64,000 bases of DNA from Numida meleagris (Eukaryota; Chordata; Aves; Galliformes; Numididae). The translations under genes were made by a program, and so were the position numbers. Each line of letters begins with the position of its first letter. Positions within the stretch are counted from its first letter, which is position 1. Shown here in pieces: positions 1 through 64,000 of this stretch. The notes under the pieces are model-generated. The model did not search any database. It saw nothing but the letters and a program-made list of their open reading frames with translations, and was not told where the DNA came from. The stretch is taken from assembly GCF_002078875.1 (NCBI RefSeq), contig NC_034422.1:3331872-3395871 (forward strand), written 5' to 3'.

Positions 1-223
1 TCACATTCCTTCTTAAACATCTCTTTCAAATGCGTTGAAAGCATCAACTGAATATAAAAGTCTCACTGAGAAACATGGAAGAAAGCAGAGTGTTTTATGA
101 GCACATTTTTATAAGCAGTAAAACACAGGGCAGTACCAGAGCTTTTCTATAACCTTTTACCTCGAGCAACTGCAAGCTCTGTGCTGCCCCTCTGAAACAG
201 AGTGTGGCATGCACAGAACTTAC

Positions 224-293
224 CTTGAAGCCAAGACCCAGCCCAAACTGCTGAGAGCTTTCAGGAAGCATCTCTTCCCAAGACTCAGCATCA
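224..293 (-). other. exon-like segment in ADGRD1 intron, unassigned
   Basis: The 70-bp segment has an AG acceptor and a good GTAAGT donor, and one frame is open (DAESWEEMLPESSQQFGLGL). That frame needs two bases from the previous exon, whereas exon 9 ends in phase 0. The peptide also does not resemble ADGRD1 as I know it. It may be an exon of an alternative or noncoding transcript, or chance. Confidence 0.2.
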
Positions 294-1537
294 CTCCAGA
301 ATTAACACAAGAAGGGTGTATTAGAATACTAGAAAAGGGGGGAAAAGGGGAGGACTGGAACTGCTGGGCAGAATAGAATTATAACAGAAAACGTGAGTAA
401 GATTTGTCAGAAGCAATACATTGTAAGTATGTCAGTAATCAGACAGCTTACTGCATATCACTTATATCAAATTTTCTTGTGCTGCGAGGCATATGACAAC
501 CAGCAAAGAGATAACTTTACAGAAAATAGCATGCATGCTCAGTGCTTGTCTTTCAGGGAATTAGCTTCAGACAATACAAAGCCTAACTATCAGTCAGACA
601 AGTGACACAGTCTGTATGTATGAACAGAACTCTGGTGTTTATTTCCCAAAACAGCTTTGCTAAGGATAATCATGTCCCACTTTTCTGTCTGCACATTATT
701 TTCACAACACACGAAGCAACAGATAGTGTGAATGAGCAGCCAAATCACAACCGAAATGATGTGGGCAACAGGTATGACATCTGGCAGGATGGTGTTCTGT
801 TTTCAAATTAAAGCCCACACAAAATTTTCAGCAAAACAGAGGAAACAACAAATTAAGAGATTTTTTAGAATGATTTTTGCTCTGTATTTTGATTCACAAA
901 GTCCAAGCTTTACATTTTGCAAACATTAAACCTTTAACAGAAACTGTCAAATGCTGCCTGTGTTTTTAGAAGCGTTTATTGATACTGTTGGTCCAAGTAA
1001 GTAATCCTTGTCACCCTGGTATTACCCACAGGCTTAAAGAAACCATCCCTGGTGAGGCCAGAGCTGATGGTTGTAATAATAGTTTTTTAGCCTGCTGAAA
1101 TCAGGGAATTAGCTGCCCATCATTTTACAGAAGGCGAACTTTATGTTAGCAAGAAGGACCCCTTGTCATCAGTTTAGACCACAGAAAATGCCCTATAGTA
1201 TGTACGACATATATTGAACACACAGCTGAAAAAAATTAATTAGGAATTATTTTCTTCTTTTCTATTTTCTGTTTAACTAAATCATTAATGTGTAGTCATG
1301 GTTCCAAATATCCATAAAACTTAAGCGTTAAATAAATAACATCCCCAAGAACTAATGAGACCTTGGAACTATTGTCTCTGGTTGAAGCTCACTGTCTGCT
1401 ATTCCCTAAAATAGCTACTGCTTACTTCGTGTGTATATTCTGCAATCAGCAAAAACTTTCAAAGTTGCATTCCATATTCCACCTGCTGGGAAAATTTGAG
1501 TGTTATCTGGATCCACACACAGATTTTAAAAGTTTAC
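294..1537 (-). other. ADGRD1 intron 9 (part)
   Basis: AT-rich intronic sequence. No further coding exon, RNA gene or recognisable repeat was seen on either strand. Confidence 0.7.
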
Positions 1538-1693
1538 CTCTGTCAGGCTTAGAGCAGTATTTTCTGACAAGGATTTGTTGGGCAAGCTGAAGGACACATT
1601 CTCCAGGTAGTCCAGCAGGATGTCAGAGGAGCGGAAGTTGCCTCTCTCTTTGGTCAAATTAGTTATGATGGGATGATAGGCATTTGTAGACAG
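1538..1693 (-). CDS. ADGRD1: ADGRD1 coding exon 9 (start of GAIN region)
   Basis: The exon encodes [20 protein letters not shown] and continues to [16 protein letters not shown] before a GTAAAC donor. It matches the start of the human GAIN region and has several N-glycosylation sequons. It is the last ADGRD1 exon I can establish in the window. Confidence 0.94.
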
Positions 1694-4600
1694 CTGCAGG
1701 AGAAAGATACAAGTCATCAGCTCACTGCAAACAGCAGATGCTATTTGTGATGTCTGCCCAAAAGGGAGCTAAGTGACAGTTTTCGGTGCTCCAGGAATCA
1801 CTGTAGCATTTCTAAGCAGTGCAACCTCAGGACTAAGCATTCCCCAGCCATAAATGCTGGGTAGAACAGTATATCACTAATAAAACTTTGACACTCCAGA
1901 TAGCAAGAAAGTGAAGATACACAGGAACAACTATGTGCATGTAGGCTGTCTACAGCTAATTGCATATAGATTTCGTATGAAAATTAAGAAAAATTATCAA
2001 AACATTTTTGAATGTCCTCCATCTTCAAAATCCACTGAAATACTTTAGAACAAGTTTCTACTTTTTTATATAGAGAAATTATTGTTATTTAGCTGTGAAT
2101 TCCTGTTATCTATCCAACATTAAGAGTTCTGTAGTTCTCCCATCTTTCAATCCTGGCTGAAAATACTCCCTGAGCATATCTGAAAACATTTATAAAAGTA
2201 CTAAAGTACTAAATTAAGTGGCATTAACGAAAACTGTAAAATGTAGATCTGCAATTCTGTATTTGTAACAAATTCTGGTGTTTTAGAAAAGAGTTATGAG
2301 GATTTATCTTACCGCGGGTTTTGTAGTAGTTGTCATCGTAGACCATGAAAGAGTTGAAGAGAGCAAGAATTGCACACCTGGGGAAAACACGTACACAAAT
2401 GAGTTAAATTTATTTAGGAAAAACTAATTTTAAAAATCTCCATATCTTATCAAGAACAGATAACGTACTGTGGGCACTTCTGACAAGTTTGCGTGTGGCC
2501 TAGTTGTATTTCTATATATATGATTCTTCAGAATCATGTATTCTTCAGTACAGGGACTGAGAGGACACAGACAACTGACAAAAATCAGAATACTGCCAAC
2601 CATGGTTTTCCAGATGCTAATGCTGTCTGAATAAATACTTATGTCTTGAGTCTAAATGAATTGAGTGGCAAATAAAATCATGCAAATTCAGAAAGACTGT
2701 AATAAAAACTCAAGATTAATGAAATATTTCCACTGCTTTTGTCAAAACTGAGGCATCACTCAAATAAAAGTAGAAATGTTGGTATATATAACCTAACATG
2801 GCATTTTAGTTTTGCAGAAAGCGACTAACAGGAGTCAAAGAGTGAAAGCAACTTTCAGTATCAGTTGGAGAATACTGCAGATAGTGTCTCTACTGTTTTT
2901 AAGTTGATTCAAAGCAACAGTAAGGTCGCTATTACTCAGATGGGCTTCAGTAATAAATATCACCTCCTAGCACTATACGCATTGAAAATTACCATATAAG
3001 CAGGCCATAAGTGATTTGCCAAGACAGAAAGAATAAACTCAATTTGGGGTGGTTTCCAGCTGCTCCATTTTAAAAATATTGATTCCTTTCCATGCAAGGG
3101 AATTTATGGGTCATTTGTGATAGAGAAATAAAATTTTCTTCTAAACTACATCTTCCCAAAAATTTATGTTTGCCCAGGAGTATAGTATTTCAGCATAATC
3201 AAACAGTAGTGGAATATATTAGACACATTTTTATCATAGATCCAAATGTAACATGATTATTCATTCTGCTAAGGTACAGGCTGTCCTATTAAGTCTCTTA
3301 TATCAGAACACATTAGCCCAGTTTCATCACTGTTTTAAGATCTCCAAGCTCAATAAACAGATACCAGGAATAACTCTGATTTACTGTGTTGATTAGTCTT
3401 GTGATGTCTGTTACTTTCTCTGAGAATGTCTCAGCTTCATTCTTAATTCAAACTGGAAAATTAAAATAAATAATAAAATAAAATAAAATCAGTTCAATAC
3501 TTTGAGTGAAGAATCAAAGGGTCAATATTCCACATTTCTCCAATGTACTTTAACACTTCAAAATAATACTGGCTTTGTACTTATAAAAAAATAATCATAA
3601 TACCTGCTGCCCCTTTACATTTGAATTCCCAAGACTCTAGAAAAAAAAATGCTCAAGTTTTAATCTCAGTTTAGATGTCAGAAATTTATTTTAGATTTTT
3701 CACTGAAAACAAAGTTCCTGATGATCCTGAAGACCTTTGAACTGAGGCTTTAAGAAAATTAAAACCAGAAAAACTTGGTATAATGCAAGTTTCAGTAAAC
3801 TCACAAAAGCTCATAGCACAGCAGGAAGGTCTCAATGTATAAGTCAGGGAGTTCACCATGCAACTTTCCAAAAACCAACAGGGATGGTGTGGGAAGGTAT
3901 AGGCAAGATTCTGTATAACTCTGCAAAAATTTAGACTTTATACAAATTATACTCCTCTATACACATACGGACAACTGGGTCAGTTTGAAGGTCTATTGCA
4001 TTTGAATTTAGCAGCACAACATTCTACCCTAAATCACGGAATGGGTTTTATGGTACCTTTGAGTTGGATACTGTTACAGTGACCCTAGGTTGTTGTGAAA
4101 GACAAAACAGCCAGATACTCAAACAATTTTTCCAACATGACTAGACATTATAAACTTAATTTTAATTAATTTATTTTTATTTTTATTTATTTAGATTTTC
4201 AAATATGGAATAAAAATTTATACTATTTCCTACGTTAAATGAATTATCTGAAAATGTTTGAAGACATCCACAAGAATCACTTCGTAAAACACAAAACTTG
4301 AGCATGATTTCTATCATTTGTGTTGCAAAGCAAGTGGTCTGCTTCATTACATACTAGATGTAAGGTTTTCTTTTCAGTGGTTTCAATTCTGCTTTGTCTA
4401 TTTGATATTTTTTCTAATATATTATATTTGTAAGTTGATTGCCATTATGAAACCTGGATGCCAAAAACACACGCATTCTCATTTACAAGTTTGCACCTGT
4501 GCTGTGTTATTCGGAATGTCCATTGTGAAAATTGTTCCCATGGGTTTAAAAGCACATGAGTAATTGAGTGTAACTGTGTTAGCCGTCAGTAACCTAATAA

Positions 4601-7600
4601 GTATTAATGAAAATAGAGAAACCACCAGTGAAGCCAAATGTTCCAGATGCCCCATAGCTTTATTCCTGAGGGGGACATTTTCTGATTGCTACTCACACAC
4701 AAACACTTAATAGCAACAGCCTTTCTTGTACTGAAAAGTTTGTTATAAATATCTGTAGCGCAGCTGACATACTACTGGCCACTGTCTTCTACATTTTTGT
4801 TCAAATCCTGATTTGTTTTTATTTATATTAACTTTTAGCTAATATCTTTCTTTTTTGGTTCACAAACCTACATGAGTTATTAAATCTTTGTTGTTCCAGG
4901 AACTGGAGAGATAAGCATTATTATCCACATCTGTTGGAATACGCTAAGTGAGTTGCCTCTAAGATTACACAGGAGTGTTAGAAATCTGGAGTCAGTATTT
5001 CCTAATAGCGTTCTGCCTCCAGTCTAATTGTTGCTCTTCTCTTGATCCCAGGGGATATGAAAATGGCTGTAGACTTCTGATCTTTGTAAACTTTTTTTGA
5101 CATTTTTAAGGAACTAGAAGCACAGATGAAAACACTGCATATCCAAAGATAGCAGAATGTTTCAGAGCCTTTCATAACTGCTTTTTTCTTTCTCTGAAAA
5201 AACTACTTTAAATAGCTGAAAGATATAAACACGAATCCTACACACTAACCATTTTTAAGACAACATCTTTACAGAGCATGACTTATGACAATAAGAGTGC
5301 ACATACTCACCAATAGCAGCTGTAAAGTACTGCTCAATTTCGTTGGGGGTGAGCGCCCTTTCCCATATAATGAATTCATCAAATGCTCCATTCACGTAGC
5401 GCTTCGTTTGATCCCCTTCTGTTCCAGTCAGCAGGTTTGCACTGGGGTCTCCATAATCATAGAACACTTTGCCATCTGGATCAGTTGTGTTTAGAGTTCC
5501 ATTGACGTAGACCTTCAGTCCTTCTCTTGATTTCCAAGTGAAGAGAATATGAGTCCAATAAGGACCTACAAAACAGTTAGTCACAGCAAAATCTATGAAT
5601 CATTTCCATTTAGAGCCTCTCCTATTCAGTAAGTTTTTGCTGACTTGTGCAATGCTTTAGAGCTATATAGGAAGTGCTAAAAGTGAATTATGGAATGCTG
5701 ATGTCATGTATATTAATCTTTATACACATGGGGAAGCCCATACTTTGGCAGAGCGCCTGCTAGCTTTTGTCTGAACTCTTACTGGGGCTCTCTACAGTTC
5801 CATAAATTACACTTGTTAAGTACTATTGGCCAAGACTTGAAGTCTCTTCAGTACTGTCTCAAAATTCAATTCTGCAAGAACTTCATAAAGATTGCAAGAA
5901 CTGGAGAACAGGCAAATAGGCTAATCGAAAGCTGCCACAGTTTCAGTTAGAGTTCAGAAGCTGAAAACATATTACTCATTTTTACTTGGATTGAATAATC
6001 CACCAATGTACAATTTATTCTTACCCTTTAACAGCTTTTCTCTTAAGACAAGATTTCAGAACTGATTATAAAACTTTGGCACTATGAGGCGAGGAAGTTC
6101 TATATTCCCAGTCTGCAGAGAGTTAAATGATGGCAAGAAAAATGTTTAGTGACTGTCACTGGCATTACTATAAGTCCAGAATTTGTCTCAGTCACTAGGT
6201 AAGAGTTTCCCAACAATACAAAGTTTAGATAGAAGCAGTAAGATATGGGATATACCAAAATGTTTCTTAATACCATGTCATGACATGTAAAACTTAACAG
6301 ACGCTTAACAGGTGAAAAAGTTAACAAAGCACACTAAACACACAGTTAAATAGTTACCAAATAAAGTCTTTATTTCGGCGATAGTAGAGTCCTGTACACA
6401 TGTAAATTTTAGAATATATTGAGAGCCATTAGAGACTAACCTGCATTCCTCACCTAGCTGTTTCCATCTAAGCACCCATTAATCTACTTACGTCAGTAAA
6501 AACTCCAATTCTGGAAGTCAGGTCTGAGTACTGCTGCTGATCAGCAAATGTTGTGTAGTACAGTATCACTGAGTTATCTGTTCACTCTTTCTCTCACCTT
6601 ACCCCCACCAAGGGAACTCAAGTACAGAGCTCTTAACTATTTTTATATATCTACATTTTCCTGAAGATGTACTTTTACCATTACATCTCTCTACAAGAAT
6701 AATGTAAAACAAAGAAATTAATGATGAAAAAAAAGGTGAACTTACCTGGTGGACTAAAACTTGCTTTCCACTTCATCATTGCATTCCCACGGGTGTAAAA
6801 TTCTACTGAACCTTCACCTTCATTTGAACAGATTTTGAAACCACTGGAAATCACTTGCCCACCAGAGGCAGGGGGAAACTTAGTCTGCTGGTCTTGAGTC
6901 TTCCAGAAAAAGGAAAATGTTACTCCTGATGGAAGGAAGCAAGAGTGGATTTTTAATGGAAATTTTCCATCTTCCCTGTGCTTTATGAAGCTTGAGTAAC
7001 TTCATGAGGTGCTGACGAAGCGAACATTAAAGAAACTTCTCATTATATTGAAAGACTCAGGAAAGAACGTTCTTGTTTGTAAGATCCTGGGAATGCTCTG
7101 GTACTATAAAAATAAATAGATTATTCTGAATATTATATTATGCTATGGATGCAGAAATAATATGACTTACAGACATTTTTTACTTCCCAGTGGTATGATA
7201 CAATATATTAAAAGATACTGTACATATCTGACAAGATGTCTGCAGTGGGATAATGAATTCTCTTTTCCAGTACTCTTGTATAATAGAAGAGGTACCGTCT
7301 TCTGAGTTTCTCCTGCTTTCTTAGAAAGTTAATGCATAGATAAAAAAAAAATCCTATTTCAAGTTTGAAGAATGGCTTAAATCAATAAAAGCAAGAAAAT
7401 TCAATGCTAGCAATAGTGCTTAAGCTTAGGGACTTCTAGAGGTTACGTATAGAAGGATCAGTAGAAAATTGTGGTTTTTTACTTGGACTAAATCTTAAGT
7501 CTCTGGTGAATGTATTGATAGTGACTGGTTGTATACTTATTTTGACACTTGCATACAGTTCTAAAGTTCTTCTGCAATCAACACATCAAATCTGTGCACC

Positions 7601-10600
7601 CTTACAACACCTGTCATTTTGTGATTTTTACCCAAGGAGAAGAAAGGGTAGAGAACAGAGGGAAGAGCTTAGAGTGTCTATGGAAATGGACAAATGGATT
7701 CCAAGACATCAGACATTTTAAATAATTGTCTCCAAAAATAAGTTTGAAAAAACCATTCCTGCTAGGATACCACACTCTAAAACATAGTCTCCTAAATTTC
7801 AAACCTGTAGGATGACTTATATTTGTCCCAGTTTTGTAGCACCATTATTCTTGGTGCTAGATGAAAGATTTTTGATACTGTAAGCTTATTTTTGTTTTTG
7901 TTTGAATTAATTATACAGTAGATCATTGATCTGAGTAGTTAGAGATAACCTGTAATTTAAAATGCAGTTAGAAAAAAACTACGTTGTAGCAGAAATGCTA
8001 AGTCAGGGCTTGAAGCAGTGATGGAGCACCTGGTGGGTAGGCAGGGCCAGCCCAGGGGAGCTCAGGCGTGTGCAATGCAATGCAATGCACCTGAGTGACC
8101 AGAAGGGGTGGAGCCAAGATCCACCTTTTCCCAGACCCCATTTAAGGGCTGGCAGTGGAGGTGAGGGTATCTTGTGAGAGATCCCTATGTGCTTGGGGCC
8201 TTCTGAGGGTAAGCAGCTTCTTTCATTTCTGTGCTCATGACGGTTGTGTTTGAGCAAACTCACTTGCTCCAGCCTGGGACCTTGCTGCTCTGCTGTCCTT
8301 GCTGTGCTTTCCATCGCCTTGCTCACATTTTCAGCACTCAATTGTTTTACAAGCCAACAAAGAAAAGTGTCAAGCTAGAGTTTTAGAGGGTTCATCGCAT
8401 TTTGTTAGAGGGTTCATTACATTATTATTGAATTACATAATTTGATAGCAAAAGCAAATATTAATTAGTTTACTAACCTTCAGGTCCACAAACTTCTGGG
8501 TTGCTAATGCAAGAATTCTGATATCTTCCAAAGAAGAGAAAGGTAACTCCTTTCTTTTCAGTAACATAAATTCCCTTGTTCACCATTCCTTCTACAATGT
8601 CTAAAGGAAATGCAAAATAGAATTTAAAGCTTATGTAAATGAAAAACTGCTGGAAACATAATTTTTAGGAGGTTTGTGCACTTATGTATTAACAGAACCT
8701 GGAAATCATTATTTCAAAGTAGTGTGAACAAACCTTACATTTTCCAGGTTTCTGAGCACTGGACGCATCATACAAGTATTTCTGACTTGCTGTTAAGTAG
8801 AGTTGGGCAAAAAAAAATTTCATTACATGAAAATGTAACAGAATACTTGTCATTTACTGAAAGGGGAATTTTGTGACCAAAATCCACTCTTCATTATATA
8901 TGAATATATATAGATATACTTGACAAGCTATATTTAAAAGACAGAAAAATATCTGTTTTGAGCATGCTTTAGTATGACACCGTATATATTACTCATAAAG
9001 GTTATTCCTTTGTCTAACATGGACAATGATTATTTTTCTTGTGAGTTACTTGTGTTCTCTGCTTTAAGAGCACTGTTTATTCATTCTCTAATAACCAAAG
9101 CACATGAGCAATCCTAATACTTAAACTTTGTCAGGTTTTTTTTTTTTACCAGAGAAAGCTTCACTGAGATTTGAGAGTCCAGCTGATAAATGACAGTAGG
9201 AAGTTCACTTCACTTGTCCCAGGATAAGGAGACTATGTTAGCAATGAAGACAAGTGGAAATCATGATAAAAAAAAATCAGTTATTTAAAGAGCCCTCATT
9301 CCACAGAATATAGTCCACGATTTCTTTCTAAGCAGACAACAGAATTGTCTAATTCAGTATATGATTTTAATATCATTGTTTGTGGTAGGAGTTCTGCAAT
9401 GATTATGAAGATTCAGTATCTTGGTTTTAAGACTCTGTAATTTCTTCTGACAAAAAAAAAGCCTTAGGAAAAGAGCTGCTGCAAGGGAAACATCAGCAAT
9501 GGGGACAGTCTTCTCTGAAGCGCAGGAATTGTCATCTAGGTGTTGCTTGATACTTGGGAACTGAGTGAGCTTATAATGGAAATGAGAAGCACACAAAAAT
9601 GGTCCCACCCCTTTGGGGGGTTAGACATAAAGGATTTTCCTCTGTATTTATAGATGTACATCTGCCTGACTTGACATAAGCCTTCTGCACAGCAGAGAAC
9701 AGTGAAAATCAAACCAGAGATGCATGAGCAGTGCTAGAGTCAGACTATGTCTGGGGTGATAATCAGAAATACCACTGTCACTGCTTCAGGTTGGTGCATC
9801 CCCTCATGCAGTGGGGACCTGCGTGAAAGGGAATGTCACTTTCAAAATGCAGGCGACCAGAGGGAATAAAGGCAGCCATAATACTGGCCCATCTGCAGGA
9901 TAACACTGCTCAAGAAGGCAGTGGTGCAGCATTTAATAGTCCTCAGTGAACATGCCCAAGTATTTTCATAGTTCATGCCAAATCTCAATGCAAATACCTA
10001 AAATTTTCAGGTGTGTTCCCCTGCTCTTGAGTAAGAAGTCATCAAAACAGATGAAAACTCAGTTCTTTTTAAAAATTAGACTAAGTACTGTGAAGGGAAG
10101 CAAATCTTTTTGAGCTCTTTTTTAGTCACTTTAATATTAATCTAACCAGAATAAATACCATCAAGTAATGCATCCCTGTTTCTATTGAATTTCCTTTGCC
10201 ATTTTAGTGTTTGTAATGAATTCATCTTCTGCATAGTTTACACATAGTAAGTTCTGTAAGGCAGGTAAATGAGGACTGGAAGGAATTAGGGTCACTTGAC
10301 ATTCATTATACGGTTCATATTTGCCAGCATACTTTTAGAGTACAGAGAAACAGTGGGTTTATGATTCTAATATAGGCTTCTTAGTATCCAAATGACTGTT
10401 CTGCCATTTTCATCCTTCTCCTTAAATTAGATTTTTCCAATGACTGGATGTGAGCTGGTACTTAATCTTTAAGTGGACAACAGGTCATATGTCAATTGTA
10501 CAAGTATAAACCCTAGTGACTTCAGTTAAGTGACTTTGGTTACATTTACTTAGTTTCCAATCTGGCAGGCTTCTGCATGGAGTGTTGTCACTTTCTGTTC

Positions 10601-13600
10601 TTCCTTTACTATGCTACCACATTGATGGGGGAAAAAAAAAATCATTAAAAGACTATCTAAGATTTGTGCTACCTTTTTTATTATCATTATTAATATGCTA
10701 ATCAAAGATGTAGTAGTTGACAAGATTACTTCCAGGATTTGCAAATTCACTTGCATTTGCCTTGCTTAATGTGTCTCTTAATAATGAGTACGAAGTGATG
10801 ATAAATAGCTTTTTTTCTTTTATCCTTGACCAAAAAAGACCTATTTGTTCTTACATATCCATTGTTCCTACACTTAGAAAAAATACTTAAGCTTTTGAGA
10901 GCTACGGGGGTCCATCCTTCCATGGACTGTTTAGCAAGGGGATGTTACTCTTAGTAATTCAGGTAACAGTTCAGCAATATTTTTAAAATAGCTTTTGTCA
11001 GTGTGAGCGTAGGTCTTTACCACCTGACCAACTGAACCAAAACTCAACTCTGAATACAGTGTTACAAGAACCATCCAAGCCTGTCAAATGCAGAACAAAA
11101 AAAATGTAAATCCTCACCTACAGTTGCAGAGAAGTTAGAGTAGGCAGAGTCATTGGTATATACAAAGGTAGAGTTATGGGAAGGAAGCACAGTGAAGTTG
11201 TGGATTCTTAGAGCTGGGTGAAACAACAAAAAAAATAAGCAAATAAGAAAAACAATGAATAAACACAATCAGTAATGATTTGACCAGTTCATATCTCTCA
11301 ACTTAGGTCATAAATGTTGGGCAGTGGCCTTTAAAATTGTCATATCACCACGTCTCACCAATGATCTGTATGCACGTGAATGCTATATCCTTTTACTACA
11401 TGATTTAAATATAGTATCACTAAGACCATTTTTTCTTCCTGACAGGAATACAAGAAAAATACAACAATACAGCTGCATTTGGATGAAGGGCTCTGACTAC
11501 AATCAGGTCAGTAATTCTTAAGTTATTTCAAAAATCATGATATGCTGAAAAATCTATGGTAATTCAAGTCATATGTCCATTTCTGGATTCCCTAATGCAA
11601 GAGATGCATGGACATGTTGGAGGGAGTCCAGGGAAGGGCCACAGAGATGGTTAAGGGATTGGAGCATCTGACCTCAGGAGAAGCTGAGGGAGTGGGGTTG
11701 CTCAACCTGGAGAGGAGAAGGCTCAAGTATTTTTATCAAAGCATATAAACACCCAGAGGGAAGGGTAATGCCAGACCCTCCTCTATGGTATCTAGTGAAC
11801 AGATAAGAGGCTATGGGAACAAGCTGAAACATGAGAAATTCCATTTAAACATATGCTTTGTTTTGTCTTCAAATAAAATTAACAGAAAATTATGAGGGTC
11901 AAGTGCTGGAGTAGCTTGCTCAGAGGAATTATTGTCTCCATCCTTGGAGATATTCAAAACCTGACAGGATACAGCACAGCCATTGATAAACTATCAACAT
12001 GTCTGAAAAGACAGCATCAACATTTGTGTTTTTATCTAGAGCCATTCCACCTGCTGTAGTTCTGGGAGCTATCAAGTTAATTTAGGTATCTAACAATTTT
12101 TTCCCCTCCCCATTTTGATAATTCAAGAGTATCTTTCACACTAATTATTTACTCTGGGTGGGTAAACAGAGCTTGATGAAAAGCCTGTGTAACTAAATAG
12201 ATGTACTGATTTGGGATTTAGACCATCTGGGCTCACAGGAAAAAAAGGGAAATGCTCAAAAAAATCCCTCAAGAGAAAACGTATGGAAAACAAGGAGTGA
12301 GATAAAAACCTGAGCATAGCCACATTTTTTATTTGATGCTTTCCAAGTTAGATGTTTCCCTTCAATTGCTTTTACTGCTTTCATTGCTAACTGAAAAAAT
12401 AACTTACTGACACTGCCTCTCACAACACAAATACATTGAGAGATATAAATCTGGCTTCACACACAATGACTTCAACAAATAAAATGGATTAACATGACGG
12501 ACAGACTATGATGCTGCAAGTATTTAAGAGAAGAAACATGGAATGAAAATAATTGCATGAAATTATGATGAGTGGAAAAAACAAGACTAGCATAAATAGA
12601 AGAGTTGTGTAATCAGAATGGTATCAAAATCTAGCAAATTGTTACCTGTGTTTGATTAAAACAATTAAATTTTTCTTGTATATCAAAGTCAAACATCAGA
12701 GAGGTACGTGAAACTTCTCCTGTAGGCAGTTTAGAAAAAATTGCACTGCAGAGAAAAAGATTTTTTTTTTGGCCACCACATAGTGAGACAAAGTCCTCCA
12801 AATCTTTTTTTTTCCCCTTCCCCAAACAGGATCAAGCAGCTGGCTCATTTATGAAGTTATTTAACACATAACAGGATTCAAAGGCAATTACTCATGTAAG
12901 CCAGTCTTATTCCTGTTAGTAGGATCAGGAACTGTATATATTCTAATTGTACTTTTCCATGCTACCACTGAAAAGATTTCTGGATTTTGCTGAAATAAAG
13001 TGATTTTAACAAGTTTCAAAAAACAATCTTTCCAGCATTGTGCAATTATAATTTGTCCAACAGCTGTAATTCATGCTAGATTTCATATATTCCTTTCAAT
13101 TCCTTTAAAAACAACATATTTGTAATACAAATATCAAAACAATGCTGGATAAGGAGTGCTTTACTCTTCTTGAAGCTGCTCAAAGTCCAGTGCTAGAAAA
13201 TGACATTAATACACAGTTGAAGAACTCGTATGTTAACTTCTTGTAGGTCAAATTATCATCCTTCTGAAATAAGTGGGAATGCTGCCATCAGCCTCTAATG
13301 AGAAGAGAATATTGCCCAGATTTATTTCTGGTCAGCCAGTTTCATTCCTTAAAATAATTCCTGGAAGGATGGGTTGAACAGTCTAAGTTTAAAATACTTG
13401 AGGAATATGGAATAAAGGGTTTCAGATATTTATAGATTTTTCCCTACTTAGAAATAGATTTATGTTCCCATTATATATAATAAATAGCACTAGCTTTGCA
13501 CTTAAGTATCGTTTCTCATGTGAGGTTGTAAAGGTCTCCAACTTTTGTTTTAATCTCTTGCTGTCATCTTTCTGGGTAGGAATAGTGTGGTCACCAGTAG

Positions 13601-16600
13601 TAATACTGCAGCTACTCTTCACTAGTACAAAAGAGTTTAGCTCAATGGCCAAGGTGGTTGGCAACAGTGTAGTAATTACTGGGGAATATGTAGATCAGTC
13701 CAACTTGCAATTGGCTAAAAAGTCACAAGGGAAAACAGTTCTCATGTGAAAACTACTAATGGGCCTTTGAGCCTCAGAAGGAAGTGGAGTGTAGCTGAAA
13801 ACTTTGCCTGAAAGATATGACCCTACAGGTTCATAATGCAGCAGTGGGGTATTGTGGCTCCGCCAAAACTCCCTCAGTTACATCACTCGCATGTCCCTGG
13901 GAAACCATCTCCTCTTCTTAAAACATCAGAAGCAGGAAACTGCTGAAACCAACCATTCTAATATCATTCCGAGTTCTTGCTGTCCTGACAGCAGACTCTT
14001 TCAGATCAGTGAGGGTTTTGCTTTACTAAGTCTCTCAAGAATTTGCTCAATTGGAGAGAGAGGGGGAAAAAAAAAAAAACAACTCATGCTATAATAGGGC
14101 TTTCAAAGAAGTATCCAAAAATAATTAAGAAGTATTCAGGTAATAGCCTTGCACTTCTCTTTCTACGGATACTAAATGTGATTTTTTTCAAACATGCCTG
14201 TAGGGTTTAGGCATTGAACTACTTCTAAAAAGTTAAAAAGGACCAGGCATTTTCACTGCTGGCATAGTCAAGGATCTTGGTCACCAAGCTTATTTAGCAC
14301 ATATTTTGCATGTACGAAGTCAACTAATAACACTGCTATTTCAGTGACACTCTGGATCATGAATGATTTCTCTTTGTAACCTTAACAATGCATAGACAGC
14401 CCATAAACTGTATGAGAATACTCTACAAAAATCAGTTCTTAAACATAGTATCACTTGGACATGGAAGCATTGCAAAAGCATTAACTTAAAATCTCAGCTG
14501 CTGTGATTAAAAAGCTAGCTGCTCTCACTTCTCCTGCTCCTTGTCTACTCACAGACTGCACAAATACTTGTTATTGTCACTGTCAATGAATCCTTTGTCT
14601 ACCTCCATTTGTATCCCGAAACTCATGAATTCCATCCACGTCTTCCAGTGGCCAGTAATGGGAAGCTGACGAAAAAACTTTGAACCCTTTCGAGGAAACA
14701 CAGATGAAGAAGTTGTTAAAGTAAGGTCCAATAAGATGTATAACAAGTTTCCACAAAGAAGAATGATAAAGGAGTTCAATAGGTCAATTAAAACAAGATA
14801 TATATAATATAAATCAAACATTGCACATAAGCAAGACCATAAATCAAAATGGCAGAGGAGATTAAAGCCAGATATCTCTCTGAGCACTGCAGAGCACCTC
14901 TGTTTTTAGAATTCAACTGCTTTTTATTCTAATTATGCTTCAAATCTGTAATCATTTCTGATCAAATTTCTGCTGGTGTATCAGGCAGCATTTGTCAAAG
15001 CACCAGCAAGAAGTTGTTCTGATAATTTCAGGATTTCACCCAGCTTTTAAAACATATCATGGGCAGTACAAAACACCAAGAAGGCAATGCAGAGGGGAAA
15101 TATTTAGTCTTTGTAATGTAATTCCTCTGCTTCTGCCTCCTCCATACAGGACTCTAATAGCCACAGGTAAACTGAACTGGAGAGGATCCTAAAGAGTTCC
15201 GAAGACTGTTATCCTCTTCTCAAAACTGACTGGAAAACCAGTGCAACACCTTCAGATGAAATTAATACAAGCATTTTTCACTTTTGTCCTGTATTGAGGA
15301 ACAGTAATCAGAAATAAGGTGTCTCAAGATAATTCATACACCGACTGAGCTGTATAGCAGAACTATACCCTTTAACAGAAGGAATTTGATCTTCCCCAAG
15401 AGAAGCAGTTCCAGATTGTTCAGCTACATGGTGGGGGGAGCTTGTGGCCTTTGTTTTCCTAAACGTCCTCCTTAGCACCAGATATGCTGATGAAAGCAGA
15501 ACATCTACTGGTTTCCACTGACAGATTTAGCTGTATAGTCTAATTGCTATGAGTTAGAACAAATTTTAGGAATTGTGACTACTCAAACCTGAGCAGAAGT
15601 GGGCTGTCCAAAGCAATCACATTTTGTATTAACGTTAGGTCTATTTTAAAGGTATAGCTTTAATAATGTAGGAAAACATGAACTGCAATTTCTTAATATC
15701 TTTTTAGCTGCAAGAAACCCTTTATCCTAAAAATAAATAATTCAATGAGCTGTGCTAGAAGAAATTGATAATCTTCTGTACCCAGGGAAGTTTTAGAAGG
15801 TAGATACAGATACATAAATTCTACTGTGAATACAACATTATGGCATAAGATCCTATTCGTTTCATTTAATCTTTTCCTTTTTGGTGGAGAACAAAGTAAG
15901 CACTTATAAAAATCAGCATTTTTCACTCACATTTCAATCGGATTTAGTGATTTTTAGGAGGTGTTTTCTGGCTCTTCCTTAGTATCCCTGCCCTCAAATT
16001 AAAATGTACTGAAAGTATCAAGTATCCTCTTTCCTTCTCCCCTCCTCATCCACATTCATACAATGAACTTCCCCAGATTTGTTCCAAAAAATGATCTCTG
16101 TAAACTCCTTGAACTCCCTGACTGCATTCTTGAATGCTTTTCATAAAACACCATTGAGATACAGCCCCATCCATCCCCTCGACAAAGCATGAACTAGAAA
16201 AAAAGATGACTAGCTAGCTTGAAGAAAATCTCTCTGCATGTCATGTCTTTGTTCTTCTAATGGATATTTAATATTAAGTTTGAATTGATCTAACAAAGCG
16301 CGACTTAAACTCCCTGAAACTCTTACCAGTGAATAATCTTAATTAAGACAAATAAAGAACAAGTGCATCTCCAGGTGTTGGAGCAAAAAACTTCTAACCC
16401 TTCTGGACTCTCCAAGTGAAGCGAAGCAAACTTATACAGTTATACTATCTGTGCAGTTCTTTGTCCTACAACCAGTTCTTCTTTTCCCAAGCAACCTTTC
16501 AAGAGCCTCCGAAACAAAGAAGAAAATTTTCCTAAATACCACTTCAACTGTTGGGCACCATACAAAAGCTCCCAAACCCTTGAGCAAATGTGGTGTGCAA

Positions 16601-19250
16601 ATTAAAACAAATCACAAATAGTGTCCTTTGCCACTTAGAGTTTTTCTTTACTCTAAAGAGATATTTAAACTGCTTGCCCACTTGACAACTATTCTATCAT
16701 TTTGTTACTTTGGATACGAGTTAGGTTTCGTTAGCATGGAATTGCAGGGGCAAAAATTTTATGTGGCCTTAGCTTTCTAGTCCCAACCATGGAGCTATGA
16801 ACTCTTTTGATGTCTCTCATCCTCATAGTATGGTTTCAGGGCTGCAGTGTGGAGAGGAGCCTAAGACTGAGTAGGAGCACAAAACTGACAAAATTCCTGA
16901 ACATCACAATAAACAATTGCAGATCTGAAAGCGCAGAACGATAGGAAGCTTTGCATTTCGTGAGAATGAATGAACTACTCCGATTCTCTTCCAAACTGAG
17001 TAGTACCGAAGATATCTAACAAACTATTCCTAATCGACCAGGTACTACAACTGGCCTACCTGACTAGGAATGTTTGCTGTTGACACAGGTTTTCCCACAG
17101 AGAGGGAACGTGAGTGTAAACAGATGAGATAGGGATGGGTTTAGAGAAATGGATGAGGTTCTGTGGTCACATTTCCTTTGGATACTTGAAAAATCCAAAG
17201 AAAAGTATGGTTGCTAACAAAAGGAGAAAGCTACTGACAAGGTAGTAGAATAATGACATAGAATAAGCATGCACAAAGCCAAATCTGAGAATTCCGGGCA
17301 GTTCAAACTCAACCAAGCTGTGTGTGGAAAGGCATGCTGAGGGAGGAGGGTGTAGGAACAAGCTTTCATTTACATAAGCTAAATCTGGATATGTGTTCAG
17401 TTCTATCTTCAAAGAGTACATGCTAGCTGCTGCGAAAGAAATTAAAGTGATGATTTCTGTGATATTAAGAGCATCCACATTGGTAGCCTGTGCTAAAGGA
17501 CTTCCATACCACTCTCAAACTATCTGTTCTATTTTGCAGAGCACAGAACATGCCTGCTGTTTCACAGTGTGCTTATCTGGAAATAACTCTTGCTTCCATT
17601 AACATTTACTCTTCATATCAGGGGGGAAAAAAAAGATTAAAGTTAACAGAAGTGTTAGAAAAATATAGCAAAACAGAAAAATAGGCAAGAAGAATCTCCA
17701 GGAAGAAAATGAATTGATTCCAGAAACTGTATCGTGATATGGCATGATTATTTTAGTAATGGCAGTAGTGCAGCTGGTATCAGATTCCTAAGGAGAAGCT
17801 TCTAGGAGCCTTATATTTTAAAGCTGGGAAAAATGGGCAAAGAAAATGGGAAAGCAACCAGAGATGCAGCAAAGAAATGAATCGCCTAGAGCCATGCGGC
17901 ACATTGGTGGCTTTCCTAGCTGCCAGTTCTGAACTATATAAAGCCATGCTGCTACCCCACTTACAGCCAATCAGCCCCAAGAAAACTGCTGAAAACAAAT
18001 ACCTATTGCTCTGAATTCAGCTTATACTTGTAAAGTTCTTTCAGTAGGTCACTACTCGGTGTTTAGAACAAAAGTGATTCTGCATTGTTTACAGCCTCTA
18101 CCAAGTCAGAAAGCATCGCTCCCAGCTACACTTCCCCACAGATGTTGTGCTACAAACAAATGTCACCTAACTTGCCCCCTCGTTGAGGGAGGCCTTTTTC
18201 TCCCGTACTGACTCTACTGGCCAGAAGCCTGTCATCCTTATCTATAGGAAAAGAGATGGTATTTCTTAGTCTGAATGAAGGTACAACAAGTAACTGGTCT
18301 GAAGTTACTGCTATAGCAGACAACAAAACTTTCTGCATCGCACTGTATTTTACTTTATTTTGAGCATAATTATATATTGTGGAAACTTAACAGCACAAAG
18401 CAATGCATGAATTGTAAAGCAGTAAAATTGTACTTGTACACCACCATGAGGCTTGAGGTTAAACTATTTATATAAACAGAAGAATTCAGCAGTTACACAC
18501 ACAGACCCCAAATAAGCTCTGAGTGAGATTTTCTGCATTGAAAACAGATGAGAGATCTTTAAAACACTCTAGAACTGATTTTAACTTATGTGTGATGGCA
18601 AGGAAGAGGGTAGATCACTTGATGCTGGGGGAAAGCACACGAACTGGCACATCTGACTGCAAATCAAAGAATTAAAAACACTGAACAATCGGAGGGAAAG
18701 AAAATAGAATAGGATTTCTGTGTAGAAATCCAGTGCAGAAACTATGCTCAAAAAGATAATGATAAGCACTGTGTAGAGAAACTCTCCATCAAATACAAGC
18801 CATTTTTCTTCTAACATGCTTCTACGCAGAATGCTTAGTAGGTAGGCTACTGAATTTATACTGCCTAGGTTGGTCTGATACTTTGATAATTTAGTCTGTT
18901 CTATTTTTACTAAAGAGCTCACATTCAAATGTGGCATCACTGATTCTTGGAGCTACTAAAACAATGAAAAATACAAAGAAAAGATATATAGCTACATATA
19001 CAAACATAAAAGCATGGTGTCATAAAATATAAATAAAACATTCCTTACCTGGGTGTTCGAGTAGCTGGGAATAGTTTCCATACACCTGCACATAAAACAT
19101 TTTATAATGAGACATGGTGAGGCAAAACTTGCTAAGAGGAATCCAAATATATGCCAGTGCTGACCGTATTCAGAACATTACCTGATATGTGAACTGAAAT
19201 AAAATCAGCAAAGAATAATGACAGCAAAGCAGGGATAATAAATTCTTCAT
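1538..19250 (-). CDS. ADGRD1: ADGRD1 (GPR133) adhesion G-protein-coupled receptor, 5' part (nine exons, 355 codons)
   Basis: Joined in minus-strand order, the exons are 19250-19182, 19085-19049, 14686-14603, 11213-11118, 8600-8478, 6925-6746, 5565-5311, 2377-2313 and 1693-1538. All junctions are GT/AG and all phases agree. The product starts with a hydrophobic signal peptide (residues 1-23). A pentraxin/laminin-G-like domain follows (about 40-285; [26 protein letters not shown]). Then come a Ser/Thr-rich linker and the start of the GAIN region (YHPIITNLT). The order of segments agrees with what I know of the human protein (about 874 aa). Known family role: cell-surface receptor autoproteolysed at a GPS, with a tethered agonist and Gs/cAMP signalling. 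Those C-terminal parts are outside the window to the left, so the gene is partial only because of the window edge. I chose the start because ATG at 19250 is directly followed by the signal peptide. Confidence 0.95.
1694..5310 (-). other. ADGRD1 introns 8 and 7
   Basis: Apart from exon 8 (2313-2377) this is AT-rich intron. A short TAAAA-type run near 3465-3485 and an ATTTT/TTTAT run near 4160-4190 are the only simple repeats noticed. Confidence 0.7.
2313..2377 (-). CDS. ADGRD1: ADGRD1 coding exon 8 (Ser/Thr-rich linker)
   Basis: This 65-bp exon lies between TTTTCCCCAG and GTAAGA. Only the frame that completes the glycine codon from exon 7 stays open. It reads [20 protein letters not shown], a mucin-like linker that aligns with LLSSTL in the human protein. 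It ends in phase 0. Confidence 0.88.
5311..5565 (-). CDS. ADGRD1: ADGRD1 coding exon 7 (core of LamG/pentraxin-like domain)
   Basis: This is the largest exon seen (255 bp). It encodes [20 protein letters not shown], then [11 protein letters not shown], then [20 protein letters not shown]. The last part is the hallmark end of the pentraxin-like fold. Donor GTGAGT, acceptor TTTTGTAG. Confidence 0.95.
5566..7984 (-). other. ADGRD1 introns 6 and 5 (part)
   Basis: Intronic sequence around exon 6 (6746-6925). Nothing else could be recognised. Short ORFs here lack similarity or splice support. Confidence 0.65.
6746..6925 (-). CDS. ADGRD1: ADGRD1 coding exon 6
   Basis: The exon encodes 60 residues of the LamG/pentraxin-like domain, including [16 protein letters not shown] and GFKICS, and ends at FSPP. 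The donor is GTAAGT. It is very similar to the corresponding human stretch and in phase with its neighbours. Confidence 0.94.
7985..8351 (+). repeat. LTR-like interspersed repeat, copy A
   Basis: This segment aligns along its length with copy B at 26954-27308. Both begin TGTAG and end TTACA or TTTACA, so TG...CA ends are present. Both carry GCAATGCAATGCAATGCACC in the middle and a TTTAAGGGCTGGCAGTGGAGG core that could be a TATA-type promoter. The flanks (TACGT and AGCCA) do not form a target-site duplication, so this copy is older or rearranged. No internal retroviral genes are present. It lies in ADGRD1 intron 5. I read it as a solo LTR; the family name is not known to me. Strand is given by similarity to copy B and the TATA-like core. 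Confidence 0.6.
8478..8600 (-). CDS. ADGRD1: ADGRD1 coding exon 5
   Basis: The exon encodes [19 protein letters not shown] and continues to [11 protein letters not shown]. It carries two cysteines that probably form a disulphide in the LamG-like fold. The acceptor is TTCCTTTAG. The donor is GTTAGT, which differs from the usual GTAAGT or GTGAGT at the third base. Phase 1 in and out. Confidence 0.93.
8601..11117 (-). other. ADGRD1 intron 4
   Basis: About 2.5 kb of intron with no recognisable exon, RNA gene or complete transposon. Confidence 0.65.
11118..11213 (-). CDS. ADGRD1: ADGRD1 coding exon 4, symmetrical 96-bp cassette rich in N-glycosylation sites
   Basis: The exon has a CACCCAG acceptor and a GTGAGG donor and is exactly 32 codons long, in phase 1 on both sides. 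The peptide contains four N-x-S/T sequons (NFT, NST, NDS, NFS). If it is skipped, exon 3 joins exon 5 in frame and gives the continuous GDIVEG of the human reference protein. It is therefore probably an alternative cassette exon. Strong splice sites and an open frame support it as real; how often it is used cannot be seen. Confidence 0.8.
11590..11980 (+). repeat. CR1 LINE 3' fragment, sense orientation
   Basis: The stretch GAAGCTGAGGGAGTGGGG followed by CTCAACCTGGAGAGGAGAAG is typical of the 3' part of CR1. GGAGATATTCAAAACCTGAC further on confirms it. The copy is truncated at both ends and diverged, with an AT-rich middle; the terminal 8-bp CR1 repeat is missing. It lies in ADGRD1 intron 3. 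Confidence 0.85.
11981..14602 (-). other. ADGRD1 intron 3 (rest)
   Basis: No supported coding exon. ORFs of 80-95 codons around 13.4-14.1 kb have no splice support or recognisable domain. Confidence 0.6.
14603..14686 (-). CDS. ADGRD1: ADGRD1 coding exon 3 (start of pentraxin/LamG-like domain)
   Basis: The exon encodes [19 protein letters not shown] and the next few residues, which match the human receptor closely in this stretch. The donor is GTAGAC. It enters and leaves in phase 1, so it can join either exon 4 or exon 5 directly. Confidence 0.92.
14687..19048 (-). other. ADGRD1 intron 2
   Basis: About 4.4 kb of intron. ORFs up to 119 codons (minus strand, around 17.2-17.5 and 18.6-18.9 kb) are hydrophobic, chance-like translations of AT-rich DNA. 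No known repeat was recognised. Confidence 0.6.
19049..19085 (-). CDS. ADGRD1: ADGRD1 coding exon 2 (37 bp micro-exon)
   Basis: This 37-bp exon lies between a TGTGCAG acceptor and a GTAAGG donor and encodes [12 protein letters not shown] plus one base. It aligns with the short post-signal segment of mammalian ADGRD1 (VYS...HPG) and has one N-glycosylation sequon (NYS). The following intron of about 4.4 kb leads to exon 3 in phase 1. Confidence 0.88.
19182..19250 (-). CDS. ADGRD1: ADGRD1 coding exon 1 (start codon, signal peptide)
   Basis: The exon runs from the ATG to a GTAATG donor and encodes 23 residues, [10 protein letters not shown] at the N-terminus followed by a hydrophobic stretch, as expected for a signal peptide. 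It ends in phase 0. The 5' UTR continues upstream towards the TATA box near 19860; whether that UTR is split by an intron cannot be seen. Confidence 0.9.
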
Positions 19251-19810
19251 CGTCTACTTAAGGTGAAAAGTACAAGCGAGATCAAATTCCTGTAACTTTT
19301 CAATCATAAGTTTTCCTTAGCTACTTTTTGTATTAAAAGGGACATTTTCCGTGTAGGTTCAAAAAGTCTGTTCCTTCAGTGATGGGAAAATATCCTTCCG
19401 ACCCTTTAAGTAGTATTTGCTCGCTTCACACTTTGATCTCTTCATTTAACCATAAATAAATTACTGTGATTGCGGAAAAATCAAAAGCAACGTGCATCAG
19501 ATCCGAAAGCTGTACCGCTCCGTGGAAAGAAGTCAAATACTTCTGTTAGAATCTGTGCCAAAAAGAAAAGATCTTGTTTTCAACTTTCTTCCTATGGTTG
19601 TGTCTTTTCCTTTCAATTACTTTCACGTTGTCAGAGATCCGAAGCCAGTTTTGGTTTTGCTAGCAAGAAAATGCACTTCCTTATAGCGCACAAAGTGTGT
19701 AACTCTCACTCTCTCCCTGGGAAATGAACTGAAAAGACTTGCTAGCTCCTCGCTTGTCCGGCTCACGTTTGCACCTCCATCCCAGATCTTTTTGGGTGGA
19801 GAGCAAGTCT

Positions 19811-19870
19811 GAGTGATGTCATGCTTTCTTCTCAAACTTTGTCCCATTCTGGTACTCTATTTATATCTCG
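19811..19870 (-). promoter_or_regulatory. ADGRD1: candidate ADGRD1 core promoter (TATA box and CRE/AP-1-like site)
   Basis: On the minus strand a good TATA box, ATATAAATAG, lies at 19866-19857, about 600 bp upstream of the start codon. A start site would be expected near 19830. A TGATGTCA CRE/AP-1-like site follows at 19814-19821 (read on the plus strand). The region is not a CpG island, consistent with a tissue-restricted receptor gene. Confidence 0.5.
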
Positions 19871-19900
19871 TTGCTGCTGTCTCTTTTCTGGGTCCTAACA

Positions 19901-22900
19901 CCAGCCAGCTAGGAACAAGTGGAAGCAAGTTAATGTGCCTCAGCAAACAGATTAAAGAGATTGCAGTTTTTAGCAATCTGCACGTTCAAAGAGGAATCAG
20001 AGCCAGACCAATTGTTTCTGATTCAAATGTTTAAGAGCAATATAACAGATTTTGGGCAAAAGTCTGTGAAGGAAAGCTAAGAGCTATTCATCAAAACAAC
20101 AGATTGGATTTGTTTAAAGGAACGTGACCCTTATAGAAGATACTGCTTTAAATCACGTTGCTCTGAGGGATTAATTTTACTGTGTACCTGTCAAGGAGGG
20201 GAAACTGGCAGTAGCCACTTTGCTGATTCCCTCAGAGATGCACAACAGAGCTAGTAAAATAACTAGGACATCCCTTCCATAAGAGCCACTGTAATTTCAT
20301 TGCTTTTATTTTTATCAGAAAATAATTACATTTTTTTTTTCAATTATATACCTATGTCTCCCAGATTTGAACTTTCAGACCCTGGCACTTACTCAATCAG
20401 TGAAGCACTCTATACACAGAAGTTAATGGACACACACAAGATGCAGATCTATCAGAAAGTGACCACACACACCTGTTTCCATGTGCATGCTGCTGCCCGC
20501 TATGGCTTTTCTTCTCCTTGTTAGTGATCCCCCTACCCCACCTGCTTTGTGGCTCTTGGTCCTCTCTCTTCAGGTACCCACGTCAGCCGATAACGGCCTG
20601 GCTCAATCTCTTAGCTCCACTCCTTCCAAACCCTCTTACTTGGACACTTCTTAATCACAGCATTTGCCTCAAACTTGGCTAGAGACAGGTTGGTTTGTTG
20701 ATTAAACAGGTTTCCATTGACACTTTCTATACAGGTTCTGTAGTTGGAAGCCCAGCAGGTTTGCCCAGTGACCATGGTCCCTGTTTAGCCAGCAGTGTAA
20801 CTGAACTTCTGAACATTCTGGTGGTGACTAGCTCCTGGCCGGGAACTGGGTAGGTGGAACCTCAGAGCTGAAGGATCAGAGGGACTATATTTAATTCAGG
20901 AAGCTGCAAGATACGTGCGGCTACCACATGAATTACCTGTGTTACCAGAATTATATATTATAAATTTTCAGTATCACCAAAATCTACGTATTTGGTTCGT
21001 AACCTCAGTTTGGAATTTTAGCGAAGTAGTTTTGAGAGTTTTTAACTTTATTTCATTCAAAAACGTAGCTTCCCACTTAGCTATAGACAGCGTGGCTTCC
21101 GCTTATTTTCATTTAGTTTTTAAAATTTTGTTTCTCAAAGATTCCTTCCCTCACTGCCGTTAGCCAGAAGCTCCTCTGTAACCTGAAAGCAGAAGAATTC
21201 TGTGTAAACCCCAGGAATTCCACATCACATGCTAACAAGCAGAGCCACCCTTAGAAATAATAGAAAGTTGCAGCAAAAAATCGGGAAAGCATTAAACTGT
21301 AAAAAGAGAAAGACAGGAATTTGAAATATTTGCCAAGAGGGGCCTGTCAAGGGAAAGAATATGCTTACCAAAACAATGGTGAGAATCCAAGCAAACATGC
21401 CCGCTGCCAGGAATTTTTGTGGAAACAGCAAATTGCAACCAGACATCAGAGATCATTTGCAGAAACAATTTCTAAACATATTCGTATGATCCTCTGGAAA
21501 CCCGATCTGAGAAGTCACACTGCTCCCACCACAGACCAGAGGTAGCACTGGGCATCTCGTGTGCAAACCCAGCGACTGATCCAGCGCTCAGAAGACAAAC
21601 AACCGCAGTGGATTGCTCTTGAATAAGCTGCAGATAAAATACCATCCATTTAAAGTACTTGCACATCAATAGGAGCACAAAGCTCTGCATACAGCAGGTA
21701 ACCGTGGGCAGCCCTTGCTTAGCAGCTGGAGAGGATTCTCCCCAGGAGAGCTCTCCCACCCCAGTGAGGAAGGGAGGAGCCGCGATCCCCGGGTGCAGCA
21801 GCGCTGGGAGGACTCCATGGAGGGGTTCTCTAGATCATCACATGCCCCAGGTTTCTTTCTCCTCTTTCCCTCCTCTTTTTTTGTCCTTTTTTTTTTTGGC
21901 AGGGGGAGGGATGCAGTGGAAAGGTGCTTGAGGGGCACAACATTTTCAGTCCAAAAGGTTTAAGAAAAAAAAAAATCATCATTTATGTTGGTGATATCGC
22001 TTGCAATGCTTCCACCACATTAATGAGTGTGACTTATTATAAGGTGATTAAACTTCACTTTCAGTTTCAGCTTTCCCCATTCAGCTCTTGTTCCTTCAGG
22101 ATTATTCTATTATTAAAATAAAATTAGTAAATGCTGCAGTTGCCATTTAGCAGGAAATGAAAAACACGCTGACGTTAAAAATCTTTATTCCTTGCTATGT
22201 AAATACAAGCAGAGAGAATAATCCTTTAAAGAGTTTATTGTACAATGCAGAAGACAAACATTCTGTAATACGGTTTTCTTCCTTTATTGTCATTGGAATC
22301 ATTAACTCCCCACAAGAGAGCGAGTGCATAACTGGGATTGAAATGTTTTATCAAACATCTTAGAAAGGAATAGTTTAAGATTAAATCTAAATGCTGGGTT
22401 TTGTTAAACTTCTCTAATATCACAGTCTGCTAACATGCCAATCATTATTCTGGATAAAAATAGCTCCCTAGTCCAACTCTGTCAGCATCAGAAATTACTG
22501 ACTATGTGGTTGCAGCTGATATCTCAACACCAACCTGCTGAAAGTTACAGTTTTAGCACCAGTTTTCCTGGCTTGACGTGGACCTCCTGTATTTGTGGCT
22601 GCAGAACTGCTGTTACTTAACTCCAGTTACACAAGAAGTTGTTTTGTAAACAAAATCATCTGTCCTCTGCCACAGATGACATCCAGGGCAACTCTGCTCT
22701 TTCTCTTGGAGCTATTCAGATGTGTACATATGCACAATTTGCTTATATCTGCACATCTGCAAGGAACCTGTACCAAATGTTGTGGCATACACATCTCCAT
22801 CCCAATACACATGTTCGTACCAGTGCAGTTATTTTCATAACGAGCATGTTATTTACTCACACAACTTCAAAGCAGAAGCAGTTTTTGCAGAGGAACGGGT

Positions 22901-25850
22901 CACCTCTAATGGTTTATTATTCTTTATATGATGTTATTCCAACCTATAGTGGCGAGCAATCTAGAATTGGCATACTGCAGCTGTATTTTGCCATGATTCT
23001 GTCACTTCTGAGGTGGTTGTTGTATTTCTGTAATCGCCTTCCTCATTTTTTCCCGTCGTAGGCAAACAATACTAATTTTGATAAAAATCAACTTTTCGGT
23101 TTTCAGTGAAAATCCTACAATAACAAATTTAAATCTTCAGCACAGAGCAATATATATATGTATGTATATCCAAACAAAAACTCTGGAGGTGCCATAAAGA
23201 TCAGTTGTAATAAAAACGAATAGAAGCAGCATTTTCTAGGTGCTATGGGTCAGTACGATGCATACAAACTGTGTGCAGTCACACAAGCTGGTATTGTCCA
23301 TAAAATGTGCGCTGCCTTTGATAGAACACGGGCACAGGAGGGGCACAGGTGTCTCACCAGCATGAGAAGCAGCTGCTAATAAGTTCTGTGTGTGCCTATG
23401 GCTGTTCTGCTGTGAACAATCTCAGGCATTGCAGCGCTTGTCTGCGTCGTGCCACGCTGGCAGAAGACGATCTAAGGGCGGCAGTGGCCACTGCGTGACA
23501 GAGGTCCTTGTGTTGTTTCAGTGAGTAAAGGAGACTTCGGCAAAAACGAGAACGCAGACCACACACTCATGAAAATATTGCATGAGATTTTCCTTGAGGT
23601 GATTGTAACAAAAAGGACAAACAGGAAAGTCCAGGCTGAAGAAAAAGCAAACAAACAAAACTCCTGGAGCTAATTCAACAAGGCTCATGATATCATGAAA
23701 AAATATTGTTCTAATTAAGACAATGTGAACTTGATGGCAGAAAACAAAGGTTTTTGGCAACAGAATTTAGAACCAATTAAATGAATATACCTTTAAAATT
23801 CTAATATAGCGTTATGCTGACTAATTTATATATTCTTTTCAAAATCATTAAGAGCCTGGGGATTGAAAGACCAACTAAGAAGGTGAATAACATCATATAA
23901 TAAGCCATGCCTGTAAGTTTTCTTTACATAAGGTCCCACTTGCTGGCTGTAGTGATTACTCTTTTTTTTCTACTCGCCATATTGTTTTATTTGACTTTTT
24001 TTTCCTGTGGTAATCCCTTGAACATCTCACTCCATTTACCAAACAAAAGACTTGATTTTTTTTCTGTGCAAAACCTAAAGATTTAATTCGATTTTGATCT
24101 TTAATTATCTAGGCCTTAATATCAACCTTACATTAAATTTGCTGATCATATCATCAATAAAACAACTGACTTTTTTTTGTTACGTAAATATACATAATTA
24201 AACCAAGTTTTATTTGCCAAAAAAACCCTGCCTCTAAGAACTGCGTTTCTGGCATCGTACAGGCAGTCAGACTCTCTTAATTACAAAAGTATTTCATCAT
24301 AATAAAGTTCTGTCTTTGGAATATGTGCCAGTTTTCCTCTAATGGTCTTATCCAATTCTCTCTTGCTCTTCTGGGTAAAAGCAACCATGAAAATTACGTT
24401 CAGCTGCTTTGTGAAACAAGTTTACTAACTCAAAGTCAATCTGCAAGGTATTTCTCAGCAAAAACATCTAAGCCTGTGATAAATGTGCATGTTAAAGGCT
24501 TCTCTTCCAATGGGGAATAACTCACCTTTTGTCTTTTGTAGTTTCTTACTTTAGATCTAAGTGGCAAAAGTGATGAGAGTGGGAACAGAAAGCATAAAGA
24601 GCGCTAACGTAAATATCCATAGTAGCTTCCAAATCCACGTTCTTAAGATTTGAGTAGTCCTCAAACCTGAAATGCACCTGATTAATTTGAGAGCATAAAA
24701 ACTGAATTCCAGAATACCCAGACTTCACGCACCCCAGTTTTGGGTACTGGGGTACAGTACCTAGCAGAAGAGGGTCAATAGATGCATCTCATCCTAACAT
24801 AAATGCTCTTCCAGGCACTCTTGTCCACTTTAACTGCTACTGGGCGGGTCCTCACGCTGCTAAAATGCTTCATCACCTGATGAGAGCAAGCAGAGAACCA
24901 TTCAGTGATGTTCTCTGCTGCCAGAAGTTGTTTCTCCTTTCTCTCTTCCTCCAAACTGCATTTCCCCTCACCCCTTTTTTTCTTTGATATCTAATTGTGG
25001 GCTTCCATTAAGTGCAACTGTACTAATTAGTTTTGCTTTAGATCAGTGCGTTAATAATCATCACATTATTACCACGTGAGAATTTTATCCTCTAATGATA
25101 ACTTATTTATCTACTCTCCATGCCTTTTCTGGTAGCTCAACTTGCACATGTGCTTTCTCCTTCCTGCATTAGAGTTCCCTCGTATTCCCGCAGGTTCAGT
25201 CCGTTACAAGTGCCTTCCCTCTCATGGCCCATTGCTTTATCTTAGCAGGAGACTAGACTGTCCTTCTAAAGATGCCACGTTAGTTTTATGCCATCCTGCC
25301 AATGCTTCTCCCGTGCAACAGCTGCCCTTGGTTCCATGAGTGCTCGCTCCATCAGCCGGGGATTTGCCAGCATGAGATCAGCCACATGCTTCTTTCCCCC
25401 TCTGATGCAGGGACCTCCCCTGGGCTGCACAGAGGTAGTTCTTCACATCACCAATATCCAAGCGAGGTCGCATGCTCCAGCACAATCCGATCAAGCTGTC
25501 ACGGCGCAGTTCTTGCAGCTAGCTCTGTGTCAGATCTGAAGGCCTGAGCAGAGGAACGTTTTGCTCCCCTAATTATAATCTCCTTACAGCAACTTCTGTT
25601 ATTTGCACACGTCTTTTTTTAATTCGCTCTATTTCACATTTAGTGGATTTAGCTGAAGATGAAGGAATGACCCAATGGAAAGCGCAATTATTTTTAGCTT
25701 ATGTTACATCAAGAAAGTGGTGTACAGTGTTATCCAGTTATAAACATCTGTCAGTTACCAGGTAGTACTGCTGACAACGATCACAGCCATCTGCTGCTCT
25801 CAGTAAACCCGAAAGCATCCACATCACTTCCTCCAGGAGCAGGCGCTGCT
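19901..25850. other. ADGRD1-RAN intergenic region, left part
   Basis: No supported gene. Many short ORFs are present but none shows a known domain together with splice sites. The blocks at about 21960-22400 and 24985-25110 contain homeodomain-type cores (TAATTAG, AATAATCC) and could be enhancers. That is inference only. Confidence 0.5.
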
Positions 25851-25859
25851 CGTGCAATC

Positions 25860-26050
25860 CGGAGCGCGTTCCGTTCGCGGACGCTTGTTCCATCCGAGCA
25901 GCTGCACAGGCGGCGCGCGCCACCCTGTGGCCGCAACCGGTAACTGCAACAGCAGCGCTGCTCGCAGCTGCCGCCGGCCTCGTGCAGAGCCGGAATGATC
26001 CCGTGCGCTCGCGTGCTACGCAGCCTACACGCGCATTGCCAGCGAGGTAA
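25860..26050. promoter_or_regulatory. orphan CpG-rich islet
   Basis: Roughly two dozen CpG dinucleotides fall within about 190 bp, for example in GGCGGCGCGCGCCACC, in surroundings nearly free of CpG. The islet is about 6 kb upstream of the ADGRD1 promoter and about 5 kb past the RAN 3' end. A minus-strand ORF of 105 codons covers it but has no recognised motif. It could be an alternative ADGRD1 promoter, a lncRNA promoter or an enhancer. Confidence 0.45.
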
Positions 26051-26953
26051 AACAATTACGCAGTAATCTGACTGTGTCAGATTTGACCAGACTTAGGTCA
26101 ATAAGTGCTCCTATGAACTGCCACAATGCTCAGTTCTCAGGCAACTTGTATGCTTCTGACTGGCAGAAGAGGCATTTCGAATGGCTTTTACAGCGCAGCA
26201 TTTGAATGCGTACTGTACTCATTTACTACAGCTTGAATCCAGTGCTTTGGAAGTGGAAGTCGGCTTTATTATGCAAATAAAATACGCAAACCCAAAGGAG
26301 AAAAAAATACTGCTTCAAAAATCAAATGGCGACGGATAATGCAAAAATAAAATATTAAAAATATATTTTAGGATTGCTTATGTGTAGGGCCGTATGCATT
26401 TGCATGTGCATATGTACCTGTGTCTGTGCATGCATGAGCTCATGTCTGAATGTGCATGCATTAGTTTACATTCGCTATTTTGTAATCTAATAAAAAAACC
26501 TGTCAGGAAAGCTGACTTTCTTGTATACCCTCAGCATGAGCAAAGTAACATTGCTTCCCTCCAGTGTGATTTTCAGTAGACATCAAGATGCAAAGTCATC
26601 AATCTGTTACCACCTTGTGTAGCGACGTGCTTAGAGCAGCAGCAGTAGGAGCAGTACTGAGTGCTGCATGGTACCTTACATGAAGGACTTCAAAGCAAAG
26701 AAGAGCCATATGTATTAGTCACACGATTTGCTATTTTTGGTTCTACGTTTTCTACAGAAAACCTAAATAGCTGTGTCAGGAATGATCCTGATGCTTCAGA
26801 ATACAAGTTTAACATCATTATGCGTCACACGGTAGTTAAGATTTTCGTAGCAATTTTGGTCACTAGCATAAGAAACTAAACAAAGGTAGGGGCTTCTTGT
26901 TGGTGACTTTGTTACCCTTACACATTTTTCATTTTAGCTGACCTTTAACAGTG

Positions 26954-27308
26954 TGTAGTGGAAGAGCTGGGTCAGGGCTTGAAGCAGTGATGGAGCACCT
27001 GGGGGGAAGGCAGGGCCAACCCAAGGGGAGCTCAGGTGCAAGCAATGCAATGCAATGCACCTGAGTGAGCAGAAGGGGTGGAGCCAGGATCCCCCCCTTC
27101 CCAGACCCCATTTAAGGGCTGGCAGTGGAGGTGAGGGCATCTCCCTGGAGATCCCTATGTGCCTGAGCCCTTCCATGGGTAAGCAGATTTTCCTCCTTTG
27201 TTTCTGTCTCCATGGCTGCTACGTTTGGGCTTATCCTTCCTTGCTGCAGCCTAGGACTTTGCTACCCCACTGTCATTGCTGTGCTTGCCATCACATTATA
27301 ACGTTACA
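26954..27308 (+). repeat. LTR-like interspersed repeat, copy B, with target-site duplication
   Basis: The element begins TGTAGTGG, ends GTTACA and is flanked on both sides by CAGTG (26949-26953 and 27309-27313). A 5-bp duplication with TG...CA ends is the signature of a solo LTR left by a retrovirus-like element. It contains the same GCAATGCAATGCAATGCACC and CCCATTTAAGGGCTGGCAGT core as copy A. No viral genes are present. It lies between ADGRD1 and RAN. Confidence 0.65.
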
Positions 27309-27313
27309 CAGTG

Positions 27314-30300
27314 TTAACATAGAAATAGGCAACAGAGTAAATCAAGTTCAATGCCTCTTAATTTTATCAGTGCAGCTCCAACTTAAAGTCTTGATTTCTT
27401 TAAATACATTAGAAGCATAATTTCAGAGACAGTGGATCAAACACTAATGCTACAAGTACAAATGTTACGAGTAACAGGGTTTTTTTGTGGTTTAATTGAC
27501 TTAACTGACATTGGGGAATTTTTTCCTTGCTTTTTAATGTTTTGGACCCTTCAAGCAAGCAGTAGATATAGGAACATTAGTTCTACCAAAACAAATAAAT
27601 AAAATTACTTGTTCTTCTCATGAACATCTCCTGAACGCCATTTCAGTGACAACCTCTAGAACGCTACAATTTTGGGAAGTGTCACTTGTAACAAAGCAAA
27701 CAGATTGTTCAGCAACCTAAGAGAATTACCCACACAACTCAATTCAAGCTAGTTGTTCTTCTAAGTCCAAGTCTGTAACATTAAAAAAAAAAAAAAAAAG
27801 CACACTAGAATCTTGGTATCAACGACATGACTTTCGCTTCAACATTCACATGCTAATTGAGTAATTAAGCATACAATGAGGCTGTGGCTTGGCTCATCCC
27901 TGAGTCACTGCAGGTCTGGGAAGTAGGTCACGATATTATAAGCCGTCCTTTCAAGTTCGACTTTACAGGACTTGTCAGTCAGTGAAGTTTGCTCCAAAAC
28001 AGAAGTCATTTTTTTTTTTTTTTCCCCCTTCCTTGATGGGGAGGCAGTAGCCTAAACCAGAGGGATAAGCTGCAAACGAGGCAGAGGGCCCCAGACACTG
28101 CAAATTGCCATGTCTGCCTCCAGAGCAGCGGCAGAAAATGTTACTGGCCTAGGACAGCACGGTCATGTATGTATTCCTAACACTAATTCCCAGCTTGAGG
28201 GCATCTTGCTTCTGGACACACAGAGATGGTTAAGGTTGTTCCAGGGCACATGCAAGAACTCCTTCGTGGGATGCTCATAGACCAGTTTGAGCTAGTAAAA
28301 GATTGCTGAAGGCAGCCTTGTAGATCAATGGAAGGACAAAAAAAAAAAGGAGAGACAATTAACACACCCACGTGGAAACCGACTGATGAAAGCAGCACGA
28401 GATTTATCTTTTCAGTTGTTTCATTCACTTTGATCCCACTGGAGAGGGTTTTAAAGGGCTCAGACAACTATTGCCAAAAGCCAGGTGAGAGAAGGGGACT
28501 GGTACTGCCAAGTGGTTTCAATTAAACTCCAAAAGAGAAAAAAATTCTCAGCATTGCATTTTGTAGTGGTTAGCTCGAGACAGTATGAGCAATGGAGCCA
28601 TCTAAAGGAGGTGGAGGGGGAAAGACAGTGGCATTTGTTGAGCTGTAACTTCCAGACCTAGGATGGACAGGCTTTAAAAGGCTGAGATTCAAGAGTAATC
28701 TTAACTTTCCTTAAGGAGACACGCAACCCTCCTTCATTTAATGATACAGAAACAGCAAAACGTTTCCTTGGAGCCTCTTCAGGCATCAAACTTACACACG
28801 GCCATCACAGCTTTATTACAGAACTAATAACGAGCTTGCACTTTATCCTACTTTTGAATGTCAAAGCTGAGAAGAGTCTAGCAATAAGTTATGCAAGCAC
28901 CTGAAACGAGACTTCAGAGTGGGAAAACTGATGTGTAGGAACATGTCAAAGCCCACATTTAACCTCACCTAGCCCTCCTTTCACACAGCAGTCAAGCAGC
29001 CAGAACAAAGTTGGTATTGCATGGAATAGGTCTCACATCATTAATGATATGACTATTAAATAGCTTCTAAAAATAATTTTCCTCATTACTTGACTAATTT
29101 TATCTTCCTTAAACCCAACTAGAGAAAGGCTGCAGAGCTGTAAGCCTTTTAGTTTTAACAAACTGCAGCTGAGGGAATTGCATGTTCTCATCAGCACAGC
29201 CCGCGTTATTCAGTCAACAGCTAGCAGCTAAGTACAAAAAGCAAAGTGTAATATTGCAATGCACGTATTTAATCCCACTCCTGAAACATTTCAAGTTGAA
29301 AGGCTTACTTTGCAGGACTAGTATTGCTGCCTACTTCTAAGTTTCTGCAGGCTTTATATTAGCATTTAAGAATCTCATAGTAATGTATTTTTTAAGACTT
29401 GCTATCTCACTTTTAAGTCTTTAGCTGCTCAGTAGTAATTCAAAGCATAGTACCTGGGTAGAGCAGGTGAACTGCAGAGATTACACCATGCACACTATGA
29501 GATGAAATCATGCAAACATAACTCGTGCTGTATTCTGCTCCACCCTTCAGTATCAACGCTGCATATCTGCTTACTTTTCTGAATTGACCTGCACTTTTAA
29601 CAGTGCATTCTCATCAGATAGCTTGAAGGCTTCCTCACCTCGCACACCAGCAGCAGATGCTCAAGCTAGCAGTAGTAACCAGGACGCACACAAGTTAGTA
29701 AACCCTACAGGGAAGAACCTGTAGCGTGAAGCTGAAGCGAGATGATGCAGCAAGAAGTTCCTGTGGAATGTTAAGTCAAAGTTTCTCCTTTCATAAGGCA
29801 AGCGTGACATTCCTCATTTCCCTTAATAAGTCTCAGTGAGCTAAAGTGCTTAGAATCTCTCATTAACTAATTTTAAGAACCCACAGAACTTAAAATTACA
29901 CAAATTATATAATACTGTTCTCAAACATTTAATAGTCAACAATTTTGGCTGATATGCATCAGAATGAAGTGTTAAGAAATACTCAAGTAGGAGTTATGTA
30001 TACAAACATGCAAGTTAAAAGGAATGAAATGCTCCACTTTATTAAGAAACCAAAAATACAAAACTGAAGAGTTCCAAGGCTTCATGTACTCAGACACTAC
30101 TGAAAAAAAAATGGTATTTGTTTACTAGTAGTACTAATATTGACCAAGATTGCATTTTCCATCATTTATGCTGTAATCTAGTTTCAAATTAAGAACTTGG
30201 TGCAGTTACAGTAAAGTCTAGATATCATACGGGGGTTTTAGTTAATATGCTGTTCTGTAGCCAAGAGCTTTTTAAGCTCATCTACAGCTGTTTTCTAGTT

Positions 30301-30839
30301 AGTGAGGTTTAAGATGCTTAGTTTTAATCAACTATAGCTCTACTGAATGATGCTCCATGCAAAGATACAGCTTGTAGTCACTTGAACAGACCTAAAATGT
30401 CATTTATTCTTGGCTACTTAAGAAAACAGCTCTGTGAAGGCATGTTCTAAAGCAGTTAAAGTTGAGACAGTATCTAAAGGCAGCATATGCAAGCTGAACT
30501 ACACACTTAACTCTCAAGACACTCCTCAGACCACATAAACATCCCCACTTGGTATGGGTCAATTGATGCTTATCTGGTGATCCAGCTCCATTTGCCAGTC
30601 AAGCGCTCCCTGCTTTAGTTTCACCTGGCAGTTAGTTCAGCCTCCCCCAAGTGCTTTAATTATATGCTTCAGGAAATCAATGTAAGGTTAACTGTTAGCT
30701 CTGATTTAGTAAGGGGAGCATAACAAAGAGAAAGGGAAGAAAAGACTAAGAATGCAGAGACAGACAAGTAGTAGCCTCAGTTAAAAAAAGACACTTTCAA
30801 GACTTCTCCTAACAATGCATGAAAATTCACTTGCTTAGA
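27314..30839. other. ADGRD1-RAN intergenic region, right part
   Basis: No gene supported. A 17-base A run occurs at 27783-27799 and a T run at about 28009-28023. The 28-30.8 kb part is of mixed composition without a recognised repeat. Confidence 0.55.
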
Positions 30840-30856
30840 GATATTTGAAATACAAC

Positions 30857-30862
30857 TTTATT
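30857..30862 (-). promoter_or_regulatory. RAN: RAN polyadenylation signal (AATAAA)
   Basis: The minus strand reads AATAAA here, about 340 nt after the RAN stop codon. No other canonical signal lies between. Cleavage is expected near 30840. Confidence 0.75.
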
Positions 30863-31201
30863 ATCTAAACAAAAAAAGAATGGGAATGACAGAAACAAGA
30901 TTTACCACATAACACTTTGATGTGACTGCAGCAGTCTTATATTTGAAACTCAAAAGGGGAAGTAATTGCAGTCCAAAAAACAGCTAAATATGCAGGTCCA
31001 AAATATGAAGTTTTGTTGGTTTTTTTTTTGTTTGAACTGCCACATTCACTCCGAAGCCCATTCATCTCTTTCAGCATCCCAAAGATTAAGCACATGTTCT
31101 GCTCAGCTAGATAATAAAGTGGCAAACACGCTGCACCACTGACATCACAGGACAGTTGCCTATAAAACTAGACTTCTGACGCTGGGCTCCAGCTTCATCC
31201 C

Positions 31202-34125
<2,924 letters not shown>

Positions 34126-34149
34126 GCTGGGTCTGCAGGGGAAATGGAA

Positions 34150-35345
34150 GCATGTGAGCTCACAAGAGGCGAGCTGGTTCGAGGCCCCGCCGGAAGGGGC
34201 CGGCCGCCGTTCCCAGCTCCCAAACCGCCTCCCGAGGCGCGTGCTCCGCGCTAGTCAGCGGCCGCCGCCGAAGAGGCCGAGGCTCGGCCCAGGCCGCCGC
34301 TCCCCCTCCCCGCGGCGCGCGTGGCCCCGGGCCCCCGGATGGGGCAGGAAGCGGCCCCGCACCGCCCCACACGCGGCGGGAGCGCGCGGTAATGGCGGCC
34401 TCAGCTCCCCGCCCACCCCCGGAGCCCGTAACGGGAGGCCGCCGCCGCCGCGCCCCTCGGGCTTCCAGGCTACGAAAACGGGGCCGAGCCGGGGCCGCCG
34501 TAGGGCGCCTCAAAGAAAGCCGGCCTCGGCCTCGCTCCGTAGGGAAGGCCGTCCCCAAATCGCTCTCCCACCCCGTTCGAAAATCTTCCCGGGCCGCGGA
34601 GCCCGGATGAGTCCCGCGGGGTTCCGAGCGCGGTCCCCGTCCCCGCACCGCCGGCCGGGCCCCATCCCACCATGACTGAGCAGCGCGCCGCCTCCCCTCC
34701 CCCCGCGGCCGCTCGGGCCGTTGGAGGCCCCGCTCCCGTTCCCCTCCCGCGCGCCGCCCGCCCTTTTCTCCGCGACGGAGACGGGCGCCGCTCCCGCCCC
34801 GCACCGCTCCCATCGAGGGGCGGAGGGCGAGGCCGCCACGCAGGCACGGCGCCCGGCGCGGCGCTCACCCGGGCCCGGCCTCGGCACGACCCAGCCCATC
34901 TCCTGCCGGGCGGCCGCTAACGGCGGCCGCCGCCGCCCCGCTCGCGGCGGCCCCGCTTCCCCCCCGCCCGGCCGCTACGGGGAAAAGGAGGACACCCCGA
35001 CCCCGTTACCTTTCCCGAGCCTTCTCTCCGCGTCGCTCCCTGCCGTGACTGGGCGCTGGGAAGATGGCGGAAGCGCGGTTCAAATACCCGGAGAGCGACG
35101 CCGCGCGGCCGCGGGGAGGGGGAGGGGCCGGGATCACGTGGGCGGGCGGGCGGGCAGCGGGCGCGGCGCTCGGACCCGCGGCGGCCGTTGATGGGCGCCA
35201 TGGCCGCGGCTCGGCCCGGCGCTGCCTGCCCCAGCGACTCGTGCTCCTGCACGGCCGGGCCGCGCGGCTCCCGCTGGAAAGGAGAGAGCTGGGCAGCGCC
35301 GATCCGCTGCCCTCCGTGGCTCCGCGCTGTCACATCGCAGTGCTC
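34150..35345. promoter_or_regulatory. RAN: CpG island covering the RAN promoter, first exon and first intron
   Basis: Very GC- and CpG-rich for about 1.2 kb. On the minus strand CCGCCATCTT (35070-35061) is a YY1-type core promoter motif. TTTGAA at 35084-35079 resembles a CHR cell-cycle element. CACGTG at 35135-35140 is an E-box of the MYC/USF type, followed by a GGGCGGGCGGGCGGG run. The long ORFs in all six frames here are a by-product of GC richness and are not genes. Confidence 0.8.
35010..35062 (-). other. RAN: RAN noncoding first exon (5' UTR)
   Basis: A GTAACG donor at 35009-35004 follows a GC-rich, pyrimidine-containing leader. The next exon begins at 34132 after a CCCTGCAG acceptor, seven bases before the ATG. 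The upstream limit is set by analogy to the YY1-type motif at 35061-35070; the exact start site cannot be seen. Confidence 0.65.
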
Positions 35346-37700
35346 TAAGCTCTCACATTGAGATTATAGCGGAACAAAGTTGTCCATAAACTCTCTTGCA
35401 AAGAATGTAAAAGATGCTTTGCATAGATCGATGCATTCCAAGACTCCTGGCTTCACAGTGATTTCCACGTTCTGATTTTTGCCCTGGTGTAGTTAGGCAA
35501 TGTTCATGTGGTCTGCGTAACAGCAGTTGGAGCATCCATAACTAGAACTGATGAACGTTTAAACGACTCTGGACTGAGATGACACCAACATTCTTTAATG
35601 GCAGGTGTTACATGCAAGTGGAGCTTGTGTCTTGTTTGTTTTCCACATAGCGGCAATACGGAGAGAAAGTTTACAAGAGTCACTGCACGCTGCTGTACAG
35701 TTTGTGTATTTGATAGCGTAACACCAATCCAAGCGCTGCATAAGATTTTCTTTGTTGGAAAACACACTGCCTTGCTGAACTTGCTTCCCCCCCCCCCCTT
35801 TTTTTTTTGGACAAATTGAGTTTTTGGTGGTTGTTTTGTTGGTTTTCTTTAGCACGTTTGCTGATTACCTCTAGGAGCCAGGAAGAGTTACTGCCTTCGG
35901 AATATATAGCCCATACATTTTTCTCAGCACAATGCTACCTTTATAAAACCCTTGTGAATTCCACTCTTCTTCTTGACAAATAGGCATACATTTGTAAAGA
36001 GGAGCCCACAAAGCCTCATTAATAGAGTTTGGCAGTTTTAAAGAATATAAACGCTTCCAGGAAAAAAATAAAAAATCAATCTCTAACTTTGTTTGTAGAG
36101 TGCTCGGTGTACTTTACAAAATTCTCAACAGAGTTACAAGTGTATTAGTAAACAACTTCGTCTTTCCTCAAACATAAGTGGTAATGCTACCTGATACTTT
36201 AACTTGGAATAAGTAAAATCAATGGCTAACGTAGAAGACCCTTATAGGTTTTGAGCTCCCATCAAACATTTACAAATTCTTATAAATTATTGCATGGGAT
36301 CCAGGTTTTATCATCATGTAGAAGTAAATGTTCAGTTCAGAGGATCTACAAAACACCTGCTCCAGATAGCTTCATTCAGCAAAGGCAACAGAACGCGTCC
36401 AAGCACTCATCAACAGAGTTAGATCACTATCTAAGAGATTAGCGTCCATGAGATATCACTAGGTAATCAGCAGAATAATTACCTTTAAACACTCCTGCAC
36501 AACATCTCCTATATCTTGATCTGGGTCAGCCATGAACAAACTCAGCCACTCAGTGAGGCAGACAAGAGTACAAGGTAAAAGGCAGCCCTTACTAAGCTCT
36601 GCAGGTGCCCATGAGGAAAGGCACAAAAAGTACCAACAGATACACAGTTACAGAGCTGAAGAGTATCTTATCTTATGACTACCATATTAGTAGGAAACAA
36701 AATCATTTTGTAAACCGTGACAAAGGCAACAACATGTAGACGTACCTCTCAGGTCAAGCAGTGATTGTGGAAGCATCTCTGGAGTACAAGCTCAAACAGG
36801 AGCCAAGGTCTGCACTGGTAGTCAAGGCGACACCAGAAATTACACCAAAAGGTTTGAAGGGGAAGTTAGTCACTTGCAGCACCGATAGGTGAAATGGATC
36901 ATACACTAGTAATAGCAGTTGATAATGCTAATACATGAAGTTTAAATTCATGGTCTAACACTAGAAAAAAAATTCTTTAAATATATGAAAATTATTAGTA
37001 GAACTGCTCTGTATCCCAAAATAAGATCGTTAGAAACTGCAGTTGCTGAGCTTGTAGTCTGGGAGATGAAGTCTATTCACAACAGAAGTGAGGTACTAAC
37101 GCTTCCAGGTGAGTCTGCGAGCTGACGGAATACGTGGCAGCACGCACCCACAAGCAAAACCACAACACTGCTGTGGATTTTCCCATAAAACATCCATGAG
37201 CTATTTCGTAGGATCTCTCTGGCCTTTCAGACATACCTGCTGCCGCACTCACTCAGGGCTTTGGCAAGATCCCAGATGCATCTTCCTGTGAGACCTCACA
37301 GGCACTGCTCTGGGGGTCCTACCACTGCAAGGCAATGCTTCTCATCATTTTTTAGCTGAAGGGTTACAAAAAGTAGATGACCCATCTTCTGCTGCACGAG
37401 GGCGTGTGCTTGCTTCTCATTTCCAGTCAGAAATGGGTCACTCGCTGCTGGGGGGTGAGCAGCAGCCCTCATGCCTCGGCCTAACGCTGCAGGAAGGCAC
37501 GGGGGCACGAGCAGCAGCCAAGGGAGGAGCGGACTGTGCACTTCTGGGACAAACCATGATTTCGTGAAGCCTATCCACATCACATACCAGAGAAAAACTA
37601 AACGAAATTCAACGATATGGCAACTTTTTACAACTCTCTCCCTCGTGACAGTCACAGTTTCTTGTTGGGATTTATCTTGCAGCGCTGCTTCCTCGATACG
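35346..37700. other. spacer between the RAN and STX2 promoters
   Basis: About 2.3 kb without a supported gene. A run of 12 C followed by 10 T lies at 35787-35808. The two genes diverge but are too far apart for one shared core promoter. Confidence 0.6.
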
Positions 37701-37719
37701 GGAACTTCCTTGCAGCTCA

Positions 37720-38420
37720 CTGCAGCACCGCCCGCCCGGCCGCGCGCGCTCCTGCACACGTACGTACACACTTTCCCGCCCATTCTCCTCACGGCACAAC
37801 CCCGCCCCCGCCGCTCGCGCAGCCGCAGATCCCTTCCCGCCCAGCATCGTCCGCCGTGACGTCAGCAGAGCCGAGGCGGGCTCTCCGTTGCAGTGGGCGC
37901 CGCCGGGGGCGCGAGTACGCGTGCGCGGGGCAGAGTCGCCTCACCCCGGGGCGCGGGGGGCGCGTGCGCGTTGCGGGCCCGGGTTTGTCGTGACGTCGTG
38001 TGGGGAGGGGTCGCGGCCGCTGCCCCTCGCACCGCGGAAGGAGGGCGGGGCCCGAGCGCAGGGCCCGGCCTGAGCGGGGCGGCGGCGGCCGAGGGCTGAG
38101 CGGACCTTCGGGAGCGGCGCTCGGCGAGGAGCTGAGGCGCTTCGGGGATGAAGGACCGGCTGGCTGACCTGGCAGAGGTGAGGGCGGCGGGGGCCGCTAT
38201 GGCCGCGGGATGTAACGGTCGGGGAGGGGCGCGCGGCCCGGAGCGTTGCGGCAGCGGCACGAGCGCGCCCCCGGGGCGGGAGCTCCTTAGGCCGCGGGGC
38301 TCCGGACGTGCCGGGCGCCTTCCGCCTGCCCTGCGGTGCGGGTGGAATCGCTGTGCGGGATAGAGCGCGGGGCGGAGTTGTGGGTGCCCGCTGCCCGCAG
38401 CGTGCTTTGGAGACGTGTAG
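37720..38420 (+). promoter_or_regulatory. STX2: STX2 CpG-island promoter with CRE sites
   Basis: CpG-dense block around the STX2 first exon. A palindromic CRE, TGACGTCA, lies at 37857-37864 and a second TGACGTC at 37991-37997. GC boxes (GGGCGGGG) follow. The spacing of about 130 bp and the position about 150-290 bp before the ATG fit a CREB/ATF-responsive housekeeping promoter. The exact start site is not visible. Confidence 0.7.
38148..38177 (+). CDS. STX2: STX2 coding exon 1
   Basis: Encodes [10 protein letters not shown] before a GTGAGG donor. The intron that follows is 4.6 kb. Confidence 0.93.
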
Positions 38421-41400
38421 CCAGCAGCGCGTCGGTTCAGCTCTCTGCAGGTTTTATTTCGCCCGTGTTTACAAAATGGAAGCTTGGCGTGTTTACGCGT
38501 TCCCTTCCTTCCCCTTACTTGTGCTCTGGAAACGGTGTTCTGGGAAAGCAAATGGGGTAGTTAGAGGGAGGTGCGGTGATGCCGCTCATCAACAGGATGT
38601 GGTCTGGTTTAAATGAAAGTTTTCCTGCATGGTTTTTTCACTTTTTTCTAATCTGAAAACAAATAGAAATGGTGAACGCCAGCGTATATTGTATATACTT
38701 TCCCTTTTTAGTTAAGCGCAGTATTTCTTTTAGAAGAAATAGAAATTTAAGTTTGCATGTTATTAAAAGTAGTAATGTTTTTCTTGAGCCTTCTTTATAA
38801 GGAGGGGAAAATACTACTTGTCAGTGCCTGTGATTTATTAAGATATAACGTTGTAGCTTTTTGAAATTCTTGTTAACACATTGTATTTGGTAGTTAAACA
38901 GTGTTAAAATACATGCTGGAGAAAGAAACTGTTACAGGCATGCAGTTCCTATAGCCTTCAGCTAATACTGCATCCTCCTCCCAGCTAATCATGCCTTCTT
39001 TAGAAGATGGGATCCTTAGTGTGGTGTTGGACCTGCCAGCTGCCTGATAGATCTCCTTGGCTGTCAGAAAAGGAGCAACCTGATGCTCTGAGGTGTAAGA
39101 ATCTCTTGAAACACTGGTGTGGTTTGAAGAAACTGTTGCGGGTCAGGGGAAAGCCTGGTGCCTATAAATTCAATGACACCTGGAACAACACCTCTGGAAT
39201 ATGAAATTCTCTAATAAGTATCTAAAGCGGCTTGGAAGACTTCAACTTTAATGTGGGGAATGTTACATAAAAATCAGTCTTTCAAAAAAAAAATGCACTT
39301 TTTATATGGAAAACAGAATAATCCATGTGAAAGGGACCTACAAAGATCTAGTCCAACTTCCTGACCACTGCAGTTTTAACCGGAAGTTAAAGCATTAAGG
39401 GCATTATCCAAACGCCACCTGAAAGCTGACAGGCATGGGGCATTGACCACCGTGCCCGGCTGTCTGCTGTAGTCTTTGGCCGCCTTCATGGTGAGTAGCT
39501 TTTTCCTAATGTTTGATCCAGGCCTCCCTGGTGCAGCTTTGTGCTGTTCCTGTGTGTCCTGACATTGGTTCCCTGAGAAAAGAGCCCAGCACCCCCCCCT
39601 GCTTCCTCAGTAAGTTACTGGGAGCAAGGAGGTCAACTCAGAGTCTCCTTTTTCTCCAGACTAGATAAACCAAGTGACTCTAGAGCGCATAAAAATGCAT
39701 TAAGTAGTATTTTTTACGAGCTAAAGGTTACTTGTGCAACAAAGGTAATGAGTTACTTGGAACAGGCAACCATAAAGATTTACAGTGTCCTGAGCATTGC
39801 TTCCTTATACGCCATTCAGTTCTGTGAATTATGTGGGAGTGCGTGTGTAAAGCTGTGGTGTGCAGGGCCAGCTGTGAATCTGGTATTTGCAGTCCCTCAG
39901 GTGTGGTTTTTTTCTATCCCAAATAACTTTAGACAGCAAAATTTAGCCTGTAAGTTCTCTGAGCAATTTTTGAAGATGTTATAAGTTGTGCATAGACAGC
40001 AGCTAGGCACCTGCTGCATTCTCAGAGTGGGGGTAGGATGGGTGTGGTGGAGCTGTGCCCCTGGAGCTGCTCTCCCTGCAGCATGCTGCTCCAGTCTGTC
40101 AGCAGGTTGGCTCTGACTCATTGGGGTGGTGATGGTCACTTCTCTTTGCAGCCTGACAGAAGAATACAGCTCATGATCTAGACTGAGAGTAACTTTGAAT
40201 AGAATTCAGGGCTAGTAAAAGTAATTTTTAAACCAAAAAGTCTGTTCTGTTTCAAAATTCAGTAATTAATTTGGTAAGGGTTCTCAAGCTAGCCTTATTT
40301 CTGCCATTATGAAAGGCATGTGAAATGTTAGAAGTTGAATAAAGCATCCCATCTCAGCTGGGAGCTGAGAGAAATAGTATTGCCCAAGTATCTGGATTTG
40401 AAGAAACTTGATGTATTTTGTAAGTCTGAATGTTAGATGTGTGTGGCCCAGATTTCAATCCCAAGGTCAAGGTTAGAGCTGCAAACAGACCATTAGCTTG
40501 CTGTTGGCATTAGCAACAGGCTTTTTTTATCAGTTCTTTTTGTAATAGTGCTTATTCTATGGAGATAAGGCCTAGTAGAAGGATTGCGTTTGTGCTAAAC
40601 TTCATCTTGGATGGACTGTGTGCTTGTCAAAAGAACGTGTCACTTCAGTTGAAGAGTTAGTGAATAAGCTTTGTCTTAGGTATGTGATGATTTAAGAACA
40701 TAAAGAACACAGGTTGACAAGTCATCAGGTATCTTTCCAGTGCTGATGTTCAAAGTAGACAGTACATAAATCTTTCAACAAATTGTAGAGAGCCAATTCA
40801 TCTGTCATTCACGTCACTGCAACCAAACGTGAAGGTGAAGTGTATACGGCACAGACTGCAGGCTGCCTGATGCTGCAGCTCAGCTTCGTTGCTGCTGCTC
40901 TTGTACAGATGGGACTTGGGAGCAAGATTTTGTATCTTTTGTTTGGTTAAGATTGGCTCAGGTGTTTGGTGTTTTAATAAGATCTGGCCAAAGAAAAAGC
41001 TAACATTTAATCTTGTAACCGATGCTATTTTCATTATTTTCATTTCACTATCTAAATAATTTCCTTATAAATAATTAGAAAACATTTTTTACTCAGTAAA
41101 TGTATGCAGAAGGTGTTCTTTATGTAAATGATGAAATTAAGCATCTCTTAAAATATAGCTCATTGTTGACTTCTGTCTGGTAGCTTTTCAGTGCCATGGT
41201 CTTTGATATGAGTAAAAGTTAAGTGACTTCTTCTGGGCATAGACTTCCTCTCATTTTATTAAGCAAGGCTGTTAATTTGTTATAGTCTCCAAGGATGGTT
41301 TCTTTAATATTGAGTCACAGCAGTCATGTCTCCAGAAGGAGTAACTACCAATAATCTCTAGGGATGTGACATTGAATTGCAAATGGTCCAGGAGGGCAGT

Positions 41401-44400
41401 AACATCTCAATTCTTTTCTTTCACTTGGGGCACTGTGGCTCCTATGGAGCATAAAAACCAGATGATTTCTGACAAAAATATTATTATGGTGCTGAATGGA
41501 CTCCTTGACTTTGCAGGGGAAGAAGAAACAAAAAAACAACCTGCCACAAAGTGAATGAAAGTAAATGAAAAATTTCCTTGAAGATTTAGAGTACCTCTAG
41601 CAGATTTTATGCTTAAACCATCAATGAATGTACCTTAGATAATAGCAATGTTTTGACATTAGATCAAATTGCAGAATTATCACGGAAGTAACACATATCT
41701 AATTAAATAAAATCGGAAGCAAAAGGCTTATTGGGGAACAGGGCTGGTGTTTGGGAGCAGGAAGCAGGTGTTAGAAGATCTAAGGCAGAGAGGCTTGCAA
41801 GAAATACACATTTTGAATGTGAAAATCCTTTAATATTACCTATCTTGTAATTTGTCTTTGTAAGGTGATAATCCATTGTCTGTGGTACGATACGGTAATT
41901 TTGTTCTAATTTTGACTCAGTGCAGTTCAAGCAGTCTGTCCTGTACAGAGGGAACTAGAGAACACGAAACTGGAACTCTTCACTTCTGTCATGCGTGGCT
42001 CTCTTCCCTTGACCGAATTTGAATCTATTAATATCAAGAACCACATGTTGTGCTGAGCTGACTCATCGTGTAGGGAAGTGCCACTCAGGGAATGCGCTGG
42101 GCTGAGTGCTCTGGAAATCTGCGAGAGCCATCACCGGGAGCTGCTGCTTTGCTGGCTCCCCTTCCAAGGATTTATCCATTATGTAATGCATGGATGTTTA
42201 GCGTAACTCAGTTATCTCGAAATTGGTGTGGAATAGCAGCCTTGAAAGCACCCAAGGGTGAAACTAGTAAGTAGCTGTTGATAGCTCTTTGTTCTAGCTT
42301 TCAGTGTTTGGATCCTTACCTCATGTGTCAGAAGGTCACCAACACCCGTCTTAGCGTTTCTTTGTGAGGATTTCATGTACTGTCTCCGTACTGGTGAAAC
42401 TGGATATTATTTGTTGGTTCATGTCAGACTCACTGTGGGAATCTCTTTACCCAGTGAGAGAACTTACACATTTATATGCAAAATTGTATTTTAATACTTT
42501 TTATGACAGGGAATGAAAACTGTAAGATCTCATATAGACTGGTTCTGTCTTGGAGTTGTTTACAGAGGAGGACGTGCTTCAGCTTCCCAGTTTTATAGTA
42601 GTTAGGTAGTAGTCTTTGACCTCTGCTTATTTGTTTTTAGACTGCAGTCCTCAGAAGAGGAACAGCTCCCAACTTACCAGACTGCTGACAAAAATCTATA
42701 TGCAGAAGCAATATGGAAGAAACCTTAGTTGTGTCAAAACAGTATCCTGAGTTTTAACAGATTTTTGTTACCTTTTACAGTGTAAAGGAAATGAAGATGG
42801 AGAGACTGTTATTGTTGAAAAAGACCATTTTATGGATGACTTTTTCCAACAGGTAAAGTTTTACATTCTTTTTGCTATACTTGACTTAAAATTTTCTTTG
42901 TGTTTCTTAATTTCTGTTATTTCTCTAAGGTTCTGTGTTAACAAATAATGAAGGCTCTAGAATGTGATTTCCTGCGTGCCATGCAGCCCCTCCTCAGTGT
43001 TTTCCTGGATTCTTTTTCATGGCGCATAAATACAAAAGTTAAAAACAACCAACAACTTGACCTGTGATTATTTTAATGCTTTCGTTGACATGTTTCTCTT
43101 CTTCTAGGTTGAAGAAATTAGAAATAACATAGCAAAAATAGCACAAAATGTGGAAGAAGTGAAAAAACAGCACAGCATTATCTTGTCAGCCCCAAATCCT
43201 GAAGGGAGTGAGTATCACTTGTTCTAGATATCAAGGATGTGTGACTAGAAAGCTAAAACAAACAAATTTGATGTCAAACTAGAACTCAGCAGTTGTTTTC
43301 AACGCTTCCTAGTTCAAGGCATGCCTATGCTTGTAGGCGTGTTTCAGTGAACTGGGAAGAAAAGATGTAGAGGGACTTCTGTGGAATAGTTTCTTGTGGA
43401 ACTGATTTTTGTGATTGTTGAAAATGGAACTTCCGTTTTTAGTTCTTTTTCCCCATATCTTCCCTATTTGTGGATGGGTATGTGTGTATTCTTCAGAGTG
43501 CTTTTTGCCAATTGCTTTTTTTTGTTTTAAGTCATAGAATCAGTGATCCTCTGGTTAATGAAGTGTTCATCTGAATGCTTAAAATCATGGTCTTTGCTAA
43601 CACATCTAATAGAGCACAATTTTAAGCACAAATGCAATAATACATCTGTACTGTGTAGGAACATGACATCACTTGTAATGACATTGCTAGCCATAGGTAA
43701 TGTCTAAAGATTACTTGAATGTCTTTTGAGAAGGAAACTTTCTGATATGTTGTCGGTCATCAGTAGTTCTGCACTGTTGTGTTTGTTTGTTTGTTTTTTA
43801 AGGAACGAAAGAGGAACTTGAAGAATTAAATGAGGAAATAAAGAAGATCGCTAATAAAATCCGAGCCAGGTTGAAAGGTAAGTTGTGGGGAGAAGTAAAA
43901 CTGCCATCGCTTGTAATGTATTCAGGATGCTAGCAGTAACAGTGTTACAGACTTAATGCATTGCAGCTGAATTTATAACCTTTAACTCTCTTATGTATCT
44001 GTACATTGTATTGTCCAGCTCTTGCTAGCTGGTCCCCAAATCTTAAGAAAAACTTAAGAAAATAATTCATTGTTTTAATTGTTGAGCCCTGAATATAACC
44101 TTTCAACTTTTTGCGTGAGTGTTGACACAGATTTGGGTCTTACATGGTTTTGAGTTCTATAACTCAACTTACTTAATTGCTGTTGGTATCGAAGCAGATA
44201 AGTGCAATGAACGATGATAAGGGCTTCTATCTCCATAAGTTTTGTGTGCTCTTATTTTTTTTTTTTAATACATACCATCAGGACCTTAATCCATCTCTCC
44301 CATTCTTGTAGTGCTTCCTCCTCATTGCTTAAGGTCTTGCTCCATGATGTCAGTGTTGTACTGGAACCCTGATTATGTGTTTTTGCAATATCTGTATTCT

Positions 44401-47400
44401 CCTATTGTTAAACCTTCAGAAAATAAAAAAACTTCCCCATTCTTGCCAACTGATGTGCAGCTAATGTCACTTACATTATTCTTTACTTCATCCTTCCCTA
44501 GCAAGCTTCGTAGCTGAAAAATAGCAGGTCTCAGCACAGCCTGCCTGGTCAGGGCAAAGAGCTCCTTTGCAGAAATAACCTAGCAAATGCAAAGTAGTTT
44601 GTCTGTAGAAATTTATTCTGTGACTGAAATGCTGTTTTGGGAGAAGATCAGCTGCAAAAAGGTGGTCTGTGTGACAAATGTCCACGTCAGAAACTGCTCT
44701 ATAGCATCTGTTGTATTTTAAATTTCTTTAGGCCAAGTAATTTTGTTGTGAGTTTCCCCAGAGGTGTTCCTTTACCTCATCAGCATAAGTTTTAAAGTAC
44801 GTTGACCGTTTGAATATTACTAGATTGCAATTACTGTATGCGTTTATTCTCTAAACAGTAGAATATGGTGTTTATCACTTAAATTGTAAAAGCAACCTAT
44901 TTTGTTAGATTTTTTTGAGCTGCCCCCAGAGTAAATAGATATTAGTGTGACTCTACAAAAGGTATTGAAGTAGTTACTGCTTTAAGATCTGTACACAGTA
45001 ATTAAATAGAAAAGTTATAAAAGTTATTTAAAATAGATATGAATTTCGCTCCTCATCCCTCTCCTCACCACCACACACACATACTGACAATGTGCATGCA
45101 AGAGAAGTTAAGCGTGTTCATGTGGAGTTGTATGTGACAAAAGTATGTAGCGTTTACAAAACAACTTTGAGCTGCACTATTCAGTTTACATTATCTAATT
45201 TGCTCTGTTTACTCTGTTGATTCACAATATTCTTGTATTTGCTCTTAGCTATTGAACAAAGCTTTGATCAGGGTGAAAATGCGAATCGAACATCAGTGGA
45301 TCTCAGGATAAGAAAAACTCAGGTATGATAACCTCTCAAATTTAAAGAAAATAAAAGGATGTTACTTAATCAGAGAATAAGTTTCACTTTCTTGTTTCAG
45401 AACTCCACGTTCTGTTTTATTGAAATTTCAGTACCATTTTTGATTGTTGTACAGTCATATTTGCTCTATTAAGAAAAAATAAACCTTTTTGCACATTTTT
45501 AAATCCTAAAAAAAACAGCATTCTGTGTTAGCTCACAAGTTTGTGGAGGTCATGACGGAATACAACGAGACCCAAACTCTCTTTCGAGAACGCAGCAAAG
45601 GTCGGATACAGAGACAATTAGAGATAAGTAAGTGACCTCAATATGCTTTGTTAACATAAATAAAATAAATACTTAATTGTTTTATTATTCCTCCCTTTTT
45701 TCTTATTACTTAAAGGTGGTGCTAAACACCACGCACCTTGGCTTCTTGAAGCATGTAAATGGGAGAGGAAATATTTCTATTACAGATTAAGAAATAAAAA
45801 TCCTTTATTTCTTATAGCTTAAGTCTTGTAAAGGAGACATTAAGGTTGCATGCAACAGCTGTTTTCAAGATAATGAATGTATTCTATAGTGGCTGTTAAG
45901 AAAAGCCATCCAAATACATAATCAGGAGGTCATCTGTTCTCATGCTGTGCTGTTTCTATCAATAAGAACCTGTTTATTTTTTTGAAAATTCAGCTGCAGT
46001 AAAATCAGTACTAACACTAGACATACTCTAATCATTTGTTGAATGATTCACATTCTTATTTCATTATTGATCTTTCTTCATTATTGATAACTGTTGATTC
46101 GGAAAGGCACCTAACTTTGACCTACAGCATCTATTTCGGATTATATCCAAAACACCCAGAATACCTTGTAGCTAAAGTTAGACTTCTGAATATTCCCTCT
46201 AAAGTCAAATATATATATATTTAATGAAAAATGCAAACAGAAAAGTTAGCAAATTGTAAGATTTAACTTATCATCTGCTTCTCCTTTCTTTTTCATTAGA
46301 CTTGCACACTGAGTATGATTTAATTCAGCATTTCTGTGTAGTTTATTTGGCAAGTTAAATTCTTTGCTCGTGCTTCTGTGGGAAGGGACCCTAATATCTC
46401 AGTACATGGTTCTTTCAAATTAGTTCATAATGACATTGATTTAATCCTTTAGCTTTTCCTCCTCCCTAAAAATATTGAAGGAGGATTTGCAGCATTCTTG
46501 GGTATTAATGTCATTAACATAAAAACTGTAATTTCTATCTGATAGGATAGAGTTATATAAGCTAATACAAATCCTTCATCTTCCCATGTAAAATAAGTTG
46601 AATATCTGTATATATTGTGTACAATACAAATCACATGAATATGCAATGTAACTCAAGACACTTGCTTTTGTCTTACCACTGCAACAGGAAACATGCAATA
46701 GTAAACAACGTAAGTTGTTAGGTGAATTATGAAAACTAAAAATGGAGGTAGTCTGTAGGTAGTAATCTTCTCTATGTGGGATTTGAATGTAACCTAGTGT
46801 TAGGTGTTACAGTCTAATTTCTGTAAAGATTCTATCCCTTGCCACAGTGCCTGGTGGGAGGGAGGGAACAGATCAGGTGTCAGTGCAACTTGATTGCATA
46901 GGTAAATACTGAATTTTATGTAAATACTCTTTATCTTGAGTTCTTCCTTCTGCAGAACACCCAGCTGGGTTCAGATGTGCGCTGTAAATGTTTCCGATCA
47001 AATTCTTCAATTTGACCAAAAGAATCATCAAGAATTCTTCACCCTAGTTTTGAATCTAGCACATTTGTTATCTGACTACTTCTTCATATTTTCTGTTTTT
47101 TAAATACAGGACAGTAAGAAGGGCACTACATAAAGTAATGCCTCTTATTTATTTCTGTGGAAACTACAACAGATACGAAGAGCACAATAACGCTATTGGT
47201 AGAGCAAATTCTCAGCTACAAAACACTACTTTTCATGATAGTTAGCACTATTAGCTGTGTGTTTTTTGCCCACATTGAACAGGATGCAGCACTCATAGAT
47301 ATCTGTACTAGTGGAGGTAACCCACTGTTGCCACTGCTGAAATTCACCATCCTCTGCCTCCCTGTTCAGCAAGCATCCATGAATGTCAGTGGGTGCAGTT

Positions 47401-50271
47401 CTGTCCACATGGAGGAATTCAGTGACACACCTTTGCTCCATATGCACTTCCCTGTCAAATGCCATTTTGTCAGGCTGTCCCCTCTGCTGCCGTTTTTCAC
47501 GTAATGGACATAATGGAATACTGGCAGGGAGGTTTAGCCTGTGCGGCCATCCCACCAACATCTGCCTCTGGTATTGTGGGCAAATATAATAAAACAGGAA
47601 GCATTACTTTTGGAGCGGCCCTCATATGTGGTAATGGCTATGTACTGCTTTTTTTTGTCTTGAAGAACTACAATACAAGAATTTTCTCTTAATTGTTATC
47701 CTTCTGCAAAATTTTATTCGTTAATATGTGATGTTACATGAAGTACTGTTGTGTTTATTCTAGCTGGAAAGACCACCACTGATGAGGAACTGGAAGAAAT
47801 GTTAGAGAGTGGTAATCCTTCAATTTTCACTTCTGACGTATGTATTTCTGGTCCAGTCACGTCTATCATCTGTTCTGTTTGTTCTGCTATTTAGAAATGT
47901 GTGTCAGTGCTTCAGTACTTAAGGCCGTATTTTTTGTTCTACCAAAGATTATATCGGACTCCCAAATAACTAGGCAAGCTCTGAATGAAATTGAGTCACG
48001 GCACAAGGATATTATGAAACTGGAGTCCAGTATACGGGAACTACATGAAATGTTTATGGACATGGCTATGTTTGTTGAGACTCAGGTAAATGAACCCATT
48101 AAAATACGTTTACTTAAGTGAGACGGGGTTTTTGTCTTCATCTTTAGAAATATGTAGAAGTAATAGAGATGTTTCTTAGTGTTTTTGGACCACAATTAGA
48201 ATATATGAAAGTTAATCACTAAAATTTGTTTTGTTTTAAATAAATGCACAATAGAGATGTACTGATAGTACGTGCTTTGGATAACTAAGTGTGGACTTAC
48301 TTGGCAGTTAGTATCTTAAGTATACTTTCCTCTTCTACATACTGGTATTGCAATACATGCTTGAACGTTTTATGTGTGTTTAAGAACAGCTCTGTCCTGG
48401 AATACTGGCTATTGTTGTGGCAATCTAGGATTCTCACAGATATGGTGACTTGTTAGAATTAAATGTAGACAGGATTTTTGCAACTTGCCTGTAATACAAA
48501 GGTGTGATTTTTTTTTTTGTTACAACAAGCAAAAATGTAAAGGGATCAGTTGACAAGTCATTCAGTTTGTCACTCATTCATGAACTTTAACTTGAGGTGT
48601 GTGTAAACTTGTTATATTTGCAGTCTTTAAATACGTATTATCTAACTAAAATATTGAACTTCAGTTCTTAAAGGTTTTTTATTTCTGCCAGAAAGTGAGA
48701 GGAATTATGTTCAGGAGGGAAACTTTCCTGAAAAGGACCTTTTTCTAAATTGAGTTTTGTTTTAAAGTCTTGTGTTGTTTTATTATTAAGTATATAGGCA
48801 GGAAAAACTGGTAGTCATTTCCTAATGAACTAGAACTAAACAAAAAAAATTACTTGTGCATCATTCTTTAATGCTTTGCTGTTTACTGCTGCTGATTATT
48901 TCTTCTGATGGACAGAAATGCAGGTAATAGATTTACTGTTACTTTTCACCAATCCTCCATTTCATTTCCAAGTTTCATCATCATAATTAATTTGAATTTA
49001 TATATTGATGTTATAAACACTCAACTTTGTATTTTGCTTCCTGAAGTTACTACTGTATGTGTGGGGTTGGTTTTTTTTGATAACCATTAGACTTTGTATC
49101 AAAATAGTCAATATCTCTCCCCACTTGAAAGCACATCAGAGATGTCTGACCTTTAGTATGTCAGTTTTAGACTGAACATCTGAAAACATACCTTTGAATG
49201 TGAGGTATGTTTTACCAGTCAATGTTTGTTCCTTCGTAACAGAGAAATACGCCTCCTTTGCCCGTGAATGTCACTTCTTTGTTTAGATCTTCGAGCCCTT
49301 GCTTCTCATTCCCATTTTTCCATTGCATATCAAAGCACAAAAAATGACTGCCACTAATGTTGTAAAATATTTTTGATTCAAATAATATTGATATTCTATA
49401 GCTTTTTTTCTCAGATTCATGGAACAGGGATCCTCAGATGCCAATAATAAACTTTTTTGTTCAACATTTAATTTTAAGGGTGAAATGATCAACAACATAG
49501 AAAAGAATGTGATGAATGCAACAGATTACGTGGAGCATGCTAAAGAAGAGACAAAGAAGGCTGTTAAATATCAAAGTAAAGCACGAAGGGTATGTGGTCT
49601 TCTTGTAACTGTTTGAGTCAGCGTGTTAACATTGCATGCCATTAAGCAGCCTTCAGTTTTAGTTGAACTGTTTTGCTGTATTCAGGTAGAATTAATAGGT
49701 GTACTTTACTTTTTTTGAAGATTAGGTATTTAAACTTAGAAAACATTGGATGATAATATTTTTGTTATAAATTAGTATATGACAGAGGAAGATTTACCAA
49801 AGGATTTCACAAACCAAAACAATGTGGTGAATTTGTATGATAGTTTTAATACTAAAACCTGACATTACTAGCAGAGAAGGGAACTTCCTTTTATTCTTAC
49901 ACCTGTTGTATTAAATATAGTGAAGTGCCAGAAGAACCCACTTACATACTTGTAAGCTGTGTTTTTCCTTTTTGATTGCTATATAGGTATTAATCACAGT
50001 AACTTACCTGTGAACACTGTTCAAAAATGATTATTCTTGTACATACAGAAGTATAGAGAAAACGTTATCTCAATTTGAGAATGTTGCAGGCTTTAAAAAT
50101 GTATGTGGATCTAAAAATTGACTTTTAAAAATTGAAAATACAAGTTTTAATGTGCTTGATATTAAAATAATACCTTGTTTTTGACAGAAAATGTGGATTA
50201 TTATCATTGTGTCAGTGGTGTTGATTGTCGTAATTGGTCTAATTATTGGTTTGTCTGTTGGTATTCGATGA
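38148..50271 (+). CDS. STX2: STX2 (syntaxin-2/epimorphin), main isoform, 288 aa
   Basis: The exons are 38148-38177, 42781-42852, 43108-43207, 43803-43877, 45249-45322, 45519-45627, 47764-47837, 47948-48085, 49479-49589 and 50188-50271. All introns are GT/AG and all phases agree, giving 288 residues, the usual family length. Domains: short N-terminus ([10 protein letters not shown]), Habc three-helix bundle (about 30-150), SNARE motif (about 190-255; [14 protein letters not shown], zero-layer glutamine in FVETQGEM), C-terminal membrane helix. Known function: plasma-membrane Qa-SNARE pairing with SNAP-23/25 and VAMPs in exocytosis, abscission and the acrosome reaction; a non-classically exported form acts as the morphogen epimorphin. 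The ATG is in good context 10 codons before the first donor, as in mammals. An alternative last exon lies at 51721. Confidence 0.97.
38178..39311 (+). other. STX2: STX2 intron 1, 5' part
   Basis: The first 250 bp belong to the CpG island, then AT-rich intron. No other feature recognised. Confidence 0.65.
39312..39685 (-). repeat. CR1 LINE 3' fragment, antisense to STX2
   Basis: GAAAGGGACCTACAAAGATC, then TAGTCCAACTTCCTG, is the reverse complement of the CR1 3' end. CTCCTTTTTCTCCAGACTAG matches the CR1 interior in the same orientation. It is diverged and lacks the terminal 8-bp repeat. It lies in STX2 intron 1. Confidence 0.8.
39686..42780 (+). other. STX2: STX2 intron 1, 3' part
   Basis: No further exons or recognised repeats. 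Confidence 0.6.
42781..42852 (+). CDS. STX2: STX2 coding exon 2
   Basis: Encodes [20 protein letters not shown] and FFQQ; the acceptor is TACCTTTTACAG. Phase 0 both sides. Confidence 0.95.
43108..43207 (+). CDS. STX2: STX2 coding exon 3 (Habc)
   Basis: Encodes [20 protein letters not shown] and continues to LSAPNPEG. Strong TTCTCTTCTTCTAG acceptor; ends in phase 1. Confidence 0.96.
43803..43877 (+). CDS. STX2: STX2 coding exon 4 (Habc)
   Basis: Encodes [20 protein letters not shown] and ARLK; phase 1 in and out. Confidence 0.96.
43878..45248 (+). other. STX2: STX2 intron 4
   Basis: Nothing recognised apart from a T run near 44253-44265. Confidence 0.6.
45249..45322 (+). CDS. STX2: STX2 coding exon 5 (Habc)
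   Basis: Encodes [20 protein letters not shown] and RKTQ before a GTATGA donor. Confidence 0.96.
45519..45627 (+). CDS. STX2: STX2 coding exon 6 (Habc)
   Basis: Encodes [20 protein letters not shown], then [16 protein letters not shown]. The acceptor is preceded by an A-rich rather than pyrimidine-rich stretch (CCTAAAAAAAACAG), unlike the other exons. Confidence 0.95.
45628..47114 (+). other. STX2: STX2 intron 6, 5' part
   Basis: AT-rich intron with a short TA run near 46209-46220. The mariner remnant follows directly. Confidence 0.6.
47117..47624 (-). mobile_element. internally deleted mariner-type DNA transposon, nonautonomous
   Basis: The ends are imperfect inverted repeats of about 30 bp (left GGGCACTACATAAAGTAATG; right end, reversed, GGGCCGCTCCAAAAGTAATG). 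Each end is flanked by TA (47115-47116 and 47625-47626), the mariner target duplication. On the minus strand a broken transposase reading frame remains. An N-terminal piece ([20 protein letters not shown]) is followed at once by a C-terminal piece ([18 protein letters not shown]). The catalytic middle with the D,D34D triad is gone. At about 508 bp it is MITE-like and immobile on its own. It lies in STX2 intron 6. Family similarity (chicken Galluhop/Mariner1-like) is from memory. Confidence 0.8.
47764..47837 (+). CDS. STX2: STX2 coding exon 7
   Basis: Encodes [20 protein letters not shown] and FTSD, the linker that binds the SNARE motif in the closed conformation. Confidence 0.96.
47948..48085 (+). 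CDS. STX2: STX2 coding exon 8 (SNARE motif, N-terminal half)
   Basis: Encodes [20 protein letters not shown] and continues to [11 protein letters not shown]. It carries the zero-layer glutamine at its end. Confidence 0.97.
48086..49478 (+). other. STX2: STX2 intron 8
   Basis: No other feature recognised. Confidence 0.6.
49479..49589 (+). CDS. STX2: STX2 coding exon 9 (SNARE motif, C-terminal half)
   Basis: Encodes [20 protein letters not shown] and ends at KYQSKARR, the basic juxtamembrane segment. It ends in phase 0 and can splice to either last exon. Confidence 0.96.
50188..50271 (+). CDS. STX2: STX2 last exon, form A (membrane anchor)
   Basis: Encodes [20 protein letters not shown] followed by GLSVGIR and TGA. 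It corresponds to the mammalian isoform ending in GLSVGK. A candidate ATTAAA polyadenylation signal lies at 51111-51116. Confidence 0.93.
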   Translation, partial: KMWIIIIVSVVLIVVIGLIIGLSVGIR

Positions 50272-51720
50272 TGCTTGGATAACTTCAGCATGCATGACTT
50301 CCTGCCAGTGTGGCAGTAAGTAACTAATCAACTAATTTTGCTTTTATTTTGCTCTGGTAACTTCTTGGTATACTAACCCTTAATATGTTTTCAGTTACTA
50401 CTGGAGGGGAGGGGGGGCAAATTTGAGATTAATTGGTGACTCCTCCCTCTCTGCATGCTGTAACAGTTCCATGCATGTAGATGTTGAAAACTGACACCTA
50501 GTGGTGAATTGCTAAATTTACAGATCGCAGTCATGCTCCTTAAGATCTCTAAACACAAAATGAACTGAGGAGGAAAAAAAAAAACCCACAGCTTATTGTC
50601 TCAGTCCTTTGAATTTCTAATATCTTTCAAGTTCACATCAACAAACAGCCTGCACTAAGATACAGATTACTAGTTGCACTTGGAACTTTGTCAGATGTGA
50701 TTTTCTCTGGTTTTAAACGGAGCTTGCATTGAAGTAGGTGTCTGCAGCCATAAAGCTGGCTATTTTGCCTTGCAGAACATCCTAAAATGAAGCTCTCGTA
50801 TTAATAGTAGACCAAATGAAACCATGTGACTGTGTATTTGTAAGAATAAGTCTGCAAAGATTCAAACCTGAATTAGAGGCTGTAAATGTGAGAATTCTTT
50901 CAATCTTCAGACTTTTGCTATACTAATCTTCTTCTTGTAATAACATCTAGCTAGGCTAAGGAGATAATAGCAATTAACGCTTTTGAATGCAGAAGAAACT
51001 CAACTTCCTATCTATGTGTTCTTCAAAATATTTATGAAGTACCATGAGGGAGTATGTCATTTCAGACAGCTAATCAGGAATCCCATTGTCTGTACTAACA
51101 CCATTTTGATATTAAAGTTTTTTAGTTTTGACACTAAGTTGGAGTTTCTTGTCCCCTTTGGTGTTTGTGCCGACAACAGGCTTTACTGTATTGTTGCTGA
51201 TAGAAATACATGACCTAATGTTGCACCTTTATGCATATTCATAGAACCTTTTAATTTTTGTGAAGCTCTTCTGAGCTGTTAACTGTACAATGCTTCTAGT
51301 GATGTTTTGTTCAATTCCCCTGAGTGCAATTGCAAAGGTTTGAGCTGGCTACAAATATTTATCCAAGGAGGGCAGCCGGAGGCAGTGTTAGTATATTTGA
51401 CTTGACTTTGATAAGTAGATGTTCGCTGTTGTGGTTGTTTCTATATGTAATTGTATTTACAGAAGTTGTATACGGGTAATAATTATTCTCAAAACAAAAA
51501 TACAGAATTGTTACACAGGTAGCTTACCTAGTAACTGTGACTATGTATGTTAGAAAAGAATGACTAACAATAGGAAATCATGGCAGTAAGTTTTATTTAG
51601 AAAGAAAATCCAAGCACTTAGGATAGATAGCAGTGTTACTAATTTGCTGTGGGTATGCAGATATTTAAGTAGTTCTGTATCTGACTAGATACTTCAATCT
51701 TAACTTTTCTTTTTTTTCAG
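50272..51720 (+). other. STX2: STX2 form A 3' UTR / intron before form B exon
   Basis: This stretch is 3' UTR for form A and intron for form B. Apart from the ATTAAA at 51111 and a G-rich GGGGAGGGGGGG run near 50406 nothing was seen. Confidence 0.65.
51111..51116 (+). promoter_or_regulatory. STX2: candidate poly(A) signal for STX2 form A (ATTAAA)
   Basis: ATTAAA lies between the two alternative last exons, about 840 nt after the form A stop. Form A needs a poly(A) site here unless it splices on. Confidence 0.35.
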
Positions 51721-51798
51721 AAATTGATATTCATAATTATATGTGTAACTGTATTACTTCTGATACTTGGAGTTATCCTAGCAACAACACTATCGTAG
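51721..51798 (+). CDS. STX2: STX2 alternative last exon, form B (second membrane anchor)
   Basis: A strong TTTTCTTTTTTTTCAG acceptor precedes an in-frame segment KLIFIIICVTVLLLILGVIL, then ATTLS and TAG. It resembles the alternative C-terminus of mammalian STX2 ending in ATTLS. It joins exon 9 in phase 0 and gives a 286-residue protein. AATAAA follows at 51929-51934. Confidence 0.9.
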   Translation, partial: KLIFIIICVTVLLLILGVILATTLS

Positions 51799-53060
51799 CA
51801 GGCATATTCTAAAAGCTACAAACCTTCAGAAGCTCCAGAAGATATCTTCAGTAAAACCAAACTTCTTTGGATAGAAAATACCTTACATGGATACGTGATG
51901 ATGACCTATTATTAATGGCTAAAATGAAAATAAAGTCACTCTTAATGTTTACTTATAAATGAAGATTGGAATGTACCAGGTTATGTATATTTTTTGTCAT
52001 AAACTATACATTTACAGTAAGACTGAAACTTGCTTTTAATTGTTTTGAACTAAAGCAACTTGGATGCTTTCGTATTTCAGTGTTACAAACAGTTTAAATA
52101 GGGAGTAAAGATACTTGAGTTTTGACTGTTTGGATTTTTTTTATTCCTACTATTATAATTCTAATCACAATTTTATAACCTTGCCATTGCTGCTTCTAAG
52201 TTAGCACTCCTGTGAACATTTTTTTGAGATGTAGCTATGCCTTTAAATATATTTATTCACCTTAACCTGCCTAAGCTTAATACTTAAAAATTATTTCCAG
52301 CAAGTGCAAAAATATTTTGTTCCAAAAAGACCACTTAGATATGTACCGGTCTGCCTCCTACATTACACGTTGAAAAGCAAAGACTTTTTTAAAAAACTTA
52401 GCAGTTTTTTTTCTATATGACTATGGATAATTGCTTTAAATATTTCCTTGTCTTTATATTAAAAAATGTTTTCTGGTAGAAGTAATACAGATATAAAGCA
52501 CAAAATTTGAACTTCAGCAGATAATTTTACAAATAGTCTTCATACAAACAAATCTGATGGATCAGTTTAGCCTTATTGCTCGTATGAATGACAAAAATCA
52601 TACTTGCTTCAATATACCCAAGTTAAGATTTGGTTTTTTTCAGAAGCTCACTGATGTTGCGGTGTGAGTATAGCACATGGGAAGAATAAACACTCAGAAA
52701 ACTCTGAAACGTAATGCAAACTAAGACACTGATTTGTTACAAAATGTATGTATTATATAACAATATGAAGTGTTTTAGTATATATGCATCTGTGTTGTAA
52801 TACTAGCTTGCAAGACCTGAAAGCTTGTAAGACTTCAAATGTAACCAAATAACTGCATTTAATGTTAAAAGTTATTTTTGTATTTTGCGTGTAAAATATT
52901 TGTAACTTGAATTTTTGATTTCTCGTTGTTTAGAATATCCATGTAGATATGTAGATATATTTACACTGTAAGAGAAATAGAGGAAATTACAGCGTGTGCC
53001 TTTTTAAACGTGATCTAAAACAATGCTTGTCAATGTTTCCAAATATTAAACTATAACATG
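51799..53060 (+). other. STX2: STX2 form B 3' UTR and flank
   Basis: AT-rich sequence with several AATAAA/ATTAAA signals (51929, 52685 and weaker ones later). It is probably 3' UTR with alternative ends; the last end cannot be fixed. Confidence 0.5.
51929..51934 (+). promoter_or_regulatory. STX2: poly(A) signal for STX2 form B (AATAAA), proximal
   Basis: Canonical AATAAA 131 nt after the form B stop. A second AATAAA at 52685-52690 could serve a longer 3' UTR. Confidence 0.55.
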
Positions 53061-56000
53061 AATTGCAATAACTCAGATTAGAATCCTTGGACTTAAGTTT
53101 TATGGGAAGTGTCTGAGATCAGTTATTCACTAAAATGTAATTCAGTCTTTTTTACATCATAAAATTCAGCAAAGTTTACAATATATATTGTATGTATGAA
53201 TATTCCTGCTTTGTCCAATTATACTGTGAATATGCTGGAGCTATTCAGATGTCAAACATTAAAAAATAATTTTAAAAATTCTCTTTTGCAAGCCAGCCGT
53301 AAAGAAGTTGCTTGAAGAAATTAACTTCATTAATGAACAAATTTTTTTACTTTGAAGTCCAGAATGCTCACCAATGGTTGTGGGGAAGTTTACATGCAAA
53401 GTAAGGAAAGATTGGTTACATTTGTAATCATTCTAGGTAATATATTTTCTGTTCTATGGTTTTCTAGATTTTAAAAAATATTAATTATTTATACAGATAC
53501 TAAGTATGCTGGGGAGGGGGATCAGTTCTGTTCAGCAGCTGCTGGTTATCTAAAATAGTGCTCCAAATCCAGTCATGTTGATTCATTTCTTTATTTAATT
53601 GATAATGCAGTACCTTGCCTACTAAGAACAGATATTAGAATATGTCACTCCATGCATTTTTATTTTCTTTTGTTATATAGCTGCCTCTGTTTAAAACCTT
53701 GTTTTTCACATAAACCTCTTCATCCTGTTAATATTGTGGAGGAGGACATCTCTAACCTATGCACGAATAAATTTATCTAAGCAAGTATCTGGTGGCTATT
53801 TTTATATTCATGATGTTATTGTGACCTTTGTGAATATTTCCAGTAAGTGTTTGAATAAGGTATGCAAAAGCATACCAGCACACATGTCAAACAACTGCTG
53901 TGTCTTATTCATTTACAGTATTCCTGTATAACTTGATTAAATATTAAACCTGAAAAATAGAGTAATTGTATCTGCATAGAGATATTCATATATTTAAAAA
54001 AAAAAAAAAAACCCTATAGAAGTGCATCTTCACTATACTGAATTGAAATGATGACCTTGCTTGCCTGCCCCAGCTTCTCAGTTAGTAAATAATTGGAAAT
54101 GTTGGAATAGATTCAGAGTTTTGATGTACAAGTGTACTGGTTATTCACCAGTGTCTTTTCAAACACAGTCTGAAACTGTTTGTCAGTGTTTCCAAATATT
54201 TAAAATTTAGATTGCAGATTGCCACTCTAATAGCTTCTTGCTGACAAGGCATTGAATGGTGTTGTCTGAGAGGTGATGGTGTAACCTGTTCTTTCTCCTC
54301 CAGCTGTGTGCAGCACTACTGCCTCTCACCTGCCTGCTGGTCTCCAGCAGCAGTGGTGAGCAGCAGCAAGCAGTCTGCTTGGAGCTGACAGCTGCAGCCC
54401 CACGGGCTGGGAGGAGCAGTGCCCGCACTGGGGCTTGTCTCCTGGTGCCTTTTCTCCTGCTTGTGAGTGTCACATGCTGAGGTGGGAACCTTCCCATGGT
54501 CAGTGCCATAGCAAAAGCAATAGTGTAATATTCTTTGAGAGGGAAGATTGGCTGTGCTCTTTTTGTGGCTTGGGAGCTTTTTCAGAGAATTTTTAAGAAA
54601 GAATGCCTATGGCCTTATCAGTTTAATTTGATTCAATGCTATCTTCATATAGAAGTAAATTTTCTTAGCTTATTTAACAATCTAACACCAGCGGAGATGT
54701 GCTTGGGAGTAAATAACAATGCACTAAAATGCTGGGAATTGATGAATTTGTCTGATTGTAAGATAACTGAGCAGTTATGCTTGACTTTGGGGGGGGGGGG
54801 GGGGGGAAGCCACAAATACAGAAAGAAGCAGCCAGCTGAGCTTAGTGTGGATTGTAAGAGAAAGCCTTCAGGGTTTTTTCTTTTCTTTTTTTTTTTAAAG
54901 AGTTATGTTACCTAATGTTAAACTTGATTTGATACATTCATCTGGCTTGTTAAGCGACTTCTACAAATAACTGGGCATGCTTCATGCTGCAGTCAGTGGG
55001 TCAGCCTTTGCACCTGTGAATCAGCTCAGTCTTTTCTGTCACATACAGTAACTGTCTCAGTTGCAGTGTCACTATTTTAGTTACCTCTGTCAAACATGCA
55101 AAGTCCTTCCACACGCACGGTAGTAGTGTGACATTTACAAATCAGCTTTTTGGAATAAAAAGACCATTTTGTAAGTGCTTATAACTAGGTTTTGAAGAAC
55201 AAAAGTGCTTCTCAAAGATTTTTTTAAAAAGGAAGTATACAGAAATGGTAAGTAGAGACAAAATAATTGCATATTTTAAAGAACGTTCTGATTTCAATTA
55301 TTGGCTGCTTTTGAATCCAATTTTTTTCTTTCTTTAAAGGAGGAAAGGAGGATTTTGATGTTTGTTAGTAAATAGCTCTTAGAACTGCAAGTTATGATAT
55401 GAGTTGCTAACAATATGTAGCAGACTGTGGGCTGGGAAGAAAGCAAGGGTTATGCATAAGAAAATAAACTATATTTACTATATACAACTTTCAGAGAGAA
55501 CAGGAAAGTATATTGGCTCAGCCCATGCTAGCTCTGGTAAACTGAGCTGGACCACTTTAACAGGGCAGCTCAGTTTAGAGAACATGTCTGAATGAAGATG
55601 GGCTCAGTAGAGGGGCCATTTCTATAACAGCTCTCTAAATTTACAGTGCTTACACGGAACTTTACAGGCAACTTCGATGCTAGGTAACCTAGTCTTACTG
55701 TGCAGAACTATTGACTTTCTGTAGTTAAAAGGTTTTTAGTATCTTGATTCTGCTGTTATGTAATCTGCATTGATGTTTTTAACACTGCATATGTTTGTTA
55801 TGGGAATCATATCTAAAATTCCTGAAATCATACATGGAGGCTGGTAGATGACAAAACATACAAGACTATTAAGTTCACAATGTTGATGTCTTATGCATTT
55901 GCTACAGAAGTATTGTAGCATCTTATTAAGTGGTGATAGCTTAATAAAGCAGGGAAGGAAGACAACTGTAAACTAAAGGAAAACAAGTCAACATTTACCA

Positions 56001-58102
56001 GCCTTCTGCTGTAATGGACTCTTGCAGGCTTACTGTTAATCCCCAGATACTCCATCATGTGGAAAATGTGTGTAAATGCTGACAGGGCAGCAGTACAGTG
56101 GATAGTACAATGACGAAGAATGCTTCCTTGGATTTAAGTATTCTGAGTTTATATATTTGAATTTGTATTGAGTAAGATCCCTTTCCTCTATACTGTTCAC
56201 TTTTTATTTTAATAAGCACTGATTAGGGATTGGAAACTAACATCTGGGAGGCATTTTCATTCTAGCCTTTTTGGTGAAAATTTTTGTTTTGTAACATATT
56301 TTGAATACAAATCTGAATTTTGCAATAATAGAATACATTTAATATCTATTACTGCAATCCTTATATACTGTAGAATTGTATCAGGGCATATAGCAGCACT
56401 CTAGGCATGCATATCTATCTAATGTTAGCTCTCTAGCCTCTGTAAAAACTTCTCTCCATTCCCTCTGTAGACTATACGGTTTCTGCTGATCTCCCTTTTC
56501 AAAATTTAAGTAATCACCTTTTTGAAAATTAATTCTCTTATTGCTGATTTTTCTACCTTGTCTTTTCTGTCTAAATGATTGAATGATGACTAACTTGCTC
56601 TGCAGATGTTTTATTCTTGCTACTTTATTTAATGGACTTCTGGCAGAGGCCTTTTAAATTACTATGACTCTGAAGTAGCAGCCTTCTGCAGTGCAGCACA
56701 CCTACTTGGGACCTGCTCAGGGAAATATTTGCCACTTCTTCATGGCATTGTTTTAATTGCTGGCAGTACTCACAGAATGCTGTTGAAAAAGAGATACTTC
56801 CCAAAATGCAGACTTCCTTAGCTTTTGAGCCATCTCACTGCAGGTCTTAAAGTTTCTTCCAATTTCTTCCGTTGGTCTTCTGCTTTCCTTCTGTTGATGC
56901 CATTGCTTTTAGAGGCACTGTCTATTCTATTAGTGAATCTACTTCATGGTATCTGTAGTGAGGAAAAGCAATGGTATGCATGCCTACTAAACAAGGACAA
57001 TTACTGACGATAGGGACTGATCTTAGTTTTATCCACATGGCTGCCAACCATCTTAAAAGGGTAAATATAGCTGCTAGGAAACTGATCTAACTGAATCTAA
57101 CTTGAAAGCAAGCTGAGGAAAAAAAAATACATAGATGAAAAATCAAACAGCTTTTAACCTTCTGAAAAGCTGTAGAGGGAAAAAAAACAGCCTGGTTCTA
57201 AGTTCATGCAGATTTAAACATCGCATTTCCAGCTCACATGCTCTTGATTTTCCCTTTTGGCAGTTTGTTCAGATTAGAGTTAGTGGATGGAATCTCAGAG
57301 GAGAATAAAAGCCAGTGTTTTGAAAACTAATGAAGTAATTATCCAAAGCATTATTTACAATGATTACTTAGAAGATAATGAGACCCTTTAATTATGTTTG
57401 TTCTGCATAGCTAGCCTTTCAATAATTCAGAGTACTACTGTTCAATTTCCTCTATATTCACTTTGCACATTTTTGTTTGGAAAACTGTCACAGCTGTTTG
57501 TTATGTGCAAGTATGGGCCCTTGTTCTGGATGTCGTTTGTCACACGAGGATCACCTGCTCCCTTCAGCTGGAGTAGGAGGCTTTTAAGTTCAGGCTTCTC
57601 TGACCCTTCAGTGTAGTGCAGAACAACATAAATGCGGGGTGAATCGAAGCTGAACCTCTGAAGGGCTGTGTTGTGGCTTGGAAGTAGCACTGCTACATGG
57701 TAACATATGCATTAATGCAGTAAGTAAGGTTTCTGCTACTGTTTATCTCTTTACAGGTAAAGTTTGAGTTTACTTTCATTTAGGGACTCCTTAATTTTGT
57801 TTGAAGTATAAGTTGTTTCTTTTTAAGAGCTTTACTCACTTGTCTATAAAAAATGCAGAACATCATTAGTATTTTAGCAGCTAATAAATATTTCACTAGT
57901 ATTTTCATAAGCATTCGTGAACCTGCTGCTAAAATAAGACAGTTCTGCTTAAGCACATGCCTAAACGTTATGGTCCCCAAGGAGATCCATCTTTTGTCAC
58001 AGGCTTTATCTTAATTTGGTACACCAATGAAGCACAGACTCGCTATGTGCAGTGATGCTACTCCACATTAGTAGGGCAGATGATGTAGTCATTGATGCTT
58101 AG
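53061..58102. other. region between STX2 and the unnamed gene
   Basis: No supported exon. An A run at 53996-54012 and an 18-base G run at 54789-54806 stand out. A GC-richer patch at about 54240-54510 gives a 100-codon minus-strand ORF without recognisable motifs. Confidence 0.5.
54789..54806 (+). repeat. poly-G tract (18 G)
   Basis: Uninterrupted G run in AT-rich surroundings; it could form a G-quadruplex and is prone to length change and sequencing error. Confidence 0.9.
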
Positions 58103-58345
58103 AAATCAATACGAATGTTAATCCCAGAGAGGCTCCACGGGCTTGGAGTTTGTCTGCTGGCAGTTTATTTAGAGTCAAATCGACTCCTGTTGGAATCTTT
58201 CCATCGACTTGGAGAGATGCTGCAAAGGGCAGCTGATCTTATACTTACCTTTGATTACTTTGAGGCAGATATGCAGCCTAAGCAGAAGCATATTTTAATT
58301 ATGCTGGAATATATTTTAAATGTACAGAAACAGAACCATGGCAGA
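58103..58345 (+). CDS. unnamed gene, candidate exon a
   Basis: Open frame after a weak GATGCTTAG acceptor, with ATG at 58115, up to a good AGA/GTAAGG donor. Encodes up to 81 residues, helix-like, ending LEYILNVQKQNHGR. If it is the first exon, the AG is irrelevant and the ATG is the start. Confidence 0.4.
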
Positions 58346-61300
58346 GTAAGGTAGAAGTTAAAATTCCAAAGAGCACATTAAGCAATATGGTGTTCTGTTT
58401 CGCTTGGTCACTGTGAAATCAAATTTTAAAATAGTGCATTTAAGTAGTGAATTCCTCTGTACAAACGTGTCAAGAATTACATTGCTCACTGTGGGTGTTA
58501 ACTGTTACTTACATATAGGAGTCATATATGTCTCAGTGGCTAGTACAAAAAGTTCTAGTTTCAAAGGGTCAAAAACACTGTGACTACTCATTTGCAATAC
58601 AACTGAGAACGCTGACCCAGCCTCCCCAAAACTTGGATTAAAGACACAAGGTGGGCCATGAATGTTTTGGAAGGAAGAGAACAAAGGCGTTGAGAAAGGA
58701 AAGGAGAAATATTTGAGTAATATGTCTGTTGCCTTGAAGTTGTAACTAGTGAAATGATACTGTCTGACTTGATTAAGTCAGAAGACCTGTATATGCCAAT
58801 GTGAGCTTCTCTCCAGGGAGTTGAAATGCTCTCAAGCCACTTTTTCCCCTTTATTACAGAAGAAAGCTATCAGTCACATTCTGGATCATGGCAATTCTGT
58901 ACTGGATTCCCCCAAGTCAAACCAATCATTTCCAAAGGCAGCTAAGTCCTTGATTAAAGATCAAGAGGAAGACAAAGTAGTGAGTAACCTTTTCCAATCT
59001 AGGCTATGTCAGAACTCGTTTGAAAACTTGCCTGGTGTTTCTTGTTGGTTGTTTTCTTGTTATTGTTATATTATTTCCTTTTTTTGAGGTGTGATATTAT
59101 AAGTAAATGTATATAATAAGCACTTTTATTAAACTCTTAATGTATATATATTTTAAGAGCTATACGAAGCCTTGTTAACAAAAGGCTTTCTGTTATAGGA
59201 TTAGTATGCAAACTAATTAAAACAGAAGAACCCTACTGCTTGGTATGTAGCTTAGAAAGGGTAGGTCAGAAAGTACCTTGTTTGTGAGCAGTAACAGTAT
59301 AACACTTGCACACCTGATCTGACTACAAAGGTGGGCTATTTTGGATACACTGTGCCTGAAATCATATACTTGTATGAAAGAAGAGTTGCTCTAGAGCTTG
59401 TGAAGCTTCTGACAGGAGGTGCCCTCTTGATGTCCCTGGTGAGTCTGAAGTGAGATGTAGATCATGGTTAAAGCCTAAGCTCACAGGCCCAGGAGGCTAT
59501 GGCTACTCTTTCAATCTGTCCCTCTTTCTTTCATCTCTGTTGAGGAAATGTTTTTATCTCCACAACAAATAATTCATATTAAGAATTCTAGTTTAGTATG
59601 TACTCTCTGACTTCTGGGTTTGCCGAAGGGCATTGCAAAATTGTTTCCACAAAATGCCTGGTGGATCTGTATTCAGTTATGTTACCCACTTGATATCCTC
59701 ATGACCCTCATCAATACATTCTTAGGCATTTATTGTTAGAATAATTGCAGTTCCTTCTCACATTCCCCACATTAAAAAGTCTCTGCTTTCTAAACTGCCT
59801 ACGAAGCGGCACATCCATTTTTTAAATAAATTAATTTGCATGTGTAGAAGAGTACATTTAGCCTACGCCTACAATATAAAGCTTTTTTTAACCTACAGAT
59901 ACTGCTCACAAGACTATAAAAAAAAAAAAATAGTCACCTAAAACTTGGTTCAGAACCCTTATAATGACTGTAGCAAGTTCCTACAAAGGACTGTGAAGTT
60001 ATTTAGTAGCATAATGTGTGATCTGCATTTCTGAAATGGTTGGATAATTGACAGCCTATGTATGAATTTTGGAGGCTAATTTTAGGTTACAGTAATCTTG
60101 CCCTGTGCCTGAAAACTTGATACCACACGGTCAGGTCACCCACTCTGCCAGGACAAGTTGGGAGAATGGCTCTGATGTTCCGTGCAGACCCAGAGCATGA
60201 CAGCTGGGCACGTTTCTGTTCACTTGATTCTGGAGCTGTTCATAAGGCTTTTGTCAGAGTCCCCATTTATACGGTTTTCCCCCAGAGTATTTTGGAGATT
60301 TTCCTTGCAATATGAGGGAAATAAAAAGGTGGAACAAATTAGTCATAGTACAAAAGAACAGGTAAAATCATAGGAAGATAAAATTCAGCAAGTGTTGATA
60401 TGTACTTTTAATTACAGCTGATATATGTGGTTTTTTTGTTTTTGTTTTTAATCCTGAGAAGTAGTGGAGATTATTGTAAACTTCAAGTGAATTTGAAGAA
60501 AATAAAGGCAAAGCCCCATTGCTGCCCTGTAATCCAGCTGGATTCAGAACCTATATACAACAGACTTGGGTTTAGCTAATAGATTGGCTTTCTACATTTT
60601 TCTCATCTAAGTTGGTTCATTGCTAAACTAGAAGCAAGCATGTGCTATAAAGGATGACTCACAGACTTGTGGGCCAGGATGCTTTTCTTGCTTTTTCCAT
60701 TGAGCATTTTTTATACTCGGACACAAATAAGTGCTCTTGTTGACTTCCCTATCATCTAGTACCGGGAAAGTAAATCTGAAATTATTTTGATTACGTTACA
60801 ATATATTTTTTGTGATTAAAGAAGTATTGGTTAATTGCCATCTATGATAAACTTTTAAGTTCTGAGCTTACACATTGATGCATATAGCACTGCCACTCAA
60901 TATAGTAACATATAAAAGGAAAACAACTGAGTTGTGTAGAATAGTGCTTTTTTAAATAAATAAAAATGTATGTGATGTTCTTATTTAAATGAATGATTTA
61001 TTGCGGTTTGAGAGAAAGCCAACAGCTTTGTGAGGAAGGGAGGATTCAGGGACATTAGCGGTTTGGAAATGGGAGCTAGGATAGGAAAATGGTTTTCCTT
61101 TTTCTTCCCCTACTCTTGGACGGTGAAATAAGCTATAGGAAGAGAAAGGGGGAAAGAAGTTATGGGCAAGGCTGGGAAGTAGCAGCTCCCTTTGAGCAAA
61201 CCTTCATTTTGCTTTTCCTTGTGGTGGTAGTACCTGATGTCAGTGCCAACCCTGCTGCTGTGCAGATTGCTCCCATTAGCATCGGCATTATCTCCCTTCC

Positions 61301-63580
61301 TCCCTCACCATCAGCAGCCACAGTGAGCTGTGCCAGCTTTATGCCTGCAGCCAGCTCTGGTCCTAGCCAAGACCTTGTTCAGCTTTATTTCTCTTTTGAA
61401 TCTGGTTTTATTATACAGCAGTCTAGTAAAGAAAAGGTATTCATACTTGTTTGCAGTTCCTGCATGGATGATATAAATGGTCTTATTCAGTGTCCTGCAA
61501 TAACTTTCCGGAAAAGTTTTTTTTAAAATTCTCATCAAAATGCCTTTACATGCAGTAACTTCCTCTGTATACAGTTCTATGCTCTCATCTCTCAAATATG
61601 TGTACATTTATTCTATATATTTGCTACCTCTTCCATTTCAGTGTCTTTTGAGATGTTGTTTCCCACTATCAAAATGTCAAGTAAAGAAAGAAAGAGAGTG
61701 CAAGAGGAGGGAAAGCTGCATTCATTGTTCAGAAAGGACTTCTGGATTCCTCCCAATTGTCCTGGGCTATAACTAGCAGGAATCATGAAAGCTAAAACTG
61801 TGACAGATGGTTTGCGTTTGTAGTATGAGTGGTTCTAATGACCACCTTTGGTTCACAAAGAGTGACTGCAGAACAGCTACTAGAAGGCTTCTTTTCAAAC
61901 TCAAGCAGCTATCTGCTTTATTAGAAACAATTCACTTTTCCTTTATATTTGGTTTGTTTTGCTGCTTTTTCCTTCTACTGTATTCTGGTAGAAATTAGAG
62001 CGTTAGGGAAAATAATTGACTCAACTTCCTCTTCTGCAGAGAGGTCCAAATTTTCCTAATATGAAATCCACTCCCCAAATGGTACAAAATGCCAAGTCAT
62101 GCTGATGAAATAGAGACAGCCAGACTCAAGATTGGCAGAGAAAGGATGAAAATAAGGATAGTGGTGTTTGGAAAAACAGATCACTTTAGTTTACCCTTTG
62201 GGAGCAGCCTAAGTTATCCTAGATTATATGTTAATAAAGTAAAATGACATCTGCTTCACTAGTGCTTGTAAGACAGCATGCAGAGTGAGTGACAACAGGA
62301 ACCTCCATTATGAAGTTTCCTTTAAATGTACATAAGCAGAGGAAAGAGGGATCAACCTTCCTGAAAGAATACTGAACTACAGTGAACTGAGCAATATGGT
62401 ATAAGGCCATTTCCCTAGCTGCTTGATGTTTGTTTAGGCTTTCAAGCTCAATGATGCAAGACTTGCTCATATTGAGTGAAGCACACTGTAAAGTTTGTGT
62501 GATTTCAGCAGTATCTTGTAATTTAAAAAAGCAATCCATGCTAAGCTCTCTAGTACACTTCAAATAACAACGAATAATAATACGTATTTACTCTGTACCC
62601 TGTCATTCTGAATTGGGTAACAGTAGAAAGAACAAAGGTCCCACACTTTGTGGTTCTTTATCCTCCTTAATTCCAGGGATGTAGCAGAAAATGCACTCTT
62701 TTGCTAGAGTAATCTGATGAAGTAATGCCACTTTACGTAGACCCAACATGAGCTTCTTCCTAGGATTGAAAAATAGACAAAATGCCATGCAAGGAGCAAA
62801 ATGCTTCTAATAATATCACTTATAATTTGGTTTGCAATGGTGCCGAGTCTATCACTTCGTAGCACTAGCCCTCTTGACACTATGCTGAGCACTGTGCAGA
62901 CACGGGACTGGTGACTGGGCTCTGCCACAAACATACTGTATAGTCAGTTGTTGAGTGAAGGGCACATTTAATTTGTTCCATCGGCCTTCTTCAGCTTCAA
63001 GACTGCACTTTGAATCTTGTGCTTTACTATGCAAGAGCAAATTTATATAATACCAGCCAAATCACTGAGACATTTTAGATGTGTTGCAATGTGTTTTAAC
63101 GAGATGTGACGCATTATGTTCCACAGTCCAGAAAGGGCAACAGGAAAGCAAAACAAACATCGGAAAAGCTTCCACACTTCCGACCTGAGGACAGAAGCAG
63201 ACGGAAAGGTAGCTCAGTAACTCCTAAGAGCATCAAGGTAAGGGACTGTTACGTGTGTGAAGCCTTTCAGTGGCCTTACTGCCAATTGCTGAAGCAGCTC
63301 TCATGGCGTTGGCCCGAATCAGGGGCCAATCAATTTTGCTTCCCTGGTATGAGTATTTTGGTTTTATGGTCTAGCACAAACTACTCCTCTGTCCGCAGTT
63401 TTAGATAAAGGAAGCAGTGAAGATATTCTCGAGGTTCTCTTGCAGCTGAGACAGAGCACCCCGTTTACCCCCAGAGGAACCGCTTTTCCAGTGACGCTGG
63501 GGGGCATCAGTGGTCGGGAAGTTCATCTGATGTTTATTCTGTCTCCTCTTTTCCATTTGCTAATTGACCAGCTCTCCTGA
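58103..63580 (+). CDS. unnamed multi-exon gene downstream of STX2 (putative)
   Basis: Four exon-like segments lie on one strand: 58103-58345, 58860-58979, 63127-63208 (or 63237) and 63399-63580. Joins are phase 0, phase 0 and, with the 63208 donor, phase 1, so one frame runs through to TGA at 63578-63580. AATAAA follows 61 nt later. The product would be about 205 residues: an alpha-helical N-terminal part (LESFHRLGEMLQRAADLI), a polar Lys/Ser-rich middle (SPKSNQSFPKAAKSLIKD), a basic segment (SRKGNRKAKQTSEKLPHFRP) and an acidic-leucine start of the last exon (DKGSSEDILEVLLQLRQS). I recognise no family, and this is not RIMBP2 as I know it. ATG at 58115 could be the start, or earlier exons may exist. 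More exons could lie in the 4.1 kb between 58979 and 63127. Function unknown. Confidence 0.45.
58860..58979 (+). CDS. unnamed gene, candidate exon b
   Basis: Excellent acceptor (TTTTTCCCCTTTATTACAG) and donor (GTGAGT) frame 40 codons starting KKAISHILDHGNSVLDSP and ending DQEEDKV. Phase 0 on both sides, joining exon a in frame. Confidence 0.5.
58980..63126. other. intron of the unnamed gene (or intergenic)
   Basis: Holds no confident exon. A segment at 60289-60360 has an acceptor (GTTTTCCCCCAG) and a GTAAAA donor, but its open frame does not fit exon b. A Pro/Ser/Ala-rich open stretch at about 61235-61380 and a 110-codon minus-strand ORF at 62231-62563 are unassigned. Confidence 0.4.
63127..63237 (+). 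CDS. unnamed gene, candidate exon c (two possible donors)
   Basis: After a GTTCCACAG acceptor only one frame is open: a basic peptide SRKGNRKAKQTSEKLPHFRP followed by EDRSRRK. Donor GTAGCT after 63208 is weaker but gives the phase needed for the last exon. Donor GTAAGG after 63237 is stronger and would extend the peptide by GSSVTPKSIK, but does not match the last exon's phase. Confidence 0.45.
63399..63580 (+). CDS. unnamed gene, candidate terminal exon
   Basis: Acceptor TCCTCTGTCCGCAG is strong. The only long open frame begins LDKGSSEDILEVLLQLRQST and runs 59 codons to TGA. The poly(A) signal is close behind. Confidence 0.45.
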
Positions 63581-63641
63581 GCTCTCAGTGCTTCTCTCTT
63601 CAGCAAATACAAGCACATAAAAATTGCTTTTAAAAAAAATC

Positions 63642-63647
63642 AATAAA
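63642..63647 (+). promoter_or_regulatory. poly(A) signal of the unnamed gene (AATAAA)
   Basis: Canonical AATAAA 61 nt after the TGA of the candidate terminal exon; cleavage expected near 63665. Confidence 0.45.
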
Positions 63648-63824
63648 CACTTAAGTGTTTGGCATCTCTCAAACTTCTTACTGCACCGTTTACTCAACAG
63701 CTTAATGTTTAACAGAAGCAACTTGCCTGTTAAATACTCATGTGCAAATTTAGCAGGTATGACACATCACAGTTTAATTCAATTTTTCTCACTCTTTTCA
63801 CTCATGACAAAATGAACTGTTTCA

Positions 63825-64000
63825 GAGCTCCGCGCGCAGCGGGGCCACCTCAGGCGGCGGCGCGAGGCGGGAGAGCAACGACTGCGGGGCCGCGAGGTGC
63901 AGGGGAAAGGGCGGGAAGCGGCCGTGCAGCGCTGTGCTGAGCAAAAAGGGCGGGAAGCGGCCGTGCAGCGATGTGCTGAGCGAAAAGGGCGGGAAGCGGC
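63825..64000. promoter_or_regulatory. start of a CpG-rich block at the right edge, probable promoter of the next gene
   Basis: GC content and CpG density rise sharply at 63825 (CTCCGCGCGCAGCGGGG) and remain high to the edge. By synteny the next plus-strand gene should be RIMBP2; this is inference. Confidence 0.45.
63906..64000 (+). repeat. 39-bp GC-box tandem repeat (2.4 copies visible)
   Basis: The unit AAAGGGCGGGAAGCGGCCGT is repeated at exactly 39-bp spacing: the GGGCGGG cores start at 63909, 63948 and 63987. Units differ by single bases (GCGCTGTG versus GCGATGTG). The array runs off the window. Each unit holds an Sp1-type GC box. Confidence 0.9.

What the first reader, a model, noticed from the sequence alone, without database searches (positions are those of the whole stretch)
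58103..63665. Unrecognised multi-exon gene between STX2 and the expected RIMBP2
Four exon-like segments on one strand share a reading frame across three joins. Exon b has excellent splice sites. The terminal segment has a strong acceptor, 59 open codons, a stop and AATAAA 61 nt later. The peptide is not repeat-like and matches nothing I know. Human has no coding gene here that I am aware of, so it may be a sauropsid gene or one lost in mammals.
Basis: partly seen in the sequence, partly recalled or inferred. Interest (0 to 1): 0.75.

Follow-up and report, generated by a model that had tools for sequence, protein, structure and literature searches.

The report
Upstream coding exons of RIMBP2
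Two of the four proposed exons look like real, conserved coding exons, but they belong to the start of the known synapse gene RIMBP2 rather than to a new gene beside it.

Summary
Nine of these are named "uncharacterized", one "hypothetical", and one "RIMS-binding protein 2 isoform X22" of the pigeon.

In the window's own genome, chicken RIMBP2 matches continue on the same contig and strand from 2.1 kb past the window's end. b, c and the next two exons form one open phase-0 chain with AG/GT borders. They precede the coiled coil, SH3 and FN3 parts of this presynaptic scaffold.

Exon a matches 0 of 142 proteins. Exon d matches one pheasant model, with a shifted, stop-broken frame. ORFs as long as exon a are expected by chance.

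Open: no RNA data were available, no start codon upstream of b was found, and a stop-bearing alternative exon could give an N-terminal-only product. Listed siamang and macaque RIMBP2 models lack b, c and the next two exons.

The parts
58860..58979 (+). Exon b: 120 nt, phase 0 to phase 0, encodes KKAISHILDHGNSVLDSPKSNQSFPKAAKSLIKDQEEDKV; upstream coding exon of RIMBP2
   Evidence: 13 of 142 retrieved proteins match at E<=1e-3; one place in the genome; open chain with c, core1, core2
63127..63237 (+).
   Evidence: 12 of 142 proteins at E<=1e-3; donor ranks 7 of 3,446; one place in the genome
58103..58345 (+).
   Evidence: 0 of 142 proteins; length expected by chance; single-copy DNA
63399..63580 (+).
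   Evidence: 1 of 142 proteins at E<=1e-3, a pheasant model whose frame is shifted and stop-broken here
49476..49589 (+). STX2 exon ending ...QSKARR, the upstream neighbour; phase-0 donor
   Evidence: tblastn of P0012/P0024; translation

Best explanation
Exons b and c are upstream coding exons of a long form of RIMBP2, the presynaptic active-zone scaffold RIM-BP2. They splice, phase 0 to phase 0, into two further exons just outside the window (core1 at C19:3397925-3398149, core2 at C19:3399304-3399438), and from there into the known RIMBP2 coiled coil, SH3 and FN3 exons, over about 119 kb in all. Shown: the exons, their homologues, the colinear exon chain on one contig, and a pigeon RIMBP2 model that includes both. 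Inferred: that transcripts join them in this species, that b and c are translated, and their role. The most likely role is a flexible basic leader before an extra N-terminal helical segment that adds to RIM-BP2's coiled-coil assembly.
For: Pigeon RIMBP2 isoform X22 (P0023) holds b, c, the core and the LEQVLKHMREAAERRQQ junction in one protein. In 11 of 11 proteins with both, c follows b directly. Chicken RIMBP2 (P0048) matches in 22 pieces from residue 1 to 1339 at C19:3398018-3509947, same strand. b, c, core1 and core2 are 120, 111, 225 and 135 nt, with AG/GT borders, open when joined. P0023 and P0048 carry the RIMBP2 Ig-like, SH3 and FN3 Pfam domains. A passage of PMC8574217 places Rimbp2, Stx2 and Ran next to one another beside Piwil1 in all gnathostomes.
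Against: No RNA evidence. Neither b nor c contains a methionine, no MGQ-type first exon lies between 38 and 58.9 kb, and the bird models disagree on the first exon. Only one protein named RIMBP2 contains b and c; many bird RIMBP2 models start in core1 or later. Gene models are open by construction. The pheasant model inserts an unlike segment between c and core1, and the turtle model P0013 has b but not c. Next to b, intron frame is also fairly similar in a close relative, P0002.
Confidence: 0.88

Rival explanations
1. A short stand-alone unit: b-c-core1-core2 splice to an alternative exon that ends TTNESFLA-stop, giving an N-terminal-only protein of about 200-240 residues, which annotation calls an uncharacterized LOC.
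For: The razorbill and pheasant proteins P0001 and P0008 (2 of 142) end in TTNESFLA, and the same peptide and stop follow an AG in this genome at L009:6067. Several genomes list these exons as a separate uncharacterized protein.
Against: Pigeon RIMBP2 X22 joins b and c to the full protein. The stop-bearing exon is followed by a possible donor (GAAG|GTATGC), so it may only be a skipped or 5' exon of RIMBP2. This can also coexist with the best explanation as an isoform.
Confidence: 0.07
2. b and c belong to RIMBP2 transcripts but are untranslated 5' exons; translation starts at the methionine in core1, as in the chicken model P0048.
For: No start codon in or directly before b; chicken and many other bird RIMBP2 models begin in core1 or later.
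Against: The same reading frame, without stops, in bird, gharial and (b) turtle models; gaps in the aligned set are whole codons, though gene models favour this by construction.
Confidence: 0.06
3. b and c are reached from STX2 by read-through, giving a syntaxin-2 without membrane anchor fused to the RIMBP2 N-terminus.
For: Two models do this: Pitangus P0024 (STX2 ...SKARR then b and c) and Willisornis P0012 (...SKARR then core1). The phases fit.
Against: Both may be gene-finder errors; STX2 has its own two anchor exons at 50191 and 51724.
Confidence: 0.02
4. The reader's independent four-exon gene a-b-c-d.
For: The joined frame is open, d's acceptor is good (rank 39 of 4,476), and AATAAA follows the stop.
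Against: a has no homologue among 142 proteins, d's frame is not kept in pheasant, and no homologue ends c at 63208.
Confidence: 0.01

Closest known systems
RIMBP2 (RIMS-binding protein 2), pigeon isoform X22 (P0023)
   Same: Contains b and c (54% and 49% identical), core, coiled-coil junction, SH3 and FN3 domains
   Different: Pigeon sequence is diverged in b, c and the core; its own start is also uncertain
Chicken RIMBP2 A0A8V0ZLX3 (P0048)
   Same: Matches the exons downstream of the window on the same contig
   Different: Starts at the methionine in core1, so it leaves out b and c
'Uncharacterized protein LOC...' of birds and gharial (P0001, P0004-P0011)
   Same: Hold b and c joined in frame
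   Different: Annotated as separate proteins, with differing first and last exons
RIMBP2 paralogue on contig C23 (probably TSPOAP1/RIMBP1; name recalled)
   Same: Colinear pieces like core1 (E 0.001 to 2.6 by query) and core2 (E 2e-4 to 0.025), upstream of strong coiled-coil matches
   Different: b and c have no match there better than shuffled queries

Membership tests
RIMBP2 | Next to STX2, same strand, in the RAN-STX2-RIMBP2 order | tested here: met
   STX2 on + before b; RIMBP2 pieces on + after c; order in gnathostomes from a passage of PMC8574217
RIMBP2 | Exons in phase with the known RIMBP2 exon chain on one contig | tested here: met
   b, c, core1, core2 all phase 0 and open when joined; further exons in L010, L011
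RIMBP2 | A RIMBP2 protein elsewhere contains the same exons together with SH3/FN3 domains | tested here: met
   P0023; only this one of the listed RIMBP2-named proteins has b and c at E<=1e-3
RIMBP2 | Spliced transcripts joining b and c to downstream RIMBP2 exons | not testable with these tools
   No RNA reads at hand
RIMBP2 | A start codon in frame upstream of b | tested here: inconclusive
   No MG start with a plausible phase-0 donor between 38 and 58.9 kb except a weak one at 57513; other first residues were not scanned, exon a's ATG has no homologue, and the pheasant first exon is out of frame here
Independent gene between STX2 and RIMBP2 | Own first and last coding exons, conserved | tested here: not met
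   a: 0 of 142; d: 1 of 142 with a broken frame. A short form ending TTNESFLA outside the window is not excluded

The most novel reading that the evidence does not exclude
Besides full-length RIMBP2, birds make a short N-terminal product from b-c-core1-core2 that ends in the TTNESFLA exon, or is fused to syntaxin-2 by read-through. Such a soluble helical piece would compete with RIM-BP2 assembly at active zones. The sauropsid upstream exons would also replace the MGQ-type start of some mammal, frog and sturgeon proteins, which in primates and sturgeon resembles a lipid-anchor signal (motif recalled).
Probability: 0.15. Interest if true: 0.5.

Novelty: already known. Interest (0 to 1): 0.28.

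Why it matters
It turns a claimed orphan gene, and a scatter of 'uncharacterized' entries in birds, gharial and turtle, into the N-terminal end of a known presynaptic scaffold. It suggests that the RIM-BP2 leader differs between lineages: the siamang and macaque models seen lack b, c, core1 and core2. Constructs and antibodies designed on the annotated bird start would miss this part.

Tried and rejected
Pfam and solved-structure searches of the joined peptides and of P0001 gave no significant match (best E 0.25, 0.11, 0.13 and 0.41). Rfam gave no match in the window at the gathering threshold. A scan for an MG-type first exon between 38 and 58.9 kb found no MGQ start and one weak candidate at 57513 (MGPCSGC...), supported by no retrieved protein. 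The pheasant model's first exon maps to 56027-56098, but its ATG is out of frame in the window by one base, so I rejected it as a conserved start. A profile of exon c against the echidna protein gave E 6e-4 (best single stretch 0.005), but one of 2,000 shuffled sequences scored better, so that homology is only suggestive. Exon a is not a repeat: one place in the genome. dN/dS and RNA tests were not possible: no other bird DNA and no reads were at hand.

Literature: seven searches (listings with starts of abstracts seen) and passages of PMC8574217 and PMC5496739. I saw no description of exons b and c there. The library lacks most subscription papers, so this is weak.

Full report
What was checked. 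The window is bird DNA, at C19:3331872-3395871 of a 1.04-Gb assembly. Pieces that I read as ADGRD1 and RAN lie on the minus strand (translations; names recalled) and STX2 lies on the plus strand. Openness is cheap here: runs of 81 stop-free codons or more are expected 2.7 times on the plus strand of 52-63.8 kb, and 7 were observed.

Homologues. A protein search with the a-b-c peptide (with the longer c) gave three hits among 18 candidates: a razorbill 'uncharacterized protein' and two unnamed ORFs. The razorbill protein holds b and c joined in frame. Searching with it gave 20 proteins including itself, from birds, gharial, turtles, frogs and sturgeon plus three unnamed ones; a frog protein is named RIMS-binding protein 2. 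A third search, with the pelican protein padded so as to admit long proteins, gave 226 hits, of which 120 are listed. Most of the 120 are named RIMBP2, and the best is pigeon RIMBP2 isoform X22. Of the 142 proteins retrieved in these three searches, at E<=1e-3 exon a matches 0, b 13, c 12, d 1, core1 62 and core2 80. In the 11 that hold both b and c, c follows b directly.

Exon borders. The homologues end exon c at 63237, not 63208. On the weaker side, b's donor ranks only 127 and c's acceptor 370 of 4,476. With c ending at 63237 the frame into d is lost. Exon d's only match at E<=1e-3 is an odd segment of the pheasant model; it falls in two frames of the window with stops, and so does its continuation in L009.

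Link to RIMBP2 in the same genome. Chicken RIMBP2 (P0048) matches in 22 pieces, from residue 1 to 1339, on the window's contig and strand at C19:3398018-3509947. Seven further pieces lie on C23 and two on small contigs. In the fetched DNA the next exons after c are core1 (L009:2054-2278) and core2 (L009:3433-3567). b, c, core1 and core2 are 120, 111, 225 and 135 nt, all whole codons, with AG/GT borders, and read openly when joined. Further exons follow in L010 and L011. The pheasant protein finds b and c at one place each in the genome.

What it does. RIM-BP2 is described as a presynaptic active-zone protein that binds RIM, bassoon and calcium channels (start of the abstract of PMC8445062, listing). 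An AlphaFold model of the razorbill protein has low confidence overall (mean pLDDT 56.8, pTM 0.20). It leaves the b and c part unstructured (pLDDT 42-56 per ten-residue block) and puts helices at 154-188 and 192-217, in core1 and core2. Exon c carries 13 basic and 3 acidic residues of 37. I infer a flexible basic leader before an extra helical segment; this was not tested.

Lineage pattern. Monotreme proteins, two of the frog proteins and sturgeon proteins share the core and start with MGQ or MGL. The siamang and macaque models start with MGQ and jump to the exon after core2; the Tasmanian devil model keeps core2. No MGQ start lies between 38 and 58.9 kb here, and the bird models disagree on the first exon, so where birds start translation upstream of b is open. 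On the C23 paralogue, core1-like and core2-like pieces appear in order with weak scores. The best are E 0.001 and 2e-4; with the composite query they are 0.057 and 0.025, no better than the best of 20 shuffles (0.019). b and c have no counterpart above shuffles in the 30 kb examined.

Against this reading. There are no RNA data. The start codon is missing. Only one RIMBP2-named protein with b and c was retrieved. Gene models are open by construction. The pheasant and turtle models depart from the simple chain. In a close relative (P0002) the frame of the intron next to b is also fairly similar, so the coding case rests on deeper comparisons: razorbill 70% and 68% in b and c, gharial 50% and 42%, turtle 55% in b. 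Pigeons are lower than other birds (b 54-58%, c 49-53%), which may mean relaxed constraint there.

Verdict. It is explained by a known gene whose upstream exons are scattered in databases under 'uncharacterized' names.

Noticed in passing
L009:6067 (C19:3401938), beyond the window: An exon-like stretch after CTGCAG encodes TTNESFLA-stop, the exact end of the razorbill and pheasant models P0001 and P0008; it is followed by a CTG/CCG run and a possible donor.
   Followed up: partly
49476-58979: Two suboscine gene models, P0024 (Pitangus) and P0012 (Willisornis), splice the STX2 exon ending SKARR to exon b and to core1 respectively: read-through transcripts or gene-finder errors.
   Followed up: partly
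50191-50266 and 51724-51796: Two alternative membrane-anchor exons of STX2, both starting in phase 0 after AG.
   Followed up: no
61080-61526: A 148-codon stop-free run in the intron between b and c; only 1.5% of 200 simulations had one as long. Single-copy in the genome, no significant Pfam match.
   Followed up: partly
63906-64000: A 39-base GC-rich tandem repeat, 2.4 copies, runs to the window's end.
   Followed up: no
8003-8374 and 26934-27218, minus strand: Two open frames with nearly the same peptide (PSPPLPALKWGLG.GGSWLHPF), likely copies of a dispersed repeat (repeat family not checked).
   Followed up: no
P0009, P0010, P0023 (pigeons): Pigeon versions of b, c and the core are unusually diverged (for example VERGGLGNQLGCPREELVG in place of VECEELKNQLGCLREGLMG), which may mean relaxed constraint.
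   Followed up: no
L009:5573-5635, beyond the window: A stretch of the pelican model P0004 between core2 and the coiled coil (CEYIVYSFLEKRKDGMVRMLQ) matches here at 71% with a stop.
   Followed up: no
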